DNA of 64,000 nt, taken from Gammaproteobacteria bacterium HGW-Gammaproteobacteria-15. Lineage in GTDB: Bacteria; Pseudomonadota; Gammaproteobacteria; Enterobacterales; Alteromonadaceae. The position numbers were made by a program, and so were the translations under genes. Where the stretch lies: positions 372,001-436,000 of the forward strand of contig PGZF01000004.1 of NCBI GenBank assembly GCA_002840125.1. The letters run 5' to 3'. Position 1 is the stretch's first letter. Every line of letters begins with the position of its first letter. This document shows, piece after piece, positions 1 to 64,000 of this stretch. The notes below the pieces were generated by a model that searched no databases, had not been told where the DNA came from, and worked only from the letters and a program-made list of their open reading frames with translations.

Positions 1-131
1 CGCAGGCACCCACAACCGGCAATGCTTACCGTGATATCGGCGTGGCCTGGCGGCCAACGTCAACCAAAGCGCGCAGCTACCGGCTGATGGCCGATTTGAT
101 TAGCGAAGTGCTGCAACAAAAGTGCCGTTAA
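1..131 (+). CDS. C-terminal end of a LysR-type regulator, OxyR-like (partial)
   Basis: Only the last 42 codons are inside the window, in the frame starting at base 3 and ending at TAA 129-131. The readable tail contains RDIGVAWRPTS followed by an amphipathic helix (YRLMADLISEVLQ). This resembles the end of the effector-binding domain of OxyR and related LysR-type regulators, where an IGLVYRPGSP-like strand precedes the last helix. The DNA-binding half is outside the window, so target genes and the sensed signal cannot be judged. The family call rests on a short tail and is tentative. Confidence 0.4.
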   Translation, partial: QAPTTGNAYRDIGVAWRPTSTKARSYRLMADLISEVLQQKCR

Positions 132-153
132 GGCAGCTGTTCTGCTAAAATGC

Positions 154-173
154 CGGCTGTTTTTTTACAGCCG
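154..173 (+). other. Stem-loop in the queA leader
   Basis: CGGCTGT at 154-160 pairs with ACAGCCG at 167-173 around a loop of six T. It lies between the upstream stop codon and the queA start. There is no U-tract after the 3' arm, so it is not a canonical terminator. A TAAAAT hexamer at 146-151 just before it could be a -10 box for queA, but no good -35 is seen. Confidence 0.35.
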
Positions 174-206
174 TGCCCTCTGGTCGGTAAAGCCAAGGAA
201 CCTTTT

Positions 207-1277
207 ATGTCAGTTACTTCTATGCCAGTTACTTCTGTCCCGGTTAAAAGTATGCAAGTCAGTGATTTTTCATTCGAGCTGCCCGAGCAGCTTATTGCCC
301 GTTTTCCCAAAGCCGAACGTTCATCCAGCCGCTTACTGGCCATGGACAAACACAGCGGCGTGCTACAACACCATATTTTTAAAGACTTAGCCGATTTTTT
401 ACAGCCAGGTGACCTGTTGGTATTTAACAATACCAAAGTGATACCGGCGCGGCTGTTCGGCCAGAAAGCCTCCGGTGGCAAAGTAGAGGTGCTGGTAGAG
501 CGCATGCTGGACGATAAGCGCTTTTTAGCCCACGTTCGCGCCAGTAAAGCGCCCAAGCCTGGCACAGAGCTGATACTGGAAAACAGTGCCAAAGTGGTAA
601 TGAACCAGCGCCACGATGAGTTGTTTGAGTTGGAAGTAACAGGCGATGAGCCGGTACTTGAGATGCTGGAGCGTCTAGGCCATATGCCGCTGCCGCCTTA
701 TATCGACCGGCCCGATAATGCTGAAGATAAAGCGCGTTATCAAACGGTATATAACGAAAAACCGGGTGCCGTCGCCGCGCCTACAGCCGGGCTGCATTTT
801 GACCAGCCGCTGCTGGATAAGCTTAAAGCTAAAGGTGTTGAATTTGCTTATGTGACTTTGCACGTAGGCGCCGGTACTTTTCAGCCGGTGCGGGTGGCCA
901 ATGTACTGGAGCACAAGATGCACGCCGAATATATTGAGGTGTCGCAGCAGGTGGTAGACGCCGTGGCCGCCTGCAAAGCGCGCGGTAACCGGGTGGTAGC
1001 CGTGGGTACAACCTCGGTACGTTCGCTGGAGTCGGCGGCGCAGCAGGGCGGCGGCAATTTGGTGGCCTATAACGGTGATACGCAGATTTTTATCTATCCG
1101 GGCTACGAATTTAAGGTGATTGACGCGCTTATAACTAACTTTCATCTGCCGGAATCTACGCTGATTATGCTGGTATCTGCGTTTAGCAGCCGCGATTATG
1201 TAATGAATGCCTATAACACTGCTATTGCAGAGCAATACCGGTTTTACTCTTACGGCGATGCGATGTTTATTAGTTAA
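207..1277 (+). CDS. queA: tRNA preQ1(34) S-adenosylmethionine ribosyltransferase-isomerase QueA
   Basis: QueA transfers and isomerises the ribosyl moiety of SAM onto preQ1 at tRNA position 34, giving epoxyqueuosine. The sequence matches E. coli QueA closely along its length ([54 protein letters not shown]). The ATG at 207 has an AAGGAA ribosome-binding site 6 bases upstream and gives 356 residues, the same as E. coli, but about 15 N-terminal residues are extra and encoded by an imperfect repeat of CAGTTACTTCT. The family-conserved start ([12 protein letters not shown]) is the ATG at 252, which has no clear ribosome-binding site. The C-terminus stops earlier than in E. coli. tgt follows. Confidence 0.95.
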
Positions 1278-1335
1278 GCCTGCAAAAGCTGGTTGAATCC
1301 GCAGGCCTAAATATGTTTAGCACATTGCTGGCAGA

Positions 1336-1443
1336 GCAGGGGCCGGGTGTTCTTATGCAGCAGCGGCAGGGATGCCGCGGAGGCTGAGACAGCACAGGGA
1401 TGTGCTGTTGAAGGCGGCGAAATAAGAATTTCCCGGCACCTGC
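1336..1443 (+). repeat. Structured intergenic element with two GGGA-loop hairpins (copy 1)
   Basis: An outer stem is formed by GCAGG 1336-1340 with CCTGC 1439-1443, GCCGGG 1342-1347 with CCCGGC 1432-1437 and TTCTTA 1350-1355 with TAAGAA 1423-1428. It encloses two perfect hairpins with the same loop: GCGGCA/GGGA/TGCCGC (1363-1378) and ACAGCACA/GGGA/TGTGCTGT (1389-1408). A related element lies at 7256-7364. It could be a non-autonomous repeat, a structured RNA, or a leader of tgt. Its placement in two unrelated gaps favours a dispersed repeat. Confidence 0.6.
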
Positions 1444-1471
1444 CTTTGCACCAAATTACACGATTTCATAG

Positions 1472-2695
<1,224 letters not shown>

Positions 2696-2714
2696 TCACA
2701 ATTAGGGGACACTT

Positions 2715-3053
2715 ATGAGTTTATTTATCAGCAATGCATACGCCGACGTAGCCAGCCAGCCAGCTCAGGGCGGCGGTTGGGACCTTATTATTATGCTGGT
2801 GGCATTTGGTCTGATTTTTTATTTTCTGATCTACCGCCCACAGGCCAAACGCGTGAAAGAACACCGCAACCTGATGGCCGCGTTAGGTAAAGGCGATGAA
2901 GTATTAACCCAGGGTGGCCTGATTGGCCGCATCAGCAAAATTGCTGAAGACAAAGACTTTGTGGTCATTGCTCTGAACGACACCACGGAAGTAACGGTAC
3001 AAAAAGCGGCGATCAGTGCGGTACTGCCAAAAGGCACACTGAAATCACTGTAA
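2715..3053 (+). CDS. yajC: Sec translocon accessory protein YajC
   Basis: Small inner-membrane subunit (112 residues; 110 in E. coli) of the SecDF-YajC complex that associates with SecYEG. One membrane segment lies around residues 20-40 (LIIMLVAFGLIFYFLIYRPQ), followed by the conserved cytoplasmic part with KGDEVLTQGGLIGRI. An AGGGGA ribosome-binding site precedes the ATG. It sits 21 bases before secD, the usual arrangement. Confidence 0.95.
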   Translation: MSLFISNAYADVASQPAQGGGWDLIIMLVAFGLIFYFLIYRPQAKRVKEHRNLMAALGKGDEVLTQGGLIGRISKIAEDKDFVVIALNDTTEVTVQKAAISAVLPKGTLKSL

Positions 3054-3074
3054 GCCCGAAGAAAGGATAACCAG

Positions 3075-4928
3075 GTGTTAAATCAAAACCCACTTTGGCG
3101 CTATATCGTTGTTATCGGCATGCTGCTGCTGGCGCTGGTATATGCTTTGCCAAACTTATATCCGGAAGATCCGGCGCTGAATATCAGCGCCACCCGCGGT
3201 GGCACCGTGGCAGAAGAAACCCGCTTGCAGCTGGAGCAAAGCTTCCGTGCGGCCAATATTGCAGCTAAATCGGTGGTGTTGGAAGAAGGCCAGATACTGG
3301 CCCGCTTTAACAGTACCGAAGATCAGCTGCAAGCCCGCGAAATTGCCAGCCAGCAACTGGGTACTAACTTTGTTACGGCGCTTAACCTGGCACCAGCCAC
3401 TCCAGACTGGTTAAGCGCTATTGGCGCTACACCCATGAATTTAGGCCTGGACCTGCGTGGTGGTGTGCACTTCCTGATGGCAGTGGACATGAAAGCCGCG
3501 CTGGATAAAAACCTGAACGATATGGTGCAAACCTTCCGTGCAGACTTACGCGAAGATAAAATCCGCTACCGCAATGTTCAGGCTGATATTGGCCGTGGCC
3601 AGGTGCAGATAAGTTTTCGCAGCCCTGAAGATGTCACAGCTGCTGAAGCCGCACTGAGAAAGCGCGATCGTGAACTGGTGTTCAGCAATGGCAGCGACAA
3701 CCTGACCTTACTGGTTAGCATCAGCGAAATCCGTTTAAAGGAAATCCGCGAATATGCATTGGAGCAAAATATCACCATTATCCGTAACCGGGTAAATGAA
3801 ATTGGTGTGGCCGAGCCATTAGTGCAGCGCCAGGGCTCTGATCGCATTGTCGTGCAGTTGCCCGGGGTGCAAGACACTGCTTCGGCGAAAGAAATTCTGG
3901 GTGCCACGGCATCACTGGAGTTTCGTCTGGTGGATGAGCAAGGCGATTTATCGGCCGCGCTGGAAGGCCGGGTACCGCCTAATTCAGAACTGTATTACAC
4001 CCGTGATGGCCGCCCGCTGTTGCTGGAAAAACGCATTATGCTTACCGGTGAACATATTACCGGCGCCAGCTCTGCATTTGACGAATACAGCCGGCCGCAG
4101 GTTAGCATTAAGCTGGATGCCAAAGGCGGCAATATGTTATCTGCCGCTACGCGCGATGCCATCGGCAGGCGTATGGCGTCAGTGTTTATTGAGTACAAGC
4201 CTGGCACCGAAATTGGTGAAGATGGCAACCCGGTACTGATTAAACAGCAGGAAGTGATTAACGACGCCACTATTCAGGCCCGTTTAGGCCGTGATTTCCG
4301 CATTACCGGTATTTCCTCACCGGGCGAAGCGCAAAACCTGTCTACGTTGCTGCGGGCAGGTGCCTTAATTGCACCGATCCAAATCATTGAAGAGCGCACC
4401 ATAGGCCCAAGTTTAGGTAAAGAAAACATTGAGCTGGGTGTCACGGCTATTCAGTGGGGCATGGTATGCGTGCTGATCTTTATGGTGATTTACTATAAAG
4501 CCTTTGGCCTGGTAGCAAACTGTGCACTGATAGCCAACCTGGTGCTGATTGTCGGCATTATGTCTATGATCCCGGGTGCGACATTAACCTTACCTGGTAT
4601 GGCCGGTATCGTGCTTACTGTAGGTATGGCGGTAGATGCCAACGTGCTGATATTTGAGCGCATCCGCGAAGAGCTGCTGGAAGGGCGCTCAGTGCAGCAA
4701 GCTATTCACCATGGCTATGACCGTGCTTTTGCTACCATTGCCGACTCTAACATCACCACCTTGTTAGTGGCGCTGATCCTGTTCGGTATCGGCACCGGGC
4801 CGGTAAAAGGCTTTGCGGTAACGCTGGCGATAGGTATTCTGACGTCGATCTTTACGGCGGTAGTAGGTACTCGCTTATTAGTGAATTTATTCTGGGGTGG
4901 CCGCCGCGTGCAGTCATTACCGATATAA
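3075..4928 (+). CDS. secD: Protein translocase subunit SecD
   Basis: SecD uses the proton gradient to help late steps of Sec-dependent export. The 617-residue protein has an N-terminal membrane helix (WRYIVVIGMLLLALVYALPNL), a large periplasmic region starting with the conserved NLGLDLRGGVHFLM signature, and a C-terminal block of about five membrane helices of the RND type including GMAVDANVLIFERIREEL. The start is GTG at 3075, as in E. coli, with AAGGATAA upstream. The secD stop codon overlaps the AAGGAG ribosome-binding site of secF. Confidence 0.97.
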   Translation: MLNQNPLWRYIVVIGMLLLALVYALPNLYPEDPALNISATRGGTVAEETRLQLEQSFRAANIAAKSVVLEEGQILARFNSTEDQLQAREIASQQLGTNFVTALNLAPATPDWLSAIGATPMNLGLDLRGGVHFLMAVDMKAALDKNLNDMVQTFRADLREDKIRYRNVQADIGRGQVQISFRSPEDVTAAEAALRKRDRELVFSNGSDNLTLLVSISEIRLKEIREYALEQNITIIRNRVNEIGVAEPLVQRQGSDRIVVQLPGVQDTASAKEILGATASLEFRLVDEQGDLSAALEGRVPPNSELYYTRDGRPLLLEKRIMLTGEHITGASSAFDEYSRPQVSIKLDAKGGNMLSAATRDAIGRRMASVFIEYKPGTEIGEDGNPVLIKQQEVINDATIQARLGRDFRITGISSPGEAQNLSTLLRAGALIAPIQIIEERTIGPSLGKENIELGVTAIQWGMVCVLIFMVIYYKAFGLVANCALIANLVLIVGIMSMIPGATLTLPGMAGIVLTVGMAVDANVLIFERIREELLEGRSVQQAIHHGYDRAFATIADSNITTLLVALILFGIGTGPVKGFAVTLAIGILTSIFTAVVGTRLLVNLFWGGRRVQSLPI

Positions 4929-4938
4929 GGAGTACGGC

Positions 4939-5886
4939 ATGAGAATATTTTCCTTTACCCAGCCGCTTAACTTTATGCGGTTAAAATGGCCGGCGATAGT
5001 GCTGTCGACCTTGTTAATTCTGGGCTCGTTTTTTTCTATTGCCACTAAAGGTATTAACTGGGGCCTGGATTTTACCGGTGGTACTGTCATTGAAGTTGGC
5101 TTTGCTAACCCGGCTGATTTAACAGCAGTAAGGCAAACCCTGACTGAAGCAGGCTATGGCGATGCGGTAGTGCAGTTGTTTGGTACCAGCCGTGATGTGC
5201 TGATCCGTATACCGCTACGCACTGATGTAGAGCAGGCAGCAGTGGGCGACAGCGTAATTAAAGCGCTTAATGCCCAGCAAACTGAGCCGGTAACAATGCG
5301 CCGGGTTGAATTTGTCGGGCCAAGCGTAGGTGCCGAGCTAAAAGAAGACGGCGGCCTGGCGATGCTGGTGGCGCTGATTGGTATTTTGCTTTATGTCACT
5401 ATGCGCTTTGAATGGCGTTTGTCAGTAGGTGCTGTGGCATCACTGGCGCATGATGTCATTTTAACCATGGGCCTGTTTTCAGTATTGCAGCTGGAATTTG
5501 ATTTAACGGTGCTGGCCGCGATACTGGCGCTGATAGGTTACTCGATTAACGATACCATCGTAGTGTTTGACCGTATCCGCGAGAGTTTCCGTAAATTGCG
5601 TGACACCAGCGTTGACGACACCATTAATGATGCCATTACCTCTACGCTAAACCGTACGGTTATTACGTCATTAACCACAGTGCTGGTATTAGTGGTGCTG
5701 TTTTATATGGGCGGCGCGCTGATACACGGTTTTGCCACGGCTTTACTGTTTGGTATTGCTATCGGTACTTATTCTTCTATCTATGTGGCTAGTTCAATTG
5801 CAGAAATTCTCGGTATCAGCCGTGAAGATATGCTGCCACCGCCACCGGTAGAAAAAGAAGGTGAAAATACCGACGCCTTACTGTAA
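4939..5886 (+). CDS. secF: Protein translocase subunit SecF
   Basis: Partner of SecD in the proton-driven export motor. The 315-residue protein has an N-terminal helix (WPAIVLSTLLILGSFFSIA), the periplasmic motif INWGLDFTGGTVIEV, and five further helices including IGYSINDTIVVFDRIRE. The ATG at 4939 is preferred over an upstream in-frame codon because it follows AAGGAG, begins 10 bases after the secD stop and gives the family length. A strong terminator closes the operon 46 bases downstream. Confidence 0.97.
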   Translation: MRIFSFTQPLNFMRLKWPAIVLSTLLILGSFFSIATKGINWGLDFTGGTVIEVGFANPADLTAVRQTLTEAGYGDAVVQLFGTSRDVLIRIPLRTDVEQAAVGDSVIKALNAQQTEPVTMRRVEFVGPSVGAELKEDGGLAMLVALIGILLYVTMRFEWRLSVGAVASLAHDVILTMGLFSVLQLEFDLTVLAAILALIGYSINDTIVVFDRIRESFRKLRDTSVDDTINDAITSTLNRTVITSLTTVLVLVVLFYMGGALIHGFATALLFGIAIGTYSSIYVASSIAEILGISREDMLPPPPVEKEGENTDALL

Positions 5887-5932
5887 CGGCTTTACTGTAC
5901 TGCTGTACTGTAATTGCGGCGTTAAACATGCT

Positions 5933-5968
5933 AAAAATGCCGGTCACTGACCGGCATTTTTCTTTTTA
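5933..5968 (+). terminator. Rho-independent terminator after secF
   Basis: AAAAATGCCGGTCA (5933-5946) pairs perfectly with TGACCGGCATTTTT (5948-5961), followed by TCTTTTT. The symmetry would allow function on both strands. It ends the tgt-yajC-secDF unit before the rhodanese gene. Confidence 0.9.
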
Positions 5969-5996
5969 ACGCCGCCAAATTAAGGATAACCGTACT

Positions 5997-6380
5997 ATGA
6001 GTAAACAACATGCGCCGGCCTTTCTGGCACTGGTAGAGCAAGCCAAAGCCCAGATTAAAGAAATTAGCATTACCGAGCTGCTTGAGCATAATCAGCCTTA
6101 TGTGCTGCTGGATATCCGCGAAGATCATGAATGGGCGCAAGGCCATCTGCCAGAGGCAATGCACCTGGGCAAAGGTATTATCGAGCGTGATATTGAACAA
6201 ACGGTGCCGGACAAAAAGCAAAAGCTGGTGTTGTACTGCGGCGGCGGCTTTCGCTCAGCGTTATCAGCGCAAACGTTGCAGCAGATGGGTTACCAGAATG
6301 TATTTAGCCTGGCGGGCGGTTTTCGCGATTGGTGCGAACGTAAGTTGCCGCTTGAAGTACCCGTAGCCAGTAAGGGTTAA
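5997..6380 (+). CDS. Single-domain rhodanese-like sulfurtransferase
   Basis: A 127-residue protein with one rhodanese domain at about residues 25-120: LLDIREDHEWAQGHLPEA (the CH2A-like segment), then the active-site loop YCGGGFRSA whose cysteine would carry the persulfide, then LAGGFRDWCERKLP. It has no signal peptide, so it is cytoplasmic. The sulfur acceptor is unknown. GATAACC-rich leader and ATG at 5997. It ends 3 bases before the TraB/GumN gene, so the two are very likely co-transcribed. Confidence 0.85.
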   Translation: MSKQHAPAFLALVEQAKAQIKEISITELLEHNQPYVLLDIREDHEWAQGHLPEAMHLGKGIIERDIEQTVPDKKQKLVLYCGGGFRSALSAQTLQQMGYQNVFSLAGGFRDWCERKLPLEVPVASKG

Positions 6381-6383
6381 CAG

Positions 6384-7250
6384 ATGAAAAAACTATTAAC
6401 GCTATTGTCAGCAGCGCTGCTGCTAAGTGTTTCGACGGTACAGGCTGATACGTCGGTATGGCAGGTAAGCAAAGGCGAGCAGCGCTTATATATTGCCGGT
6501 ACGGTGCATTTGTTGCCACCAGAGCAGTTTCCGCTACCACAGGAATTTAGCCAGGCTTACAGCCAGGCTGATATGCTGGTATTTGAAACCGACGTGCGCG
6601 AGCTTGAAACCGCTAAGGGTATGCAATTGCTGATGCAACACGCTATGTACAGCGATGGCCGCAGTTTGTCGCAGGTGTTGTCTGCTACTACTTATCAGCA
6701 ATTGCAGCAGTATGCTAAAACTCAGGGTGTTGATTTAGCACCGCTAAACAACTTTAAACCCGACTTTGTGCTACTGACGTTAATGCAGGTTGCCTTGCAA
6801 AAAGCCGGTATGGCTGGCGAGGGGGTAGATATGCATTTTCTTAAGCAGGCTGTTGCCGACAATAAACCGATGTTGTTTCTGGAAACAGTAGAGCAGCAAC
6901 TGGCGATGTTGCTGAATATCTCGGCAGAAAACGAAGATGCGTTTGTCACGCAGAACCTGCAGCAATTATCGGAGCTGGAGAGCGAATTAACTAAAATTAT
7001 AGCGGCCTGGCGCAGTGGCGATACCGACACTATGGCTGCCCTGGCAATGGCCTTTACCGATACGCCTGAAGGTAAGCTGTTTTATGATGCACTGTTAGTG
7101 CAGCGCAATAAAAACTGGCTGCCGCAGCTGGAGCAAATGCTGGCCACGCCGGAGGTAGAGCTGGTATTAGTGGGGGCTTTGCATCTGGCGGGTGAGGCCA
7201 ATGTATTGCAGTTGCTGCATGAGCAGGGCTACAACATTACACAGTTGTAG
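6384..7250 (+). CDS. TraB/GumN (Tiki-like) family exported protein
   Basis: The 288-residue protein has a signal peptide (MKKLLTLLSAALLLSVSTVQA). The mature part carries the family hallmarks: IAGTVHLLP near the N-terminus (GTxH), a central VFETD/LFLETVEQQ segment with conserved acidic residues, and a C-terminal LVLVGALHLAGEANV (a second GxxH). TraB/GumN proteins are related to the metal-dependent Tiki proteases. Bacterial members are mostly uncharacterised, so a protease role here is inference. It is the second gene of a pair with the rhodanese, 3 bases apart. Confidence 0.8.
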   Translation: MKKLLTLLSAALLLSVSTVQADTSVWQVSKGEQRLYIAGTVHLLPPEQFPLPQEFSQAYSQADMLVFETDVRELETAKGMQLLMQHAMYSDGRSLSQVLSATTYQQLQQYAKTQGVDLAPLNNFKPDFVLLTLMQVALQKAGMAGEGVDMHFLKQAVADNKPMLFLETVEQQLAMLLNISAENEDAFVTQNLQQLSELESELTKIIAAWRSGDTDTMAALAMAFTDTPEGKLFYDALLVQRNKNWLPQLEQMLATPEVELVLVGALHLAGEANVLQLLHEQGYNITQL

Positions 7251-7255
7251 CACTT

Positions 7256-7364
7256 GCTGCTTATAGTCTGGAACCCCGATGCGCAGCCACAGAGTGTCTG
7301 AGCAAGCCAGGGATGGCTTGCGAGTTGCTGTGGCGAGCACAGCGGGCGTTGCAGACTATGCAGC
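7256..7364 (+). repeat. Structured intergenic element with a GGGA-loop hairpin (copy 2)
   Basis: GCTGC 7256-7260 plus ATAGTCTG 7263-7270 pair with CAGACTAT 7352-7359 plus GCAGC 7360-7364. Inside, GCCACAG 7286-7292 pairs with CTGTGGC 7328-7334, enclosing the perfect hairpin GCAAGCCA/GGGA/TGGCTTGC (7302-7321). The hairpin is preceded by TGA and followed by GAG, and GGCGA follows the enclosing stem, as in copy 1 at 1336-1443. It fills the gap between two convergent genes and could also act as a transcription barrier. Confidence 0.6.
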
Positions 7365-7369
7365 GTTGT

Positions 7370-8173
7370 CTAGCGAGACAGCGTTTCTGTCAGGTGCGGG
7401 CGAATACCTTTTAACATAGCTGCCAGTACTTTCGGGCTGGCGGCTACAACATTGCCACTGCGTAGCTGGTTATTGCCACCAACAAAATCACACACCAGGC
7501 CACCGGCTTCGCGCACAATTAACTCACCTGCGGCGATATCCCACGGCTTTAAGCCAATTTCAAAGAAACCATCAAAACGGCCGGCAGCAACATAGGCTAA
7601 ATCCAGCGCGGCAGAACCGGTACGGCGGATGTCGGCAGCGTCTGTCAACAATGACGCCAGCATGGCGCCATGCGCAGGCATATGGGTTTTGTTTTTAAAC
7701 GGAAAACCGGTAGCCAGAATAGTACCCTGCATATCGGCCAGGTTAGTAACACGAATACGGGTACCGTTTAACTGAGCGCCACGGCCACGGGATGCGGTAA
7801 ATAGCTCGCCGCGCAGTGGATCAAAGATCACTGCCTGGTCTAGTTTACCCTGATGTTTTAACGCGATAGACACCGCAAAATGCGGAATGCCTTTAATAAA
7901 GTTGGTGGTGCCGTCCAGTGGGTCAATGATCCATTGAAACTCACTGTCGTTGTTGCCGTAATCACCATGCTCTTCACCGACAATACCGTGGGTCGGGAAC
8001 GATTTTTGTAACACCTGAACAATAGCTTGTTCGGCTTCTCTGTCGACATTGGTAACAAAGTCGTTAGTGCCTTTTTGTACTTTCTGAACCATATCAAGCT
8101 GGCCACAGGCACGAGCGATCACGTTACCGGCGCTGCGGGCAGCGCGAACCGCGATGTTTAACATCGGATGCAT
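7370..8173 (-). CDS. suhB: Inositol-1-monophosphatase family protein SuhB
   Basis: SuhB hydrolyses inositol monophosphates in vitro; in E. coli it is also part of the rRNA antitermination complex. The 267-residue protein has the family metal/phosphate motifs: EEHGD, DPLDGTTNFIKG and, near the C-terminus, KPWDIAAGELIVREAGG. The ATG at 8173 (MHPMLNIAVRAARSAG) reproduces the E. coli N-terminus and follows AAGGTAA. The longer frame to 8230 adds 19 residues with no homology. It stands alone, convergent with the TraB/GumN gene. Confidence 0.95.
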   Translation of the reverse strand: MHPMLNIAVRAARSAGNVIARACGQLDMVQKVQKGTNDFVTNVDREAEQAIVQVLQKSFPTHGIVGEEHGDYGNNDSEFQWIIDPLDGTTNFIKGIPHFAVSIALKHQGKLDQAVIFDPLRGELFTASRGRGAQLNGTRIRVTNLADMQGTILATGFPFKNKTHMPAHGAMLASLLTDAADIRRTGSAALDLAYVAAGRFDGFFEIGLKPWDIAAGELIVREAGGLVCDFVGGNNQLRSGNVVAASPKVLAAMLKGIRPHLTETLSR

Positions 8174-8262
8174 AGCAATTACCTTATTTTGAAAAGAGCT
8201 GTGTAAATTTCGGTCAAAAGAGCGGCGCACATTGTAACGGCTAACAGAAAAAAGTAAAGGTA

Positions 8263-8280
8263 AAACCGCCTCTGCGGTTT
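8263..8280 (-). terminator. Terminator of the mrp-ybdG operon
   Basis: AAACCGC (8263-8269) and GCGGTTT (8274-8280) form a stem with a 4-base loop. On the minus strand the hairpin is followed by TTTACCTTTAC. It lies 24 bases after the stop of the mechanosensitive channel gene. Confidence 0.65.
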
Positions 8281-8303
8281 AACTTGCTACAGTGTGCCCG
8301 GCA

Positions 8304-9575
8304 CTACTCAGAACTCTCGCCGGGGCTTTCTACCGGGTTAAGTGTTCTTACCAACGCCCGCACATCCATGCCGCTGGGGTGTTGATATACCCGTAAGCCA
8401 AATTCCGGCAGAATTGACAGCAAATGGTCAAAGATATCTGACTGAATGCCTTCGTAGTCCAGCCAGGCCGTGGTATTGGTAAAACAATACAGCTCCAGCG
8501 GCAGGCCGTCTGCCCCCGGCGATAACTGCCGCACCATAGTGGTCATGCGTTGATGAATGCCAGCGTGGTTTTTCAGATAATGTAAAACATAGGCCCTAAA
8601 TGAACCCAGGTTAGTAATGCGGCGGGTGTTAACCGGCTCTTTGCCCTGCTCGGCCAGTTGTTGGTTCCAGTCGTCAATCTCCTGCTGTTTGGCAGGTAAG
8701 TAATCCTGTAATAAACGAAACCGCCCCAGCCGGCTAATTTGCTCTTTATCAAGAAAATGCACGCTTTGCTGGTCCAGCATAATGCTGCGTTTAATGCGCC
8801 TGCCGCCAGATTCCTGCATACCGCGCCAGTTTTTAAACGGATCAGTCATAAAGCGGCGGGTAGGAATAGTAGTGATGGTTTTATCCCAGTTCTGAATTTT
8901 GACCGTATGCAGCGCAATATCAATTACGTCGCCATCGGCATTTAACTGCGGCATTTCTACCCAGTCGCCTACGCGCAGCACGTCGTTAGACGAAATTTGC
9001 ACGCTGGCTACCAGTGACAAAATAGTGTCCTGAAATACCAGCATTAGCACAGCAGCCATGGCCCCCAGGCCCGACAGCAACAGGAGTGGCGAGCGGTCAA
9101 ATAACGCGGCAATAATCAGCACCAGCGCAACGGCATACAGCGCAATGGTTACCACCTGAATATAGCCTTTTATCGGCTTGGTTCTGGCATCCGGCCGCTG
9201 CTCGTATACGGTATTCACCAGGTTCAGAATACTGGCTATGGCCAGCGCTATGGTCAGAATAACAAAGGCGTTGCAAACATTAACTACGACTGTGACCAGC
9301 CCCTCTGGTACATGAGGTACCAGCTTGATGCCGATAGAAATAATCAGGGCCGGTACTATATTGGCCAGCCGGGAAATAAAGCGGAAATCTTTAACCAGAT
9401 GGTGTGAATTAAGGCTGGTACTTTTAAGGGCACGGAGAATACCGCCGATCAGGATCCGTTTAACAATAAAATTACCCAGCCAGGACAACAGCAGCAGAAT
9501 GCAAAGTGAAATGCCAAGCTGCCACTGCGGGTATTGCTCAAACCATGCCGAGATATCATTCAGGGTTGCTGTCAC
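8304..9575 (-). CDS. ybdG: YbdG-type (MscM-like) mechanosensitive ion channel
   Basis: Inner-membrane channel of the MscS superfamily, opened by membrane tension on osmotic downshift. At 423 residues it aligns with E. coli YbdG (415): several N-terminal helices, the pore segment SGLGAMAAVLMLVFQDTILSL, then the MscS beta domain (GDWVEMPQLNADGDVIDI, VKIQNWDKTITTIPT) and the YbdG-specific C-terminus (GGRRIKRSI, MVRQLSPGADGLPLELYCFT). The start is GTG at 9575 with GGAGGA upstream and lies inside the mrpG end (20-base overlap), so translation is probably coupled to the antiporter operon. Confidence 0.9.
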   Translation of the reverse strand: MTATLNDISAWFEQYPQWQLGISLCILLLLSWLGNFIVKRILIGGILRALKSTSLNSHHLVKDFRFISRLANIVPALIISIGIKLVPHVPEGLVTVVVNVCNAFVILTIALAIASILNLVNTVYEQRPDARTKPIKGYIQVVTIALYAVALVLIIAALFDRSPLLLLSGLGAMAAVLMLVFQDTILSLVASVQISSNDVLRVGDWVEMPQLNADGDVIDIALHTVKIQNWDKTITTIPTRRFMTDPFKNWRGMQESGGRRIKRSIMLDQQSVHFLDKEQISRLGRFRLLQDYLPAKQQEIDDWNQQLAEQGKEPVNTRRITNLGSFRAYVLHYLKNHAGIHQRMTTMVRQLSPGADGLPLELYCFTNTTAWLDYEGIQSDIFDHLLSILPEFGLRVYQHPSGMDVRALVRTLNPVESPGESSE

Positions 9576-9990
9576 TTTGTTCCTCCATCAGGCCGGGGCG
9601 GTTAGCTCCGGCAGTTGTTGCATGCCCGCTGGCCAGCGGCGTTGCGGGTTTTAAGTCGGGGCTTTGCCTGCCGTTACGCAAGTCCCGGTATACTGCCGTG
9701 CGCATCAACAACATCGCTGTTACCGGTGCAGTTAACATGACAAAAGCGGTGATCAATAGTTCATGAATAACAAGCCGTTGTTGCAGTACCGTGAAATACA
9801 ACATGGACGCCAGCAAAAAACTGCCGGCACCAAAAGTTATGCTAATGGCCGGGCCGTGAATGCGCTGATAAAAATGCGGTAACCGTAGCAAGCCTAAGGT
9901 ACCTACCAGCGTAATAAGGCTGCCGCAGATCAGCAGCAGTGCTACCGGTATGGCTAACCAGGGGGAAATATCCTCGGGAATATTTATCAT
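9556..9990 (-). CDS. mrpG: Mrp cation/proton antiporter subunit MrpG
   Basis: A 144-residue membrane subunit of the multi-subunit Mrp (Mnh/Pha/Sha) antiporter. It has three hydrophobic segments (IPVALLLICGSLITLVGTLG, ISITFGAGSFLLASMLYF, ELLITAFVMLTAPVTAMLLM) and the family motif LRLPHFYQRIHG. The ATG at 9990 overlaps the mrpF stop in an ATGA junction. The longer frame to 10071 only reads through mrpF. The tail after about residue 115 is hydrophilic and poorly conserved, and overlaps the start of the channel gene. Confidence 0.92.
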   Translation of the reverse strand: MINIPEDISPWLAIPVALLLICGSLITLVGTLGLLRLPHFYQRIHGPAISITFGAGSFLLASMLYFTVLQQRLVIHELLITAFVMLTAPVTAMLLMRTAVYRDLRNGRQSPDLKPATPLASGHATTAGANRPGLMEEQSDSNPE

Positions 9991-10265
9991 TCGATAATCT
10001 CGCCACGCATCAGAAATTTTGCCAGTGCCACAGATGACACAAAACCGGTTAGTGCTATCAGCATGGCCCATTCAAAATACACCAGACTGGCAAAGCCAAT
10101 GCCCAGCAACAGCGCAAACAACATGGCGCAGATCCACAGTGTATCCAGCGCCAGCACGCGATCCTGTGCGGTTGGCCCTTTTAGCAGGCGCAGCATACAC
10201 AGCAGCATGGCCAGCACGATACAGAACTGGGAAAAATACAGGCTGATTTCCAGTAGCAGTTTCAT
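9987..10265 (-). CDS. mrpF: Mrp antiporter subunit MrpF
   Basis: A 92-residue protein with three membrane helices. It contains LKGPTAQDRVLALDTL after the first helix, the characteristic MrpF loop, and ends ALAKFLMRGEIIE. In studied Mrp systems all subunits are needed for Na+(Li+)/H+ exchange. Start and stop codons overlap those of mrpE and mrpG by 4 bases each (ATGA). Confidence 0.93.
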   Translation of the reverse strand: MKLLLEISLYFSQFCIVLAMLLCMLRLLKGPTAQDRVLALDTLWICAMLFALLLGIGFASLVYFEWAMLIALTGFVSSVALAKFLMRGEIIE

Positions 10266-10792
10266 GATGCCTCCCGGGCAAAAATAGCTATCAGCGGGCT
10301 TTCATAGCGTTGTTTAATGGTGTCTATCCACCAGTTTTCATCGTGTAAATCAAATACATGCAGCGACAATTCATGCGTGTCCTGCAGAATTTCCACCCAC
10401 ACCGTACCGGGTGTACAGTTAATCAGGCAGGATAACACTGCCAGGCCTGTTGGGTCGTTCAGATCCAGTGGCACTTTAATAAACTGCGAATTGAGCTTGT
10501 TTGCATTACTAAACAAAATAATGCGGCTGACATTAAAGCAAGAGCGGATAATTTCCAGCAAGGCCCAGCTAAATAAGCGCAATATGGCAGCAGGCTTGCC
10601 TATGCGGGCTTTAAATGGCTGCAAAGGTGCCGCCAGTAACGGCGCGGCAATAGCCAGAGCACTGCCAAGTAGCAGGTGGGCCGGTTCCAGTGTCTGATTC
10701 AGCATTAACCACAACACCAGTAATGCCAGTGATAGTAACGGCGAGGGCAGCCAGCGGGCTATAAGCCTGTGGGTCATAAGCCTGTGAGTCAT
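10262..10792 (-). CDS. mrpE: Mrp antiporter subunit MrpE
   Basis: A 176-residue subunit with two or three N-terminal helices (LLSLALLVLWLMLNQ, HLLLGSALAIAAPLLAAP) and a cytoplasmic C-terminal domain containing LSCLINCTPGTVWVEI and LHVFDLHDENWWIDTIKQRYE, typical of MrpE. The first ten codons are a duplicated 15-base unit encoding MTHRL twice, so the ATG at 10777 is an alternative start. It overlaps mrpD by 4 bases. Confidence 0.92.
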   Translation of the reverse strand: MTHRLMTHRLIARWLPSPLLSLALLVLWLMLNQTLEPAHLLLGSALAIAAPLLAAPLQPFKARIGKPAAILRLFSWALLEIIRSCFNVSRIILFSNANKLNSQFIKVPLDLNDPTGLAVLSCLINCTPGTVWVEILQDTHELSLHVFDLHDENWWIDTIKQRYESPLIAIFAREAS

Positions 10793-12399
10793 AGCCCCTC
10801 CTGGGTTGTAACAACCGGATGTTGCAGCACCCGTTCAATATAAGCCGGTGTGTGTTGTAAATCGGTGCTGACACGGTCCAGCAGGTTAAACAGCGGGCCA
10901 GCCGTAAATACCATACTGACACCCAGCAGCAGTATCGCCAGTATTGGCAGGGCTTCTGTCGGGTGCAACCGCAGTGGTACGCTGTTGTATAAGGTCCAGA
11001 AGGTACGCACGCCAAAGCGCATCAGCGCAATAATGGCGCTAAGGCCTGCCACCAGCAGTAAAGTCAGAATAAGCCAGCGTACCCACAAGGGGGCATGTGC
11101 AGTGTTGCTGTCCAGTAAGCCATGTAAAATACTGAACTTGGCAACAAAACCTGATAACGGCGGTAAGCCAGCCATAATTAATGCGCAGGCCGCAAATGCC
11201 AAACCAAGAAATGCCATTGCCGCCGGAATAACCACACCGGCGCTTTCCTGGGTATCTTCTTCTACGGCAAAGGCCTCCATACTCAGCGCCAGTACACTGG
11301 CTGCCGGGGTGTAAATGCGGTCGGTCAGTTCAGTCAGCATAATAAAGGCGGCTACCGCCAGCGTAGAGCTGATGAGATAAAACAGCGCTGAGCTAAGCAG
11401 CGCTGCGTCACCATAGCCAATAAGTGCCAGTAAGGTGCCTGACGAAATGACTGCACTGAAACTGGCGATACGGCGTGGTTCCTGGCTGGCCAGCAAACCG
11501 ACAGCACCAAATGCCAGTGTTAACACGCCGCCACATAGTAAAACGCTGCCACCAAAACCGGCTGAAGCCCCGGCATGCTCAGAAAACAGCAGCCACCACA
11601 GCCGTAAAATAACATATACCCCCACTTTGGTTAGTAGCACCAGCATAGCAGCAACCGGGGCACAGGCGGCTGAATAAGTAACAGGTAACCAGAAACCCAG
11701 CGGCCACATAGCACTTTTGGTTAAAAATGCCACCGCCAGAATGGCAGCACCGGTTTGCAGGATAAAACGGTCTGTATCGTCCAGTGTGGCAATTTTTAAC
11801 GCCAGATCGGCAAAGTTCAGGGTGCCGGTAGCCGCATATACCAGTGCGATACCGATCAGGAAAAACAGTGAGGCAACCAGGTTCACCACAATATACTGCA
11901 TACCGGCCCGGATACGGCTGATGTTATAACCGTGCAGCAGCAAGCCGTATGACGCGGCCAGCATCACTTCAAAAAATACAAACAGGTTAAATAAGTCAGC
12001 CGTTAAAATCGCGCCGTTAATGCCCATTAACAATAACTGGAACAAGGTGTGAAAGTGCACGCCAGTTTTCGACCAGCGGCTATAGGAAAATACCAGTGTA
12101 GCAGCGCCAAGCGTGGCCGTTAGCAGTAGCATGACGGCGGCCAGCCGATCTGCCACCAGCGCTATGCCAAAGGGGGCCGACCAGTTAGCAGCCAGATACA
12201 CCGCCATATCGGCAGGCCACAAGCCGCTTTGTGCCTGCATCAGCAGCTGGATGGCCGTTAACAGCATAACGGCGGTACTAGACAGGTTAATTAAAAATTT
12301 CAGCTGGTGATGGCGTTCATTAATAAATACCATCACTGCACCGGCCAGCAGCGGTAACAGGATGGGTAGCATCATTAAATGCGGGTTCAGATACATCAT
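10789..12399 (-). CDS. mrpD: Mrp antiporter subunit MrpD
   Basis: A 536-residue polytopic protein of the NuoL/M/N proton-translocating family, one of the two large Mrp modules. It shows the family helix and loop pattern: FNLFVFFEVMLAASYGLLLHG with the conserved glutamate in helix 5, FLTKSAMWPLGFWLP with the conserved lysine in helix 7, and AGLPPLSGFVAKFSIL. ATGA overlaps join it to mrpC upstream and mrpE downstream. Confidence 0.95.
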   Translation of the reverse strand: MMYLNPHLMMLPILLPLLAGAVMVFINERHHQLKFLINLSSTAVMLLTAIQLLMQAQSGLWPADMAVYLAANWSAPFGIALVADRLAAVMLLLTATLGAATLVFSYSRWSKTGVHFHTLFQLLLMGINGAILTADLFNLFVFFEVMLAASYGLLLHGYNISRIRAGMQYIVVNLVASLFFLIGIALVYAATGTLNFADLALKIATLDDTDRFILQTGAAILAVAFLTKSAMWPLGFWLPVTYSAACAPVAAMLVLLTKVGVYVILRLWWLLFSEHAGASAGFGGSVLLCGGVLTLAFGAVGLLASQEPRRIASFSAVISSGTLLALIGYGDAALLSSALFYLISSTLAVAAFIMLTELTDRIYTPAASVLALSMEAFAVEEDTQESAGVVIPAAMAFLGLAFAACALIMAGLPPLSGFVAKFSILHGLLDSNTAHAPLWVRWLILTLLLVAGLSAIIALMRFGVRTFWTLYNSVPLRLHPTEALPILAILLLGVSMVFTAGPLFNLLDRVSTDLQHTPAYIERVLQHPVVTTQEGL

Positions 12400-12746
12400 T
12401 CTGTTGAATCCCGTTCTTTGCCGTCAACGTGGTCGGTGCCGGTAAGCCCGCGTGAGCCCAGCAACACCACCAGATAAAGTGCGGTGGTAGCAAAACCAAT
12501 AACAATAGCGGTTAGCACCAAAGCCTGAGGTAACGGGTCGGCGTACAGCGAAGGGTCTACCACTTCGCCCTGGATAATGAGCGGGGGTTTATTTACCGAC
12601 AAACGGCCGGTAATAAAAATAAACAGGTTAACTGCATAAGACAGCAGCAATAAGCCGGTAATCACCTGAAAACTACGCGGGCGCAGAATTAGCCAGATAC
12701 CAGAGCCAAACAGCACACCGATGGATAAAGCAATGGTTAACTCCAT
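12396..12746 (-). CDS. mrpC: Mrp antiporter subunit MrpC
   Basis: A 116-residue, three-helix protein of the NuoK family. It contains IGVLFGSGIWLILRPRSFQVITGLLLLSYAVN shared with MrpC, written here only as its two ends (GVLFGSGIWLILRPRS and LLLLSYAVNLF), and DPLPQALVLTAIVIGFATTA with the proline-glutamine-alanine-leucine core. Its ATG overlaps the mrpAB stop by one base (TAATG). Confidence 0.93.
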   Translation of the reverse strand: MELTIALSIGVLFGSGIWLILRPRSFQVITGLLLLSYAVNLFIFITGRLSVNKPPLIIQGEVVDPSLYADPLPQALVLTAIVIGFATTALYLVVLLGSRGLTGTDHVDGKERDSTE

Positions 12747-15652
12747 TAACGGATCTCCCTGCTGGTTGTGGCGTTGTTTTCCACCGGTGCGCCCGGTACC
12801 CGGTGGCTACGCACAGACTGGTGCGCCAACGCTATCAGGATCAGCATGGTGGTGCCGACGACGACGGCAAACACTCCCAGATCAAAAATAAAGGCAGTGG
12901 GCAGATGTATTTCACCCAGCAGCGGCAAGGTTAAATGCGCGGTATGGGTGGTAAGAAACGGATAACCAAACGCCAGCGAACCCAGACCGGTAAAACAGGC
13001 CAGGCCAATACCCACAGCTATCCAGCGGTGTGGGTTAAGCTTAAGGCGCGATTCAATCCACACCGTACCGGCCAGCATATACTGAATAATCATCCCAACA
13101 GCGAAAACCAAACCGGCAATAAAGCCACCGCCGGGTAAATTGTGGCCGCGCATAAAGAAATAAGCCGCGCTGATGCCAATTACCGGCAGTAACAGCCGCA
13201 GGTAAATACCGGGGATCAGCAAATAACCGCTGTTAGCTTGCTGAGCAGGTGTTTGCCGGCTGGCCGGGTCGACCTGATTCGCTTGCTGCGCTGGTATGCC
13301 GATGCTCTCGGGCGCCGGGCGAAACCGTCGCAGCAGCGCATACACTGTGAGCGCCACTATGCTTAGCACGGTAATTTCGCCCAGGGTGTCAAAGTTACGA
13401 AAATCTACCAGCAGCACATTAACCACGTTTGTGCCACCGCCACCGGGTACGGCGTTGTCGAGAAAGAAGTTACTGATGGTAAAGTTAGCCGGGTGCAGTA
13501 GCACAAAGTAGCTAATAACAAACATTACGCTACCGGCAATAATGGCAATAACCAAATCGCGGCTGCGGCGCAATTTGTCACGGTTACTGGCAACCAGGTT
13601 CATTTTGCGGGCCGAAATCCTTGAAGGCAGCCAGCGCAGGCCCAGCAATAGCAGCACTGTGGTTACGGTTTCTACCATTAATTGTGTCAGCGCCAAATCG
13701 GGGGCTGACAACCATAAAAATGTCAGGCTGGTGACAATACCGGTGCCGCCTACCAGCATTAAAGCTGCCAGCCGGTGGTACTTAGCCTGCCAGGCGGCAC
13801 AAACCGCACAGGTACAACCTATCAGCCAAAGCAGTGCAAAAGGCAGATTAATATTTTCAACTGACCAGGCGTGGGTAAAATCCGGCATGGCCTGCAGCAT
13901 CAGCGCCGAGGCAAATAACCCGGCCAGCACCAGTAAAAACAGCTGCGGCTGCAGCCGTCTGCTGCTAAACAGCCGCTCCAGCCTCGCCGCCGCCGACGCC
14001 AGTATTAACATACTGCTTTCGTAAGCCTGCTTGCCGTTAAAACGATACAACAGTGGAATATGAGCACTTTGCAGCAGGTTAAACCGGTATTTGAGCACTT
14101 TAAACAGCAGTATGCCCAGCGCAAATGCCAGTACACTCATGATCAGCGGTGCATTAATACCGTGCCATATGGCCAGGTTGTAATCGGGCAGGCGCTCGCC
14201 CAGCACTGAGGCTGCAGCAGTTTGTAACGGTACACCAATGCTCAGTTGGGGGGCTATGCCTACAATCAGGCAGCACAATACTAACAGCTCAACCGGAAAC
14301 CGCATCCAGCGTGGTGGCTCGTGTGGCTGTTTGGGTAACGCCGTTGCTTTGGCACCAAAAAATACGCTGATAAAACGCATAGAATAGGCGACACCAAAAA
14401 CACCCATTAGCACCGCCGCGGCAGACATCCACCAGTTAGAACTGGGGCCCACCTGCAGTGCCTCGGCAAAAAACATTTCTTTTGATAAAAAGCCGTTTAA
14501 CAGCGGTACGCCCGCCATCGCGGCGCTGGCAACTATGGCTAGAGTGGCGGTGTACGGCATTAAACGCGACAAACCCGACAACTTACGCATGTCGCGCGTG
14601 CCGGATTCGTGGTCAATAATACCCACGGCCATAAACAGCGAGGCTTTAAAAATGGCGTGGTTAAGCGTGTGAAAAATAGCGGCAACCATTGCCAGCGGCG
14701 TGCCTATGCCAAGCAGGCAGGTAATCAGGCCCAGATGGCTGATAGTAGAGTAAGCCAGCAAGCCTTTTAAATCATGCTGAAAAATAGCCAGATAAGCACC
14801 AATCAGCATAGTACAGACACCGGCAGTGCCGATGATCCAGGTCCACTCTGGTGTGCCGGCCAGTACCGGCCATAACCGCATCAGCAGAAAAATACCGGCT
14901 TTTACCATTGTGGCCGAGTGTAGATAAGCTGATACCGGAGTCGGCGCCGCCATCGCATGTGGCAACCAGAAATGAAACGGGAATTGCGCACTTTTGGTCA
15001 GAGCGCCCAGCGCAATCAGCACCAGTGCCGGTAAATAGGCCTGATGGGCACGAATAATATTGGCAGAAGCCAGCACGGCATCTAAATCATAACTGCCGGC
15101 AATATAGCCCAGTAACAACACACCAGCCAGTAAACACAGGCCGCCAATCGAGGTAACAGTAAAGGCCATCCGCGCGCCGCGGCGGGCATCAGCCCGGTGG
15201 TGCCAGTAACCAATCAGTAAAAACGACGTCAGGCTGGTGAGTTCCCAAAACATCACCAGCTGGATCAGATTGCCGGAAATTACCACGCCTTGCATTGCGC
15301 CCATAAAAGCCAGTAAAAAGGCGAAAAAGCGCGGCACCGGATCTTTGGGCGACATATAGTAGCGGGCATACAGCACCACCAGCAGGCAAATACCCTGAAT
15401 AAGCACCGAGAACAGCCAGGCCAGGCCGTCCATGCGCAGTACCAGGTTAAGATTGAACATGGGCAGCCAGGCCAGTTCATGTTTTATAACGATACCGCTA
15501 CTGACTTCCGGATACAGACTAAAGGTTAACAGCAGGCCGCAAAGCGCAATAAATGCAGCAAACCAGGCTTCACGGTTTCGTGCATAGGCCGGCATGCAGG
15601 CCGCAATAATACAACCGAAAAAAGGCAACAGAAGCAGCAGAAGTAGCGTCAT
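12746..15652 (-). CDS. mrpA: Fused Mrp antiporter subunits MrpA and MrpB
   Basis: First gene of the operon, 968 residues. The N-terminal part is the NuoL-like MrpA module (MFWELTSLTSFLLIGYW, LGALTKSAQFPFHFWLPHAM, AYLHSATMVKAGIFLL, HTLNHAIFKASLFM). The C-terminal extension after about residue 800 is a complete MrpB domain (FFMRGHNLPGGGFIAGLV; IFDLGVFAVVVGTTMLIL). The AB fusion makes this a six-gene operon as in Sinorhizobium pha and Pseudomonas sha. GGAGAA precedes the ATG. Expected role: Na+/H+ or K+/H+ exchange for pH and salt tolerance; ion preference cannot be read from sequence. Confidence 0.95.
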   Translation of the reverse strand: MTLLLLLLLPFFGCIIAACMPAYARNREAWFAAFIALCGLLLTFSLYPEVSSGIVIKHELAWLPMFNLNLVLRMDGLAWLFSVLIQGICLLVVLYARYYMSPKDPVPRFFAFLLAFMGAMQGVVISGNLIQLVMFWELTSLTSFLLIGYWHHRADARRGARMAFTVTSIGGLCLLAGVLLLGYIAGSYDLDAVLASANIIRAHQAYLPALVLIALGALTKSAQFPFHFWLPHAMAAPTPVSAYLHSATMVKAGIFLLMRLWPVLAGTPEWTWIIGTAGVCTMLIGAYLAIFQHDLKGLLAYSTISHLGLITCLLGIGTPLAMVAAIFHTLNHAIFKASLFMAVGIIDHESGTRDMRKLSGLSRLMPYTATLAIVASAAMAGVPLLNGFLSKEMFFAEALQVGPSSNWWMSAAAVLMGVFGVAYSMRFISVFFGAKATALPKQPHEPPRWMRFPVELLVLCCLIVGIAPQLSIGVPLQTAAASVLGERLPDYNLAIWHGINAPLIMSVLAFALGILLFKVLKYRFNLLQSAHIPLLYRFNGKQAYESSMLILASAAARLERLFSSRRLQPQLFLLVLAGLFASALMLQAMPDFTHAWSVENINLPFALLWLIGCTCAVCAAWQAKYHRLAALMLVGGTGIVTSLTFLWLSAPDLALTQLMVETVTTVLLLLGLRWLPSRISARKMNLVASNRDKLRRSRDLVIAIIAGSVMFVISYFVLLHPANFTISNFFLDNAVPGGGGTNVVNVLLVDFRNFDTLGEITVLSIVALTVYALLRRFRPAPESIGIPAQQANQVDPASRQTPAQQANSGYLLIPGIYLRLLLPVIGISAAYFFMRGHNLPGGGFIAGLVFAVGMIIQYMLAGTVWIESRLKLNPHRWIAVGIGLACFTGLGSLAFGYPFLTTHTAHLTLPLLGEIHLPTAFIFDLGVFAVVVGTTMLILIALAHQSVRSHRVPGAPVENNATTSREIR

Positions 15653-15913
15653 ATTTCTCCGAAATCAATAATACGCCGGGCAGTGTGGCGTATGAGGCTG
15701 AGTAATGTGTCCGGTACAACAGCCATAGGATCGGGAGATAGCAGGCGCAGGTGTTGTTATTTAACCGGGGTTTGTCAGGGTAAATTGCATAAAGTTGTTG
15801 TTTTTATTAGTCATGCCGCAGCGATTATATTAACAGCTATCTGGTGGGTCAACCTGACGGATGGTAGCATGGCTGGTATTTTTTCGGTCGGTTTAATCAC
15901 GGAGTTCACCTGA

Positions 15914-16981
15914 ATGGCACAAATATTCAGCAATGTGGCAGTTAGCCGTACCTTGCTAATTTTGATCCTGTGCGCCGGGGTATTTTTCTTTATTGGTTTT
16001 CTGGTGCCGGTATTGGCTGCGCTGATTATCTGCTTTGCCAGCTGGCCTTTATACACCCGTTTGCTGCATTCGTGCGGTAACAGGCCGGCACTGGCGGCCA
16101 GTATAGCCATTTGTGCCATTATGCTTGGCCTGGTGATCCCGCTGGCATTGGTGTTTTCTTATGCAATGGAAGAGATTCGCACCTGGATCGGCTGGTTATT
16201 ACACGCTAACCAGTTTGGTGCGCCGGTGCCGCTGTGGATTGCTGAGCTACCACTGGCAGGTAGCTGGCTGGCCGAACAATGGCAGTTGTATTTATCACAA
16301 CCCGGTGAGTTGGGGCATATTATCAGCGTGGTAAGCGGCCAGCATTTGAGCGGTATTTCGCGCTGGGTGTTAATGTTTGGCTGGAATACCGTCGGCTTTT
16401 TGCTTACGTTGCTGTTTATGCTGATCACCTTGTTCTTTTTATATAAAGACGGCGACAGCTTGTCGTCGCAATTGGATCTGTTAGGCGAGCGCATTTTGCC
16501 AAGCCGCTGGCAACGGTTTTCCCGAGTGGTGCCCGCCACCATTAGCTCTACCGTTATTGGTATGACAGTGATCGCCATTGGTGAAGGCGTAGTGCTTGGC
16601 GTGGCATACTGGATAGCCGGAGTGCCCTCACCGGTGGCCTTTGGCGTATTAACCGCTTTTATGGCGCTGATCCCCGGTGGTGCGCCGCTGGCGTTTACGC
16701 TGTTGTCGTTGTATCTGGTAGGCACCGGCGATATGACGGCCGGAGTAGGGTTATTTTTATGGGGCAGCATCGAGCTGTTTATTGTTGATAAAACTATCCG
16801 GCCCACTTTAGTGGGCGGGCCGATAAAGTTGCCGTTTTTACCCACCTTTTTTGGCTTGATTGGCGGGGTAAAAACGATGGGGCTGGTGGGCTTGTTTGTT
16901 GGCCCGGTACTAATGGCCTTGTTGGTAGCCATATGGCGCGAGTGGTTAATTGATAACGACAGCACACCTTCCCAAAACTAG
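15914..16981 (+). CDS. AI-2E (PerM/YdiK) family membrane permease
   Basis: A 355-residue inner-membrane protein with about seven to eight hydrophobic segments. The family signature is at the C-terminal end: TAFMALIPGGAPLAFTLLSL, then FIVDKTIRPTLVGG, LPTFFGLIGGVKTMGLVG and FVGPVLMALLVAIWREW. Substrates of this family vary or are unknown (AI-2 export for TqsA, Na+/H+ exchange for some others), so no substrate is assigned. GGAG lies 8 bases before the ATG. It diverges from mrpA across a 261-base gap, which makes shared regulation possible. The gap otherwise shows no clear gene. Confidence 0.85.
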   Translation: MAQIFSNVAVSRTLLILILCAGVFFFIGFLVPVLAALIICFASWPLYTRLLHSCGNRPALAASIAICAIMLGLVIPLALVFSYAMEEIRTWIGWLLHANQFGAPVPLWIAELPLAGSWLAEQWQLYLSQPGELGHIISVVSGQHLSGISRWVLMFGWNTVGFLLTLLFMLITLFFLYKDGDSLSSQLDLLGERILPSRWQRFSRVVPATISSTVIGMTVIAIGEGVVLGVAYWIAGVPSPVAFGVLTAFMALIPGGAPLAFTLLSLYLVGTGDMTAGVGLFLWGSIELFIVDKTIRPTLVGGPIKLPFLPTFFGLIGGVKTMGLVGLFVGPVLMALLVAIWREWLIDNDSTPSQN

Positions 16982-17002
16982 CTCTTCAGGCTACCGCAAC
17001 AG

Positions 17003-17746
17003 TTATTTCCAGTACTGCTCAACGGTGATATTACCCGGAGTGCGGCGCAGGTTTTTCTTCAGGCCCATGCTTTGTAGCAGATCTTTGGTGTCGGTAATAA
17101 TTTGCGGGTTGCCACACAGCATAACTTGCGAGCGCTCATTCAACGCTTGCCTGCATGCCTGTTGCAACTCACCCGTTTGAATCAGCTCTGGCAGGCGTTT
17201 ATCTAATGCGCCAGACATGGCCTCACGGGTTACCACAGCTTGATAATGCAGCTGGTTCGGGTACTGATGCTGCCAGTGCTGAATATATTCGCGATAGGCT
17301 AAATCGGCGATGGTGCGCACAGTATGTACCAGCACGATATGCTTAAAACGCTGCCACAGCGTATGAGTGCCCAGCATCGATAAATACGGGCCTATGCCGG
17401 TGCCGCTTGATATTAACCATAAATTATCGCCATCGGGCACCTCATCCAGGATAAAAAAGCCCGATGCAGGCTGGCTGACATCCAGTTTGTCGCCCATTTT
17501 CAGTTGCTGCAGCAACGGTGACAGCAGGCCATCGGCCACGGTGCTGACTAAAAATTCTGCTTCACTGCTGCCGGGGCTGTTGACCAGCGAGTAAGCACGC
17601 TGCACCCGGCCATCCGGGGTATCGATGGCCAGCCGGACAAACTGGCCGGCGATAAAGTCAAACGGCGGTGTTTGCACCTTAATGCTGAACAGGTTGGCGT
17701 GCCAGTGATGATTCGCCGTTACCGTGCCGCTAAGCCATTGCGCCAT
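17003..17746 (-). CDS. fpr: Ferredoxin/flavodoxin-NADP+ reductase, E. coli Fpr type
   Basis: FAD enzyme moving electrons between NADPH and ferredoxin or flavodoxin. At 247 residues it matches E. coli Fpr in size and layout: FAD-binding barrel with RAYSLVNSPGS, then the NADP domain with SSGTGIGPYLSML, VHTVRTIADLAYR and VMLCGNPQII, ending in VEQYWK, the tryptophan-containing end of the E. coli subtype. AAGGAAA precedes the ATG. Convergent with the permease gene. A second, different reductase is at 56391-57179. Confidence 0.9.
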   Translation of the reverse strand: MAQWLSGTVTANHHWHANLFSIKVQTPPFDFIAGQFVRLAIDTPDGRVQRAYSLVNSPGSSEAEFLVSTVADGLLSPLLQQLKMGDKLDVSQPASGFFILDEVPDGDNLWLISSGTGIGPYLSMLGTHTLWQRFKHIVLVHTVRTIADLAYREYIQHWQHQYPNQLHYQAVVTREAMSGALDKRLPELIQTGELQQACRQALNERSQVMLCGNPQIITDTKDLLQSMGLKKNLRRTPGNITVEQYWK

Positions 17747-17874
17747 AATTAGTTTCCTTAAACTGAGCCCTGCCTTAGCCTAGCTAACAACAGAGGGTTA
17801 CTCAAATAACTTTTTCTTTGTCAGCACACTACTGGTGTATGCAAAACCGCTAAACTAATGCTGCGCTGCATGCT

Positions 17875-20800
17875 ATGTTATTGCCAATGTTTATGAGCAC
17901 AGCAGTTACTATGAGCAGCACCTTTTTCTTCGGCGAATGGCAGGTTGAGCCGGCAGCTAATACCTTACGGCGTGGTAAACAGCTGCAGCAGCTGGAACCC
18001 AAAGCCATGGATGTACTGGTATTGTTATGTCAGCACAGCGGTGAAGTGCTAAGCAGTGATGATATTGTCAGCCAGTGCTGGCCTGCTACCGACACCGGCG
18101 ATAACCCGCTGCATAAAACCATTAACCAGCTGCGCCGGGCGCTGGGTGATACGGCTACCAGCTCCAGCTATATTGAAACCATTCGTAAACGTGGTTACCG
18201 CACCCTCGCAGAGGTGCGTTTTCCGCTGGGGCAAGAACAAAGTGCCCAGCCGCAAAGCTGGCAGGGCGGTTCACCCTTTCCGGGCTTGCAGGCCTACGAC
18301 GCACGTTACGCTAAAGTGTTTTTTGGCCGCGGCGCGCAAATTGACACCTTATTACAACGTATAGCGCAGCAGGTGCAGTATGGCCGGGCATTTTGTTTAC
18401 TGCTTGGCCCCAGTGGCAGTGGTAAATCGTCATTAATTAATGCCGGTGTTATGCCCAACCTGATGCAAAGTGGTGGCTATAACGGTATCCAGGTAATGGA
18501 CTGTACCAGCCTGGATTTAGCAGACGTCGCGCAGCAACAGTTATTTAGCAGCCTGGCCAGCGCCTTGCTGGACTGGGAGCAAGCCGGTACACCGGTGTTT
18601 GCCGGTGAAAGTGCCGACAGCCTGGCGCAGCGGCTGTTACAAAGCCCGGAGCAGGTGATCCAGCAGTGTCACACTGTGCTGACGCAACAAAGTCAGACTC
18701 GCCAGCGTTTTGCCCTGTTTGTCGACCGGCTGGAAGTGCTGCTGTCGTCCCCCCTTTTTAGCGCAGATGAACGCAAAACCTTTGTCGATTTACTCGAGCA
18801 GTTTGCCAACTCCGGCGCGGTATTGGTGTTAAGTGCCTGTCGCAATGAATTTTACCCATCTCTGGTGGCTTACCCCAGCCTGATGGCAGGCAAGGGCCGT
18901 GGCGCCCATTTCGATTTGGCCCCACCGGGCCGCGCTGAGCTGCTGCAGATGATCCGCTTACCGGCACTGGCGGCAAATTTAAGCTGGGACACCGATCCTG
19001 ACACCGCCATACCACTGGATGAAATGCTGTGCAGCGAAGCAGCCAGTAACCCCGATGCGTTGCCGATGCTGCAGTACACCCTGCAGGAACTGTATTTGCA
19101 GCGCAGCAAAGATAACCGCTTGCTGGTGTCGGTATACAAAGCACTGGGTGGTATTGAAGGCGCCATTGGCAAAAATGCCGAACAGGCTATTAAAGGTTTA
19201 ACCGCAGCGCAAAAAGCCAGCTTACCGCGGGTATTGTCGCTGCTGGTAACCCTGCGTGAAGACGAGCAAACCATTACCAGCCGCAGCGGCCGTGTGCAGC
19301 AATTGCAAACCGACGACGAGCGGGCACTGGTGCAAACCATGGTAGAGCACCGCTTGTTTGTATCGCACCTGCAAAACGGCGAGCCCTGCTTTAGCATAGC
19401 GCACGAAGCACTGCTGCGGCGCTGGCCGAGGGCAACGGCCTGGATCACCGAACACCATGACAGTTTAAGTGTAAAAAGCCGTTTGCATCATTTAACCAAC
19501 CGCTGGCAGGCTGAGGGCAAAAACAGCGCCTATCTGCTGGCAGAAGGTAAACCGCTGCAAGAGGCCCTGCTGTTGGCAAACAACAGGTTATTTCAGCTTG
19601 ATACAGAAGAAAGTGGCTTTATTCAGGCGTCAGCAAAAAAAGCCCGCATGCTGCGCTGGGGCCGGCGAATGACTGTCGCGTTATTGTGTGTACTAACCTT
19701 TACTGCGGTAATGATGAGTTTCAAAAGTTTTGAAGCCGAGCAGCAAGCCCAGCAAAAGCGGCTGGCCGCCGAAAACCTGCTCGGTTTTATGGTGGGCGAG
19801 TTCGCCGATAAACTGCGCAGCATAGGCCGGATGGACTTACTCGATGGTATCAGCAATAAGGCGCTGGAGTATTTTAGTGATTTCTCTTCTGCGAATGATC
19901 ATTTAACTGCTGAAGCCCGCTTTAAACATGGCCAAACGCTGGAAGCGATGGGCGAAGTAGCCTATTCACGTGGCAAAATTGATGAAGCCGTTGCGGCACT
20001 GCAAGCTGCCAGAGTTAAGCTGCTTTCGGTGTTGGCTGAGCAACCCGATAATTTAGAGTTATTAAAAACCTTAGGTGCTAATGCTTTCTGGCTGGCGCAA
20101 ATTCAATATGATGCCAGCAACTGGCAGGCGGCGAAGCCAGAGTTTGAGCTGTATTACCAATACAGCGAGCGGATGTATCAGTTAGCCCCAGACGACTTAG
20201 ACGCTATTATGGAGCTGTCTTATGCCACCAACTCGCTGGGTTCACTGGCGATGGAGTTGCAGCAGTTTGATATTGCCAGAAACTACTTTGAAGAATCTTT
20301 GCGCAAAAAACTACAAGCTAAGTCTAAACAGCCAGAGAATCTTCGGTTTTTGGCTGACATAGCCAATGCACGCTCTTGGTTAGCAAGTGCTGCACAGGCA
20401 CAAGGCGATATTTTAACAGCTGTGTCAATTCATCAGCAACTACAACGCGACCTGAGGAATACAGGGAGAACTTTGGAACCTTATTTACTGGATATTCAAG
20501 CCAGTAGCTATCAGATATTAGCAAATTTATTAGGTTATCAAGGAAAAATAGCGGAAGCTCGAGCAAATGCAGAACTTGGCTTTGTAGCAATTTCTAAAGC
20601 TCTAGAGCAAGATCCGGAGAATAATATTTGGCAGAGGATAAAGTACTATTACCACTTCCAATCTCTGAAGTTTTCAAGTGAGATGGATGCTGAACAAATA
20701 GAAGAAAATATTAGACAGCAGAGCATCATGCTTAATAGTGATAAGTTTGCTTGGTCAGAGGATAGTATTAAGGATATAAAAGGCAAGCAGTGGCTTGCTG

Positions 20801-21159
20801 CGGCTGCGCTTTTAGATAACTTAGGGGAGTTTACGCAAAGCAAGCGATATGCTGGACTTGCTCAAGGTGTCTACAGCGAGCTTGTAGAGCAATACTCTGA
20901 GAATCAAGATTATATAGCGTTTTTATCGGATAGTCAGCTAGTGCAAGCGAAGGCTTTGACTGCTTCTAGTCAAAACGATGCTGCTGTTGAACTTTGTCGA
21001 CAGATACAGTCTCGTTTATCCACTATAGTGAAAAATAACAAAGACCCTCAGTACAGTATTACTTATGTCAAAGCTCTGGATTGCCTCGGTGAGCTTGATA
21101 CGCAGCCTATACTTATAAATATGTTGCAGCAAAACGAAATATTAGATATCAGATTTTAA
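17875..21159 (+). CDS. Winged-helix / STAND NTPase / transmembrane / TPR regulator
   Basis: A 1,094-residue multi-domain protein. Residues about 19-112 are an OmpR/CadC-type winged helix ([46 protein letters not shown]). Residues about 138-550 are an nSTAND1-type ATPase: entry motif [18 protein letters not shown], Walker [10 protein letters not shown] at 178-186, Walker B-like [12 protein letters not shown]. One membrane helix follows at about 597-616, then TPR-like helical repeats to the end, presumably the extracytoplasmic sensor. GC content drops sharply within the TPR part: 65% in bases 18901-18960, 35% in 20281-20340, 37% in 20701-20760. The start is uncertain (ATGs at 17875, 17887, 17893, 17911, no clear ribosome-binding site). 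Probably a membrane-bound transcription regulator; its trigger is unknown. Confidence 0.8.
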
Positions 21160-21182
21160 CCACAGCTATAAGGGAATACACA

Positions 21183-21557
21183 ATGTTAGATACAAATGGT
21201 ACCGCGACATTTTTTAAAGTGACGGTGATGCTAGAAAATGGTGAGCCAGTATTTAGTTATACCGATGTTGATGGTAAGCCTGCCACTGGCGATGTACAAA
21301 TTACTGAAGCAGGCACTATTACCTACCAACTAATTGATCGCACCGGGCAGGGGTTAAAGTTTGTTGGTGCAGCTTTTGTAACTCCATTTGATGGTATTGT
21401 TGATGCCATAACTTTAAGTGCCGATGGGCAGTTGCTGCAGATTATTGACTTAGATAAGACTATTGGATGCACTAAGTTTCAGTTTGTATTAAGTAATAGC
21501 ACTAATACATTGATGGTGTTAAGTCCGGACCCAGAAGTAATTAATCGGCCGAAATAG
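21183..21557 (+). CDS. Small protein, possibly DP-EP family, partner of the STAND regulator
   Basis: A 124-residue protein, predicted mostly beta-strand, with no signal peptide or membrane segment. It starts 23 bases after the STAND gene behind AAGGGAA, so both should share a transcript. The end reads [13 protein letters not shown]; this DPE near the C-terminus and the overall size recall the DP-EP family of small proteins seen in Alteromonadales, a family with no known function. The family call is from memory and unsure. It is AT-rich like the end of the gene before it. Confidence 0.55.
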
Positions 21558-21599
21558 CGTTCATATACTACTATCCAAAGTTGTAGGTTCATTAAATGC

Positions 21600-21620
21600 A
21601 GCCCCGTAAGGGGCTTTTTA
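21600..21620 (+). terminator. Terminator after the STAND operon
   Basis: AGCCCC (21600-21605), loop GTAA, GGGGCT (21610-21615), followed by a T-run to 21619. It closes the STAND/small-protein unit and separates it from the diguanylate cyclase gene. Confidence 0.85.
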
Positions 21621-21725
21621 GTCTTTGTAAATCAATGTATTAAATCAGAAGGTTGTCAGAAGGTTGTTTATATAGCTAAAGGTTAAAGTTTGCTGCAGAT
21701 AAGCCAACTGTAGCGAGATACCCTG

Positions 21726-22700
21726 ATGACTAATTCTAACCGCAAAAACGATCTTCGGCCGTTGGCACTGAATGACGACAGCTTATGGTCTGATGATGGC
21801 TGCAAAGATTTATCACCGGGAATGGAAGTAGGCAGTTTTATTCAGTACCTGGCTGAAGCTGTATTGGTGGTTAGCCCCGATGGCGTTATCGAGTGTGCCA
21901 ATGCCAAGGCAGCGTTATTACTTAACTGCGTAGACAAACCGATGATTGGCCAGCAATGGCCGGAGTTTTTAACGGGCCGCTGCCAGCAGCAGTATCACGG
22001 CCTGGTGAAAATGGTGGCTAAACGGGTATTGTCGCTACAGGCTGGCCCTGCTGAAATGGCGCTGTGCTGCGCCGATGGTGAAATAAAAGATATTGAGCTG
22101 TCGGTATCGTTTTTGCCTGAACCCGAAGCGCACTTAGTGCTGGTAATGCGCGATCTTACGCGCTACAAAGCCGAATATGAAAAACTGCGCCTGCAGGCTT
22201 CTACCGATGCGTTAACCGGGCTGGCTAACCGTCGTGCTTTTGACGAACAGTTGTTGCAGCAGTGGCAGCAATGTACCACTGCCAGACGACCGCTGAGTGT
22301 GGTGATTATTGATATTGATTTTTTTAAGCAGTTTAACGATCGCTACGGCCATATTCAGGGCGATGCCTGTCTGCGTAAAGTGGCCGGTGCCATAGTGCAG
22401 GCGATGCCGGTAGATGCCAAGCTGGCAGCCCGTTATGGCGGTGAAGAGTTCGCACTGATATTGCCGAACCATAATGAAATAATGGCACTGCAGGTAGCTC
22501 GTGATGTACAGCACGCCATGCGCCAGTTGCAGTTTACCGACGCTGGCTTACCTGCCACGCTAACGGTGTCAGTAAGCCAGGGTATTGCCACCGAAATTAA
22601 CGGCCAGTACCGCACCAGCATGGCATTGCTGTGTGCCGCTGACACTGCGTTATACCGCGCTAAGGCCGATGGCCGTGACTGTATTAACGCCAGTTGTTAG
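21726..22700 (+). CDS. PAS-GGDEF diguanylate cyclase
   Basis: A 324-residue cytoplasmic enzyme expected to make cyclic di-GMP from two GTP. A PAS-like sensor domain covers about residues 38-150 (YLAEAVLVVSPDGVIECANA). The GGDEF domain follows: DALTGLANRRAFDEQ, VVIIDIDFFKQFNDRYGHIQG and an intact active-site GGEEF at 238-242. The four residues where an RxxD inhibitory site would sit read VDAK, so product feedback through that site is probably absent. It has no membrane segment and no EAL domain. It is transcribed alone after a terminator. Confidence 0.9.
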   Translation: MTNSNRKNDLRPLALNDDSLWSDDGCKDLSPGMEVGSFIQYLAEAVLVVSPDGVIECANAKAALLLNCVDKPMIGQQWPEFLTGRCQQQYHGLVKMVAKRVLSLQAGPAEMALCCADGEIKDIELSVSFLPEPEAHLVLVMRDLTRYKAEYEKLRLQASTDALTGLANRRAFDEQLLQQWQQCTTARRPLSVVIIDIDFFKQFNDRYGHIQGDACLRKVAGAIVQAMPVDAKLAARYGGEEFALILPNHNEIMALQVARDVQHAMRQLQFTDAGLPATLTVSVSQGIATEINGQYRTSMALLCAADTALYRAKADGRDCINASC

Positions 22701-23033
22701 GAGGCGGCAAAGCGATTGAGTGCGATAGCCTGAAGCAAGGCGGGAGATATCGCAGGCGGTGCAGCGCATTTAGCAAAAAAATGTGCTGATAAACTTCTGA
22801 TACGGTTTTGTTGATATTTAATAAATTAATATTAATCAGTTGCTTATATTTGTCTCGTCTGAGATTTTTGATATCCGTAAAAGCTTCCAGATATGGAATA
22901 GTGTTTTAACTGGTGTTGCTAAAGGATAGCCGGTAGTACGAACGCAGCTAAGCCTCGTTTGTGCTGGTTATGCACCACCGGTATCTGCCGGTGATAACAA
23001 CACACCACTATTCTATTGTTCGGAGAGTCAGAT
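22701..23033 (+). other. Intergenic region upstream of the pectate lyase gene
   Basis: No gene is evident. Just after the cyclase gene is an imperfect hairpin (TGCGATA 22721-22727 with TATCGCA 22747-22753, inner GCC/GGC). The middle is AT-rich and may hold the promoter. Near the gene is a hairpin CACCGG/TATCTG/CCGGTG (22976-22993), a possible operator or leader structure. No confident -35/-10 pair was found. Confidence 0.4.
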
Positions 23034-23888
23034 ATGGATCACTTTTACAAACTTGCCGTTGCCACTGTGCTGCTGTTAGCCATGAGTACGCATGTTCAGG
23101 CGAATACACGCTGTAAGGCTGGGGCAACCTTCACTAATGAAACAGTAGACTGCGGCGGAACCTATGTCACGGGCGGCTCGTGTTCCGGCGATGGCGATGG
23201 CCAGTCGGCTGTAATCATTCTTAAAAATGCCACTATCAAAAATGCCAAATTTGCTCAGGGCCGGTCCAGCAAGGGGATCTGGTGTGAATCGGGTACCTGC
23301 AATGTTGACAACGTTACCTTTGACGAAGTTTGCGAAGACGCGGTCAGCACCCGTAAGGATGGGGTAACGCTGAATATTAAAAACAGCACCTTTAAGAATG
23401 TGATGAGTAAGGATAAAAGCTACGGCGGCAAGCCCGACAAGTTTATTCAGGTAAACGGTAAGAATGTGAAAGTAAATATCGAAAACTCTAACTTTCATAT
23501 TGTGCCGGCCAGTGGTTCAGTACCCGATAAAATAACCGGTAAGGCTGGTAAGGTGGTGCGTACCTGTGGCAACTGCAGTGGCAACGAAGGACCACGTACC
23601 ATCACCATGAAAAATGTAAACGTATACGGTCCGATTGATGCAATCGCCGGAGTTAATGCCATGTACCGGGGGTTAAATTCCGGTATACGCGATACTATCA
23701 CTATTACCAACCTGAAAGTGCAGGATTACCAGGCGCCCAGTGGCTCTGCGGTTAAGTCTACGCCGGAAATCTGTCAGGAGTTTGAAGGTATTGACAAGAA
23801 CAAGCATTCAGGTGATTCGCCCAAGTTGGGCCAGGCCTGGCAAACCACCAGTTGCAAAGTAAGCACAAGCAACGTTTCCAAGCTTTAA
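23034..23888 (+). CDS. Secreted pectate lyase, polysaccharide lyase family 3
   Basis: PL3 enzymes cleave polygalacturonate by calcium-dependent beta-elimination. The 284-residue protein has a signal peptide (MDHFYKLAVATVLLLAMSTHVQA) and a small parallel beta-helix typical of PL3: VIILKNATIKNAKF, GIWCESGTCNVDNVTFDEVCEDAVS, where the acidic EDA segment contributes to calcium binding, then LNIKNSTFKNV and FIQVNGKNVKVNIENS. Several cysteines suggest disulfides. The ATG at 23034 follows GGAGAG; the ATG at 23016 would add six residues before the signal peptide. It stands alone, suggesting growth on plant or algal pectin. Confidence 0.85.
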   Translation: MDHFYKLAVATVLLLAMSTHVQANTRCKAGATFTNETVDCGGTYVTGGSCSGDGDGQSAVIILKNATIKNAKFAQGRSSKGIWCESGTCNVDNVTFDEVCEDAVSTRKDGVTLNIKNSTFKNVMSKDKSYGGKPDKFIQVNGKNVKVNIENSNFHIVPASGSVPDKITGKAGKVVRTCGNCSGNEGPRTITMKNVNVYGPIDAIAGVNAMYRGLNSGIRDTITITNLKVQDYQAPSGSAVKSTPEICQEFEGIDKNKHSGDSPKLGQAWQTTSCKVSTSNVSKL

Positions 23889-23893
23889 CCTGA

Positions 23894-23917
23894 ACCCTGC
23901 TCTCTATAAAGCAGGGT
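23894..23917 (+). terminator. Stem-loop between convergent genes
   Basis: ACCCTGCT (23894-23901) pairs with AGCAGGGT (23910-23917) around an 8-base loop, between the pectate lyase and thioesterase genes, which converge. No T-run follows on either strand, so termination may be weak. Confidence 0.5.
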
Positions 23918-23946
23918 AAGGTTGCGGCGGTACTTACACCGGTAAA

Positions 23947-24741
23947 TTAAGCAAACACGGTAACGGTCTGGCGGCTGATGGCTGCCAGCTTACCGTCTGG
24001 TTGCCAAAGTTTTGCGGCAATATGATGATAACCATCGGCACCATATTCAATTTCTGCCAGGTAACGCCACCAGTCGGTATTGTTAAACGGCAAATCATGG
24101 GCAATAAACTCAATGGTCCAGGTCAGTGAGCTGGCAGGCGCAGGCTGATTAAGTAGCGTCAGACTTACTGGTGGCCAGGCATCAACCAGTGCCAGCAGTT
24201 CCAGAATACCGGCTTGTTTGCTTTCGTTGCCGGCCATACGAATATCACCACCCAGCTCACGTACCTTGCTGGCACTAAAGGGTAATTGCCCCTGCGCAAT
24301 ATGATAATCAAAGTGCAGGGTAAACTCCGGTGCCGGGCCTTGTTTTGGCAGTACCTGTATTTGCTGTGTTGGCCATTGTGGTGCGCTATCTGCCGCAAGT
24401 TGATGGGCAGACGGGCGCGCGGCGCCAAAGCTTGCCAGCAGTATCAGTGCAACCTGGCCATCCTGTTCAATTTCTGCCTGAGCCTGAATAACCGACTTGC
24501 CCTGGCGCAGTATACGCCGCTGCACTGTTGCTTTGCCGGCATTTAACGGGGCAACAAAAGACACCGACACGGAGCGCAGTGGCATAGCATCGGGTATCAG
24601 CGGCAGTAAGTGCGCCATTGCCAGTGCGGCAGCCATACCGCCAAATACGGCCCGGCCCTGGCCCCAGTGTGTTGGTACCTCAATCACAAGGCTGTCAGGT
24701 TTATCCGGGCCAAATTGCTGCATTACCTGAGAAAAATGCAT
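23947..24741 (-). CDS. Acyl-CoA thioesterase-like protein (TesB-type double hot dog)
   Basis: A 264-residue cytoplasmic protein with two hot-dog halves. The first contains THWGQGRAVFGGMAAALAMAH and LRSVSVSFVAPLNAGKATVQ. The second contains WTIEFIAHDLPFNNTDWWRY. This matches the TesB-like thioesterase superfamily that hydrolyses acyl-CoAs; the chain length cannot be read. The ATG at 24741 has ACGGAG 9 bases upstream and is preferred over the codon at 24765. The exporter gene lies 36 bases upstream on the same strand, so they may be co-transcribed. Confidence 0.75.
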   Translation of the reverse strand: MHFSQVMQQFGPDKPDSLVIEVPTHWGQGRAVFGGMAAALAMAHLLPLIPDAMPLRSVSVSFVAPLNAGKATVQRRILRQGKSVIQAQAEIEQDGQVALILLASFGAARPSAHQLAADSAPQWPTQQIQVLPKQGPAPEFTLHFDYHIAQGQLPFSASKVRELGGDIRMAGNESKQAGILELLALVDAWPPVSLTLLNQPAPASSLTWTIEFIAHDLPFNNTDWWRYLAEIEYGADGYHHIAAKLWQPDGKLAAISRQTVTVFA

Positions 24742-24777
24742 GTAAATACTCCGTATTAAAGACAAATATTAACGCTG

Positions 24778-25581
24778 TCAGTGCACCAGTACCGACCAGA
24801 GCATTTTAAGGCTGAGCAACATCAGTAATACGCCAAACACCCTTTTTAACGTTGCTACCGGTAATTTATGCGCCAGTTTGGCACCAAGCGGTGCACTGAT
24901 AAAACTGGCTGCAGACATTAACAGTACGCCGGGTAAATACACCAGACCGACTGCGTAGGGCAGCTCCAGCGCCGGCTGGCTGTTAAGCATATAGCCTGCG
25001 GTACCGGCAATTGAAATAGGTAAGCCTACGGCAGCAGAGGTGCCAATGGCTTTTTTAATATCAATACTGCGCGAGGTAAGGTAAGGCACTGTTAACGAGC
25101 CGCCACCAATAGACACTATGGCAGATACTGCACCAATACCGGCGCCAACAACAACCTGCTCTGGCTTAGATGCGTGTTTTTCACCGCCGGTGGGCTTTTT
25201 ATTACGCAGCATATTAACAGCGACATAGCCCATAAAAAGGGCGAAAAAAATAGCCAGGTATAACGAGCTGACCCTTGCGGCCAAAAAGGTAGCCAAAAAG
25301 GTGCCAAGAATGACCCCAGGCGCCATAGTTCTAACTACCTGCCATAGTACGCCGCCTCTGGCATGGTGCGCGCGCATGCTGGAGACAGATGTCATAACGA
25401 TAGCCGCCATTGACGTACCCAGTGCCAGATGCACCACATGCTCTGCCGCTATACCCTGTGCCAGAAAAATGCTGGTAAGCAGCGGCACCATAATACCGCC
25501 ACCGCCTATACCCAACAGCCCTGCCATAAAACCGGCAAAACTGCCTAACAGTAAAAACGCCAATAACCACTCAATAGCCAT
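24778..25581 (-). CDS. TauE/SafE family sulfite/organosulfonate exporter-like protein
   Basis: A 267-residue inner-membrane protein with about eight helices in two similar halves, each starting with a glycine-rich turn: GLLGIGGGGIMVPLL near residue 22 and VSAIVSIGGGSLTVPYL in the middle. These repeats define the TauE/SafE family (COG0730). Members export sulfite, sulfoacetate or other small anions; the substrate here is unknown. It is upstream of the thioesterase gene on the same strand. Confidence 0.85.
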   Translation of the reverse strand: MAIEWLLAFLLLGSFAGFMAGLLGIGGGGIMVPLLTSIFLAQGIAAEHVVHLALGTSMAAIVMTSVSSMRAHHARGGVLWQVVRTMAPGVILGTFLATFLAARVSSLYLAIFFALFMGYVAVNMLRNKKPTGGEKHASKPEQVVVGAGIGAVSAIVSIGGGSLTVPYLTSRSIDIKKAIGTSAAVGLPISIAGTAGYMLNSQPALELPYAVGLVYLPGVLLMSAASFISAPLGAKLAHKLPVATLKRVFGVLLMLLSLKMLWSVLVH

Positions 25582-25724
25582 AACAAACCTTAAATTATTA
25601 ATGTAGCCGCTTATATTTCCCGGCTTGGGGAAACGGGCGAAAACATCTTATCTGATCTGAAACTGGCTTGCTGAACACTTTTTGTCATAAATTTGCCTTA
25701 CAGCCATGCTATAACTGCGCCGCT

Positions 25725-26207
25725 ATGGATAAATACTTATATTTCTTACGTCATGCTACTGCAGAGGTGATCCGGCCCAATCAGCTGGACATAGACCGCT
25801 GCCTGATAGAAAAAGGTCGCTTACAGGCGCGCCGAGTTGCTGCTTTTATGCAGCGGCACGGTATTGTCGCTGAAGCTGTGCTTAGCAGCCCCTATCCACG
25901 GGCTGTGCAAACTGCGGCTATTGTCTGTAAAGAAGCAGGCTTCGCCGCCGCCAGCGAGCAAAGCTGGCTGGCGCTGGAAACGCCAACCGATGTTGCCTAT
26001 GCCCGGTTAATTGAGCAACTTGCTACACTACCGGTGCACAGCCTGCTGGTAGGGCACGAGCCAGATTTTTCCGCTCTTATAAGCCGGCTGCTGGACAGCG
26101 ATAAGCTATTGCTTAACATCCGCAAATCGTCGTTAACCTGTATTGGTTTTTGTAGTGAAAGCGGCAGCTTTGAATTGCAATGGTCAGTACCAGCGCGCTT
26201 TATGTAG
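25725..26207 (+). CDS. sixA: SixA-like histidine phosphatase
   Basis: A 160-residue phosphoglycerate-mutase-like phosphatase. It starts with FLRHATAE, the RHG-type motif whose histidine forms the phospho-enzyme, has LSSPYPRAVQTA (second conserved arginine) and LLVGHEPDFSALI (second histidine). Size and motifs fit SixA, which dephosphorylates histidine-containing phosphotransfer proteins such as those of ArcB or NPr. The ATG at 25725 fits the family; TATAAC at 25710-25715 is so close that the transcript may be nearly leaderless. Confidence 0.8.
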   Translation: MDKYLYFLRHATAEVIRPNQLDIDRCLIEKGRLQARRVAAFMQRHGIVAEAVLSSPYPRAVQTAAIVCKEAGFAAASEQSWLALETPTDVAYARLIEQLATLPVHSLLVGHEPDFSALISRLLDSDKLLLNIRKSSLTCIGFCSESGSFELQWSVPARFM

Positions 26208-26299
26208 TAACAAAGGTGTATAGCAGCTTATCAACCCGGCTGTGTTGCCATTAGCTAAGTAGTGCGGCACAGTAAGTAAAAATTCTTACCCTTGCGGCT

Positions 26300-26695
26300 A
26301 TGCAGCACTATTTATTTGTTTATGGCACCTTGCGGCAAAACGCTAACCATCCAATGCACCAGCTACTGGCACAACATGGCCGCTTTGTCGCTATGGCGCG
26401 TTATCAGGCCAGGCTTTATCAGGTAGATTATTACCCTGGCGCAGTAGCCTCGAATAATTCTGCCGATCAGGTAGTAGGGGAGTTGTATCAACTACAACTG
26501 CCAGAACTTCTGCTGCCCGCCTTGGATAATTACGAAGAATGCAGCCCTCAGTTTACACAACCACACGAGTATCGGCGTGAACAAAAAAGCGTAATGCTGG
26601 AGACTGGTGACAGTGTTGTCGCATGGGTCTATGTGTATAACCGCAACACCGACGGACTGGCGTTAATTCAAAGCGGCGATTTTCTGGCGCAGTAA
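26300..26695 (+). CDS. Gamma-glutamylcyclotransferase-like (AIG2/YtfP) protein
   Basis: A 131-residue single-domain protein with FVYGTLRQNANHP at the start (the substrate-binding YGTLR loop), a central VVGELYQLQLPELLLPALDNYEEC with the catalytic-type glutamate, and VAWVYVYNR near the end. AIG2-like proteins act on gamma-glutamyl amines or are of unknown function, so a precise substrate is not assigned. It differs from the ChaC-like protein at 58134-58706. Convergent with purH across a strong bidirectional terminator. Confidence 0.8.
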   Translation: MQHYLFVYGTLRQNANHPMHQLLAQHGRFVAMARYQARLYQVDYYPGAVASNNSADQVVGELYQLQLPELLLPALDNYEECSPQFTQPHEYRREQKSVMLETGDSVVAWVYVYNRNTDGLALIQSGDFLAQ

Positions 26696-26704
26696 TACGC
26701 TGAT

Positions 26705-26732
26705 AAAAAAAGGCCGCAGCGCGGCCTTTTTT
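26705..26732 (+). terminator. Bidirectional terminator between convergent genes
   Basis: Seven A (26705-26711), GGCCGC, loop AGC, GCGGCC, six T (26727-26732). The A/T flanks make it a good terminator both for the plus-strand gene and for purH. Confidence 0.92.
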
Positions 26733-26749
26733 ACAACTAACGCCGGTAC

Positions 26750-28336
26750 TTAATGGCGGAAGTGGCGCACACCGGTAAATACCATTGCCATGCCGTGCTC
26801 GTCTGCTGCGGCAATAACTTCAGCGTCGCGCATTGAGCCACCTGGCTGGATCACTGCAGTAATACCGGCTGCGGCAGCGGCGTCGATACCGTCGCGGAAT
26901 GGGAAGAAAGCGTCTGAGGCCATTACTGAGCCTTTTACTTCCAGCTTCTCATCGGCAGCTTTAATACCGGCGATTTTGGCGCTGTATACGCGGCTCATCT
27001 GGCCGGCGCCAACACCAATGGTCATGCTGTCTTTTACGTACACAATGGCGTTGGATTTAACAAACTTAGCTACCTTCCAGCAGAACAGTAAGTCTTTTAA
27101 CTCTTGTTCGGTCGGCTGGCGCTTGGTCACTACTTTTAAGTCTGCAGCAGTGATTTTGGCCTGATCGCGATCCTGCAACAACATACCGCCGTTTACTTGT
27201 TTAATATCCAGCGCGGTAGCGGCAGCGCTGAATTCACCACATACCAGCAGGCGCACGTTCGGCTTAGTGCCAACCACTGCTACGGCAGTGGCGGTAGCGG
27301 AAGGCGCAATAATTACCTCAACAAACTGACGGCTGACAATTTCTTTTGCCGTGGTTTCATCCAGCTCGCGGTTAAAGGCGATAATGCCGCCAAACGCTGA
27401 GGTTGGGTCAGTCTGGTAGGCACGGTTATACGCCTCCAGAATTGAATCACCAATGGCCACACCGCAGGGGTTAGCATGTTTAACAATTACGCAGGCCGGC
27501 TCAGCAAACTCTTTTACGCATTCCAGTGCGGCATCGGTATCGGCGATATTGTTGTATGACAATGCCTTACCCTGCAGCTGTGTGGCGGTAGACACTGACG
27601 CTTCAGTAGCGCCGCTCTGCACGTAAAACGCCGCGCTCTGGTGGCTATTTTCGCCGTAGCGTAAGTCTTGTTTTTTAACGAACTGGCTGTTGAAAGTACG
27701 CGGGAACTTAGTCGCCGGTTCGCTAGGTGTATCGTAGGCCGGTAACATGGCGCCAAAGTAATTGGCTATCATGCCATCGTACTGTGCGGTGTGTTCAAAG
27801 GCACTTATGGCCAGGCTAAAGCGGGTGGCGTGGGTAGTGGCGCCGCCGTTGGCCTGCATTTCTGCCAGCACTGTGTCGTAGTCTTTGGCATTAACAACAA
27901 TAGTCACATCTTTGTGGTTTTTCGCGGCCGCGCGCACCATAGTCGGGCCGCCGATGTCGATATTTTCAACCGCATCTTCCAGCGTACAGCCAGGTTTAGC
28001 CACGGTGCTGGCAAACGGATACAGGTTTACTACCACTAAGTCGATAGGGCCGATATTGTTATCTGCCATTACCGCTTCATCTACGCCGCGCCGGGCTAAA
28101 ATGCCACCGTGAATTTTCGGGTGCAGGGTTTTTACCCGGCCATCCATAATTTCCGGGTGGCCGGTATAGTCAGACACTTCTGTAACCTTAATGCCTTGTT
28201 CGGCCAGCAGTTTTGCGGTGCCGCCGGTAGAAAGAATGTCTACCTGTTGTGCGGCCAGCGCACGGGCGAATTCTACGATACCGGTTTTGTCAGACACACT
28301 TAGCAGTGCGCGGCGGATGGGTCTTAATGTCGTCAT
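26750..28336 (-). CDS. purH: Bifunctional AICAR transformylase / IMP cyclohydrolase PurH
   Basis: Catalyses the last two steps of IMP synthesis. The 528-residue protein begins with the IMP cyclohydrolase domain ([41 protein letters not shown]) and continues with the AICAR transformylase domain, with [17 protein letters not shown] and [14 protein letters not shown], where the lysine-histidine pair is catalytic. The ATG at 28336 ([16 protein letters not shown]) fits the family; a longer frame to 28384 has no support. No PurR-like operator was recognised upstream. purD is separate, 4.4 kb away, unlike the E. coli purHD operon. Confidence 0.97.
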
Positions 28337-28384
28337 GCTTAGACTCTCTTGTAGCTTGCAGAAATCAGATTTTAACCTAACCAA

Positions 28385-28407
28385 TAAAAAAGCACCCGAA
28401 GGTGCTT
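28385..28407 (-). terminator. Terminator after fis
   Basis: On the minus strand AAGCACC, loop TTCG, GGTGCTT, followed by a T-run (28390 down to 28386). It lies 29 bases after the fis stop and before purH. Confidence 0.88.
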
Positions 28408-28436
28408 AGTGGCGGGGCGCTGGCCCCGCAGTGGCA

Positions 28437-28727
28437 TTAACTCATGCCGTACTGTTTTAGCTTCTTACGCAGCGTACCGCGGTTGATGCCCATCAGGTTG
28501 GCGGCGCGGGTTTGGTTACCGCGGGTATATTTCATCACTTCTTCCAGTAACGGACGCTCTAATTCAGATAATACCAGTTCATATAAATCGTTAACGTCCT
28601 GACCGTTTAATTGCTGCAGGTAGTTAGCTACGGCTTTTTGCGCGGCAGTGCTTAAAGCTTGTGGCTTTTCCTGCGTTTGTACGTGGGCGTTAGTAATAAA
28701 TGGCGAAGTAACGTTCGAATTAAACAT
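28437..28727 (-). CDS. fis: DNA-binding protein Fis
   Basis: Nucleoid-associated factor controlling rRNA, tRNA and recombination sites. The 96-residue protein has the flexible N-terminal arm, dimer helices ([20 protein letters not shown]) and the C-terminal helix-turn-helix ([20 protein letters not shown]), close to E. coli Fis (98 residues). It follows dusB by 17 bases, the conserved dusB-fis operon. Confidence 0.97.
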
Positions 28728-28744
28728 TGCTTTTCTCTTTTACG

Positions 28745-29719
28745 TTAGGTTGCTGCTAGTTGATGAAAATAGTTATTTAAGGCGTCAAGCTGCTGTTTAG
28801 CACACTCAAGGCCATTGAATTCACTACGAAAATCTCCGAGCGTGTCGTGCTCGGCTAAATACCAGCCCACATGCTTGCGGGCAATGCGGGAACCGGCAAG
28901 CTCACCATAAAGCTGGTGTAAACCCTGCACATGTTCCTGCATGATCTGACGTACTTCGGCTATGCCGGGGGGCGCCAGTTTGTCGCCAGTGGCCAGATAA
29001 TGCACCACTTCGCGGAAAATCCATGGTCGTCCCTGCGCTGCGCGGCCAATCATAATGGCGTCAGCACCGGTGTAATCCAGCACATAGCGTGCTTTTTCCG
29101 GCCCGGTGATGTCGCCATTAGCGATGACCGGGATCGACACACTTCGTTTAATGGCGCGGATGGTGTCATACTCCGCTTCACCTTTGTACATGCAGGCGCG
29201 TGTCCTGCCGTGTACTGCCAGCGCCTGTATGCCGTTATCTTCGGCAATACGGGCGATCTGAATACCGTTTCTGTGCTCTGGATCCCAGCCGGTGCGTATT
29301 TTTAACGTAACCGGTACCTTAACGGCATCGACTACAGCGCGGACAATTTGCTCGACTAACTCCGGATACTGTAATAACGCAGAGCCAGCCAGTTTCTTGT
29401 TCACTTTTTTCGCCGGGCAACCCATGTTGATGTCGATAATATCGGCACCGATGTCAACATTATATTGGGCGGCCTCAGCCATTTGCTGCGGATCGGCACC
29501 GGCAATCTGTACCGAGCGGATACCTGATTCCTGCCGGTGGCCCATGCGATTTTGTGATTTTTCGCTTTGCCATACCAGCGGGTTACTCGACAGCATTTCA
29601 GATACAGCTAATGCAGCACCAAAACGCCGGCAAAGCTCACGAAAAGTGTGATCAGTTACTCCGGCCATCGGAGCACAAATTACCTTGTTCGCTAACTGAT
29701 ATGGACCTATGCGCACCAC
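28745..29719 (-). CDS. dusB: tRNA-dihydrouridine synthase B
   Basis: FMN enzyme that reduces U17 of tRNA to dihydrouridine. It shows APMAGVTDHTFRELCR at the N-terminus, DINMGCPAKKVNKKLAGSAL with the catalytic cysteine, VHGRTRACMYKGEAEYD and VIANGDITGP. The start is uncertain: GTG at 29719 or 29716 gives VRIGPYQLANK, matching the E. coli N-terminus and length (about 324 versus 321), whereas a TTG at 29779 would add 20 residues. The gap upstream is AT-rich. Confidence 0.95.
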   Translation of the reverse strand: MVRIGPYQLANKVICAPMAGVTDHTFRELCRRFGAALAVSEMLSSNPLVWQSEKSQNRMGHRQESGIRSVQIAGADPQQMAEAAQYNVDIGADIIDINMGCPAKKVNKKLAGSALLQYPELVEQIVRAVVDAVKVPVTLKIRTGWDPEHRNGIQIARIAEDNGIQALAVHGRTRACMYKGEAEYDTIRAIKRSVSIPVIANGDITGPEKARYVLDYTGADAIMIGRAAQGRPWIFREVVHYLATGDKLAPPGIAEVRQIMQEHVQGLHQLYGELAGSRIARKHVGWYLAEHDTLGDFRSEFNGLECAKQQLDALNNYFHQLAAT

Positions 29720-29931
29720 TGAATCCAAGGCTCTACCCGTAAGGGGCGCTAAGTTTACGGATTTTTGCTGCCAAAGCAAAGGCTATTATTTAAACAAAAG
29801 TGTAAATTTACTGGCCTTTGCGGTCTTGACATTCGCTAAACGGCTGAAAACTGGTGTTTTGTATAGCAGAATTAACGGTGGCATGCGGGGTAGCGAAAAT
29901 GAAAATTGTAGTGCTGTTGGTTTTATCACCA

Positions 29932-29964
29932 GGCCAAACCGAAACGGTTTGGCCCTTTTCTTTG
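29932..29964 (+). terminator. Terminator-like hairpin oriented to the plus strand
   Basis: GGCCAAACCG (29932-29941) and CGGTTTGGCC (29945-29954) form a perfect 10-bp stem with loop AAA, followed by CTTTTCTTTG on the plus strand. It sits 15 bases after the phosphoribulokinase gene, which reads the other way. On the minus strand no T-run follows. It may still stop that gene, or end an unseen plus-strand transcript. Confidence 0.65.
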
Positions 29965-29969
29965 TCTGG

Positions 29970-30866
29970 TCAGGTACCCAGCCAGTCTACCTGGCCGCGC
30001 GCCTGGCGCCGCTTAATCATCAGCTCTTCAATCAGCGGTGTTAAAATCAGCTCCATCGCCAGGCCCATTTTGCCGCCCGGTACCACCAGCGTATTGACAC
30101 GTGACATAAAAGAGCCGTTGATCATTTGCAGGTAGTAGGGGAAATCAACATGTTTAATGCCGCGAAAGCGGATCACGACAAAGCTTTCATCCAGTGACGG
30201 TATATCTTTGGCGCTGAACGGGTTAGAGGTATCTACGGTAGGCACACGCTGAAAGTTAATGTGGGTGCGCGAAAATTGCGGCGTAATATGGTTAATGTAG
30301 TCGTCCATACTGCGCACTATGCTGGCCTGCACTGCCTCACGGCTGTGGCCGCGTTCAGAGGTGTCACGGATAATTTTCTGGATCCACTCTAAGTTAACTA
30401 TCGGCACCATGCCGATCAGCAAATCAACGTGCTGGGCGACATTATGTTGTTCGGTCACGGCGCCACCGTGCAGGCCTTCGTAAAATAGTAAATCGGTATT
30501 GGCGCGTAAATCCTGCCATGGGGTGAAAGTACCGGGTAACTGGTTGTATGGCACAGCCTCATCAAAAGTATGCAGGTAATGGCGTATTTTGCCGCAGCCG
30601 GTTTCGCCATAGCTGACAAAGAAGTTCTCCAGCGCGCCAAAATCATTGGCTTCAGGGCCAAAGTAGCTAATGTACTTGCCAGCTTCTTTGGCTTTACGGA
30701 TCTCTACTTCCATTTCCGGCCGGCTGAAACGATGAAAACTGTCACCCTCAACAAAGGCTGCATCTATATCCAGCGTGCGGAAAATATGCTGAAAGGCGGT
30801 AGAGGTAGTGCTGGTGCCGGCGCCGGAGGAACCGGTAATAGCAATAATAGGGTTTTTGTGTGACAT
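29970..30866 (-). CDS. Phosphoribulokinase (PrkB-like)
   Basis: Class I phosphoribulokinase, converting ribulose 5-phosphate and ATP to ribulose 1,5-bisphosphate. The 298-residue protein has a P-loop ITGSSGAGTSTT, FVEGDSFHRFSR, FGPEANDFGALENFF, LLFYEGLHGG (acidic catalytic segment) and IPSLDESFVVIRFRG. It resembles the E. coli PrkB protein more than a Calvin-cycle kinase. No RuBisCO or other Calvin gene is nearby, so carbon fixation is not implied and its physiological substrate is unsettled. The ATG at 30866 opens directly on MSHKNPIIAITG. Confidence 0.88.
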   Translation of the reverse strand: MSHKNPIIAITGSSGAGTSTTSTAFQHIFRTLDIDAAFVEGDSFHRFSRPEMEVEIRKAKEAGKYISYFGPEANDFGALENFFVSYGETGCGKIRHYLHTFDEAVPYNQLPGTFTPWQDLRANTDLLFYEGLHGGAVTEQHNVAQHVDLLIGMVPIVNLEWIQKIIRDTSERGHSREAVQASIVRSMDDYINHITPQFSRTHINFQRVPTVDTSNPFSAKDIPSLDESFVVIRFRGIKHVDFPYYLQMINGSFMSRVNTLVVPGGKMGLAMELILTPLIEELMIKRRQARGQVDWLGT

Positions 30867-30954
30867 AGGCGCGGCCCGCTAAGTTAACTGAACCTCACCT
30901 TAAAGCATCCCGTTAAGCCGGTGCAACTGTTTATTACTCTGTTAAACACAGCAT

Positions 30955-30986
30955 TGCCGCTAAGTTATTGAAATAGCTTAGCGGCA
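30955..30986 (-). terminator. Stem-loop after the nuclease gene
   Basis: TGCCGCTAAG (30955-30964) pairs with CTTAGCGGCA (30977-30986) with a 12-base loop, 8 bases after the nuclease stop on the minus strand. No T-run follows, so efficiency is uncertain. Confidence 0.5.
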
Positions 30987-30993
30987 GCTGGTA

Positions 30994-32763
30994 TCAGAAC
31001 TGAAAGGTGGCGATGAGAGGATCATGATCAGATGAGCGGTATGGCGTGGGGGCGTAAAGCAACTGTTGCAGATTGTCGCTTTTAAATTCCACGTTGTAAT
31101 CCAGCAATACCGGCTCATCGGCGTTAATAGCCCAGTGCTGCATAGCGGCCAGTTTTTTCGCCAGCGCCGGGCTGGCCAGCGCATGATCCAGTGAACCGGT
31201 ACGGCCACGATAGACATACGAATACTGCAGGTCTGTTTCGGCTTGCAGGTATTTCCAGCCTTGTTGTTCCAGCATCCGCACCGGATCTTCCAGACGGTAC
31301 GCATTTAAATCGCCGAGAATAATCTGTTTATCGGTTTTTACGCCGGTAGGTTGGCTGGCAAGCCAGTCACTTAGTGCTTTAGCTGATACAGTGCGCAGGG
31401 CGTTCCAGCATGCCTGGCCATCATGCTGATCGGCATCTTTCGACGCGGCGTCTTTCGGGCAGCTGCCTTTAGACTTAAAGTGGTTGATGCTGACAGTAAC
31501 CAGCTCATTTGACTGCAGATGACGGAAGCTTTGCGCCAGAGGAGGCCTGCTGCCCCAGTCAAAGGGTTTACTCAGCAACATAGCGGCATTACCTTCCACG
31601 CTAACGCTTGACGGCCGGTACAGTAAAGCAACTTTAATGGCATCAGAGCCGGGTTGCTGTTTAGTGATAATAAAGCGGTAAGGTTTGCCGGCCACTTTAT
31701 TCAGTGCGGTAGTCAGGCTGGCCAAAGCGCCTTTTTGGCTGTAGCCGTTGTTCTCTACTTCCAGCAGGCCAATGACATCGGCATCCAGCGCTGCCAGCGC
31801 TACTATCAATTTCGCCTGCTGCCGTTCCAGTTCTGCAGCTGTGTCGGCACCGCGGCGGGTAGGGAAAGGTTGTGGCTGGCCTTCGCCATTAAAGTAGTTC
31901 AGCACATTAAAACTGGCGATACGCAGCGCTTTGGCAGGCTTTTGCTGCGGTTTTGCCGGGCGGGGATTGTGCACGCTGAACTGAGGCATTTTGGTTGGCA
32001 GCAGCCGGTAGCCACGTTCGTCTTGCAGCAATACGCCCTCAACACCACTTAGGCTATCGCCGATACGTAAAGTGTTGTCTGCGGTTAAGCCGCCAGCCGG
32101 AAACAATACCGGGTCCGGGTTTTGCTGGTACAGGCCATCGTCCAGTACCAGCATATGCCGCTCTTGTTGTACTGTAGCCAGTGCAGTGGCGTCTTTGCCT
32201 GGCAGCATTATTTCAGTTGCTGTCATCAGGCGTTTATCAGCCAGTGTTATTTCACCATAGCGGCCCAGACTGTAAGTATCATTAACGGTAAGGGGCTGCT
32301 CAAAACGTAACCAGGCACCTTCCAGTTGCTCCCAGTTTTGCCCGGCCGGTAATGGCAGCTTCAGTGTAAACGGCTGTATGTTTGAAGAATGGCCGCAAAC
32401 ACTGATCCTGCTGACGTCGGTCAGGCTGGTAAGCTGGTTAATTTCGGCAACAGTGCCGCTTATTTGTAGTAACTGACCCGGCTGATAAGTAGTGGCTGCC
32501 TCAGCATGCGCAATAAACAGGCTTGATGACGCTGCACTGTTACCCGGTTCAGTAGCCCGTAGCACTATACCGGCCGCTTTGCTGTCAGGATATACTACGG
32601 CGGTGACGACTCCCCGTGTAGTGAGCTGTTGACCTGCCAGCGGGCTACTGTCACCGGTACCCTGAATATCTTGTATAACGGTATAGTCAGCAGTGCATTC
32701 AGCTACCGCCGCTGCGCTTAGCAGGGCGGTGCTTAATAGTAAAAATGTACTTACTTTCTTCAC
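30994..32763 (-). CDS. Secreted ExeM/Xds-type extracellular nuclease
   Basis: A 589-residue protein with a signal peptide (MKKVSTFLLLSTALLSAAAVA). The N-terminal half is an OB-fold-like region (ADYTVIQDIQGTGDSSPLAG, TTRGVVTAVV). The C-terminal half is an endonuclease/exonuclease/phosphatase domain: LRIASFNVLNYFNG, DVIGLLEVENNGY with the metal-binding glutamate, ILGDLNAYRLEDP and YRSSDHDPLIATF with the catalytic histidine. Relatives degrade extracellular DNA for nutrient use and biofilm remodelling. Unlike some ExeM proteins it has no C-terminal membrane anchor or sorting tail. GTG start overlapping the purD stop by one base (TAGTG). Confidence 0.88.
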   Translation of the reverse strand: MKKVSTFLLLSTALLSAAAVAECTADYTVIQDIQGTGDSSPLAGQQLTTRGVVTAVVYPDSKAAGIVLRATEPGNSAASSSLFIAHAEAATTYQPGQLLQISGTVAEINQLTSLTDVSRISVCGHSSNIQPFTLKLPLPAGQNWEQLEGAWLRFEQPLTVNDTYSLGRYGEITLADKRLMTATEIMLPGKDATALATVQQERHMLVLDDGLYQQNPDPVLFPAGGLTADNTLRIGDSLSGVEGVLLQDERGYRLLPTKMPQFSVHNPRPAKPQQKPAKALRIASFNVLNYFNGEGQPQPFPTRRGADTAAELERQQAKLIVALAALDADVIGLLEVENNGYSQKGALASLTTALNKVAGKPYRFIITKQQPGSDAIKVALLYRPSSVSVEGNAAMLLSKPFDWGSRPPLAQSFRHLQSNELVTVSINHFKSKGSCPKDAASKDADQHDGQACWNALRTVSAKALSDWLASQPTGVKTDKQIILGDLNAYRLEDPVRMLEQQGWKYLQAETDLQYSYVYRGRTGSLDHALASPALAKKLAAMQHWAINADEPVLLDYNVEFKSDNLQQLLYAPTPYRSSDHDPLIATFQF

Positions 32764-34049
32764 TACTTTTGCTCGCGGGCGATGGCACGGTAACCTATAT
32801 CGGTGCGGCAGAACATGCCGTCCCAGCTGATTTTATCTGCCAGCTGATATGCCGCCTGTTGCGCTGCAGTCACATTGGCGCCCAGGGCTGTGGCACACAG
32901 TACGCGGCCGCCATTGGTTACTACGTTAGTGTCTTTTAACTCAGTACCGGCATGAAACACCTTGGCGGTGCTGCTGTCTGCGCCATCTAAACCACTAATA
33001 ACTTTACCTTTGGCATAAGTATCAGGGTAGCCACCTGCGGCCAGTACTACGCCTACTGCGGCCTGCTGGCTAAACTGGATCTGTTTACCGGCCAGAGCAG
33101 TTTGGGTAGCAGCTAAACACAGCTCTACTAAGTCAGATTCCAGCCGCAGCATAATCGGCTGGGTTTCCGGGTCGCCAAAGCGGCAGTTAAATTCCAGCAC
33201 TTTGGCGCTGCCGTCCTCAGCTATCATCAAACCGGCATATAAAAAGCCGGTAAATACGGTGCCTTCTGCAGCCATACCGTTTACGGTGGGGTAAATAACA
33301 TTTTGCATTACCCAGTCGTGTACCGCTGGTGTTACCACCGGTGCTGGCGAATAGGCGCCCATGCCGCCGGTATTCGGGCCTTTGTCGGCGTTATCACGCG
33401 CTTTATGATCCTGTGATGAGGCAAACGGCAGGGCCGTAGTGCCATCAACCATCACAATAAACGAGGCTTCTTCGCCGGTTAAAAACTCTTCTACCACCAC
33501 ACGGCTGCCGGCATCGCCAAATTTGTTGCCGGATAACATATCGTCAATTGCTGCTGCGGCTTCGTCTTGCGTTTGTGCAATGATCACGCCTTTACCGGCC
33601 GCTAAACCATCGGCTTTAATTACTACCGGCGTACCCAGCTTTTGCGCAAAGGCTTTAGCCGGGGCTGTTTCGGTAAAGTTTTGGTAAGCCGCAGTGGGAA
33701 TGTTGTGACGGGCTAAAAAGTCTTTGGCAAAGGCTTTGGAGCTTTCCAACTGCGCAGCCGCCTTGGTTGGGCCAAAAATAGCTAACCCGGCAGCGCGAAA
33801 GGCGTCAACTACGCCTTTGGCCAGCGGTGCTTCCGGGCCGACAATGGTCAGCTCAATGTTTTCTTGTTGCGCAAATGCCAGCAGGGCTGGCACATCATCT
33901 GCTGCAATCGCAATGTTGGTCAGGTTGCTTTCGCGGGCAGTGCCGGCGTTACCCGGCGCAACAAATACCTTGCTGGCTAAAGGTGACTGCGCTGCTTTCC
34001 AGGCCAGTGCATGCTCGCGGCCACCGCCGCCAATTACCAATACTTTCAT
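32763..34049 (-). CDS. purD: Phosphoribosylamine-glycine ligase PurD
   Basis: Joins phosphoribosylamine and glycine with ATP, the second step of purine synthesis. The 428-residue protein has the ATP-grasp layout: MKVLVIGGGGREHALAWK, VIKADGLAAGKGVIIA, VVEEFLTGEEASFIVMVDG, KGPNTGGMGAYSPAP and EFNCRFGDPETQPIMLRL. It reads through to the nuclease gene with a one-base overlap, an odd pairing since purD more often neighbours purH. Confidence 0.97.
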   Translation of the reverse strand: MKVLVIGGGGREHALAWKAAQSPLASKVFVAPGNAGTARESNLTNIAIAADDVPALLAFAQQENIELTIVGPEAPLAKGVVDAFRAAGLAIFGPTKAAAQLESSKAFAKDFLARHNIPTAAYQNFTETAPAKAFAQKLGTPVVIKADGLAAGKGVIIAQTQDEAAAAIDDMLSGNKFGDAGSRVVVEEFLTGEEASFIVMVDGTTALPFASSQDHKARDNADKGPNTGGMGAYSPAPVVTPAVHDWVMQNVIYPTVNGMAAEGTVFTGFLYAGLMIAEDGSAKVLEFNCRFGDPETQPIMLRLESDLVELCLAATQTALAGKQIQFSQQAAVGVVLAAGGYPDTYAKGKVISGLDGADSSTAKVFHAGTELKDTNVVTNGGRVLCATALGANVTAAQQAAYQLADKISWDGMFCRTDIGYRAIAREQK

Positions 34050-34106
34050 TTAGCTTTCCGTTAGTTATTCAAAAAAAGTGTGCAATAAAGGTTATTCAAT
34101 ACCCGC

Positions 34107-34943
34107 TTATTTAGTGACAGGTTTGCGAAACTTCAGTGTCATGCGGTCACTTTCGCCGATGGTCAGATATTTTTCTTTATCCTGCTCTTCTAAGCGCAGT
34201 ACTGGCGGTAAGGTCCAGACGCCGCCCGGATAATCTGCGGTATCTTTCGGGTTAGCGTTTATTTCGCTGCTGCTGTCAAAAACAAAGCCGGCTTTTTCTG
34301 CCAGCTTGATGGCTAACTGCTGTGGAAAATAGCCTGTTTTCATCCACTCGCCGGTCATTTTATCTGCCGGTAAACGGTGTTCTACTACGCCCAGCACGCC
34401 ACCAGGCTTTAATGCTTTATAGAAGTCTTTAAAAATGGCGACCATGCCGTCATCTCCGCCATTGCTATACCAGTTATGCAGATTACGGAAGGTTAATACC
34501 ACATCAGCACTGCCAGCAGGGGCAATAGCCGCGCTGTTGTCCGGGGCAAAGTCGGTTAATTGCACGCGGTTGTATATTGGGTTAGCGGCCAGTTTTTCGA
34601 CAAAGGCAGCGCGGTTGCGTTTGTAATAATCGGAGGTACTGTCGGCAGGAAAATGCGCTGCATAGTAAGTACCGTGCGCGGCCAGTAACGGCGCCAGAAT
34701 TTCAGTATACCAGCCACCACCCGGGGATATTTCTACTACTGTGCTGTCAGGTTTAACCTCAAAAAACGCTAAGGTAGCCACCGGATTACGGTATTTGTCG
34801 CGGGCGACATTTGCCGGGCTGCGGCTTTGATGATCTACTGCTAGTTGCAAGGCTTCAGTGTGATCAGCTGTTCGGGCATCGGCAGTAGCCAGCGGGCTTA
34901 ACAGAACAGCGGACAGCGCAAGAGCAAGTTTTATTGTTTTCAT
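34107..34943 (-). CDS. Exported class I SAM-dependent methyltransferase-like protein (COG4798-like)
   Basis: A 278-residue protein beginning with a clear signal peptide (MKTIKLALALSAVLLSPLATADA). The mature part is a Rossmann-type methyltransferase fold: VVEISPGGGWYTEILAP (SAM-binding motif I), SADVVLTFRNLHNWYS (motif II region) and ALKPGGVLGVVEHRLP (motif III region). It resembles a predicted methyltransferase group that is usually exported. SAM is not known to be abundant in the periplasm, so its substrate or even activity is open. It diverges from trmJ. Confidence 0.75.
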   Translation of the reverse strand: MKTIKLALALSAVLLSPLATADARTADHTEALQLAVDHQSRSPANVARDKYRNPVATLAFFEVKPDSTVVEISPGGGWYTEILAPLLAAHGTYYAAHFPADSTSDYYKRNRAAFVEKLAANPIYNRVQLTDFAPDNSAAIAPAGSADVVLTFRNLHNWYSNGGDDGMVAIFKDFYKALKPGGVLGVVEHRLPADKMTGEWMKTGYFPQQLAIKLAEKAGFVFDSSSEINANPKDTADYPGGVWTLPPVLRLEEQDKEKYLTIGESDRMTLKFRKPVTK

Positions 34944-35058
34944 CTTCGTGGTTCCCTGTTGTAAAAGTGGCGCTAGTGTAGCAAAACAATGAGCAAAAAG
35001 CAGGTTGCGCTAACGCATTAATCTGTATTATTCAGATGGCCAGACTGCTATTTTCTCG

Positions 35059-35087
35059 TCAACAAATGCGCAAGGCTATGCTAGAAT
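35059..35087 (+). promoter_or_regulatory. Candidate trmJ promoter
   Basis: TCAACA (35059-35064) and TAGAAT (35082-35087) are spaced by 17 bases and lie 26 bases before the trmJ start, each with a 4-5 of 6 match to sigma-70 boxes. Confidence 0.45.
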
Positions 35088-35113
35088 GCCAGCCCTTTTA
35101 CGCGGGAAGCCTT

Positions 35114-35854
35114 ATGTTAAACCAGATCCGTATCATTCTTGTGGGCACAACCCATACCGGCAATATTGGTTCGGTAGCCCGCGCTATGAAAACCATGGGC
35201 TTGTCAGCGCTGTATTTAGTGGCGCCCAAAGAGCTGCCCGACGGCCAGGCCTATGCGCTATCTGCCGGTGCCAGCGATATTTTAGCCAATGCTAAGGTAT
35301 TCGATACGCTTGAACAGGCGATAAGTGATTGCAGTTTAGTGGTAGGCAGCAGCGCGCGTTCACGCACCTTAAGCTGGCCAATGCTGGAACCGCGTGAATG
35401 TGGTGTTAAAGCGGTGCACGAAGCTGCAACCCATCCTGTAGCGCTGGTGTTTGGCCGTGAAAGCAGTGGCTTAACCAATGAAGAGCTACAACTGTGTAAC
35501 TACCACGTTTGTATTCCGGCTAACCCGGAATACAGCTCGCTGAATCTGGCGATGGCAGTGCAAATTGTCACTTATGAAGTGCGCATGGCCTGGTTACAAC
35601 AAGCCTTACAGCAGCAAACTGCTGACGATGTGGCCTATCCGAGCAGTGAGCAAATGAACAGCTTTTATCAGCATCTGGAACAAACGCTGAACGACACCGG
35701 CTTTATTATCCGGCAGCATCCGGGTGTGGTTATGACCAAACTGAAACGTTTATTTACCCGGGCCCGGCCGGAAGAGGCTGAATACAATATACTGCGCGGC
35801 ATTTTAACCTCAGTGCAGCGTTATGGCCGCAAGGCTCAGGGTGACAAGGAGTAG
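35114..35854 (+). CDS. trmJ: tRNA (cytidine/uridine-2'-O-)-methyltransferase TrmJ
   Basis: SPOUT methyltransferase that 2'-O-methylates position 32 of tRNAs. The 246-residue protein, the E. coli length, shows [38 protein letters not shown] and [17 protein letters not shown], the knot region that binds SAM. The ATG at 35114 fits the family N-terminus; upstream in-frame codons would add residues without homology. It ends 3 bases before cysE. Confidence 0.95.
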
Positions 35855-35857
35855 CGC

Positions 35858-36667
35858 ATGTTTGCTGGTATCAAAGAAGATATCAAAAGTGTGTTTGAAC
35901 GCGATCCGGCTGCACGTAGCAGCTTTGAGATATTAACCACGTACCCTGGTTTGCACGCCATCTGGTGGCATCGTGTTTGTCATAAATTGTGGCGGGGCAA
36001 CTGGAAATGGCTGGCACGTTTTTTAAGCACTATTGCCCGCTGGCTTACCGGTGTGGAAATTCACCCGGGTGCCAAAATCGGCCGGCGTTTTTTTATCGAT
36101 CACGGTATGGGTGTAGTAATAGGCGAAACGGCTGAAATTGGTGATGACGTTACCCTGTATCATGGCGTCACACTGGGCGGCACCAGTTGGAATCCGGGCA
36201 AACGTCATCCCACTTTAGGCAATGGGGTGGTTATTGGCGCCGGTGCTAAGGTGCTGGGCCCGTTAATAGTGGGCGAAAATGCCCGCATTGGCTCTAATGC
36301 CGTAGTGGTAAAAGATGTACCGGCAGGTAGCACTGTAATCGGCATTCCGGGCCGTATTGTGGCCAAAGCTGATGTTGAGGTCAGTGCAGAGCGCAAACAG
36401 CTGGCACAAAAGTTTGGTTTTGACGCCTATGCCGTGGCGGCCGACAACCCCGATCCGGTTGCCAATGCTATAGGCCGTATGCTGGACCATATTCAACTGC
36501 TGGATACCAAAGTAGGTGAGCTGTGCCACAGTGTTAATCAGCTGGGAGGCAATGTCTGTGAAGAAGTACCGACAGTGAATATTGAAGAAGAAGACTTTAA
36601 GTTAGCGGAACAGCGCGCGGCGCAAGATCGCAAACGTGATGTAGAGGCCTTTGATCCAACCATTTAA
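35858..36667 (+). CDS. cysE: Serine O-acetyltransferase CysE
   Basis: Makes O-acetylserine, the precursor of cysteine. The 269-residue protein has an N-terminal helical part ([17 protein letters not shown]) and a left-handed beta-helix of hexapeptide repeats ([34 protein letters not shown], quoted only by its ends, then [14 protein letters not shown] in similar form [16 protein letters not shown]). This is the EpsC-like type found next to isc operons. Its place directly before iscR suggests it feeds cysteine to IscS. The C-terminal tail is long and acidic. Confidence 0.93.
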
Positions 36668-36684
36668 TGGAACCTTAATCCTGA

Positions 36685-36743
36685 ATACCTGACTAATGCA
36701 GTAGGTTATTAATACTTGACTAAAACAGTCGGGAATGTACAAT
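36685..36743 (+). promoter_or_regulatory. isc promoter with two IscR-type operator sites
   Basis: Two 25-base sites resemble the type 1 IscR motif (core TGACTAATGCAGTA in 36685-36709; core TGACTAAAACAGTC in 36712-36736), spaced 27 bases centre to centre. The second contains the -35 box TTGACT (36716-36721); TACAAT at 36738-36743 is the -10, with a 16-base spacer. [2Fe-2S]-IscR binding there would block RNA polymerase, giving negative autoregulation as in E. coli. Confidence 0.88.
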
Positions 36744-36770
36744 GGCGCCAGTGTTTTCAGGGAGCAAACC

Positions 36771-37253
36771 ATGAGATTAACATCGAAAGGCCGCTACGCG
36801 GTAACGGCTATGCTGGATGTAGCCTTACATACAGCAACCGGGCCGGTGCCCCTGGCTGATATTTCAGAGCGTCAGGGCATTTCGTTGTCATATCTTGAAC
36901 AATTGTTTGCCCGCTTACGTAAACAAGGCTTGGTTAGCAGTGTGCGCGGGCCTGGCGGTGGTTATCAGCTGGGGCGTGAGGCTGGCAGTATTTCGGTATC
37001 AGACGTGATAAGCGCGGTGGATGAGTCTGTAGACGCTACCCGCTGTCAGGGCAAATCTGACTGCCATAGCGGTACCCGCTGTTTAACCCATACTCTGTGG
37101 AGTGATTTAAGTCACCGCATTGAAGATTTTCTTACCGGCATTACGCTGGGCGAGCTGGTAAATAAGCAAGATATACAATACCTGGCAAAACGGCAGAACA
37201 GCCGTATTGTAAAGAACCCGGCAACTGATATCGAAGTCAGCTGCCAGCTGTAG
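36771..37253 (+). CDS. iscR: Iron-sulfur cluster-responsive regulator IscR
   Basis: Rrf2-family repressor that carries a [2Fe-2S] cluster and controls the isc operon. The 160-residue protein has the winged helix ([40 protein letters not shown]) and cluster ligands C92, C98, C104 and H107, identical in position to E. coli. The ATG at 36771 follows AGGGAG; an ATG at 36735 lies inside the operator and would read the promoter. Confidence 0.97.
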
Positions 37254-37270
37254 GCAACACGGAGCAAATA

Positions 37271-38485
37271 ATGAAGCTACCTATTTATCTGGATTACGCT
37301 GCAACTACCCCGGTCGATGCCCGGGTAGCAGAAAAAATGATGCAGTTTTTAACAATGGACGGCGAGTTTGGTAACCCGGCGTCGCGTTCGCATCGTTTTG
37401 GCTGGCAGGCAGAAGAAGCGGTAGAAATTGCCCGCAGCCAGATTGCAGAGCTGGTAAATGCTGATCCACGCGAAATTGTATTTACCTCAGGTGCTACCGA
37501 ATCGAATAACCTGGCGATTAAAGGCGCAGCCGATTTTTACCGCAAAAAAGGCAAACACCTGATCACAGTAAAAACCGAACACAAAGCCACGCTGGACACC
37601 ATGCGCCAACTGGAACGTGAAGGCTACGAGGTAACTTACCTTGAGCCGCAAACCGATGGCATGGTCACCGTTGCTATGCTCGAAGCGGCTATCCGCCCGG
37701 ACACATCAGTAATTAGCGTAATGTTTGTTAATAACGAAATTGGTGTGGTGCAGGATATTGCTGCCATTGGCGAGCTGTGTCGCAGCAAAGGTATTATTTT
37801 CCATGTTGATGCGGCACAAGCGGCTGGCAAGCTGGATATTGACTTACAAACACTGAAAGTAGATTTAATGTCGTTCTCCGGCCACAAAGCTTATGGCCCT
37901 AAAGGTATTGGTGCGTTGTTTGTGCGGCGTAAACCACGTATTCGTTTAGAAGCGCAAATGCACGGTGGCGGCCATGAACGTGGTATGCGTTCAGGCACTT
38001 TACCAACGCACCAGATTGTCGCTATGGGCGAGGCCTTCCGTTTAGCCAAGCTGGAAATGCACGATGAAATTAAGCGTATTACTGCGCTGCGCGACAGGCT
38101 GTTAAACGGCGTAAAAGATATTGAACAGGTATTTTTAAACGGTAACCGTGAACAGCGCGTGCCACATATTACCAATATCAGCTTTAACTATGTTGAAGGT
38201 GAGTCGCTGATTATGGCATTAAAAGACATTGCCGTATCATCAGGTTCTGCCTGTACATCTGCCAGCCTGGAGCCATCTTATGTACTGCGCGCCCTGGGTA
38301 TGAGTGACGAGTTGGCACACAGCTCTATCCGTTTCAGTATCGGCCGGTATACCACCGAGGCGCAGATTGATCACACGATCAAAATTGTGCACCAGGCGAT
38401 TGAAAAACTGCGTGCAATGTCACCACTTTGGGACATGTACAAAGACGGCGTCGATTTAAACACTGTAGCCTGGGTTGCGCATTAA
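37271..38485 (+). CDS. iscS: Cysteine desulfurase IscS
   Basis: PLP enzyme that takes sulfur from cysteine and passes it to IscU and other acceptors. The 404-residue protein has the E. coli length and motifs: [17 protein letters not shown] at the start, [15 protein letters not shown] with the PLP lysine, and [17 protein letters not shown] with the mobile-loop persulfide cysteine C328. It lies 17 bases after iscR. Confidence 0.98.
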
Positions 38486-38515
38486 GCGCGCTGGCTGCAC
38501 ACAGAGGTAACTATC

Positions 38516-38899
38516 ATGGCATACAGTAATAAAGTAATCGATCACTACGAAAACCCGCGCAATGTCGGCTCATTTGATAAAGATGACGACACTGTTGCTA
38601 CCGGTATGGTAGGCGCGCCGGCTTGTGGTGACGTAATGAAGCTGCAAATTAAAGTTAATGCTGCGGGCATTATCGAAGATGCAAAATTTAAAACCTATGG
38701 CTGTGGCAGTGCTATTGCTTCCAGCTCACTGGTAACCGAGTGGGTTAAAGGCAAAAGCCTGGACGAAGCTCAGCAGATCAAAAACACTGACATCGCCCAG
38801 GAGCTGGCGCTGCCACCGGTGAAAATTCACTGCTCTATTCTGGCTGAAGATGCTATTAAAGCGGCGATTGCTGACTATAAGCAAAAGCACGGAGGCTAA
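38516..38899 (+). CDS. iscU: Iron-sulfur cluster scaffold IscU
   Basis: Scaffold on which new clusters are built from IscS sulfur and iron. The 127-residue protein has the three ligand cysteines C37 (GAPACGDV), C63 (TYGCGSA) and C106 (KIHCSIL), and the LPPVK motif at about 99-103 that HscA recognises. Confidence 0.98.
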
Positions 38900-38904
38900 A
38901 TACT

Positions 38905-39228
38905 ATGGCTATTTCGATGACAACGGCAGCCGCCGAACGGGTACGCAGTTTTTTGCAAAACCGTGGTAAAGGCGTGGGTTTACGGGTAGGCGTTAAAACT
39001 ACCGGTTGCTCTGGCCTGGCTTATGTTCTGGAGTTTGTCGATACGCTCAACGAGGACGATCAGGTGTTCGAACAGGACGACCTGAAGCTGATTGTCGACG
39101 GCAAAAGCCTGGTGTACATAGATGGCACTCAACTGGATTTCGTCAAAGAAGGCCTCAATGAAGGCTTTCAATTTAACAACCCTAACGTGAACGGCGAATG
39201 TGGTTGTGGCGAAAGCTTTACTGTTTAA
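38905..39228 (+). CDS. iscA: A-type iron-sulfur carrier IscA
   Basis: Cluster or iron carrier acting after IscU. The 107-residue protein has conserved cysteines C35 (TTGCSGLAY), C99 and C101 (GECGCGES). It starts 5 bases after iscU. Confidence 0.97.
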
Positions 39229-39256
39229 GCATTTAATTTAAACACCTAAGGGCCGG

Positions 39257-39781
39257 ATGAATTACTTTCAGCTGTTTAATCTGCCGGCGAAGTTCGACCT
39301 CGACTTAACTGAGCTCGGTTCGCGTTATCTTAAGCTGCAAAAGCAGTTTCATCCGGATCAACACAGTAGTGGCTCTGAGCGGGACAAGCTATTGGCAGTG
39401 CAGCAGACCGCCAATATCAACGACGCTTATCACAGCTTAAAGCAGCCGTTAATGCGGGCCGAACATTTGCTGGCCCTGCGCGGTTTAAAAATAAGCCATG
39501 AACAGCGCAGTTTTACTGATCCGGTGTTTTTAATGCAGCAAATGGAGCTGCGCGAGCAACTGGCTGAGATAGAGCAAAGCGGCGATCCTGATGCGGTGAT
39601 TGATACTATAGAGCGCCAGTTGCAGCAGCAGAAAAAACACTTGTTGCAGCAGTTAGCCACGGCCTTAGACAGTGAAACTGCAGAGCAGGATCAACTGGCG
39701 GCAGACCTTATTCGTAAACTAAAATTCTTCTTTAAGCTGCAGCAAGAGCTGGAGCTGATTGAACAGCAACTACAAGACTAA
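39257..39781 (+). CDS. hscB: Fe-S assembly co-chaperone HscB
   Basis: J-protein that brings IscU to HscA and stimulates its ATPase. The 174-residue protein has a J domain with the HPD motif ([10 protein letters not shown]) and a C-terminal three-helix IscU-binding domain rich in Gln and Glu. It is 28 bases after iscA and 8 before hscA. Confidence 0.95.
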
Positions 39782-39789
39782 ACAACACT

Positions 39790-41643
39790 ATGCTATTACA
39801 AATCGCAGAGCCCGGACAAAGCGCTGCGCCGCATCAGCACAAGCTGGCGGCCGGTATTGACCTTGGTACCACCAATTCACTGGTGGCAACAGTACGCAGC
39901 GGCGAAGCCAAAACACTGGTTAACAGCCAGGGGCGCGATATGCTGCCATCGGTGGTGCGTTATACTGCCGATAGCGTGGTGGTAGGTGATGCCGCCATGG
40001 CATCGGCGGTAAATGACGCTGAAAACACCATAGTGTCAGTAAAACGCCTGATGGGTAAAGGTTACAACGAAACCCTGGCGTTAAAAGACAAAGTGCCGTA
40101 TCAGCTGATTGATCAGCAAGGTTTAGTTGCCATTAATACCGTGCAGGGCGTAAAAAACCCGGTGGAAGTTTCGGCCGAAATTCTGGCGACGCTGGCCAAT
40201 ACCGCCAGTGAAACCTTAGGCGGTGAATTAAACGGCGTGGTGATAACCGTACCGGCCTATTTTGATGACGCCCAGCGCCAGGCTACTAAAGATGCCGCCA
40301 AACTGGCCGGTTTAAATGTAATGCGCCTGCTAAATGAGCCCACAGCAGCAGCACTGGCTTATGGCCTTGATTCCGGCCAGGAAGGTGTGATTGCAGTATA
40401 CGATTTAGGCGGCGGCACCTTTGATATTTCTATATTACGCCTGCGTCGTGGCGTCTTTGAAGTATTGGCCACCGGCGGCGACTCGGCCCTTGGCGGTGAT
40501 GATTTTGACCATGCTATTGTCGGCTATTTGCAGCAGTGCACTGGCGAGGCTGAATTATCACACCAGGCAATGCGGCAGTATTTAACCACAGCGCGCAGTA
40601 TTAAAGAGCAGTTAACCGACAGCGATACGGTCAATTTTTCTCTGCCTGTGGCAGGCCGCCAATTCAACGGTACGCTAAGCAAAACAGAATTCGAACAGTT
40701 AGTAGCCCCCTTGGTTAAAAAAACCATCCGCGCTTGTCGCCAGGTGCTGCGCGACGCCGGTTTAACCAGCGCTGAAATTGTTAAAGTAGTGATGGTGGGT
40801 GGTTCTACCCGCGTGCCGTTGGTACGCACTGAAGTGGCCACATTTTTTGCCACTGAACCGCTCACCTCTATTGATCCGGATAAAGTGGTCGCAATAGGTG
40901 CGGCTATTCAGGCCAATGTGCTGGTGGGTAATAAGGCGGACGGCGATACTCTGCTGCTGGATGTTATTCCGCTATCGCTCGGCCTTGAAACCATGGGCGG
41001 TTTAACCGAAAAAATTATTCCGCGTAATACCGTAATACCGGTAGCGCGGGCGCAGGAATTTACCACCTTTAAAGATGGCCAAACGGCAATGGCACTGCAT
41101 GTGGTGCAGGGCGAGCGTGAACTGGTAGAAGACTGCCGCTCACTGGCCCGCTTTGAACTGCGCGGCATACCTCCGCTGCCAGCCGGTGGTGCTCATATCC
41201 GCGTCACTTTTCAGGTAGATGCCGACGGCTTATTAAGTGTTACCGCACAGGAAAAATCTACCGGTGTGCAGGCCAACATCCAGGTAAAACCGTCTTACGG
41301 TTTAAGCGATGATCAGGTCGCCACTATGCTAAAAGGCTCAATGCAGTATGCGCGGCAGGATATGCAGCTGCGGTTATTACGTGAGCAGCAGGTAGAAGCC
41401 GAACGGGTACTGGAAGCGGTGTCGCAAGCGCTTAAAGCCGATGCAGCCTTATTAAGTGCGCAGGAGCTGACCAATATTAACCAGGCGCTAACAACCCTCG
41501 CAGAGGTAAAACAAGGTGATGATACCGCGGCTATTAAAGCGGCGATTGAGCATACCAACACATTAACTGATGACTTTGCCGCCCGGCGCATGGATCAATC
41601 AATCCGTAGTGCGTTAACAGGCCATAACGTGGACGAGGTATAA
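39790..41643 (+). CDS. hscA: Fe-S assembly chaperone HscA
   Basis: Specialised Hsp70 that helps release clusters from IscU. The 617-residue protein has the Hsp70 nucleotide motifs ([43 protein letters not shown]) and a substrate-binding domain beginning near [17 protein letters not shown]. The N-terminal extension before AAGIDLG, about 20 residues, is typical of HscA and absent in DnaK. Confidence 0.97.
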
Positions 41644-41646
41644 CAA

Positions 41647-41985
41647 ATGCCACAAATCGTATTTTTACCCCATGCCGAGCTGTGCCCCGAGGGTGCCGCA
41701 GTAGAAGCCAAAGCTGGTGAAACGGTATTGGATGTGGCGCTGCGCAGCGGCATTTCGATAGAGCATGCCTGTGAAAAATCCTGCGCCTGCACCACTTGTC
41801 ACGTTATCGTGCGCGAAGGGTTTTATTCACTAAATGAAAGTGAAGAGCTCGAAGACGATATGCTGGATAAAGCCTGGGGCCTGGAACCGGAATCACGCTT
41901 AGGCTGCCAGGCACGTATTGCTGATGAAGACCTGGTAGTAGAAATTCCAAAGTACACCGTCAATATGGTTAGCGAAGGCCACTGA
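41647..41985 (+). CDS. fdx: [2Fe-2S] ferredoxin Fdx
   Basis: Electron donor for cluster assembly. The 112-residue adrenodoxin-type ferredoxin has ligands C42, C48, C51 and C87 (HACEKSCACTTCH and LGCQARI) and an extra cysteine at 46 also found in E. coli Fdx. It follows hscA by 3 bases and ends the operon; no iscX follows, unlike E. coli. Confidence 0.97.
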   Translation: MPQIVFLPHAELCPEGAAVEAKAGETVLDVALRSGISIEHACEKSCACTTCHVIVREGFYSLNESEELEDDMLDKAWGLEPESRLGCQARIADEDLVVEIPKYTVNMVSEGH

Positions 41986-42006
41986 TTTACCCGCCTTGGT
42001 AACGAA

Positions 42007-42029
42007 ACGGCCTGCAGGGCCGTTTTTTT
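42007..42029 (+). terminator. Terminator of the isc operon
   Basis: ACGGCC (42007-42012), loop TGCAG, GGCCGT (42018-42023), followed by seven T. It lies 21 bases after the fdx stop. Confidence 0.92.
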
Positions 42030-42130
42030 ATGCCAATAATCTGTTATTACTCAATAAAACCAGCGCTTTGCTGGTGATTAATGAAGGTTAGGCTAGGATC
42101 TGGAAGACAACGATAAAAGACGGAGTAACT

Positions 42131-43285
42131 ATGTTAAAAAAATCTCTGATAGCGGTAACGTTATCAAGCTTATTGATCGCACCGGCGTTTGCTGATCTGA
42201 CTATAAATGGCTTTGCGTCAATTAAAGCCGGTATAACACTGGACAGCGACGACACCCTGTATGGTTATGATGATAGCCTGGACTTTAAAAATGAGAGCTT
42301 ATTTGCTGTACAGCTAATGTCAGATTTAGGCGAAAAGCTGTCTGTTACTGCGCAGTTAATGGGCCGAGGTGCAGAAGACTTCGATGTTGAATTTGAATGG
42401 GCTTTTATCAGTTATCAGCTTACTGAAGAAATACGTATTAATGCTGGCCGTTTACGCACGCCGTTTTATAAATACTCTGACTTTCGCGATGTGGGTTACG
42501 CCTACGACTGGCTCCGGGTACCACAAAGCGTTTATGGCTTAGGCTTTGACAATATTGAGGGTATATCTTTTTACCACACCACGCAGCTAGGCAGCTTTGA
42601 TTCTAACCTGCAGTTAATTGCCGGAGCTTACGATGGCGATGCCACAGTCAGCGGTAATAGTGTTGATGCCGAGATAAAAAATGTACTGGGCGTGGCCTGG
42701 GAGTTGGGCCGCGACTGGTACAGCCTACGTGCTGCCTATTTAAGGGGCAAAGTAACCATTGATGCTCAAAGCGCTGAGTTACAGCCTGGTGTTACTTTTG
42801 GTACTTTTTTTGCGGGCTTAAGCGGCGCGGGTTTTGCTACGCTGGTAAACGAAATTGATATTAACGAAGAAGATGGTGCTTTTTTTGGTGTTGGTTTTAC
42901 TGCTGACAAAAACGACTGGCTGCTGGTGGCCGAGTACACCACAGTAAAAGTGGACAACAGTTTTATTGCCAATCAGAAAAACTTCTACGTATCGCTTGGT
43001 CACCGTTTTGATAGCATAACGCCCTATGTGTCTTATGAAAAAGAAGATAATGAGGCCAAAACGGAAATATATACTCCTTACCTGGCAACATTGCCACCAC
43101 AATTATTAGTGCCGGTAGCGGGCATAGTGCAAAGCCAGGCCCGTAAAGCAACTACTTACAATCTGGGTTTACGTTACGACTTCCATCCTTCGGCGGCGTT
43201 TAAACTGCAGTACAGCTCTGAAGATAATAAAATCGCTGATCTGCGCCAGGATGTACTGGCGTTTGGCGTAGATTTGGTATTTTAA
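42131..43285 (+). CDS. Outer-membrane porin-like beta-barrel
   Basis: A 384-residue protein with a signal peptide (MLKKSLIAVTLSSLLIAPAFA) and alternating strands ending in a terminal phenylalanine (FGVDLVF), the signal for outer-membrane insertion. Strand-like stretches include LTINGFASIKAGITL, VQLMSDLGEKLSVTAQLMG, INAGRLRTPFYKYSDF and FYVSLGHRF. It resembles porins of Shewanella and relatives that neighbour small phosphate-binding-like proteins. The substrate is unknown. Its partner gene starts 9 bases downstream. Confidence 0.75.
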   Translation: MLKKSLIAVTLSSLLIAPAFADLTINGFASIKAGITLDSDDTLYGYDDSLDFKNESLFAVQLMSDLGEKLSVTAQLMGRGAEDFDVEFEWAFISYQLTEEIRINAGRLRTPFYKYSDFRDVGYAYDWLRVPQSVYGLGFDNIEGISFYHTTQLGSFDSNLQLIAGAYDGDATVSGNSVDAEIKNVLGVAWELGRDWYSLRAAYLRGKVTIDAQSAELQPGVTFGTFFAGLSGAGFATLVNEIDINEEDGAFFGVGFTADKNDWLLVAEYTTVKVDNSFIANQKNFYVSLGHRFDSITPYVSYEKEDNEAKTEIYTPYLATLPPQLLVPVAGIVQSQARKATTYNLGLRYDFHPSAAFKLQYSSEDNKIADLRQDVLAFGVDLVF

Positions 43286-43294
43286 GGGGGCTTT

Positions 43295-43708
43295 ATGCGT
43301 ACAATTAAAACAGTTTTGTTGCTAGCCACCCTGCTGTCAGGCGCTGCAGTTGCAGATATTGCTGTAGTGGTTAACCCGGCCAATGCCAATGCGGTGTCAG
43401 CAGATGATTTAAACCGCTTGTTTTTAGGCCGTGCCAGCAGTTTTGCCGATGGTAGTAAAGCCACACCATTGAATATGGCCGAAGGCAGGCCGGCACGTGA
43501 AGAGTTTGACAGCAAAGTGCTGAATCGCTCCGCTGCCCAGCTAAAGGCCTACTGGTCAAAGTTAGTATTTACCGGTAAGGGCACACCACCGAAAGAACTG
43601 GCTGATGATGCAGCGGTTAAAGCCGCTGTTGCTGCCGACAGCAGTGCTATTGGCTATATCAGTAGTAGCAGTGTTGATAGCAGCGTGAAAGTGGTTGCCA
43701 GCTTTTAA
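43295..43708 (+). CDS. Small phosphate ABC-type substrate-binding-like protein
   Basis: A 137-residue exported protein with signal peptide (MRTIKTVLLLATLLSGAAVA). The mature part is about 117 residues (VSADDLNRLFLGRASSFADG, FDSKVLNRSAAQLKAYWSKL, SSAIGYISSSSVD) and matches one lobe of a PstS-like fold, too short to be a full binding protein. No ABC permease or ATPase is nearby, so a transport role through the classical route is unlikely. Paired with the porin gene in what looks like a two-gene operon. Confidence 0.75.
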   Translation: MRTIKTVLLLATLLSGAAVADIAVVVNPANANAVSADDLNRLFLGRASSFADGSKATPLNMAEGRPAREEFDSKVLNRSAAQLKAYWSKLVFTGKGTPPKELADDAAVKAAVAADSSAIGYISSSSVDSSVKVVASF

Positions 43709-43727
43709 ACACGTCATTGTCATAATT

Positions 43728-43771
43728 AGCCGCGATACTGATGGTTTAATACCTAAGTTCGCGGCTTTTTT
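43728..43771 (+). terminator. Terminator after the porin pair
   Basis: AGCCGCGA (43728-43735) pairs with TCGCGGCT (43759-43766), followed by six T. The loop itself folds through ACT/AGT and GGT/ACC pairs. Confidence 0.8.
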
Positions 43772-43805
43772 GTCAGCAAAAATAGGTTTTTTTTTGCAAC
43801 TAGCG

Positions 43806-43811
43806 TATAAT
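43806..43811 (+). promoter_or_regulatory. -10 box of the ndk promoter
   Basis: A perfect TATAAT lies 57 bases before the ndk start, after a run of nine T (43787-43795). The -35 position (TAGGTT, 43783-43788) is a poor match. Confidence 0.5.
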
Positions 43812-43868
43812 TTGCCGCCTTAAATTTGAATCATTCAGTTTAATTACCAACTTAATCAGGAGCCTGTT

Positions 43869-44300
43869 ATGGCGTTAGAGCGTACTTTTTCAATTATCAA
43901 GCCGGATGCTGTTGCCAAGAACGTAATTGGTGCTATTTATAACCGTTTTGAGTCTGCCGGTTTACGTATCGTTGCCGCTAAAATGCTACACTTAAGCCGT
44001 GAACAGGCTGAAGGTTTCTACGCTGAACACAGCGCACGTCCATTCTTTGGTGCTTTAGTGTCTTTCATGACCTCTGGCCCGGTAATGGTGCAAGTGCTGG
44101 AAGGTGAAGACGCCGTGCGTAAAAACCGCGAAATCATGGGTGCGACTAACCCTAAAGATGCTACTGCCGGTACTTTACGTGCTGATTACGCCGCCAGCAT
44201 CGACGAAAACGCTGTACACGGTTCAGACGCTGCAGCTTCTGCCGCGCGTGAAATTGCTTACTTCTTCACTGAAGCTGAGCTGTGTGCCCGTACCCGTTAA
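43869..44300 (+). CDS. ndk: Nucleoside diphosphate kinase
   Basis: Balances nucleoside triphosphates by phosphate transfer through a histidine. The 143-residue protein matches E. coli Ndk: [45 protein letters not shown] and the active site [10 protein letters not shown] with H117. A strong AGGAG precedes the ATG. Monocistronic position between terminators. Confidence 0.98.
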
Positions 44301-44321
44301 GCGTTAATCGCCTGCGGTAAC

Positions 44322-44347
44322 GGACTAAGGGGGCAACAGCCCCCTTA
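44322..44347 (+). terminator. Stem-loop after ndk
   Basis: ACTAAGGGGGC (44322-44332), loop AACA, GCCCCCTTAGT (44337-44347). A very stable 11-bp stem without a T-run, so it may protect the mRNA end or slow polymerase rather than terminate fully. Confidence 0.6.
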
Positions 44348-44406
44348 GTGCATGTTGGTACAGTGTTTTATGGTTATTGTTTATTGTGGTAAGGAGCGCT
44401 CTGCAA

Positions 44407-45534
44407 ATGACTGAGCAGCAAAACAAAATTAATTTACTTGATTTAACCCGTGCGCAAATGCAGCAGTTTTTCGTCGATATGGGCGAAAAGCCGTTTCGTG
44501 CTGATCAGGTAATGAAATGGATTTACCACTTCTGTATCGATGATTTCGATAAGATGAGCAATATCAATAAAGTATTGCGGGAAAAACTCAAAGCCCGTTG
44601 TGTGATAGAAGCGCCGGTCGTGGTAACGCGGCAAGACAGCAGTGATGGCACCATTAAGTTTGTTATGGGCTTAAGCGGTGGCCAGGAAGTAGAAACTGTC
44701 TGGATCCCGGAAAAAGACCGCCGCACTTTGTGCGTGTCATCTCAGGTGGGTTGTGCACTGGATTGTTCGTTTTGCTCAACGGCACAGCAGGGCTTTAACC
44801 GTAACCTTAGCGTGGCAGAAATTATCGGCCAGGTGTGGCGCGTTGCGCAAATCATCGGCAGTTATGGCGATACCGGCGACAAACCGGTCACTAACGTAGT
44901 GATGATGGGCATGGGTGAGCCATTGCTTAATCTGAATAACGTGGTACCGGCAATGGAATTAATGCTGGAAGATTTCGGCTTTGGTTTATCCAAACGCCGG
45001 GTTACCCTAAGCACCTCTGGTGTGGTGCCGGCGCTGGATTTACTGCGCGATAAAATTGACGTGGCGCTGGCTATTTCTCTGCACGCGCCAAACAACGAGT
45101 TGCGTAATGAACTGGTACCGGTAAACCGCAAGTACCCGATGGAAGAATTCTTAGCTGCCTCAAGGCGTTATGTTGCAAACTCGAAAGCCAATGATAAGGT
45201 TACCGTAGAGTACGTCATGCTGGATGGCGTGAATGACAGTATGGAGCAGGCGCACGAATTGGCGCATGCGCTGAAAGATACACCATCGAAAATTAACCTG
45301 ATCCCGTTTAACCCCTATCCGGGGTCGCCATACAAGCGTTCGAGCAATTCCCGGATTGACAGATTTAACAAAGTCTTACAAGAATACGGCTTTACTGTTA
45401 TTGTACGTAAAACCCGCGGCGACGATATTGACGCCGCTTGCGGCCAGCTGGTTGGCGATGTGATTGACAGAACAAAACGATTGATCAAAAAGCAGCAAAA
45501 AGGCCAACCTATAGCAGTAAAAATGCTGCCATAA
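44407..45534 (+). CDS. rlmN: Dual-specificity rRNA/tRNA adenine-C2 methyltransferase RlmN
   Basis: Radical-SAM enzyme that methylates C2 of A2503 in 23S rRNA and A37 in tRNAs. The 375-residue protein has the cluster motif C116-x3-C120-x2-C123 ([15 protein letters not shown]) and the C-terminal methyl-carrier cysteine C345 (DAACGQL). The ATG at 44407 follows AAGGAG; upstream in-frame codons have no ribosome-binding site. Confidence 0.97.
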
Positions 45535-45549
45535 AGCAAGGAAGGGCGC

Positions 45550-47241
45550 GTGTTAAAGCAGAAATTTTTCATTGGTGTAGCACTGTGTAGTGGATTAGCA
45601 CTGACCGGATGTGTGTCAGAGCAAAGCTATGTCGGTACTGATAAGCCAGTGTCAGATCGCTCTTTTGACAATATAGAAGCCGCCCGCACCCGTATTTCGC
45701 TGGGTCTGAACTACCTGCGCCGGGGTGACACCTCGCAGGCTAAATATAATCTGGAACGGGCCCGCAGCTTCGCGCCTAATTCAGCTGAAGTGCACAGTGC
45801 TCTGGCGTATTACTATCAGAGCGTTGGCGAAGAAAAACAGGCGGAAGAGTATTTTCGCCTGGCCATCCAGAAAGACGCTAATTACGCTGATGCCTACAAT
45901 AACTACGGTGCTTTTTTGTGTCAGCTGCATCGCTATGATGAAGCCGAGCAGTTATTGTTAAAAGCGATTAGCCGGCCGGGTTATATCCGCGTAGCGGAAA
46001 GCTATGAAAACCTGGCGTTGTGTAAGTTGCAGCAAAATAATTTCAGTAAAGCCAAAACCTATCTGGAAAGCTCAGTCAGCCATAACACTACCCGCATTAC
46101 TTCGCTGACAATGCAGGCCGGATTATCCTACGCTATGGGGGATAATCGCGCCGCGAAAAACCAGTTAGACCGCATTTCACGCCTTGGCCGGGTTTCTGCC
46201 CGTACAGTATTGCTAAGTTACCTGATTGCCGAAAAAAGCGGTGATCGTGACACTATGCAAAGCGCTGAGCAGTTATTGCTGACGCTATACACGGACTCGC
46301 CGGAAACCCGGTTATTGTTACAGGGCCGTTTAGCTGACAGCGAATTTGAACAACTGCGCGAGCGCTATAAAGACAGCCTGATGGCCAATATTGTGTTGCC
46401 GGATGACAGTGCAAAGCAGCAAGTACCAGCACAGCCGGTAGATAACCCGAAGCTGAAAATAGTCAAACGCAAAACGGCTGAAGCAGATACTCAGGTTGCT
46501 GCTGTGGTGGCGCAAAAAACCGTTAAAAAAGCCACGCCAGTGCCTTCTGCCGCAGCGTCGGTACCAGCGGCGGCTCCAGCTCAGTCATTGAATAACAGCA
46601 TCAGCGCTATTGCCGGTAGTTTAACGCAAAATAACGCTGCGCTAACCACAGCGGCACCGCAGCCTGTAAACTTACCGCAGGAAACAACACCGGCACCGGC
46701 GCAAGCCGTTGCTAGTGAAACCGCGCCTGAACCGGCCATTACGTCAACCACAGCAGCTGCTGAGGTAAATCAGGCTGCTCAGTCAGAGCAGCCGGCTCCA
46801 GTAGTGCAGGAAACTGCGACAGCAGCGGCGGCGACCGGGTCAGAAACGTCAGCAACCAGTGGCGTGCCGTTTCATATCGTAAAAGAGGCTGAATCGTTAT
46901 ATGCCATCTCTGTGCAGCATAATATCCGTTTGCCGAGTCTGATGCAGTGGAACCAGTTAACACCGGCTTCAGTAATTAAGGCTGGACAAAAAATATGGCT
47001 GGCTGAGGTGAGCCCTGAGCAATTGCAGGCAGCGCAACCGACCAGTAAGCCCGCGGTTATCCAGCAGGATATCAGCTCGCCTTATCATCAGGTAGCAAGC
47101 GGTGAAACCATGTTTGCTATTTCGTATCGCTATAATATCCGGCTGGACAGATTTCTCAGTTGGAACAATCTAACCGAGCAAAGCAGGCTTAAGGTTGGAC
47201 AGCAGGTGTATATTGTCGACCCGGCCAGTATTGAACAATGA
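45550..47241 (+). CDS. pilW: PilW/PilF-type TPR lipoprotein fused to two LysM domains
   Basis: PilF/PilW is the outer-membrane lipoprotein that assembles the type IV pilus secretin. The first about 270 of 563 residues are this protein: lipobox LTGC near residue 21 and TPRs (ARTRISLGLNYLRRGD, NSAEVHSALAYYYQSVGE, ADAYNNYGAFLCQLHRYDEA). An Ala/Pro/Gln-rich linker of roughly 150 residues follows, then two LysM modules at about 441-487 (FHIVKEAESLYAISVQHNI) and 512-558 (YHQVASGETMFAISYRYNI), which bind peptidoglycan. The usual PilW is about 250 residues. GTG start with AAGGAAGGG. Placed between rlmN and rodZ as in other Gammaproteobacteria. Confidence 0.88.
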   Translation: MLKQKFFIGVALCSGLALTGCVSEQSYVGTDKPVSDRSFDNIEAARTRISLGLNYLRRGDTSQAKYNLERARSFAPNSAEVHSALAYYYQSVGEEKQAEEYFRLAIQKDANYADAYNNYGAFLCQLHRYDEAEQLLLKAISRPGYIRVAESYENLALCKLQQNNFSKAKTYLESSVSHNTTRITSLTMQAGLSYAMGDNRAAKNQLDRISRLGRVSARTVLLSYLIAEKSGDRDTMQSAEQLLLTLYTDSPETRLLLQGRLADSEFEQLRERYKDSLMANIVLPDDSAKQQVPAQPVDNPKLKIVKRKTAEADTQVAAVVAQKTVKKATPVPSAAASVPAAAPAQSLNNSISAIAGSLTQNNAALTTAAPQPVNLPQETTPAPAQAVASETAPEPAITSTTAAAEVNQAAQSEQPAPVVQETATAAAATGSETSATSGVPFHIVKEAESLYAISVQHNIRLPSLMQWNQLTPASVIKAGQKIWLAEVSPEQLQAAQPTSKPAVIQQDISSPYHQVASGETMFAISYRYNIRLDRFLSWNNLTEQSRLKVGQQVYIVDPASIEQ

Positions 47242-48116
47242 ATAAAGAACCCGAAAATGAAACAGTAGCAGAGATCAGCGTAGGCCAATTGCTGCGTCAG
47301 GCGCGTGAACAGCGCAAATTGACCATACAGCAGGTAGCGTTGCAGCTGAACCTGAAAGCAGAGCAGGTCGAGCGGCTGGAGCAGGATCAACCCGACGGCC
47401 GCACACTGGAAACCTTTGCCCGTGGTTATGTGCGTGCTTATGGCCGCTTGCTGAAACTACCTGAAACAGAACTGATGGCAGCACTTAGCCGCCAGACCGG
47501 CTCTGCCGCATCTACTGCCAAACCCATGCGCACTTTTTCTAATCGTACCGCCCATCAGGCGACAGAAAACCGTTTTATGTGGCTGACGTATGCCATTATC
47601 GCGTTGTTGCTGGTGTTGCTATTTGTCTGGTGGTGGCAAAGCGCGCGTGAAAATACTGCAGATAGCAGCTCAACACCAGCCAGCCAGCCAGTTGAGGCCA
47701 GAACGCCGCAGCCAATAACAGAAGTACCCGCCGCGCAGGCTACAGATGAACAAGCCGCTAGCATGGGCAGTGCAGCAGATAATGCCATTTCCGAGCAGCA
47801 ACTGAATGAAATGTTGCAGCAACTGGTACCACCGTCAACAGAGGCGGTGCCTGCACCAGAAGTGCCGCAGCTGGACACACTGGAAATGCGTTTTAGCGAA
47901 AACTGTTGGATAGATGTGGTTGATGCTGAAGGTAACCGGGTAGCTTATGGCACTAAGCAGGCAGGTTATATTATGCAGCTTACCGGTACGGCGCCTTTTG
48001 TTATTACTTTGGGCAACCCCAGTGTGGTAAAAATTAATTTTAATCAGCAAGCCTTTGATATGTCAGCCTTTCCAGGTGGCAGAGTGGCCAAATTTACTAT
48101 TCCTGAGTCAGAATAA
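47238..48116 (+). CDS. rodZ: Cell-shape protein RodZ
   Basis: Links MreB to the elongation complex. The 292-residue protein has a cytoplasmic helix-turn-helix ([37 protein letters not shown]) that binds MreB, one membrane helix at about 113-134 ([20 protein letters not shown]), a Pro/Ala/Gln-rich linker and a periplasmic DUF4115 domain ([20 protein letters not shown]). The ATG overlaps the pilW stop (ATGA). Confidence 0.95.
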
Positions 48117-48118
48117 GC

Positions 48119-49222
48119 ATGTTTGCAGAAAATCCTATTAAACGCCGTCAAAGTACGCAAATCCGGGTGGGCAACGTATTAATTGGTGGTGATGCGCCAA
48201 TAGCAGTGCAGTCTATGACTAACACCCGCACTACCGATGTTGCCGCTACCGTTGCCCAAATTCAGGCTATTGCTAAAGCCGGGGCCGACTTAGTGCGGGT
48301 ATCAGTACCAACCATGGAGGCAGCAGAAGCCTTTAAGCTGATTAAGCAGCAGTCACCGATACCGCTGGTGGCCGATATTCATTTTGATTACCGCATTGCA
48401 CTAAAAGTCGCTGAATATGGCGTAGATTGCCTGCGCATTAACCCGGGCAATATTGGCCGCGAAGATCGTATCCGCGCTGTAGTAGATTGCGCACGGGACT
48501 ACAATATCCCCATCCGTATTGGCGTAAATGGTGGCTCGCTTGAAGCTGACATTCAGGAAAAATACGGCGAACCCACGCCACAGGCGTTGGTAGAATCAGC
48601 CATGCGGCATGTCGATATTCTCGATCGGCTGAATTTTGATCAGTTTAAAGTCAGCGTTAAAGCATCAGACGTATTTCTGGCTGTTGGTGCGTATCGTTTA
48701 CTGGCGCAACAAATTAAGCAGCCGCTGCATTTGGGTATTACCGAAGCAGGTGGCGCCCGCGCCGGGGCAGTAAAATCAGCGATTGGTCTGGGTATGTTAC
48801 TGGCCGAAGGTATTGGCGACACGCTGCGGATATCATTGGCGGCTGATCCGGTTGAAGAGGTAAAAGTTGCCTTTGATATTTTAAAATCGCTGCGCATTCG
48901 CTCACGCGGAATTAATTTTATTGCCTGCCCGAGTTGCTCGCGGCAGGAATTTGATGTGATCAAAACCATGAACCAGCTCGAAGAGCGGCTGGAAGACATT
49001 ACCGAGCCTTTAACCGTGTCGGTGATAGGTTGTGTGGTGAATGGCCCGGGCGAAGCCTTGGTGTCTGATCTGGGCGTTGCCGGTGCCAGTAAAAAAAGTG
49101 GTTTTTACATTAACGGCCAGCGGCAAAAGCTGCGGCTGGACAATGAGCAAGTGGCTGATCAGCTCGAACAGCAGGTACGTGAATACCTGCAGCAAAAAAT
49201 TGCGGTGCGTCAGCTGGATTAA
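48119..49222 (+). CDS. ispG: 4-hydroxy-3-methylbut-2-enyl diphosphate synthase IspG
   Basis: [4Fe-4S] enzyme of the MEP isoprenoid pathway. The 367-residue protein has the cluster cysteines C270, C273 ([12 protein letters not shown]) and C305 ([11 protein letters not shown]), the same numbering as E. coli, and the TIM-barrel start [20 protein letters not shown]. It starts 2 bases after rodZ. Confidence 0.97.
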
Positions 49223-49236
49223 GCCGGGCAACAGGC

Positions 49237-49265
49237 TTGGTGTTTAGCCCTGTTACGCCTATAAT
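49237..49265 (+). promoter_or_regulatory. Probable hisS promoter
   Basis: TTGGTG (49237-49242), 17-base spacer, TATAAT (49260-49265), followed by CGCGGC. It lies 39 bases before the hisS start and would let hisS-yfgM-bamB be expressed apart from ispG. Confidence 0.65.
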
Positions 49266-49304
49266 CGCGGCTGTTTTTTAACTCAAACCGATGGAAGTTT
49301 AATT

Positions 49305-50579
49305 TTGTCGAAGCAAATTCAGGCCATTCGCGGTATGAACGATTGCCTGCCGCAGGATACTGTAGCCTGGCAATATGTTGAACAGACACTGCGCCAGACA
49401 GTGGCCAGCTATGGTTACAGCGAAATTCGTTTTCCTATTGTTGAGATGACCGAGCTGTTTAAGCGCTCAATTGGCGAAGTAACTGACATAGTGGAAAAAG
49501 AGATGTACACCTTTGCTGATCGCAATGGTGACAGCCTAACACTGCGCCCGGAAGGCACCGCCTGCTGCGTACGCGCCGGTAATGAGCATGGTTTGCTGTA
49601 CAATCAGGAACAACGGCTGTGGTACACCGGGCCAATGTTTCGCCATGAACGGCCACAAAAAGGCCGCTATCGGCAGTTTCATCAGTTTGGCCTGGAAGCT
49701 TTTGGTATTGCCAGTGCCGACATTGATGCTGAAGTGATTATGCTAAGTGCACGGCTTTGGCAGCAACTGGGCTTAACGCCTTATGTAAAACTGGAGCTGA
49801 ATTCGCTGGGTTCAAGTGAAGCCCGCGCCGCCTACCGCGACGCTTTAGTGGCGTATTTAGAACAACATAAAGCGGTACTGGATGAAGACAGCCTGCGCCG
49901 TATGTATAGCAACCCGCTTAGGGTGCTGGACAGCAAAAATCCGGCACTGGCAGATATACTAGCTGCTGCGCCTAAGCTGGCAGATTATCTGGACCAGGAT
50001 TCAGCAGAGCATTTTGCCCGTTTAAAGCAGTTGCTGACCCAGGCTGGCATTGAATTTAGCGTAAACCCACGTTTAGTACGCGGGCTGGATTACTACAACA
50101 AAACCGTATTTGAATGGGTAACCACAGAACTGGGCGCACAAGGTACTGTTTGTGCCGGTGGCCGTTACGATGGTTTAGTTGAGCAATTAGGTGGCAAAGC
50201 CACACCAGCGGTAGGCTTTGCGCTGGGGCTGGAGCGGCTGGTGTTACTGCTGCAAACACTGCAGTTACTACCTGTACTGCCGTCCGTTGCTGATATTTAC
50301 CTGATGGCACTTGGCGAACAGGCTGAACTTGCGGTACTTTCTGTTGCCGAAAGGCTGCGTGCCAGCTTGCCGGATAAACGCATTATGGTGCATTGTGGCG
50401 GCGGCAACCTGAAAAAACAAATTAAGCGGGCTGATAAATCCGGTGCGGCCATTGGATTGATCATCGGCGAAGATGAACTGGCACGCGGTGAAATCACAGT
50501 AAAATGGTTACGTGAAGACAAACCGCAACAAACAATTTTATTAACAGAACTGGCGAATACGCTGGCCCTTACAGCATAA
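49305..50579 (+). CDS. hisS: Histidyl-tRNA synthetase
   Basis: Class II synthetase of 424 residues, as in E. coli. It begins [12 protein letters not shown] and shows motif 2 ([18 protein letters not shown]), the histidine-binding loops [15 protein letters not shown] and [15 protein letters not shown], and motif 3 ([12 protein letters not shown]). The start is an unusual TTG at 49305 with GGAAG upstream, giving [10 protein letters not shown], which aligns with MAKNIQAIRG of E. coli. Confidence 0.97.
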
Positions 50580-50609
50580 CGGGCCTTTGACGTAAAACGG
50601 AGCAACGCA

Positions 50610-51242
50610 GTGGAAATTTACAGCAGTGAAGAACAACAGGTAGAAGCAATTAAACGTTTTTGGCATGAGTACGGCAAGGCGATCCTCGCCGGTGTGGTAC
50701 TGGGCCTGGCGGCATTATATGGTTTTCGTTACTACCAGGCCGAGCAGCGTAACACCGCTGAACAGGCATCAACGGCATATAACCAGTTACTGCAACAACG
50801 TGAAGCCGGCAGCAGTGAAGACTGGCTGACTCAGGCGCAAAGCTTTGTGGCGGGATCTAAAGGCGATAATTACGCTGTGCTGGCGGCGTTGATAACGGCA
50901 AAAGAAGCGGTAACAGCTAAAAACTATGATGTGGCAACACAGCAGCTGAACTGGGTACTGGCTAATGCCAAAGAACCGGCATTACTAGCGGTAACCCAAC
51001 TGCGTCTGGCGAAATTGCAACAGGAACAGGGCAGCTATGATGCGGCGCTGAAAACCCTGGAAAAGGCCATGCCAGCGAGTTTTGCTTCTTTGCAGGCTGA
51101 ACTTAAAGGTGACATTCTGGTACTGGCAGAAAAACTGCCAGAGGCAAAAGCAGCCTATCAACAAGCGCTGGCAACTGCAGGACAAAATCAGCAGTTGCTT
51201 CAGATCAAGCTGGACGAGCTGGCGCACGTCACTGCAGTGTAA
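50610..51242 (+). CDS. yfgM: Ancillary SecYEG translocon subunit YfgM
   Basis: A 210-residue inner-membrane protein with a short cytoplasmic start (EEQQVEAIKRFWHEYGK), one membrane helix at about 24-42 (AILAGVVLGLAALYGFRYY) and a periplasmic TPR domain. In E. coli YfgM joins PpiD at SecYEG in chaperoning exported proteins. GTG start with ACGGAG upstream; bamB follows after 10 bases. Confidence 0.93.
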   Translation: MEIYSSEEQQVEAIKRFWHEYGKAILAGVVLGLAALYGFRYYQAEQRNTAEQASTAYNQLLQQREAGSSEDWLTQAQSFVAGSKGDNYAVLAALITAKEAVTAKNYDVATQQLNWVLANAKEPALLAVTQLRLAKLQQEQGSYDAALKTLEKAMPASFASLQAELKGDILVLAEKLPEAKAAYQQALATAGQNQQLLQIKLDELAHVTAV

Positions 51243-51252
51243 AGAGGTAAGC

Positions 51253-52434
51253 GTGAAATTACAGTTAAAACAGGTCTTGCTGCTTAGTGCAGTTATACTT
51301 GCCGGATGTTCCAGCAAAGAAAAGCTGGTATTACCGCCGGTACAGAACAGCATCGATCCTGATGTCGTATGGAGCACCAGCATAGGCTCAGGTGTTGCAC
51401 ATTATGAATCGTCATTAACACCGATTATTGTCGGTGATACCGTATACGCTGCCAGCCGTGAAGGCCTGGTTGCCGCGTATAACCTGGAAAATGGTAAGCG
51501 TAAATGGCAGTTTGATTTGCGCAAACCAGCCGGCAGTTCATTCTGGCGCGGCATTAGCGATGTGTGGTCTGGCGACAATGCCCGTATCGCCGGTGGTTTA
51601 AGTTACGGTTACGATAAAATCTATTTTGGCACTGAAAACGGCGACGTAGTTGCCTTATCTGCTGATGGCGAGCTGGTGTGGCGCTCAGAAGTAAAAGGCG
51701 AAGTACTGGCCAGGCCTGCTGTAGGTGAAGGCCTGGTGGTCGTGGCAACCGGTGCCGGCACTCTGGTGGCACTGCACCCCGACACCGGTGAAGAGCGCTG
51801 GCAGTTTGAAAACGAACAGCCTGCGCTTACTCTGCGTGGTGTCAGCGATCCGGTAATAGAAGCCGGTGGTGTAATATATGGTTCTGGTAACGGCCATATT
51901 GGCGTGCTGATCGCTGAACGGGGTTATCAGGCATGGGAAGAACCGATAGCAGTGCCAAAAGGCAGTACCGACTTATCCCGTCTGGTGGATGTTGACGCGC
52001 GACCATTAGTGGTTGGCGGCACGGTATACAGTATTGCCTTTAATGGTGAGGTGGTCGCGCTGGAGCTGCGCACTGGCCGTCAGTTATGGAAACGCGACTA
52101 CGCCAGTTTCCGCAATATGACAGTGGCAGGTGATACGTTGTATCTGGTGGATTCTGTAGGCCGTATATATGCTCTGGATGTACGCAGTGGTTCAGAAAAA
52201 TGGTCACAGTTTGGCCTTAACAAACATTATCTGACCGGCCCTGCTGTATATAAAGACTACCTGGTTATTGGCGACAACAAAGGCAATTTGCACTGGGTGA
52301 ATCGTCAAACCGGTGACTTTGTTGCGCGCCAGAGTATGAACAGTTCTGGTTTTTACACCGAAGCGGTTAGCAATGGCAGCTATGTGTTGGTGCAAAGCCG
52401 CAATGGTAAGCTAGTCTTATTACAAACGCCTTAA
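51253..52434 (+). CDS. bamB: Outer-membrane assembly lipoprotein BamB
   Basis: Eight-bladed beta-propeller lipoprotein of the BAM complex. The 393-residue protein has a lipoprotein signal (VLLLSAVILAGCSS) and repeated propeller motifs (GDTVYAASREGLVAAYNLENG, given as GDTVYAASREG; GTLVALHPDTGEERWQFE; GRIYALDVRSGSEKW). The start is GTG at 51253 with AGAGGTAA; a longer frame upstream only reads through yfgM. Confidence 0.95.
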   Translation: MKLQLKQVLLLSAVILAGCSSKEKLVLPPVQNSIDPDVVWSTSIGSGVAHYESSLTPIIVGDTVYAASREGLVAAYNLENGKRKWQFDLRKPAGSSFWRGISDVWSGDNARIAGGLSYGYDKIYFGTENGDVVALSADGELVWRSEVKGEVLARPAVGEGLVVVATGAGTLVALHPDTGEERWQFENEQPALTLRGVSDPVIEAGGVIYGSGNGHIGVLIAERGYQAWEEPIAVPKGSTDLSRLVDVDARPLVVGGTVYSIAFNGEVVALELRTGRQLWKRDYASFRNMTVAGDTLYLVDSVGRIYALDVRSGSEKWSQFGLNKHYLTGPAVYKDYLVIGDNKGNLHWVNRQTGDFVARQSMNSSGFYTEAVSNGSYVLVQSRNGKLVLLQTP

Positions 52435-52459
52435 ACCGTTAACAGCGGTTAAAGTTTTA

Positions 52460-52485
52460 AACAGGCCTGTATCGGGCCTGTTTTG
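52460..52485 (+). terminator. Terminator after bamB
   Basis: AACAGGCC (52460-52467), 7-base loop, GGCCTGTT (52475-52482), followed by TTGTTATTTTT. It separates bamB from der. Confidence 0.8.
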
Positions 52486-52505
52486 TTATTTTTGAGGTTC
52501 ACATA

Positions 52506-53984
52506 ATGTTGCCTGTCGTTGCCCTAGTAGGGCGAGCCAATGTCGGTAAGTCGACACTTTTTAACCGCTTAACCCGCACCCGTGATGCGCTGGTAGCAGA
52601 TTTTCCCGGCCTGACCCGTGACCGCAAATACGGCTCGGTAAAGTATGAAGGGCTGGAATTTATTGTGGTCGATACCGGCGGTATTGATGGCAACGAGCAA
52701 GGCATTGAAGTGGAAATGGCAGAGCAGTCGCTTAAAGCCATAGATGAAGCTGACGTAGTGCTGTTTATGGTTGACGCCCGTGTTGGTGCCACCGTAGGTG
52801 ATGAAGCCATTGCTGCGCATATTCGCAAAGTGGAAAAAAAGGTATTTGTAGTAGCCAATAAAACCGATGGCCTGGATGCTGATACCGCAGTGGCCGATTT
52901 TTACAGTTTAGGTTTGGGCGAGGTGTACGCCATTGCTGCCGCCCACGGCCGTGGCGTGTCGGTGTTATTAAACCAGGCCTTGATCCCGTTATTAAGCGAA
53001 GAGCAGCAAAAGCTGCTGGCCGGCGAGATTGAGCCTACCGAAGGCCTGGTACTTGAAACCCTGACCGAAGAAGAAGCTGACGCCGAAGCGGCACGCCTGC
53101 GTAGCGAGCATATTAAACTGGCTATTGTTGGCCGGCCGAATGTGGGAAAATCTACACTAACTAACCGCATTCTGGGTGAAGAGCGGGTGGTGGTGTTCGA
53201 TATGCCCGGTACCACGCGCGATTCTATTTATATTCCTATGCAGCGCAACGAGCGCGAATATACCTTAATAGACACTGCCGGTGTGCGCCGCCGCGGCAGA
53301 ATTGACGATATGGTAGAGAAGTTCTCGGTAGTTAAAACGCTGCAGGCCATTGAAGATGCCAACGTGGTGATTTTAGTGCTGGATGCCCGCCTGGGTATCT
53401 CGGATCAGGATTTAAGTATTTTAGGCTTTGTGCTTAATGCCGGCCGTTCACTGGTTATTGCGGTGAATAAATGGGATGGCTTAAACGACAGCATCAAAGA
53501 GGAAATTAAGCGCGAGCTGGACCGCCGCTTAGGTTTTATCGATTTTGCCCGGCTGCACTTTATTTCTGCTTTGCATGGTTCTGGTGTCGGTAACCTGTTT
53601 GAATCAGTTGAAGAAGCCTTTGATTCTGCTACCAAGCGCCACAGCACCGCCTTGTTAACCCGTATTATGAAAATGGCGCAGGAAGATCACCAGCCGCCTT
53701 TGGTGCATGGCCGTCGGGTAAAACTGAAATACGCCCATGCCGGTGGTTACAACCCGCCACTGGTGGTTATTCATGGTAATCAGGTAGACGACCTGCCAGA
53801 TTCCTACAAACGTTATCTGATGAATTACTATCGTAAGGCATTGCAAATGATGGGCACGCCCATTCGCATTGAGTTCCGCGAGGGTGAAAACCCGTTTGCA
53901 CCAACCAAAAAGAACACTGAAACGCCGCTGCAAAAGTACAAACGCGAGCGGTTAATGAAAGCGCGTAAAAAACTGGACCAATAA
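52506..53984 (+). CDS. der: Ribosome assembly GTPase Der (EngA)
   Basis: Tandem-GTPase protein needed for 50S subunit maturation. The 492-residue protein has G1 motifs GRANVGKST (first domain) and GRPNVGKST (second domain), the matching DTGG and DTAG G3 motifs, NKTD/NKWD G4 motifs, and a C-terminal KH-like domain ([20 protein letters not shown]). It ends 11 bases before the decarboxylase gene. Confidence 0.97.
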
Positions 53985-53995
53985 GGACCAACGGC

Positions 53996-56251
53996 ATGAA
54001 TTTTCGTTTCCCGGTTATTGTTATCGATGAAGACTTTCGCTCAGAGAATATCTCTGGTTCTGGCATTCGTGATTTAGCTCAGGCCATCAGCAGCCACGGC
54101 TTTGAAGTAGTAGGTTATACCAGCTACGTCGATTTAAGCGCCTTTGCCCAGCAGGCCAGCCGTGCTTCGTGCTTTATTTTATCGATAGACGATGAAGAGT
54201 TTGGCACCGGCAGCGCCGAAGAAGTTGCCAAAGCGTTAAGCGAGCTACGTACTTTTATTAAAGAAGTACGCAAGCGCAACGCCGATATTCCTATTTTCCT
54301 CTATGGTGAAACCCGCACCACCAGGCATGTACCGAACGACGTACTGCGTGAGCTGCACGGCTTTATTCATATGTTTGAAGATACGCCGGAGTTTGTCGCC
54401 AAGCACATTATCCGTGAAGCGAAAAAGTACCTGGATGCGTTAGCACCACCATTTTTTAATGCGCTGATGGATTACGCCTCTGACGGCTCTTACTCCTGGC
54501 ACTGCCCGGGCCACTCCGGTGGTGTGGCATTCTTAAAAAGCCCGGTCGGCCAGATGTTTCACCAGTTTTTCGGTGAAAACATGCTGCGCGCTGATGTCTG
54601 TAACGCGGTAGATGAATTAGGCCAGCTGCTGGATCACACCGGCCCGGTAGCTGAAAGTGAAGCCAACGCGGCGCGCATTTTCAGCTGCGACCACTTATTC
54701 TTTGTTACCAACGGTACCTCTACGTCTAACAAGATGGTGTGGCACTCAGTGGTAGCACCGGGCGATATCGTGGTGGTAGACCGTAACTGCCATAAATCGA
54801 TACTGCACTCGATTATTATGACCGGCGCGGTACCGGTGTTTTTAATGCCAACGCGTAACCATTACGGCATTATTGGCCCGATCCCGAAAAGCGAATTTTC
54901 GCCTGAGGCCATTGCGAAAAAGATTGAGGCTAACCCCTTTGCCCGTAATGCAAAAAACAAAAAACCGCGCATTTTAACCATTACGCAAAGTACCTACGAC
55001 GGTATTTTGTATAACGTGGAAGAAATTAAGCAGGAGCTGGGTTCAACCATCGATACGCTGCATTTTGACGAAGCCTGGTTGCCGCACGCCAGCTTCCATG
55101 ATTTTTACAAAAATATGCATGCGATAGGTAAAGACCGGCCGCGCTCAGAAGACACCTTAGTGTTTGCTACCCAGTCTACGCATAAGTTATTAGCCGGTTT
55201 ATCGCAGGCATCGCAAATTCTGGTGCAAAACGCGCAGAACCGTAACCTGGATACGCACCGCTTTAACGAGTCTTACCTGATGCACAGCTCTACCAGCCCG
55301 CAATATGCCATTATTGCCAGCTGTGACGTTGCCGCAGCGATGATGGAAGCACCGGGCGGCACTGCGCTGGTAGAAGAAAGCTTAATGGAAGCGATTGATT
55401 TTCGCCGTGCGATGCGCAAAGTGGATGCCGAATTTGGTGATGACGATTGGTGGTTCCGCGTCTGGGGCCCGGACGAGTTACCGGAAGAAGGCCTGGGCAC
55501 ACGTGATAACTGGACTTTGCACGCCAAAGACAGCTGGCATGGTTTTGGTGCGATAGAATCGGGCTTTAATATTCTTGATCCCATCAAAGCTACCATTATT
55601 ACTCCAGGCTTAAACCTGCACGGTCAGTTTGATGAGCAGGGCATACCGGCGGCTATTGTTAGTAAGTACTTGGCCGAGCACGGTATTATTATTGAAAAAA
55701 CCGGCCTGTACTCGTTCTTTATTATGTTTACCATCGGCATTACCAAAGGCCGCTGGAACTCAATGGTTACGGAACTGCAGCAGTTTAAAGACGACTACGA
55801 TCAAAACCAGCCGATGTGGCGTATTATGCCGGAGTTTGCCAAAAAGCATCCGCGCTATGAAAAAGTTGGCCTGCGTGATTTATGCCAGCAAATTCACAAT
55901 ATGTACCGCAAGTTTGACGTGGCCAAAGTCACCACCGAAATGTACTTATCTAATATTGAAACCGCGATGACCCCGGCCGATGCCTGGGCCAGAATGGCGC
56001 ACCGCGATATTGAGCGGGTATCGATTGACGAAATTGAAGGCCGCGTAACAGCCATGCTGGTAACGCCGTATCCACCGGGCATACCGCTGATGGTACCGGG
56101 CGAGCGCTTTAATAAAATTATTATCAGCTACCTGCAATTTACCCGTGCCTTTAACGGTGCCTTCCCAGGCTTTGAAACCGATGTACACGGTTTAGTGCGC
56201 GAAATGGTAGATGGCGAGCTGAAGTACTTTATTGACGTCGTTAAAGAGTAG
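53996..56251 (+). CDS. Fold-type I Arg/Lys/Orn decarboxylase, LdcA-like
   Basis: PLP-dependent basic amino acid decarboxylase. The 751-residue protein has the N-terminal wing domain (residues about 1-140, IDDEEFGTG region), then the core: YSWHCPGHSGGVAFLKSPVG, FFVTNGTSTSNKMVWH, LHFDEAWLPHASFH, FATQSTHKLLAGLSQ with the PLP lysine at about 397, and TPYPPGIPLMVPGE. It has the same length and motifs as the Pseudomonas aeruginosa decarboxylase LdcA, which acts on lysine; arginine cannot be excluded here. AAGGA precedes the ATG, 11 bases after der. No amino-acid antiporter gene is adjacent, so an acid-resistance pair is not evident. Confidence 0.88.
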   Translation: MNFRFPVIVIDEDFRSENISGSGIRDLAQAISSHGFEVVGYTSYVDLSAFAQQASRASCFILSIDDEEFGTGSAEEVAKALSELRTFIKEVRKRNADIPIFLYGETRTTRHVPNDVLRELHGFIHMFEDTPEFVAKHIIREAKKYLDALAPPFFNALMDYASDGSYSWHCPGHSGGVAFLKSPVGQMFHQFFGENMLRADVCNAVDELGQLLDHTGPVAESEANAARIFSCDHLFFVTNGTSTSNKMVWHSVVAPGDIVVVDRNCHKSILHSIIMTGAVPVFLMPTRNHYGIIGPIPKSEFSPEAIAKKIEANPFARNAKNKKPRILTITQSTYDGILYNVEEIKQELGSTIDTLHFDEAWLPHASFHDFYKNMHAIGKDRPRSEDTLVFATQSTHKLLAGLSQASQILVQNAQNRNLDTHRFNESYLMHSSTSPQYAIIASCDVAAAMMEAPGGTALVEESLMEAIDFRRAMRKVDAEFGDDDWWFRVWGPDELPEEGLGTRDNWTLHAKDSWHGFGAIESGFNILDPIKATIITPGLNLHGQFDEQGIPAAIVSKYLAEHGIIIEKTGLYSFFIMFTIGITKGRWNSMVTELQQFKDDYDQNQPMWRIMPEFAKKHPRYEKVGLRDLCQQIHNMYRKFDVAKVTTEMYLSNIETAMTPADAWARMAHRDIERVSIDEIEGRVTAMLVTPYPPGIPLMVPGERFNKIIISYLQFTRAFNGAFPGFETDVHGLVREMVDGELKYFIDVVKE

Positions 56252-56263
56252 TGCTCATAGCTT

Positions 56264-56300
56264 AGTGGTGAGTGGTGAGTGGTGAGTGGTGAGTGGTGAG
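56264..56300 (+). repeat. Tandem repeat, 7-bp unit x 5
   Basis: Five perfect copies of AGTGGTG (56264-56298) plus AG. It lies 13 bases after the decarboxylase stop codon, in non-coding DNA, and is likely to vary in copy number by slippage. Confidence 0.9.
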
Positions 56301-56347
56301 TTTGTAGTGTTGAGTTTTTAATGCCGAAGCTACGTTAAGCGTCTGAA

Positions 56348-56382
56348 AAACCGGGATGGTGTTATGCCTTCCCGGTTTTTTT
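56348..56382 (+). terminator. Bidirectional terminator
   Basis: AAACCGGGA (56348-56356) pairs with TCCCGGTTT (56370-56378), followed by a T-run; five A precede it. It lies between the convergent decarboxylase and ferredoxin-NADP reductase genes. Confidence 0.88.
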
Positions 56383-56390
56383 ATGGTTGA

Positions 56391-57179
56391 TTACTTTTCG
56401 ATAAAGGCTTGTTCAATCACGTAATGGCCCATAGTGCGCGAATTGGCTTTTAAAAAACCGCGTTGATCCAGCATACCCATCAGCTGCTGCAACATGGCAT
56501 CGTTGCCACATAACATAAATCTGTCGTGCTGCGGGTTAAGGGCTGGCATGCCAATATCGGCAAGTAACTTACCATTGTTCAGTAGATCGGTAATACGGCC
56601 TTGATGTGGCACGCCGTTTTTCACATAGTCTTCCCGAGTCACTGTGGGGTAGTAAATCAGCTTTTGGCGAACTTCTTCACCAAAGTAAGGGTTGTTAGGT
56701 AACACACTTTCAATTTCATGCTGGTACGCCAGTTCTGAGTGCCAGCGCGTGCCATGCACCAGGATGATTTTCTCAAAACTTTCGTAAATAAACGGGTCGC
56801 GTATGATGCTCATAAAAGGCGCCAGCCCGGTGCCGGTACTTAATAAATACAAATGTTTACCGGGAATAAGGTAGCCGGGTACCAGGGTTCCGGCAGGCCT
56901 TACCGTTAGCATAATCTGGTCGCCGGCTTTGATATTCTGCAGCCTTGATGTCAGCGCGCCGTCTGGCACCTTGATGCTGAAAAACTCAAGCTCTTCATCA
57001 TAATTAGGACTGGCAATACTGTAGGCGCGCATTAAAGGCCGGCCATCAACTTCCAGCCCAATCATGACAAACTGACCGTTTTCAAAGCGAAAAGACGACT
57101 CGCGCGTGGTTTTAAAGCTAAACAGGGTGTCATTCCAGTGATGAACATCGGTGACAATGGCATTAACAATATTACGCAT
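56391..57179 (-). CDS. Ferredoxin-NADP+ reductase, Azotobacter/Pseudomonas FprA type
   Basis: A 262-residue FAD reductase of the second bacterial subclass. The FAD domain has RAYSIASPNYDEELEF, the NADP domain LSTGTGLAPFMSIIRDP and LVHGTRWHSELAYQ, then FMLCGNDAML and a C-terminal VIEQAFIEK typical of this subclass. It differs clearly from the Fpr-type enzyme at 17003-17746 (VEQYWK end). A Fur-box-like palindrome lies 51 bases upstream of the start, so it may serve in iron mobilisation or the stress response. Confidence 0.9.
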   Translation of the reverse strand: MRNIVNAIVTDVHHWNDTLFSFKTTRESSFRFENGQFVMIGLEVDGRPLMRAYSIASPNYDEELEFFSIKVPDGALTSRLQNIKAGDQIMLTVRPAGTLVPGYLIPGKHLYLLSTGTGLAPFMSIIRDPFIYESFEKIILVHGTRWHSELAYQHEIESVLPNNPYFGEEVRQKLIYYPTVTREDYVKNGVPHQGRITDLLNNGKLLADIGMPALNPQHDRFMLCGNDAMLQQLMGMLDQRGFLKANSRTMGHYVIEQAFIEK

Positions 57180-57229
57180 AACAGTCCTTACTTAATGGGC
57201 CTGAGCGCAATTATGCCACAATGCAAAAG

Positions 57230-57246
57230 ATGATAATAGTTATCAT
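57230..57246 (-). promoter_or_regulatory. Fur-box-like palindrome upstream of the reductase gene
   Basis: ATGATAATAGTTATCAT is a perfect 7-3-7 palindrome and matches the GATAAT-type Fur consensus over most positions. It is 51 bases before the start of the reductase gene on the minus strand. The rest of 57180-57515 holds the chaC relic and a promoter, listed separately. Confidence 0.7.
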
Positions 57247-57277
57247 TAACGTAAAAAGCTCGCTACCGCCAATGCAG

Positions 57278-57397
57278 TTACGGCAACAGCGCTAACAACT
57301 GCCGTTCTATGGCAAACACATGCTCGTCATGCTCATTCATATCACGCAGTGCCTGCGCCAGTTTTAGCACGTACTCACTATTCGGCCTACTCGCGCC
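57278..57397 (-). pseudogene. Relic copy of the 3' end of a chaC-like gene
   Basis: About 39 codons on the minus strand end in TAA (57280-57278) and match the end of the intact gene at 58134-58706. About 88% of bases agree over 95 aligned positions, with a 32-base identical run. The translated ends share SEYxLKLAQALRDMNEHDEHVFAIE and then differ (RQLLALLP versus RELLKQLDR), quoted here by parts. There is no start codon or upstream part. The stretch is best seen as a leftover or imported gene end, not a functional gene. Confidence 0.8.
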
Positions 57398-57421
57398 AAG
57401 CGTATCGACCATATCGGTTAT

Positions 57422-57451
57422 TTGGCATATAACCTTCAGTGTAAAAATAAT
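57422..57451 (+). promoter_or_regulatory. Candidate promoter of the DUF4160-DUF2442 pair
   Basis: TTGGCA (57422-57427) and AATAAT (57446-57451), spaced by 18 bases, each match the sigma-70 boxes at 5 of 6 positions. The first gene starts 65 bases later behind AAAAGGA. Confidence 0.5.
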
Positions 57452-57515
57452 GTTTATTTATGGTGTGTTTTTAGGTGTTTTTTCGACTGGTTAGCAAAAT
57501 GAAAAGGACTGCAAT

Positions 57516-57836
57516 ATGCCTAAAATTTATGAATATCTGGGAATAATACTGTTCTTTTACAGTAACGAGCATGAGCCAATTCACATCCATGGCAAGTTTC
57601 AGGGGGCTGAGTCTAAAGCTGAAATTCATATGTTAAATGGTCGTATTCACAGAGTCGTAATTAAAGACAAAGGCACCGGCCTTGAAAGCAAAAAGCGCAA
57701 AGAGTTTGAAGAATTTGTCCATGCTTATGCTGACGACATAGTAAATAAATGGGTAGACTATTTCGTTAAGAAAAAGCACATTAGCCCGCAACTTATTACA
57801 CAAAAGGTGAAAAATGTCCGCACTATCGGTAGTTAA
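57516..57836 (+). CDS. DUF4160 protein
   Basis: A 106-residue cytoplasmic protein. The start (PKIYEYLGIILFFYSNEHEPIHIHGKF, of which the EHEPIHIHGKF part is the DUF4160 hallmark, often DHxPPHFHA) and the following strand with conserved Glu fit the family. The function is unknown. The family is usually next to DUF2442, as here, where the two genes overlap by 23 bases. The tail is lysine-rich. The stretch is AT-rich compared with its neighbours, suggesting recent acquisition. A toxin-antitoxin type role has been guessed for such pairs but is not shown. Confidence 0.8.
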   Translation: MPKIYEYLGIILFFYSNEHEPIHIHGKFQGAESKAEIHMLNGRIHRVVIKDKGTGLESKKRKEFEEFVHAYADDIVNKWVDYFVKKKHISPQLITQKVKNVRTIGS

Positions 57837-58074
57837 TGCGCAGCATATAACGGGACATATTCTGGACATCACGTTTAGCGATGGCCACAACTCTGTTGTC
57901 GACTTTGCACCCTTTATCTTCTCAGTTGGTCATCCGGACTATGAGCCGTATAAAAAGCTGGACAACTTTCTGGCTTATAATCTGGAAGATGGAAACCTGA
58001 ACTGGGATGATTACACGATGATTTTTCCGGTTGAAGATCTGTACCACAATCGTCTTATCAAGCGCCCTGCATAA
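57814..58074 (+). CDS. DUF2442 protein
   Basis: An 86-residue protein whose pattern (ITGHILDITFSDGHNSVVDF, then NFLAYNLEDGNLNWDDYTMIF with the tryptophan-aspartate, and DLYHNRLI at the end) matches DUF2442. Some members adopt a small DNA-binding-like fold. The ATG at 57814 has AGGTG upstream and overlaps the DUF4160 gene, so translation is likely coupled. It is probably the regulatory or antidote half of the pair, by analogy only. Confidence 0.8.
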   Translation: MSALSVVNAQHITGHILDITFSDGHNSVVDFAPFIFSVGHPDYEPYKKLDNFLAYNLEDGNLNWDDYTMIFPVEDLYHNRLIKRPA

Positions 58075-58133
58075 AGGGCGCTACGCTATTCGAATAGACC
58101 ATAAACGGTAATTTGTTGCCGGTTCTTACGTTA

Positions 58134-58706
58134 TTATCGATCCAATTGCTTTAACAGCTCGCGCTCAATAGCAAACACATGCTCGTCATGCTCATTCATA
58201 TCGCGCAGCGCCTGCGCCAGCTTTAGCAGGTACTCACTATTCGGCCCGCTTGGGCCACGGCTTCTGGCAATATGTGCGGCAATTTCAGCATCACTGGCCG
58301 GGCCTAAATACGCTTCGTTATCGGCGCCGGCTAGATACACCACGCCTTCAGTTTCACCGTCTTCATGTAGCCAATGTAGTGGCGTAAACACACGCAAATA
58401 ACCGTTTTTCTCGCGATGGTCTAAATGCTCAAAGGTATCGGGTGTTACCTGATACGCCATACCGACACAGCGTGCGCCGGGCGTTTCAACCAGGGTTAAC
58501 ACCCGGCCAGGCGCCTCCGGCGTACCACGATGATCATGCGAGCCCTGCCAAAACCGCCGTTCCCAGCCATAAATGCAGGCCGGTTTAGCGTCCAGATAGG
58601 CAAAGTCGGTTTTATAAATCAGCGAACCATAACCAAACAACCACACCGCATCCAGGTGGTGCAACGGCTGGCGCTGTTTATTCAGAGAGATGGTGTTATG
58701 TGACAT
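58134..58706 (-). CDS. chaC: ChaC-like gamma-glutamylcyclotransferase
   Basis: Glutathione-specific cyclotransferase candidate, releasing 5-oxoproline and Cys-Gly. The 190-residue protein has the nucleotide-free substrate loop LFGYGSLIYKTDF, GWERRFWQGSHDHRGTPE, the catalytic-type glutamate in LDHREKNGY, and YLAGADNEAYLGP. No chaAB genes are nearby. Its 3' end is duplicated at 57278-57397. Confidence 0.88.
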   Translation of the reverse strand: MSHNTISLNKQRQPLHHLDAVWLFGYGSLIYKTDFAYLDAKPACIYGWERRFWQGSHDHRGTPEAPGRVLTLVETPGARCVGMAYQVTPDTFEHLDHREKNGYLRVFTPLHWLHEDGETEGVVYLAGADNEAYLGPASDAEIAAHIARSRGPSGPNSEYLLKLAQALRDMNEHDEHVFAIERELLKQLDR

Positions 58707-58877
58707 AAAGCTTCTTTTTCGAAATTAGGCTACTAGTTTACTCGGAGTAACTGCGGTAGGGTATGACAGATTCATAAATTAGCTGTTCCGATAGTTGGTT
58801 ATATACACGAAAAAAGAAATGTAGAGTGTGAAAAAACGGCTTTCACAGCTTAAATTAACAGTATTTCTTCTAGTAAA

Positions 58878-59591
58878 GTGAGGCGAAGGTATTTGGAAAT
58901 TCCAGCAAAATTCATCTATGTAGGCTTTATGGATTTGTTATGCGATGCCATTTTCAATTATAGAAAGGCTAATGAGGCTAGTGATTCATATGAAATAAAC
59001 CGAAACGCAAGAGCCTCGATCACTGCTTCATTTCTATCGATAGAGTGTTGTGCAAACATTCTACTGCAAGAATTAAATTTAGCAAAATCAACCTTAAAAG
59101 ATTACGACCGCCTCCCGTCTTTATCCAAAATAGAAACGTATTTTCATATTTCTGACTTTGGATGCTCTATCGATAGGGGAGATAATAGAGTTTAGAAAGT
59201 TAATGAACTGATAAAACTGAGAAATGATTTTGTCCATCCCAAAAGTCAGAATATCAAAACTGGCATTGGCTTGCCCCATGACCACGGTGATGTGTGGATG
59301 TTGCCAATGAGTCTAGAGGGGGAGCTTCATAAAGAACTTGGGATTCCAAAATGTTCGATGTTCTGGAGTGCGTATAATGCGTTATCTGTGCTTCATACGA
59401 TCTTTGATTTCTATGATTATCTCTTTGAACAGCTGATTCCTAAAGATAGTAAAACGCCATTATTAGTGAATAGAATTGAATTTAGGAATGTTGTCATGCC
59501 AAATTCATTTTCAGAGTTTGATATAGAGCTATCTAAGGCGAAAGAATTAGGCCTGAAGGTTGATGCTATTATTGGAAGGATGAACAATTAG
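58878..59591 (+). pseudogene. HEPN-like gene interrupted by an in-frame amber codon
   Basis: One reading frame runs from about 58878 (GTG; start uncertain, TTG 58893 possible) to TAA 59591 and is broken only by TAG at 59193-59195. The part before the stop (106 codons) is a helical domain (FMDLLCDAIFNYRKAN, SFLSIECCANILLQELNLA). After it comes KVNELIKLRNDFVHPK, where RNDFVH matches the Rx4-6H motif of HEPN RNases, then WSAYNALSVLHTIFDFYDYLFEQL. A single C-to-T change of CAG would give the stop. The truncated product lacks the motif. The region is AT-rich (40% GC in 58981-59040). It could be a decayed defence or stress RNase; the family is not identified. Confidence 0.65.
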
Positions 59592-59709
59592 CAATTTAGC
59601 TAGCAAAAAAGGAAAACAGAGTCGTACACTTTTGTGTTAATTAGCACTGGGGTTTATGGCTCTTTTGCTTGATAAACAGCCATTAGTCACTAAAATATGG
59701 CTTAACAAC

Positions 59710-59759
59710 ACCCCTCCCGTTACCCGTAAGATCAGCGCCCTGTGAGGGGTTACTTTTTT
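59710..59759 (+). terminator. Terminator-like hairpin before the toxin-antitoxin operon
   Basis: ACCCCTC (59710-59716) pairs with GAGGGGT (59744-59750), followed by TACTTTTTT. It would insulate yefM-yoeB from upstream transcription. The 27-base loop is long. The rest of 59592-59710 shows nothing clear. Confidence 0.5.
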
Positions 59760-59791
59760 CTGGCACTTTCAAAATCGACATGTTCATTATG

Positions 59792-59838
59792 TTGTACATG
59801 TTTGGGCTTGCGGCTATACTTGTCCCGTAAGTTGTACA
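59792..59838 (+). promoter_or_regulatory. yefM-yoeB promoter with two TGTACA operator motifs
   Basis: -35 TTGTAC (59792-59797), 17-base spacer, -10 TATACT (59815-59820). TGTACA, the hexamer recognised by E. coli YefM, occurs at 59793-59798 within the -35 and at 59833-59838 between the -10 and the gene. GGAGG at 59842-59846 is the ribosome-binding site. Repression by YefM-YoeB is expected. Confidence 0.8.
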
Positions 59839-59850
59839 TGTGGAGGTGGT

Positions 59851-60105
59851 ATGAGAATTGTGTCTTTTACGGAAGCAAGAAATAGCCTGAAAGCGGTATT
59901 AGATTCTGTCGTTAATGACGCAGATACAGCGGTGATTACTCGCCGCGATGCACAAGATGCTGTTGTTATGTCGTTAGACTACTACAACAGTCTGATGGAA
60001 ACGGTGCACTTACTGCGTTCACCGGCAAACGCTGAGCATTTGAATCGTTCAATTGAGCAATTCAAAGCAGGTAAGGTAAGCCGCAGAGACTTGATTGATG
60101 AGTAG
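59851..60105 (+). CDS. yefM: Antitoxin YefM
   Basis: An 84-residue Phd/YefM antitoxin. The N-terminal dimer and DNA-binding domain (MRIVSFTEARNSLKAVLDSV, VITRRDAQDAVVMSLDYYNS) is followed by a C-terminal tail (IEQFKAGKVSRRDLIDE) that would wrap YoeB. It overlaps yoeB by 8 bases. Confidence 0.95.
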   Translation: MRIVSFTEARNSLKAVLDSVVNDADTAVITRRDAQDAVVMSLDYYNSLMETVHLLRSPANAEHLNRSIEQFKAGKVSRRDLIDE

Positions 60106-60361
60106 TCGTTTACTGTCATGGACTGACGAATCCTGGAGCGACTACTTGTATTGGCAAACCCAGGACAAAAAAACGCTTAAAAGGATAAACAAACTTATAA
60201 ACGACGTTAAACGCTCACCGCTTGAAGGTATTGGTAAACCAGAGCCGTTAAAGGAAAACTTAGCTGGTTTTTGGTCGCGGCGTATAGATGATACGAATCG
60301 ATTGGTCTATGCCGTTGATGATAATACGATTACTATCATCTCCTGTCGTTACCACTATTAG
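60098..60361 (+). CDS. yoeB: Toxin YoeB, ribosome-dependent mRNA endonuclease
   Basis: An 87-residue RelE-superfamily toxin cutting mRNA at the ribosomal A site. It matches E. coli YoeB: SWTDESWSDYLYWQTQDKK, GIGKPEPLKENLAGFWSRRI, LVYAVDDNTITIISCRYHY; the catalytic Glu, Arg and terminal His region are present, so it looks functional. The ATG at 60098 is used; a TTG at 60095 is the codon before. Confidence 0.95.
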   Translation: MSSRLLSWTDESWSDYLYWQTQDKKTLKRINKLINDVKRSPLEGIGKPEPLKENLAGFWSRRIDDTNRLVYAVDDNTITIISCRYHY

Positions 60362-60399
60362 CACAGGGCGGCTTACACGTTACTGTACCGGACTAACAA

Positions 60400-60427
60400 A
60401 GGCTTCGCCGTCAATTAGGCAAAGCCT
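60400..60427 (+). terminator. Stem-loop between yoeB and the convergent mipA gene
   Basis: AGGCTTCGCC (60400-60409) pairs with GGCAAAGCCT (60418-60427) with one mismatch. No clear T-run on the plus side; on the minus strand it precedes the mipA-like stop by 35 bases. Confidence 0.5.
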
Positions 60428-60461
60428 CATTCAGTTTTGTCACTAGTGCAGCATAGTGCAT

Positions 60462-61289
60462 CTAAAAAATATAAATAAACCCGATGCCTACTTCGGCTTC
60501 GTAGTTGCTGCGGGCGATGGGGCTGTGGCGCACGTCGCTACTGAAATGCTCATATAGTGCCTCGCCGAAAATCTGCCAGTTCTCGCTGATTATATGCCGG
60601 TAGTTGTAATCAATCCCGATTGAACGTAAACCGCCACTTAGCCTGGTTTCATCCAAACCGGATGCCAGCGACTGCTGCGCCGTTATGCCGAAACCTGTAT
60701 TGGCATATTTGCTGTCGTGAAATACCGCTACCACGTTAATCTCAGAACCGGAACCGTCGATTTTATCGCCGAAGCGGCGGCCGATACCAAACAGGCCAAG
60801 GTTGCCGTTATCACCGGTGACCAGCCGGCTTACCAACCAATAACGCCAGTCGTTGCTAAAAGCACGACGTGCCTGCAGCACTAATTCAAAGCCCTCTTCG
60901 GTGTCACCCAGTCCATTGAGGCGGCCATCGTCAGAGTCGTTTTCTTCCCGGCCCTCATCAAAGCCTATTAAGGCTTCCAGCAGCCAGGTGTCAGAGCGCA
61001 GGCCGCGCCAGCCTAGTGCTTCACCGGCAAAGTAGAAAATATCATTGCCACGGCGCCACTGCACTGCGCCGGCTGGCTGTACTTCAAAACCAAATTCGTC
61101 CGACCCTTCGTAGGCGGTTTCATATTCAATACCCAAACCCAGCCCGAAAGCCCAGCCGTCATTGCCACGGGTAAAGTCGTCGACTGAGGGTAAAGGTACC
61201 AGCGCTGTTTTGCCGTCTTGCGCTAAAGCGGTTTGAGGGAAAAAACCATGTAGTAAAATGATTAACATTAAACCGGTAAACTTTTTCAT
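60462..61289 (-). CDS. MipA/OmpV family outer-membrane protein
   Basis: A 275-residue exported barrel protein with signal peptide (MKKFTGLMLIILLHGFFPQTALA). Strands include WAFGLGLGIEYETAYEGSDE, GNDIFYFAGEALGWRGL, GGLRSIGIDYNYR and a C-terminal VGIGFIYIF ending in phenylalanine. The MipA/OmpV family includes a scaffold for murein enzymes (MipA) and osmotically linked porins (OmpV); the role here is open. It is convergent with yoeB. Confidence 0.85.
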   Translation of the reverse strand: MKKFTGLMLIILLHGFFPQTALAQDGKTALVPLPSVDDFTRGNDGWAFGLGLGIEYETAYEGSDEFGFEVQPAGAVQWRRGNDIFYFAGEALGWRGLRSDTWLLEALIGFDEGREENDSDDGRLNGLGDTEEGFELVLQARRAFSNDWRYWLVSRLVTGDNGNLGLFGIGRRFGDKIDGSGSEINVVAVFHDSKYANTGFGITAQQSLASGLDETRLSGGLRSIGIDYNYRHIISENWQIFGEALYEHFSSDVRHSPIARSNYEAEVGIGFIYIF

Positions 61290-61571
61290 CAGAAATTTTT
61301 CCTATATCAGTTCGCTGAACAGCAGCCGGGTGGATGGTTAGTTTGCAGATATACGTGTAATTTTGCTGACAGATCTCATGTTGACGCTTTTTATTTGAAT
61401 TTCCGGTTTGCACTGATTTTTTATTAAGAGCAGATGAAAATTAATATTTATCTTTAGCAGAGCCTTGCCAAGCTTGGTGTGTGAACGGGGCGAAGGTGAA
61501 GTGAAATACTTTATTTAGCCGAAAGAGATAACAGTGACAGGCTCAGCCTCTTCGGAGGCTGAGCCTGACTC
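61290..61571 (-). other. Intergenic region with a strong stem-loop
   Basis: No gene is evident. CAGGCTCAGCCTC (61538-61550) and GAGGCTGAGCCTG (61555-61567) form a perfect 13-bp stem with loop TTCG, 5 bases after the stop of the next gene (minus strand), a likely terminator though no T-run follows. The rest is AT-rich and should contain the promoter of the mipA-like gene; no confident boxes were found. Confidence 0.6.
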
Positions 61572-64000
61572 TTAATTGCTGGCCCAGATGGCTTGCCAGG
61601 CTGTTACTTGCAGGCGTTCGACAAAGTCATTGAGCTCTTTATTGTCGTTTTCGTCAGCATTGATCAATACGATCAGCGCATTACGGCTGGCTCTGTGTAG
61701 CAGTAATAAGGTTGTTACGCCTGGGTCTGCGCCGTCATGCGAGGCGTAAGAATGATCCAGGCTCCAAAAATAGCCGATACCTTGCCCCAGATACTCCTGG
61801 TGCAACGGGCTGAACATGATGTCTTGTACTTCAGCGGTAATAACCGGGTGATTATCAGCTAACAGCGCCATGGCAAATTTGGCCAGATCCTTTGCTGAGG
61901 CTGTTAAAAAACCGTCTGGCCAGGTATTGGCAGCATAGTCAGGATAAGCAATAAACTCACCGTCAGATTTGGCGTAGCGCCGCGCTGTGTTGGCAATGCT
62001 GTTGCCTGTCAGATCCCAGCGGGTTTGCGTAAGCTGCAACGGTGCTGCCAGTTTCTCTGCAAAAAGCGCTGGGTAGGGTTTACCGGCAGTAGCCGACATC
62101 AGTAAGGCTGCCGTTGCCGCCCCAACGTTAGAATAAGCAAAATTATCGCCCGGTTGTATGCTGTTATCCTGCTGGTAATTACCTCTGGTATAGCGATTAC
62201 CAGACTGCTGCAGGTAGTTTGGCAGAAATACCTCCAGTGCCTGATAGGCCGGTTCCGGGCATTTAAGATCAGAATAAAACAGATTGTATAAGCTACTGCC
62301 GTCATCACTTTGAAAATAGCCACAGTTAAAGTATTCGCTGTCTATAATACCGCTGGTGTGCGACAGCAAGTGCTTAAACAAAATAGGCTGAGAAAAGTGT
62401 GCCGGTGGTGTCAGTTCAAAACCAATATTGGCGGAAACAGGTAAATCCGGGCTAATTTGTCCGTCAGCTGTCATTATCGCTGCCAGCGTGCCATTAAATA
62501 CCTTGCTGACCGATGCCAGAAAAAACGCTGTGTCTGCAGTAACAGGCTGATTTTCGCTGGCCTGGCCGAACCCCTGGCTATAAAGCAGTTCACCATTTTT
62601 CAGCGCGGCCAGCGCAATGCCGGGTAGTATTTTTTGCTGTAAGGCTTCTGTTATCAGCGCTTCTACATCGTTAAAGCTAAACGGCATGGCAAAGGATTTA
62701 TTCACTAACGACAGCGCTGTGTCGTAAGCCTGAACTCTGGATAAGGCATTATCTTGCTGAGAAAATACCGCCGTTTCAATATCAGCCGGTATGCCGGTTA
62801 CTTCGTAGCTATTGCCCTGAATATCCAGATAACGCTCATTAGATAAGGTTAACAGCCAGCCGTTTGGCAGGGTGAGTGGCAGCATATCTGACAGAGCCCC
62901 ATTGCTGGCTTCACCGAGCAGGGTTACCTGCGGTAAGCTTTTCATCATTATGCTAAAGGTTTCTGCTGCCGAAACACTCAGTTTGCTGTTAATCAGTAAT
63001 ACCGGTTTGCTATAGGTCACTGCAGCAGGGGTAAGATTGAGGCTGAGTAAATCGGTGGTGGCCAAACGGTTTTTGGCCTGTTTTTGCAATACAGCCTGGG
63101 GCTGTGTTAAAAAGTAGCGTACAAATTCGCTGCCAATATCGTCATAACCACCTTCATTAAAGCGATTGTCGATAATAATGGCGTCTGTGCCGGTAAGATC
63201 TGCCATCATGGCCGAAAAAGCGGCTGTTGCCAGGTTAAAATCTTCGGTGACATCACGCTCATCGGCAGCATAACCTCCCAGGGCACCCAGCATAATATAA
63301 CCAACGTTATTGTCGCTTTTTGCCCACCATAACGGTTGCTCTGTGTCAGCTTGTGTTAACGCTTTGCCAGCATAAAGCTGCATCAGTTCCAGCGCTTTGG
63401 TGCGCATTTCAGATAACAGCTCCTCCGTTGAGATCTCTGTCGCTGCAGCATAATCAGCAATAGCATTGGCAGGTGCCGCACTATACTCAACTTGTTCACC
63501 ATTGATTTCAGCCGACAGCGTAGTATGACTATCATTAAAACCCGTTAGCATTTGGGCAAAAATAGTAAACAATTCTTCATTAGTTAACTGCTCGCTGATC
63601 AAGGGGGCATACTGCTGATAGCGCTGTTGCCAGTCTATTTGGCGCTCTGGCAAAAATGCATAAAGATCGTTGATGGTGTGCCAGAACAGCTCAAAATTCT
63701 GCGCCGGGCTTTGTGTTGGCGCCACAGGATTGCGACATTTATCCGGTAAGCGGGTTATACGATTGAGTTGCACCGGAAAGGCCCGGGCGCCCGGCATGGT
63801 AAAGCTAAGGCGGCGGCCTTGTTCAGTAAAGCGTGGTGCTGAAATGTTCAGATCGGCCAGGGGGCCTTGCTCTGCGCGCCAGCAAAATTTGTCCAGTGCA
63901 TGGTAAATCTCATAATTACTGTGGCTAAACACTATAATGTTGCCATAACCCGCCTGCTCGTATATGCCGGTTAGCTTTGCTGGTTTTAGCACGCTGTCTT
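61572..64000 (-). CDS. S41-type peptidase fused to a class C beta-lactamase-like serine hydrolase (partial)
   Basis: The frame is open to the window edge, so the N-terminus and any signal peptide are missing; a GTG at 63992 is probably internal. The first part carries an S41 (C-terminal processing/tricorn-like) peptidase domain: NVGYIMLGALGG, IIIDNRFNEGGYDDIG, and SVSAAETFSIMMK with the serine at about residue 341 of the visible part. The second part is a serine beta-lactamase-fold domain: FFLASVSKVFNG with the SxxK motif near residue 492, AYSNVGAA with the YxN motif near 620, and SHDGADPG near 752. Presumably exported; substrates unknown. Confidence 0.8.
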   Translation of the reverse strand, partial: DSVLKPAKLTGIYEQAGYGNIIVFSHSNYEIYHALDKFCWRAEQGPLADLNISAPRFTEQGRRLSFTMPGARAFPVQLNRITRLPDKCRNPVAPTQSPAQNFELFWHTINDLYAFLPERQIDWQQRYQQYAPLISEQLTNEELFTIFAQMLTGFNDSHTTLSAEINGEQVEYSAAPANAIADYAAATEISTEELLSEMRTKALELMQLYAGKALTQADTEQPLWWAKSDNNVGYIMLGALGGYAADERDVTEDFNLATAAFSAMMADLTGTDAIIIDNRFNEGGYDDIGSEFVRYFLTQPQAVLQKQAKNRLATTDLLSLNLTPAAVTYSKPVLLINSKLSVSAAETFSIMMKSLPQVTLLGEASNGALSDMLPLTLPNGWLLTLSNERYLDIQGNSYEVTGIPADIETAVFSQQDNALSRVQAYDTALSLVNKSFAMPFSFNDVEALITEALQQKILPGIALAALKNGELLYSQGFGQASENQPVTADTAFFLASVSKVFNGTLAAIMTADGQISPDLPVSANIGFELTPPAHFSQPILFKHLLSHTSGIIDSEYFNCGYFQSDDGSSLYNLFYSDLKCPEPAYQALEVFLPNYLQQSGNRYTRGNYQQDNSIQPGDNFAYSNVGAATAALLMSATAGKPYPALFAEKLAAPLQLTQTRWDLTGNSIANTARRYAKSDGEFIAYPDYAANTWPDGFLTASAKDLAKFAMALLADNHPVITAEVQDIMFSPLHQEYLGQGIGYFWSLDHSYASHDGADPGVTTLLLLHRASRNALIVLINADENDNKELNDFVERLQVTAWQAIWASN

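Follow-up and report, generated by a model that had tools for sequence, protein, structure and literature searches.

Can a single protein carry a signal from the cell envelope straight to DNA, and what part would the small gene behind it play? The question is raised by two ORFs in the window, a 64,000-nt stretch of contig PGZF01000004.1 from the marine-type Gammaproteobacteria bacterium HGW-Gammaproteobacteria-15. The initial annotation, made from the sequence alone, had described a regulator and a small partner 23 bases apart, and both lie where it put them, 1094 and 124 aa long on the plus strand with 23 bases between the regulator stop and the next gene (Table 1).

Table 1 Features of the regulator and partner locus, in window coordinates
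Feature	Position	Strand	Basis
wHTH-nSTAND1-TM-TPR regulator, 1094 aa	17875..21159	+	ORF list, Pfam, AlphaFold2 model
CadC-like winged-helix DNA-binding domain, residues 39-109	17989..18201	+	Pfam, alignment
nSTAND1 ATPase, residues 134-551	18274..19527	+	Pfam, alignment
Walker A, residues 178-186; Walker B LFVDR, residues 281-285			alignment
Predicted membrane helix, residues ~598-619, N terminus inside	19666..19731	+	prediction from hydropathy and charge
Conserved juxtamembrane segment and first TPR hairpins, residues 637-790	19783..20244	+	alignment, model
Hypervariable C-terminal TPR half, residues 791-1094, low GC	20245..21156	+	alignment, pair comparisons
Variable block (TPR C-half and DP-EP gene, constant flanks)	20245..21600	+	pair comparisons
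DP-EP (PF08985, DUF1888) protein, 124 aa	21183..21557	+	Pfam, alignment, PDB comparison
DP-EP C-terminal tail S114-P-D-P-E-V-I-N121	21522..21545	+	row conservation
Terminator-like stem, then T tract	21600..21615	+	stem scan
Linked diguanylate cyclase, PAS-like Diguanyl_cycl_sensor (PF24820) and GGDEF	21726..22700	+	Pfam, locus survey

A predicted transmembrane STAND regulator

Over the residues given in Table 1, the regulator matches Trans_reg_C (PF00486; E 4.9e-16, 59 bits against a Pfam cut-off of 26.2) and nSTAND1 (PF20703; E 1.3e-87, 295.3 bits against 27.1). Of 91 distinct rows, 90 retain each of the Walker residues G178, S180, G181, G183, K184, S186, D284, and R285 and of the wHTH residues C52 and C68; the remaining row has a gap there, and a few motif positions do vary. 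The claimed CadC-like head and intact Walker A are thereby upheld, and a degenerate head or ATPase, looked for among the homologues, did not turn up. The HMM comparison bore out these two domains and failed for the repeats, as all TPR families score below the Pfam cut-off. The claimed repeats are found in the AlphaFold2 model (mean pLDDT 82.5, pTM 0.47), where 18 helices, mostly of ~20 residues, run from residue ~679 to the C terminus (block pLDDT 77 to 97), and the Foldseek matches of the model are TPR superhelices and the STAND-TPR protein 6mfv. The claimed membrane helix corresponds to the one hydrophobic helix of the protein, where the model is poor (pLDDT <50). On sequence evidence, the regulator carries a DNA-binding head and an intact STAND ATPase, separated from a TPR superhelix by one predicted membrane helix. 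Its start is ambiguous: the ORF of its closest relative, L046, begins at the place of window position 17905, making ATG 17911 (M13) a candidate start, and the longer form present in L047, L048, and L051 speaks against the shorter one.

On which side of the membrane does the TPR half lie? The best hydropathy window, a prediction, exceeds 1.6 in 88 of 91 rows, peaks at position 540 to 680 in 82 of 91, and has a more positive N side than the other side in 86 of 91. Within the poorly conserved C-terminal TPR region, 90 of 91 rows retain C1041 and C1070, and the last has a gap there. The position of the window, the charge on its N side, and the two kept cysteines fit a TPR half that is predicted to lie outside the membrane, probably in the periplasm, as a sensor. 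The regulator may transfer a signal, oligomerize, and bind DNA; the initial interpretation as a whole is partly supported. A k-mer scan of 80 regulator upstream regions yielded enriched words, none clearly common to different genera.

The partner belongs to a self-cleaving family

The partner had been taken as uncharacterized, but it belongs to the known DP-EP family with solved structures (PF08985; E 1e-34, 119.9 bits against a cut-off of 25). It resembles a Shewanella protein known as an isolated self-cleaving protein (PDB 3n55, 3njf-3njn, with solved mutants), which we take to be SO1698 of Shewanella oneidensis: the two are 65% identical, and Y26, D37, K98, S114, and D116-P117 are all present in the window protein. 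The homologue is entered in the PDB as Peptidase, its unmutated chain stops at the residue aligned to D116, and the residues whose mutation leaves the chains uncut are kept here. Asp-Pro self-cleavage is a property of the Shewanella member, and the window DP-EP is a putative case of it. Of 117 distinct DP-EP rows, just 24 have both D37 and K98, whereas nearly all have the C-terminal tail, and no other positions are as well conserved as the four tail residues S114, D116, P117, and N121. No signal peptide was seen on the adjacent DP-EP copies that were read; a screen by hydropathy picked out 2 of 126 DP-EP ORFs, each of them a second copy, and seven loci have extra copies with a signal-peptide-like start. 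The self-cleaving protein has already seen trial use in biotechnology (PMC11655445).

The pair is conserved, usually next to a diguanylate cyclase

Is the small gene a constant companion? A conserved neighborhood, whose absence from related genomes would have counted against the initial interpretation, is what the genomes display: DP-EP directly follows the STAND gene in all 79 named loci with room (median gap, 22 nt) and in 14 of 14 additional loci examined, out of 21 new order-level matches. All 21 full-length regulator homologues (>1400 bits) in 147 family genomes have DP-EP behind them, 16 by Pfam match and 5 as divergent copies found by reading the DNA. A diguanylate cyclase comes next in 68 of 71 loci; the DNA examined around the five divergent full-length homologues showed no related GGDEF. 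The claimed terminator was located as a stem and T tract, for which the scan by itself is weak, since it found 8 such sites in the region against 4.9 expected from shuffles. Those adjoining genes that were examined are ordinary chromosomal genes. Literature searches found no paper on the STAND regulator-DP-EP gene pair or on DP-EP allelic variation.

The sensor half and DP-EP vary as a block

We compared 74 close pairs with N-parts >90% identical and GGDEF 82% or more, which are not independent, since only 44 of 73 loci supply them. The TPR C-half falls below 70% identity in 63 of these pairs (minimum, 27%) and the DP-EP body below 80% in 40, with the GGDEF below 80% in none. The left edge of the variable stretch lies between about 19900 and 20200, differing by pair. 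Within six clusters (73 pairs), similarity in the TPR half and in DP-EP is correlated (rho 0.80; 0 of 2000 permutations, p 0.0005), and the partial correlation given N-part and GGDEF is 0.80. There is no such covariation with the flanking GGDEF (TPR half, -0.18; DP-EP, 0.05), and a weak correlation links DP-EP to the first TPRs (0.38, p 0.014) and to the N-part (0.32, p 0.06). Since the TPR half and DP-EP are physical neighbors, recombinational coexchange alone could yield this correlation without contact.

In L053, the block is 90 to 94% identical to those of L056, L057, and L088, with either flank only 81 to 85% identical. GC is lower in the TPR half than in the N-part in 73 of 73, and synonymous divergence is higher there too in most of 14 pairs computed. 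Positive selection on the block was considered and rejected: in 14 chosen pairs, NG86 dN/dS stays <1 whichever block is taken. The joint variation between constant flanks is seen between species only. Two of the 74 close pairs are exceptions to it (L069/L072, with 95% for DP-EP and 45% for the TPR half; L108/L115, with 93% and 59%), and L058/L049, a pair further apart, is a third (90% and 38%). A DP-EP-less subclass shows no comparable collapse, a limited control with one pair only as close as those of the module, and its C terminus is also somewhat more variable. The sequences thus indicate a mosaic locus, new here, in which TPR C-half and DP-EP vary as a block between constant flanks. Neither this block nor the linked diguanylate cyclase had figured in the initial annotation.

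A candidate recognition switch and its alternatives

What could such a locus do? The reading we favor, with a probability of about 0.43, is a one-component transmembrane STAND switch of transcription, with a polymorphic, exchangeable specificity cassette made up of its sensor half and DP-EP. The probably periplasmic TPR half would recognize a ligand, and DP-EP would be its cognate partner, being either the ligand itself or a protein that controls how the ligand binds; the tail S-x-D-P-x-[VI]-x-N would serve self-processing or act as a common docking tag. The ligand state would control ATP-dependent STAND assembly and so cluster the wHTH heads on DNA, and outputs would be the regulator's operon and neighboring genes, the diguanylate cyclase among them, tying recognition to c-di-GMP. 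Variant cassettes would distinguish matching from nonmatching cells or partners, and cochange of sensor half and partner between close relatives is the pattern expected of a variant-discriminating recognition system. Yet DP-EP and the TPR half may never meet, because most DP-EP proteins have no signal peptide and the TPR half is predicted outside. More tentatively, the locus could serve Gram-negative pherotype or kin recognition, in which a membrane-spanning STAND factor with a hypervariable outside TPR receptor, a coinherited DP-EP, and a c-di-GMP output would use cassettes that cross species by recombination in the constant flanks. Should such a reading hold, a STAND switch would connect the cell envelope directly with DNA, and Shewanella, Pseudoalteromonas, Rheinheimera, and kin would possess a polymorphic recognition locus. 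The pair supplies a genetic context for the self-cleaving DP-EP protein, and allele pairs differing mainly in the cassette lay the pairing open to direct test; in L062 and L069, for instance, N-part and GGDEF protein each match at 99% identity.

Could the hypervariable half instead be an arms-race sensor of foreign molecules from phages or competitors, with DP-EP an accessory or a hitchhiker in the exchanged stretch? The greater variability of the TPR half (63 against 40 of 74 pairs), the near-identical DP-EP proteins beside differing TPR halves, and a match of the regulator to phage family phrog_923 of unknown function (E 1.6e-22, residues 120 to 584 of the searched copy) would fit, and STAND proteins with variable repeat sensors act in recognition and defense (PMC10907252). 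We consider it rather unlikely, however: every regulator of the clade that was read with room has DP-EP beside it, PADLOC gives only weak P-loop matches (mad3 1.4e-4, mad8 0.028), neither relatives of the regulator in viral contigs nor DP-EP in phage or plasmid records were found, the N terminus is a DNA-binding head, and the linked gene is a diguanylate cyclase. A role of DP-EP as the output that the regulator controls, together with c-di-GMP, is unlikely, too; DP-EP would then be a self-cleaving, self-assembling matrix, envelope, or protein-linking protein, and its covariation linkage only. The tight operon layout in the 79 loci, the Peptidase structure ending at the D116 equivalent, and the signal-peptide-like extra copies would suit such a role, but the joint rarity of D37 and K98 beside a nearly universal tail argues against it.

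An inhibitor or protease role, with cytoplasmic DP-EP acting on the ATPase or DNA-binding head, would agree with the tight operon coupling and the general lack of signal peptides; it is improbable, as DP-EP covaries best with the TPR half and not with the head and ATPase. Very improbable is a peptide signal, in which self-cleavage at D116-P117 would release a C-terminal octapeptide for the TPR domain to read, in the manner of RRNPP regulators, HTH-TPR receptors with the precursor gene directly downstream. Gene order, a conserved tail at the C terminus, and PDB chain lengths implying a cut after D116 recall that scheme, as does a secreted, unrelated ORF2-type protein with the same tail (3 of 3 copies found in module loci, 0 of 16 elsewhere). 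But the tail core is nearly invariant among alleles and so cannot carry the varying specificity, D37 and K98 are not conserved, and the RRNPP pattern of a secreted precursor is not seen here, as the adjacent copies that were read show no signal peptide and the tail is constant across receptors.

Comparison with known systems

The proposed switch shares with CadC and ToxR an N-terminal Trans_reg_C head (CadC 5ju7, E 8.5e-17) and one predicted membrane helix, but in it a STAND ATPase separates the head from the membrane, beyond which a TPR superhelix follows. MalT and AfsR are STAND transcription regulators that likewise join STAND ATPase, repeat sensor, and DNA-binding domain; unlike the protein here, they are soluble, and we know of no covarying partner gene for them. 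In comQXP and agr of Gram-positive bacteria, the sensor part of the receptor and the signal gene also vary together between constant flanks, but those receptors are histidine kinases, whereas here a STAND regulator is joined to a beta-sandwich protein of a self-cleaving family. The Shewanella DP-EP differs from the window protein in being known in isolation, whereas here it is linked to a STAND regulator and shows allelic variation. The self-processing module of FrpC (PMC7078468) is comparable in its Asp-Pro cleavage with Asp linked to Lys but is a Ca2+-dependent RTX domain. In fungal incompatibility STAND proteins (PMC10907252), a STAND ATPase reads out C-terminal TPR or WD repeats that are highly variable; their N-terminal part is an effector, in place of the DNA-binding head here.

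Defense and tail searches

Avs-like antiphage STAND defense was set aside on the weakness of the PADLOC matches and the ordinary examined neighbors. The regulator also matches phrog_731, which like phrog_923 is of unknown function, and these two matches weigh against setting defense aside. The tail as a genome-wide sorting tag was likewise rejected, the DNA tail pattern (AGY serine codons only) occurring in 4 of 39 genomes. In the window's genome, the single match is the DP-EP gene, with the looser pattern likewise, and in G020, which has no DP-EP, the match is internal to an unrelated ORF. The looser pattern matches 16 of 20 genomes, a count made uninformative by a reversed control with similar numbers. 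Among 6910 ORFs of 98 loci, five carry the tail pattern with no DP-EP match: three are ORF2-type, that of L044 is secreted and probably DP-EP-like, and that of L113, on the opposite strand, is chance-like.

Architecture and host of the regulator

The genome carrying the window is 4.68 Mb, and the window lies within a single contig. The 80 best named relatives come from Rheinheimera, Alishewanella, Arsukibacterium, Shewanella, Pseudoalteromonas, Paraglaciecola, and their kin, the closest being R. hassiensis (93%), which makes a Rheinheimera-group bacterium the most likely host. The regulator open reading frame (1,094 residues) contains Trans_reg_C (residues 39 to 109) and nSTAND1 (134 to 551) domains above Pfam cutoffs, with TPR families appearing only below threshold in the profile search. 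An AlphaFold2 model (42 homologs; mean pLDDT, 82.5; numbering shifted by 11) shows 18 helices between residue ~679 and the C terminus, and its Foldseek matches include TPR superhelices as well as 6mfv, a STAND-TPR protein; with a pTM as low as 0.47, the model is not a guide to how the domains are placed relative to each other.

Conservation among 91 distinct homologs is complete or almost complete for the key residues of Walker A and B, the RN-x-FYP and HEALLR motifs, and the RKRGYR sequence that closes the head. The top hydrophobic stretch of the window protein covers residues 598 to 619; across the 91 rows, the best hydrophobic window exceeds 1.6 in 88, lies within residues 540 to 680 in 82, and is more positive on its N-terminal side in 86. 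C1041 and C1070 are present in 90 rows (the remaining row has a gap), in blocks with mean column identities of 0.30 and 0.45, and we infer a disulfide between them outside the cell. C52 and C68 of the DNA-binding head are conserved to the same degree (90/91), and none of the aligned paralogous wHTH stretches of the same genome has both; our guess for this pair is a redox or metal role. The S. oneidensis counterpart of this regulator is presumably so1699, whose gene number adjoins SO1698. The gene so1699, a "transcriptional regulator," has been placed among genes apparently repressed by ArcA (PMC2262068).

Linkage of the regulator, DP-EP, and a diguanylate cyclase

The small partner is a DP-EP protein (PF08985; E = 1e-34). 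Its gene lies downstream of the regulator, in the same orientation, in all 79 named loci with room, at gaps of -47 to 462 nt (median, 22 nt); the 80 named loci are the best of 130 relatives by the regulator's own patterns, close relatives by choice, and the 80th (L074) stops within the regulator gene. In a less selected sample of 147 family genomes, 21 have a regulator of >1,400 bits; 16 of these have a Pfam-level DP-EP, and the remaining 5 (G047, G054, G089, G117, and G141) encode a divergent, tail-bearing DP-EP immediately downstream. Conversely, 18 genomes have a DP-EP match, and in 16 of them the regulator lies directly upstream. The automated count scores locus L038, where the longest DP-EP frame begins within the regulator gene, as nonadjacent; in genome G107 (L044) the match sits close to the end of a contig and no regulator was seen, and G069 (L045) has an incomplete, stop-containing copy and lacks the regulator. 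DP-EP also stands beside the regulator in all 14 further loci read from 21 new order-level matches and beside two distant family regulators (G077, 543 bits; G103, 448 bits); the family count leaves out eight genomes with weaker regulator matches. No DP-EP occurs at nine other relatives read (L194 to L200, L202, and L203), of which L200 and L203 have no wHTH match. Of 398 genomes in the phylum sample, 7 have DP-EP, and all 7 belong to the window's order. The initial annotation had proposed a wHTH-STAND-TPR regulator with a membrane helix, paired with a small protein; this core proposal is borne out and strengthened, and the pair would be a putative membrane-spanning switch.

Of 71 named loci with room, 68 (all except L096, L101, and L124) have a diguanylate cyclase related to that of the window (GGDEF) within 4.5 kb and in the same orientation, as do 10 of the 14 loci from the order-level sample. 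It was seen at none of the seven DP-EP-bearing divergent or distant family loci, L190 having little downstream DNA.

The TPR half and DP-EP vary together

The window and loci L047, L048, and L051 are 94 to 99% identical over regulator residues 13 to 600 and 95% over the GGDEF protein but only 23 to 65% over residues 791 to 1094 (the TPR half) and 62 to 79% over DP-EP. Against L051 the drop starts earlier, at about residue 700, and L046 has the same cassette (TPR half plus DP-EP gene) as the window. GC content drops from 0.52-0.57 across 18001-19800 to 0.38-0.42 across 20401-21600.

Cassettes were compared between species throughout, at 73 loci: the window and 72 of the 80 named loci. The remaining named loci were set aside because a gene is missing, there is too little room, or the regulator frame is broken. 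On average, the N-terminal parts are 63% identical, the TPR halves 29%, the DP-EP bodies 37%, and the GGDEF proteins 48%. Among 74 pairs (44 loci) with N-terminal parts >90% identical, the TPR half is below 70% in 63 (minimum, 27%), DP-EP below 80% in 40, and GGDEF below 80% in none (minimum, 82%). The starkest pair, Shewanella xiamenensis versus S. decolorationis, has identities of 99, 30, 72, and 99% for the N-terminal part, TPR half, DP-EP, and GGDEF. L053 matches L056, L057, and L088 at 91 to 92% in the TPR half and 90 to 94% in DP-EP, with lower flanks (81 to 85%). In the six clusters that have three or more members (73 pairs), similarity of the TPR half correlates with that of DP-EP (rho = 0.80; matched by 0 of 2,000 within-cluster permutations). 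Correlations with DP-EP are weaker for the N-terminal part (0.32; P = 0.06) and first TPRs (0.38; P = 0.014), and rho is -0.18 between the TPR half and GGDEF and 0.05 between GGDEF and DP-EP.

In 14 pairs, dN/dS is <1 throughout, and synonymous divergence is mostly higher in the TPR half as well, which points to exchange of divergent DNA or to retention of old alleles. For L062/L069 it is 0.18 in the N-terminal part and 0.17 in GGDEF and saturated in the TPR half and DP-EP; in several same-allele pairs, that of DP-EP is close to the flanks. Since the TPR half and DP-EP adjoin, recombination alone may pair them, and 2 of the 74 close pairs (L069/L072 and L108/L115) have DP-EP at least 90% identical yet a TPR half below 60%. 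A small control, six proteins of a DP-EP-less subclass, has no C-terminal collapse comparable to the module's: L195/L196 identities per 100 residues are 78, 77, 63, 83, 86, 76, 73, 82, 71, and 61, and L198/L199, the sole pair as close as the module pairs, stays at 80 to 98 along its whole length.

All six loci of this related wHTH-nSTAND1 subclass (L194 to L199; ~975 residues) have a divergently transcribed protein of 211 to 216 residues that begins with a signal-like sequence and, by eye, resembles WD40/TolB proteins.

The DP-EP tail

The window DP-EP is 65% identical to a Shewanella protein whose solved structure is titled "Peptidase." The last residue of its unchanged chain (PDB 3n55) aligns to D116, as does that of the Y26F chain (3njf), and alanine substitutions at D37, S114, D116, or P117 each give a full-length chain; 3njg and 3njj are also cut, their changes being absent from the printed alignments. 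These chain lengths fit self-cleavage at D116-P117. Osipiuk et al. 2012 reportedly described self-cleavage and a Lys98-Asp116 link, and the window protein retains all residues implicated. Among 117 distinct DP-EP rows, D37 occurs in 27, K98 in 42, and both in 24. The four most conserved positions all fall in the tail (S114 to N121), P117 in 117 rows, D116 in 116, N121 in 114, and S114 in 112, a conservation somewhat favored by collecting the rows with a tail-containing profile. The importance of the tail appears to extend more widely than that of the known cleavage machinery. Position 98, the lysine partner in the Asp-Lys link reported for the Shewanella protein, is occupied by Cys in 30 of 117 rows, which might permit another linkage.

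Three loci carry a secreted-type subtilase and an ORF2-type chaperone between DP-EP and GGDEF; the chaperone (PF18492) is above cutoff in L122, slightly below in L052, and detected by a custom profile in L106, where the subtilase frame is in pieces. All three chaperones end in the DP-EP tail, which is absent from 16 of 16 ORF2-type proteins elsewhere in the order sample (148 genomes; subthreshold L218 left out). Its sharing by an unrelated ORF2-type protein suggests that the tail is a recognized element of the module. The Aeromonas ORF2 C terminus interacts with the catalytic site of its protease (PMC5638518).

Second DP-EP copies and flanking genes

Positions of features in the window and in loci of relatives
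Feature	Locus	Position	Strand
Regulator gene	Window	17875-21159	+
Head region with C52 and C68	Window	17989-18201	+
DP-EP gene	Window	21183-21557	+
GGDEF gene	Window	21726-22700	+
Pectate-lyase-like protein	Window	23016-23888	
Second DP-EP, signal-like start	L063	9910-10668	
Second DP-EP, signal-like start	L065	9916-10674	
Second DP-EP, signal-like start	L075	9882-10637	
Second DP-EP, signal-like start	L083	9655-10440	
Second DP-EP, signal-like start	L091	9755-10495	
Second DP-EP, signal-like start	L174	7227-7733	
Second DP-EP, signal-like start	L183	5344-6108	
Subtilase and ORF2-type chaperone	L052	9828-12078	
Subtilase and ORF2-type chaperone	L106	9886-12041	
Subtilase and ORF2-type chaperone	L122	9882-12102	
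Transposase-like gene	L050	10274-10969	
Transposase-like gene	L062	9939-11300	
Transposase-like gene	L096	10094-11104	
Transposase-like gene	L178	7695-8651	
Transposase-like gene	L184	2312-3283	

Most DP-EP copies show no signal peptide, whereas the TPR half is predicted to lie outside the cell; screening 126 DP-EP frames by hydropathy picked out 2. By eye, seven second copies have a signal-peptide-like start; six of them bear an extra N-terminal stretch of ~110 residues, and each adjoins a plain copy. Second copies in L061 and L092 are truncated at the N terminus. The signal-like copies may or may not link DP-EP with the predicted outside TPR half.

The right flank of the module looks as if it were an insertion site. 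Transposase-like genes (REP-associated type, by eye) lie 3' of DP-EP in five loci, in three of them between DP-EP and the GGDEF gene. Close to the module in the window is the pectate-lyase-like protein (PF03211).
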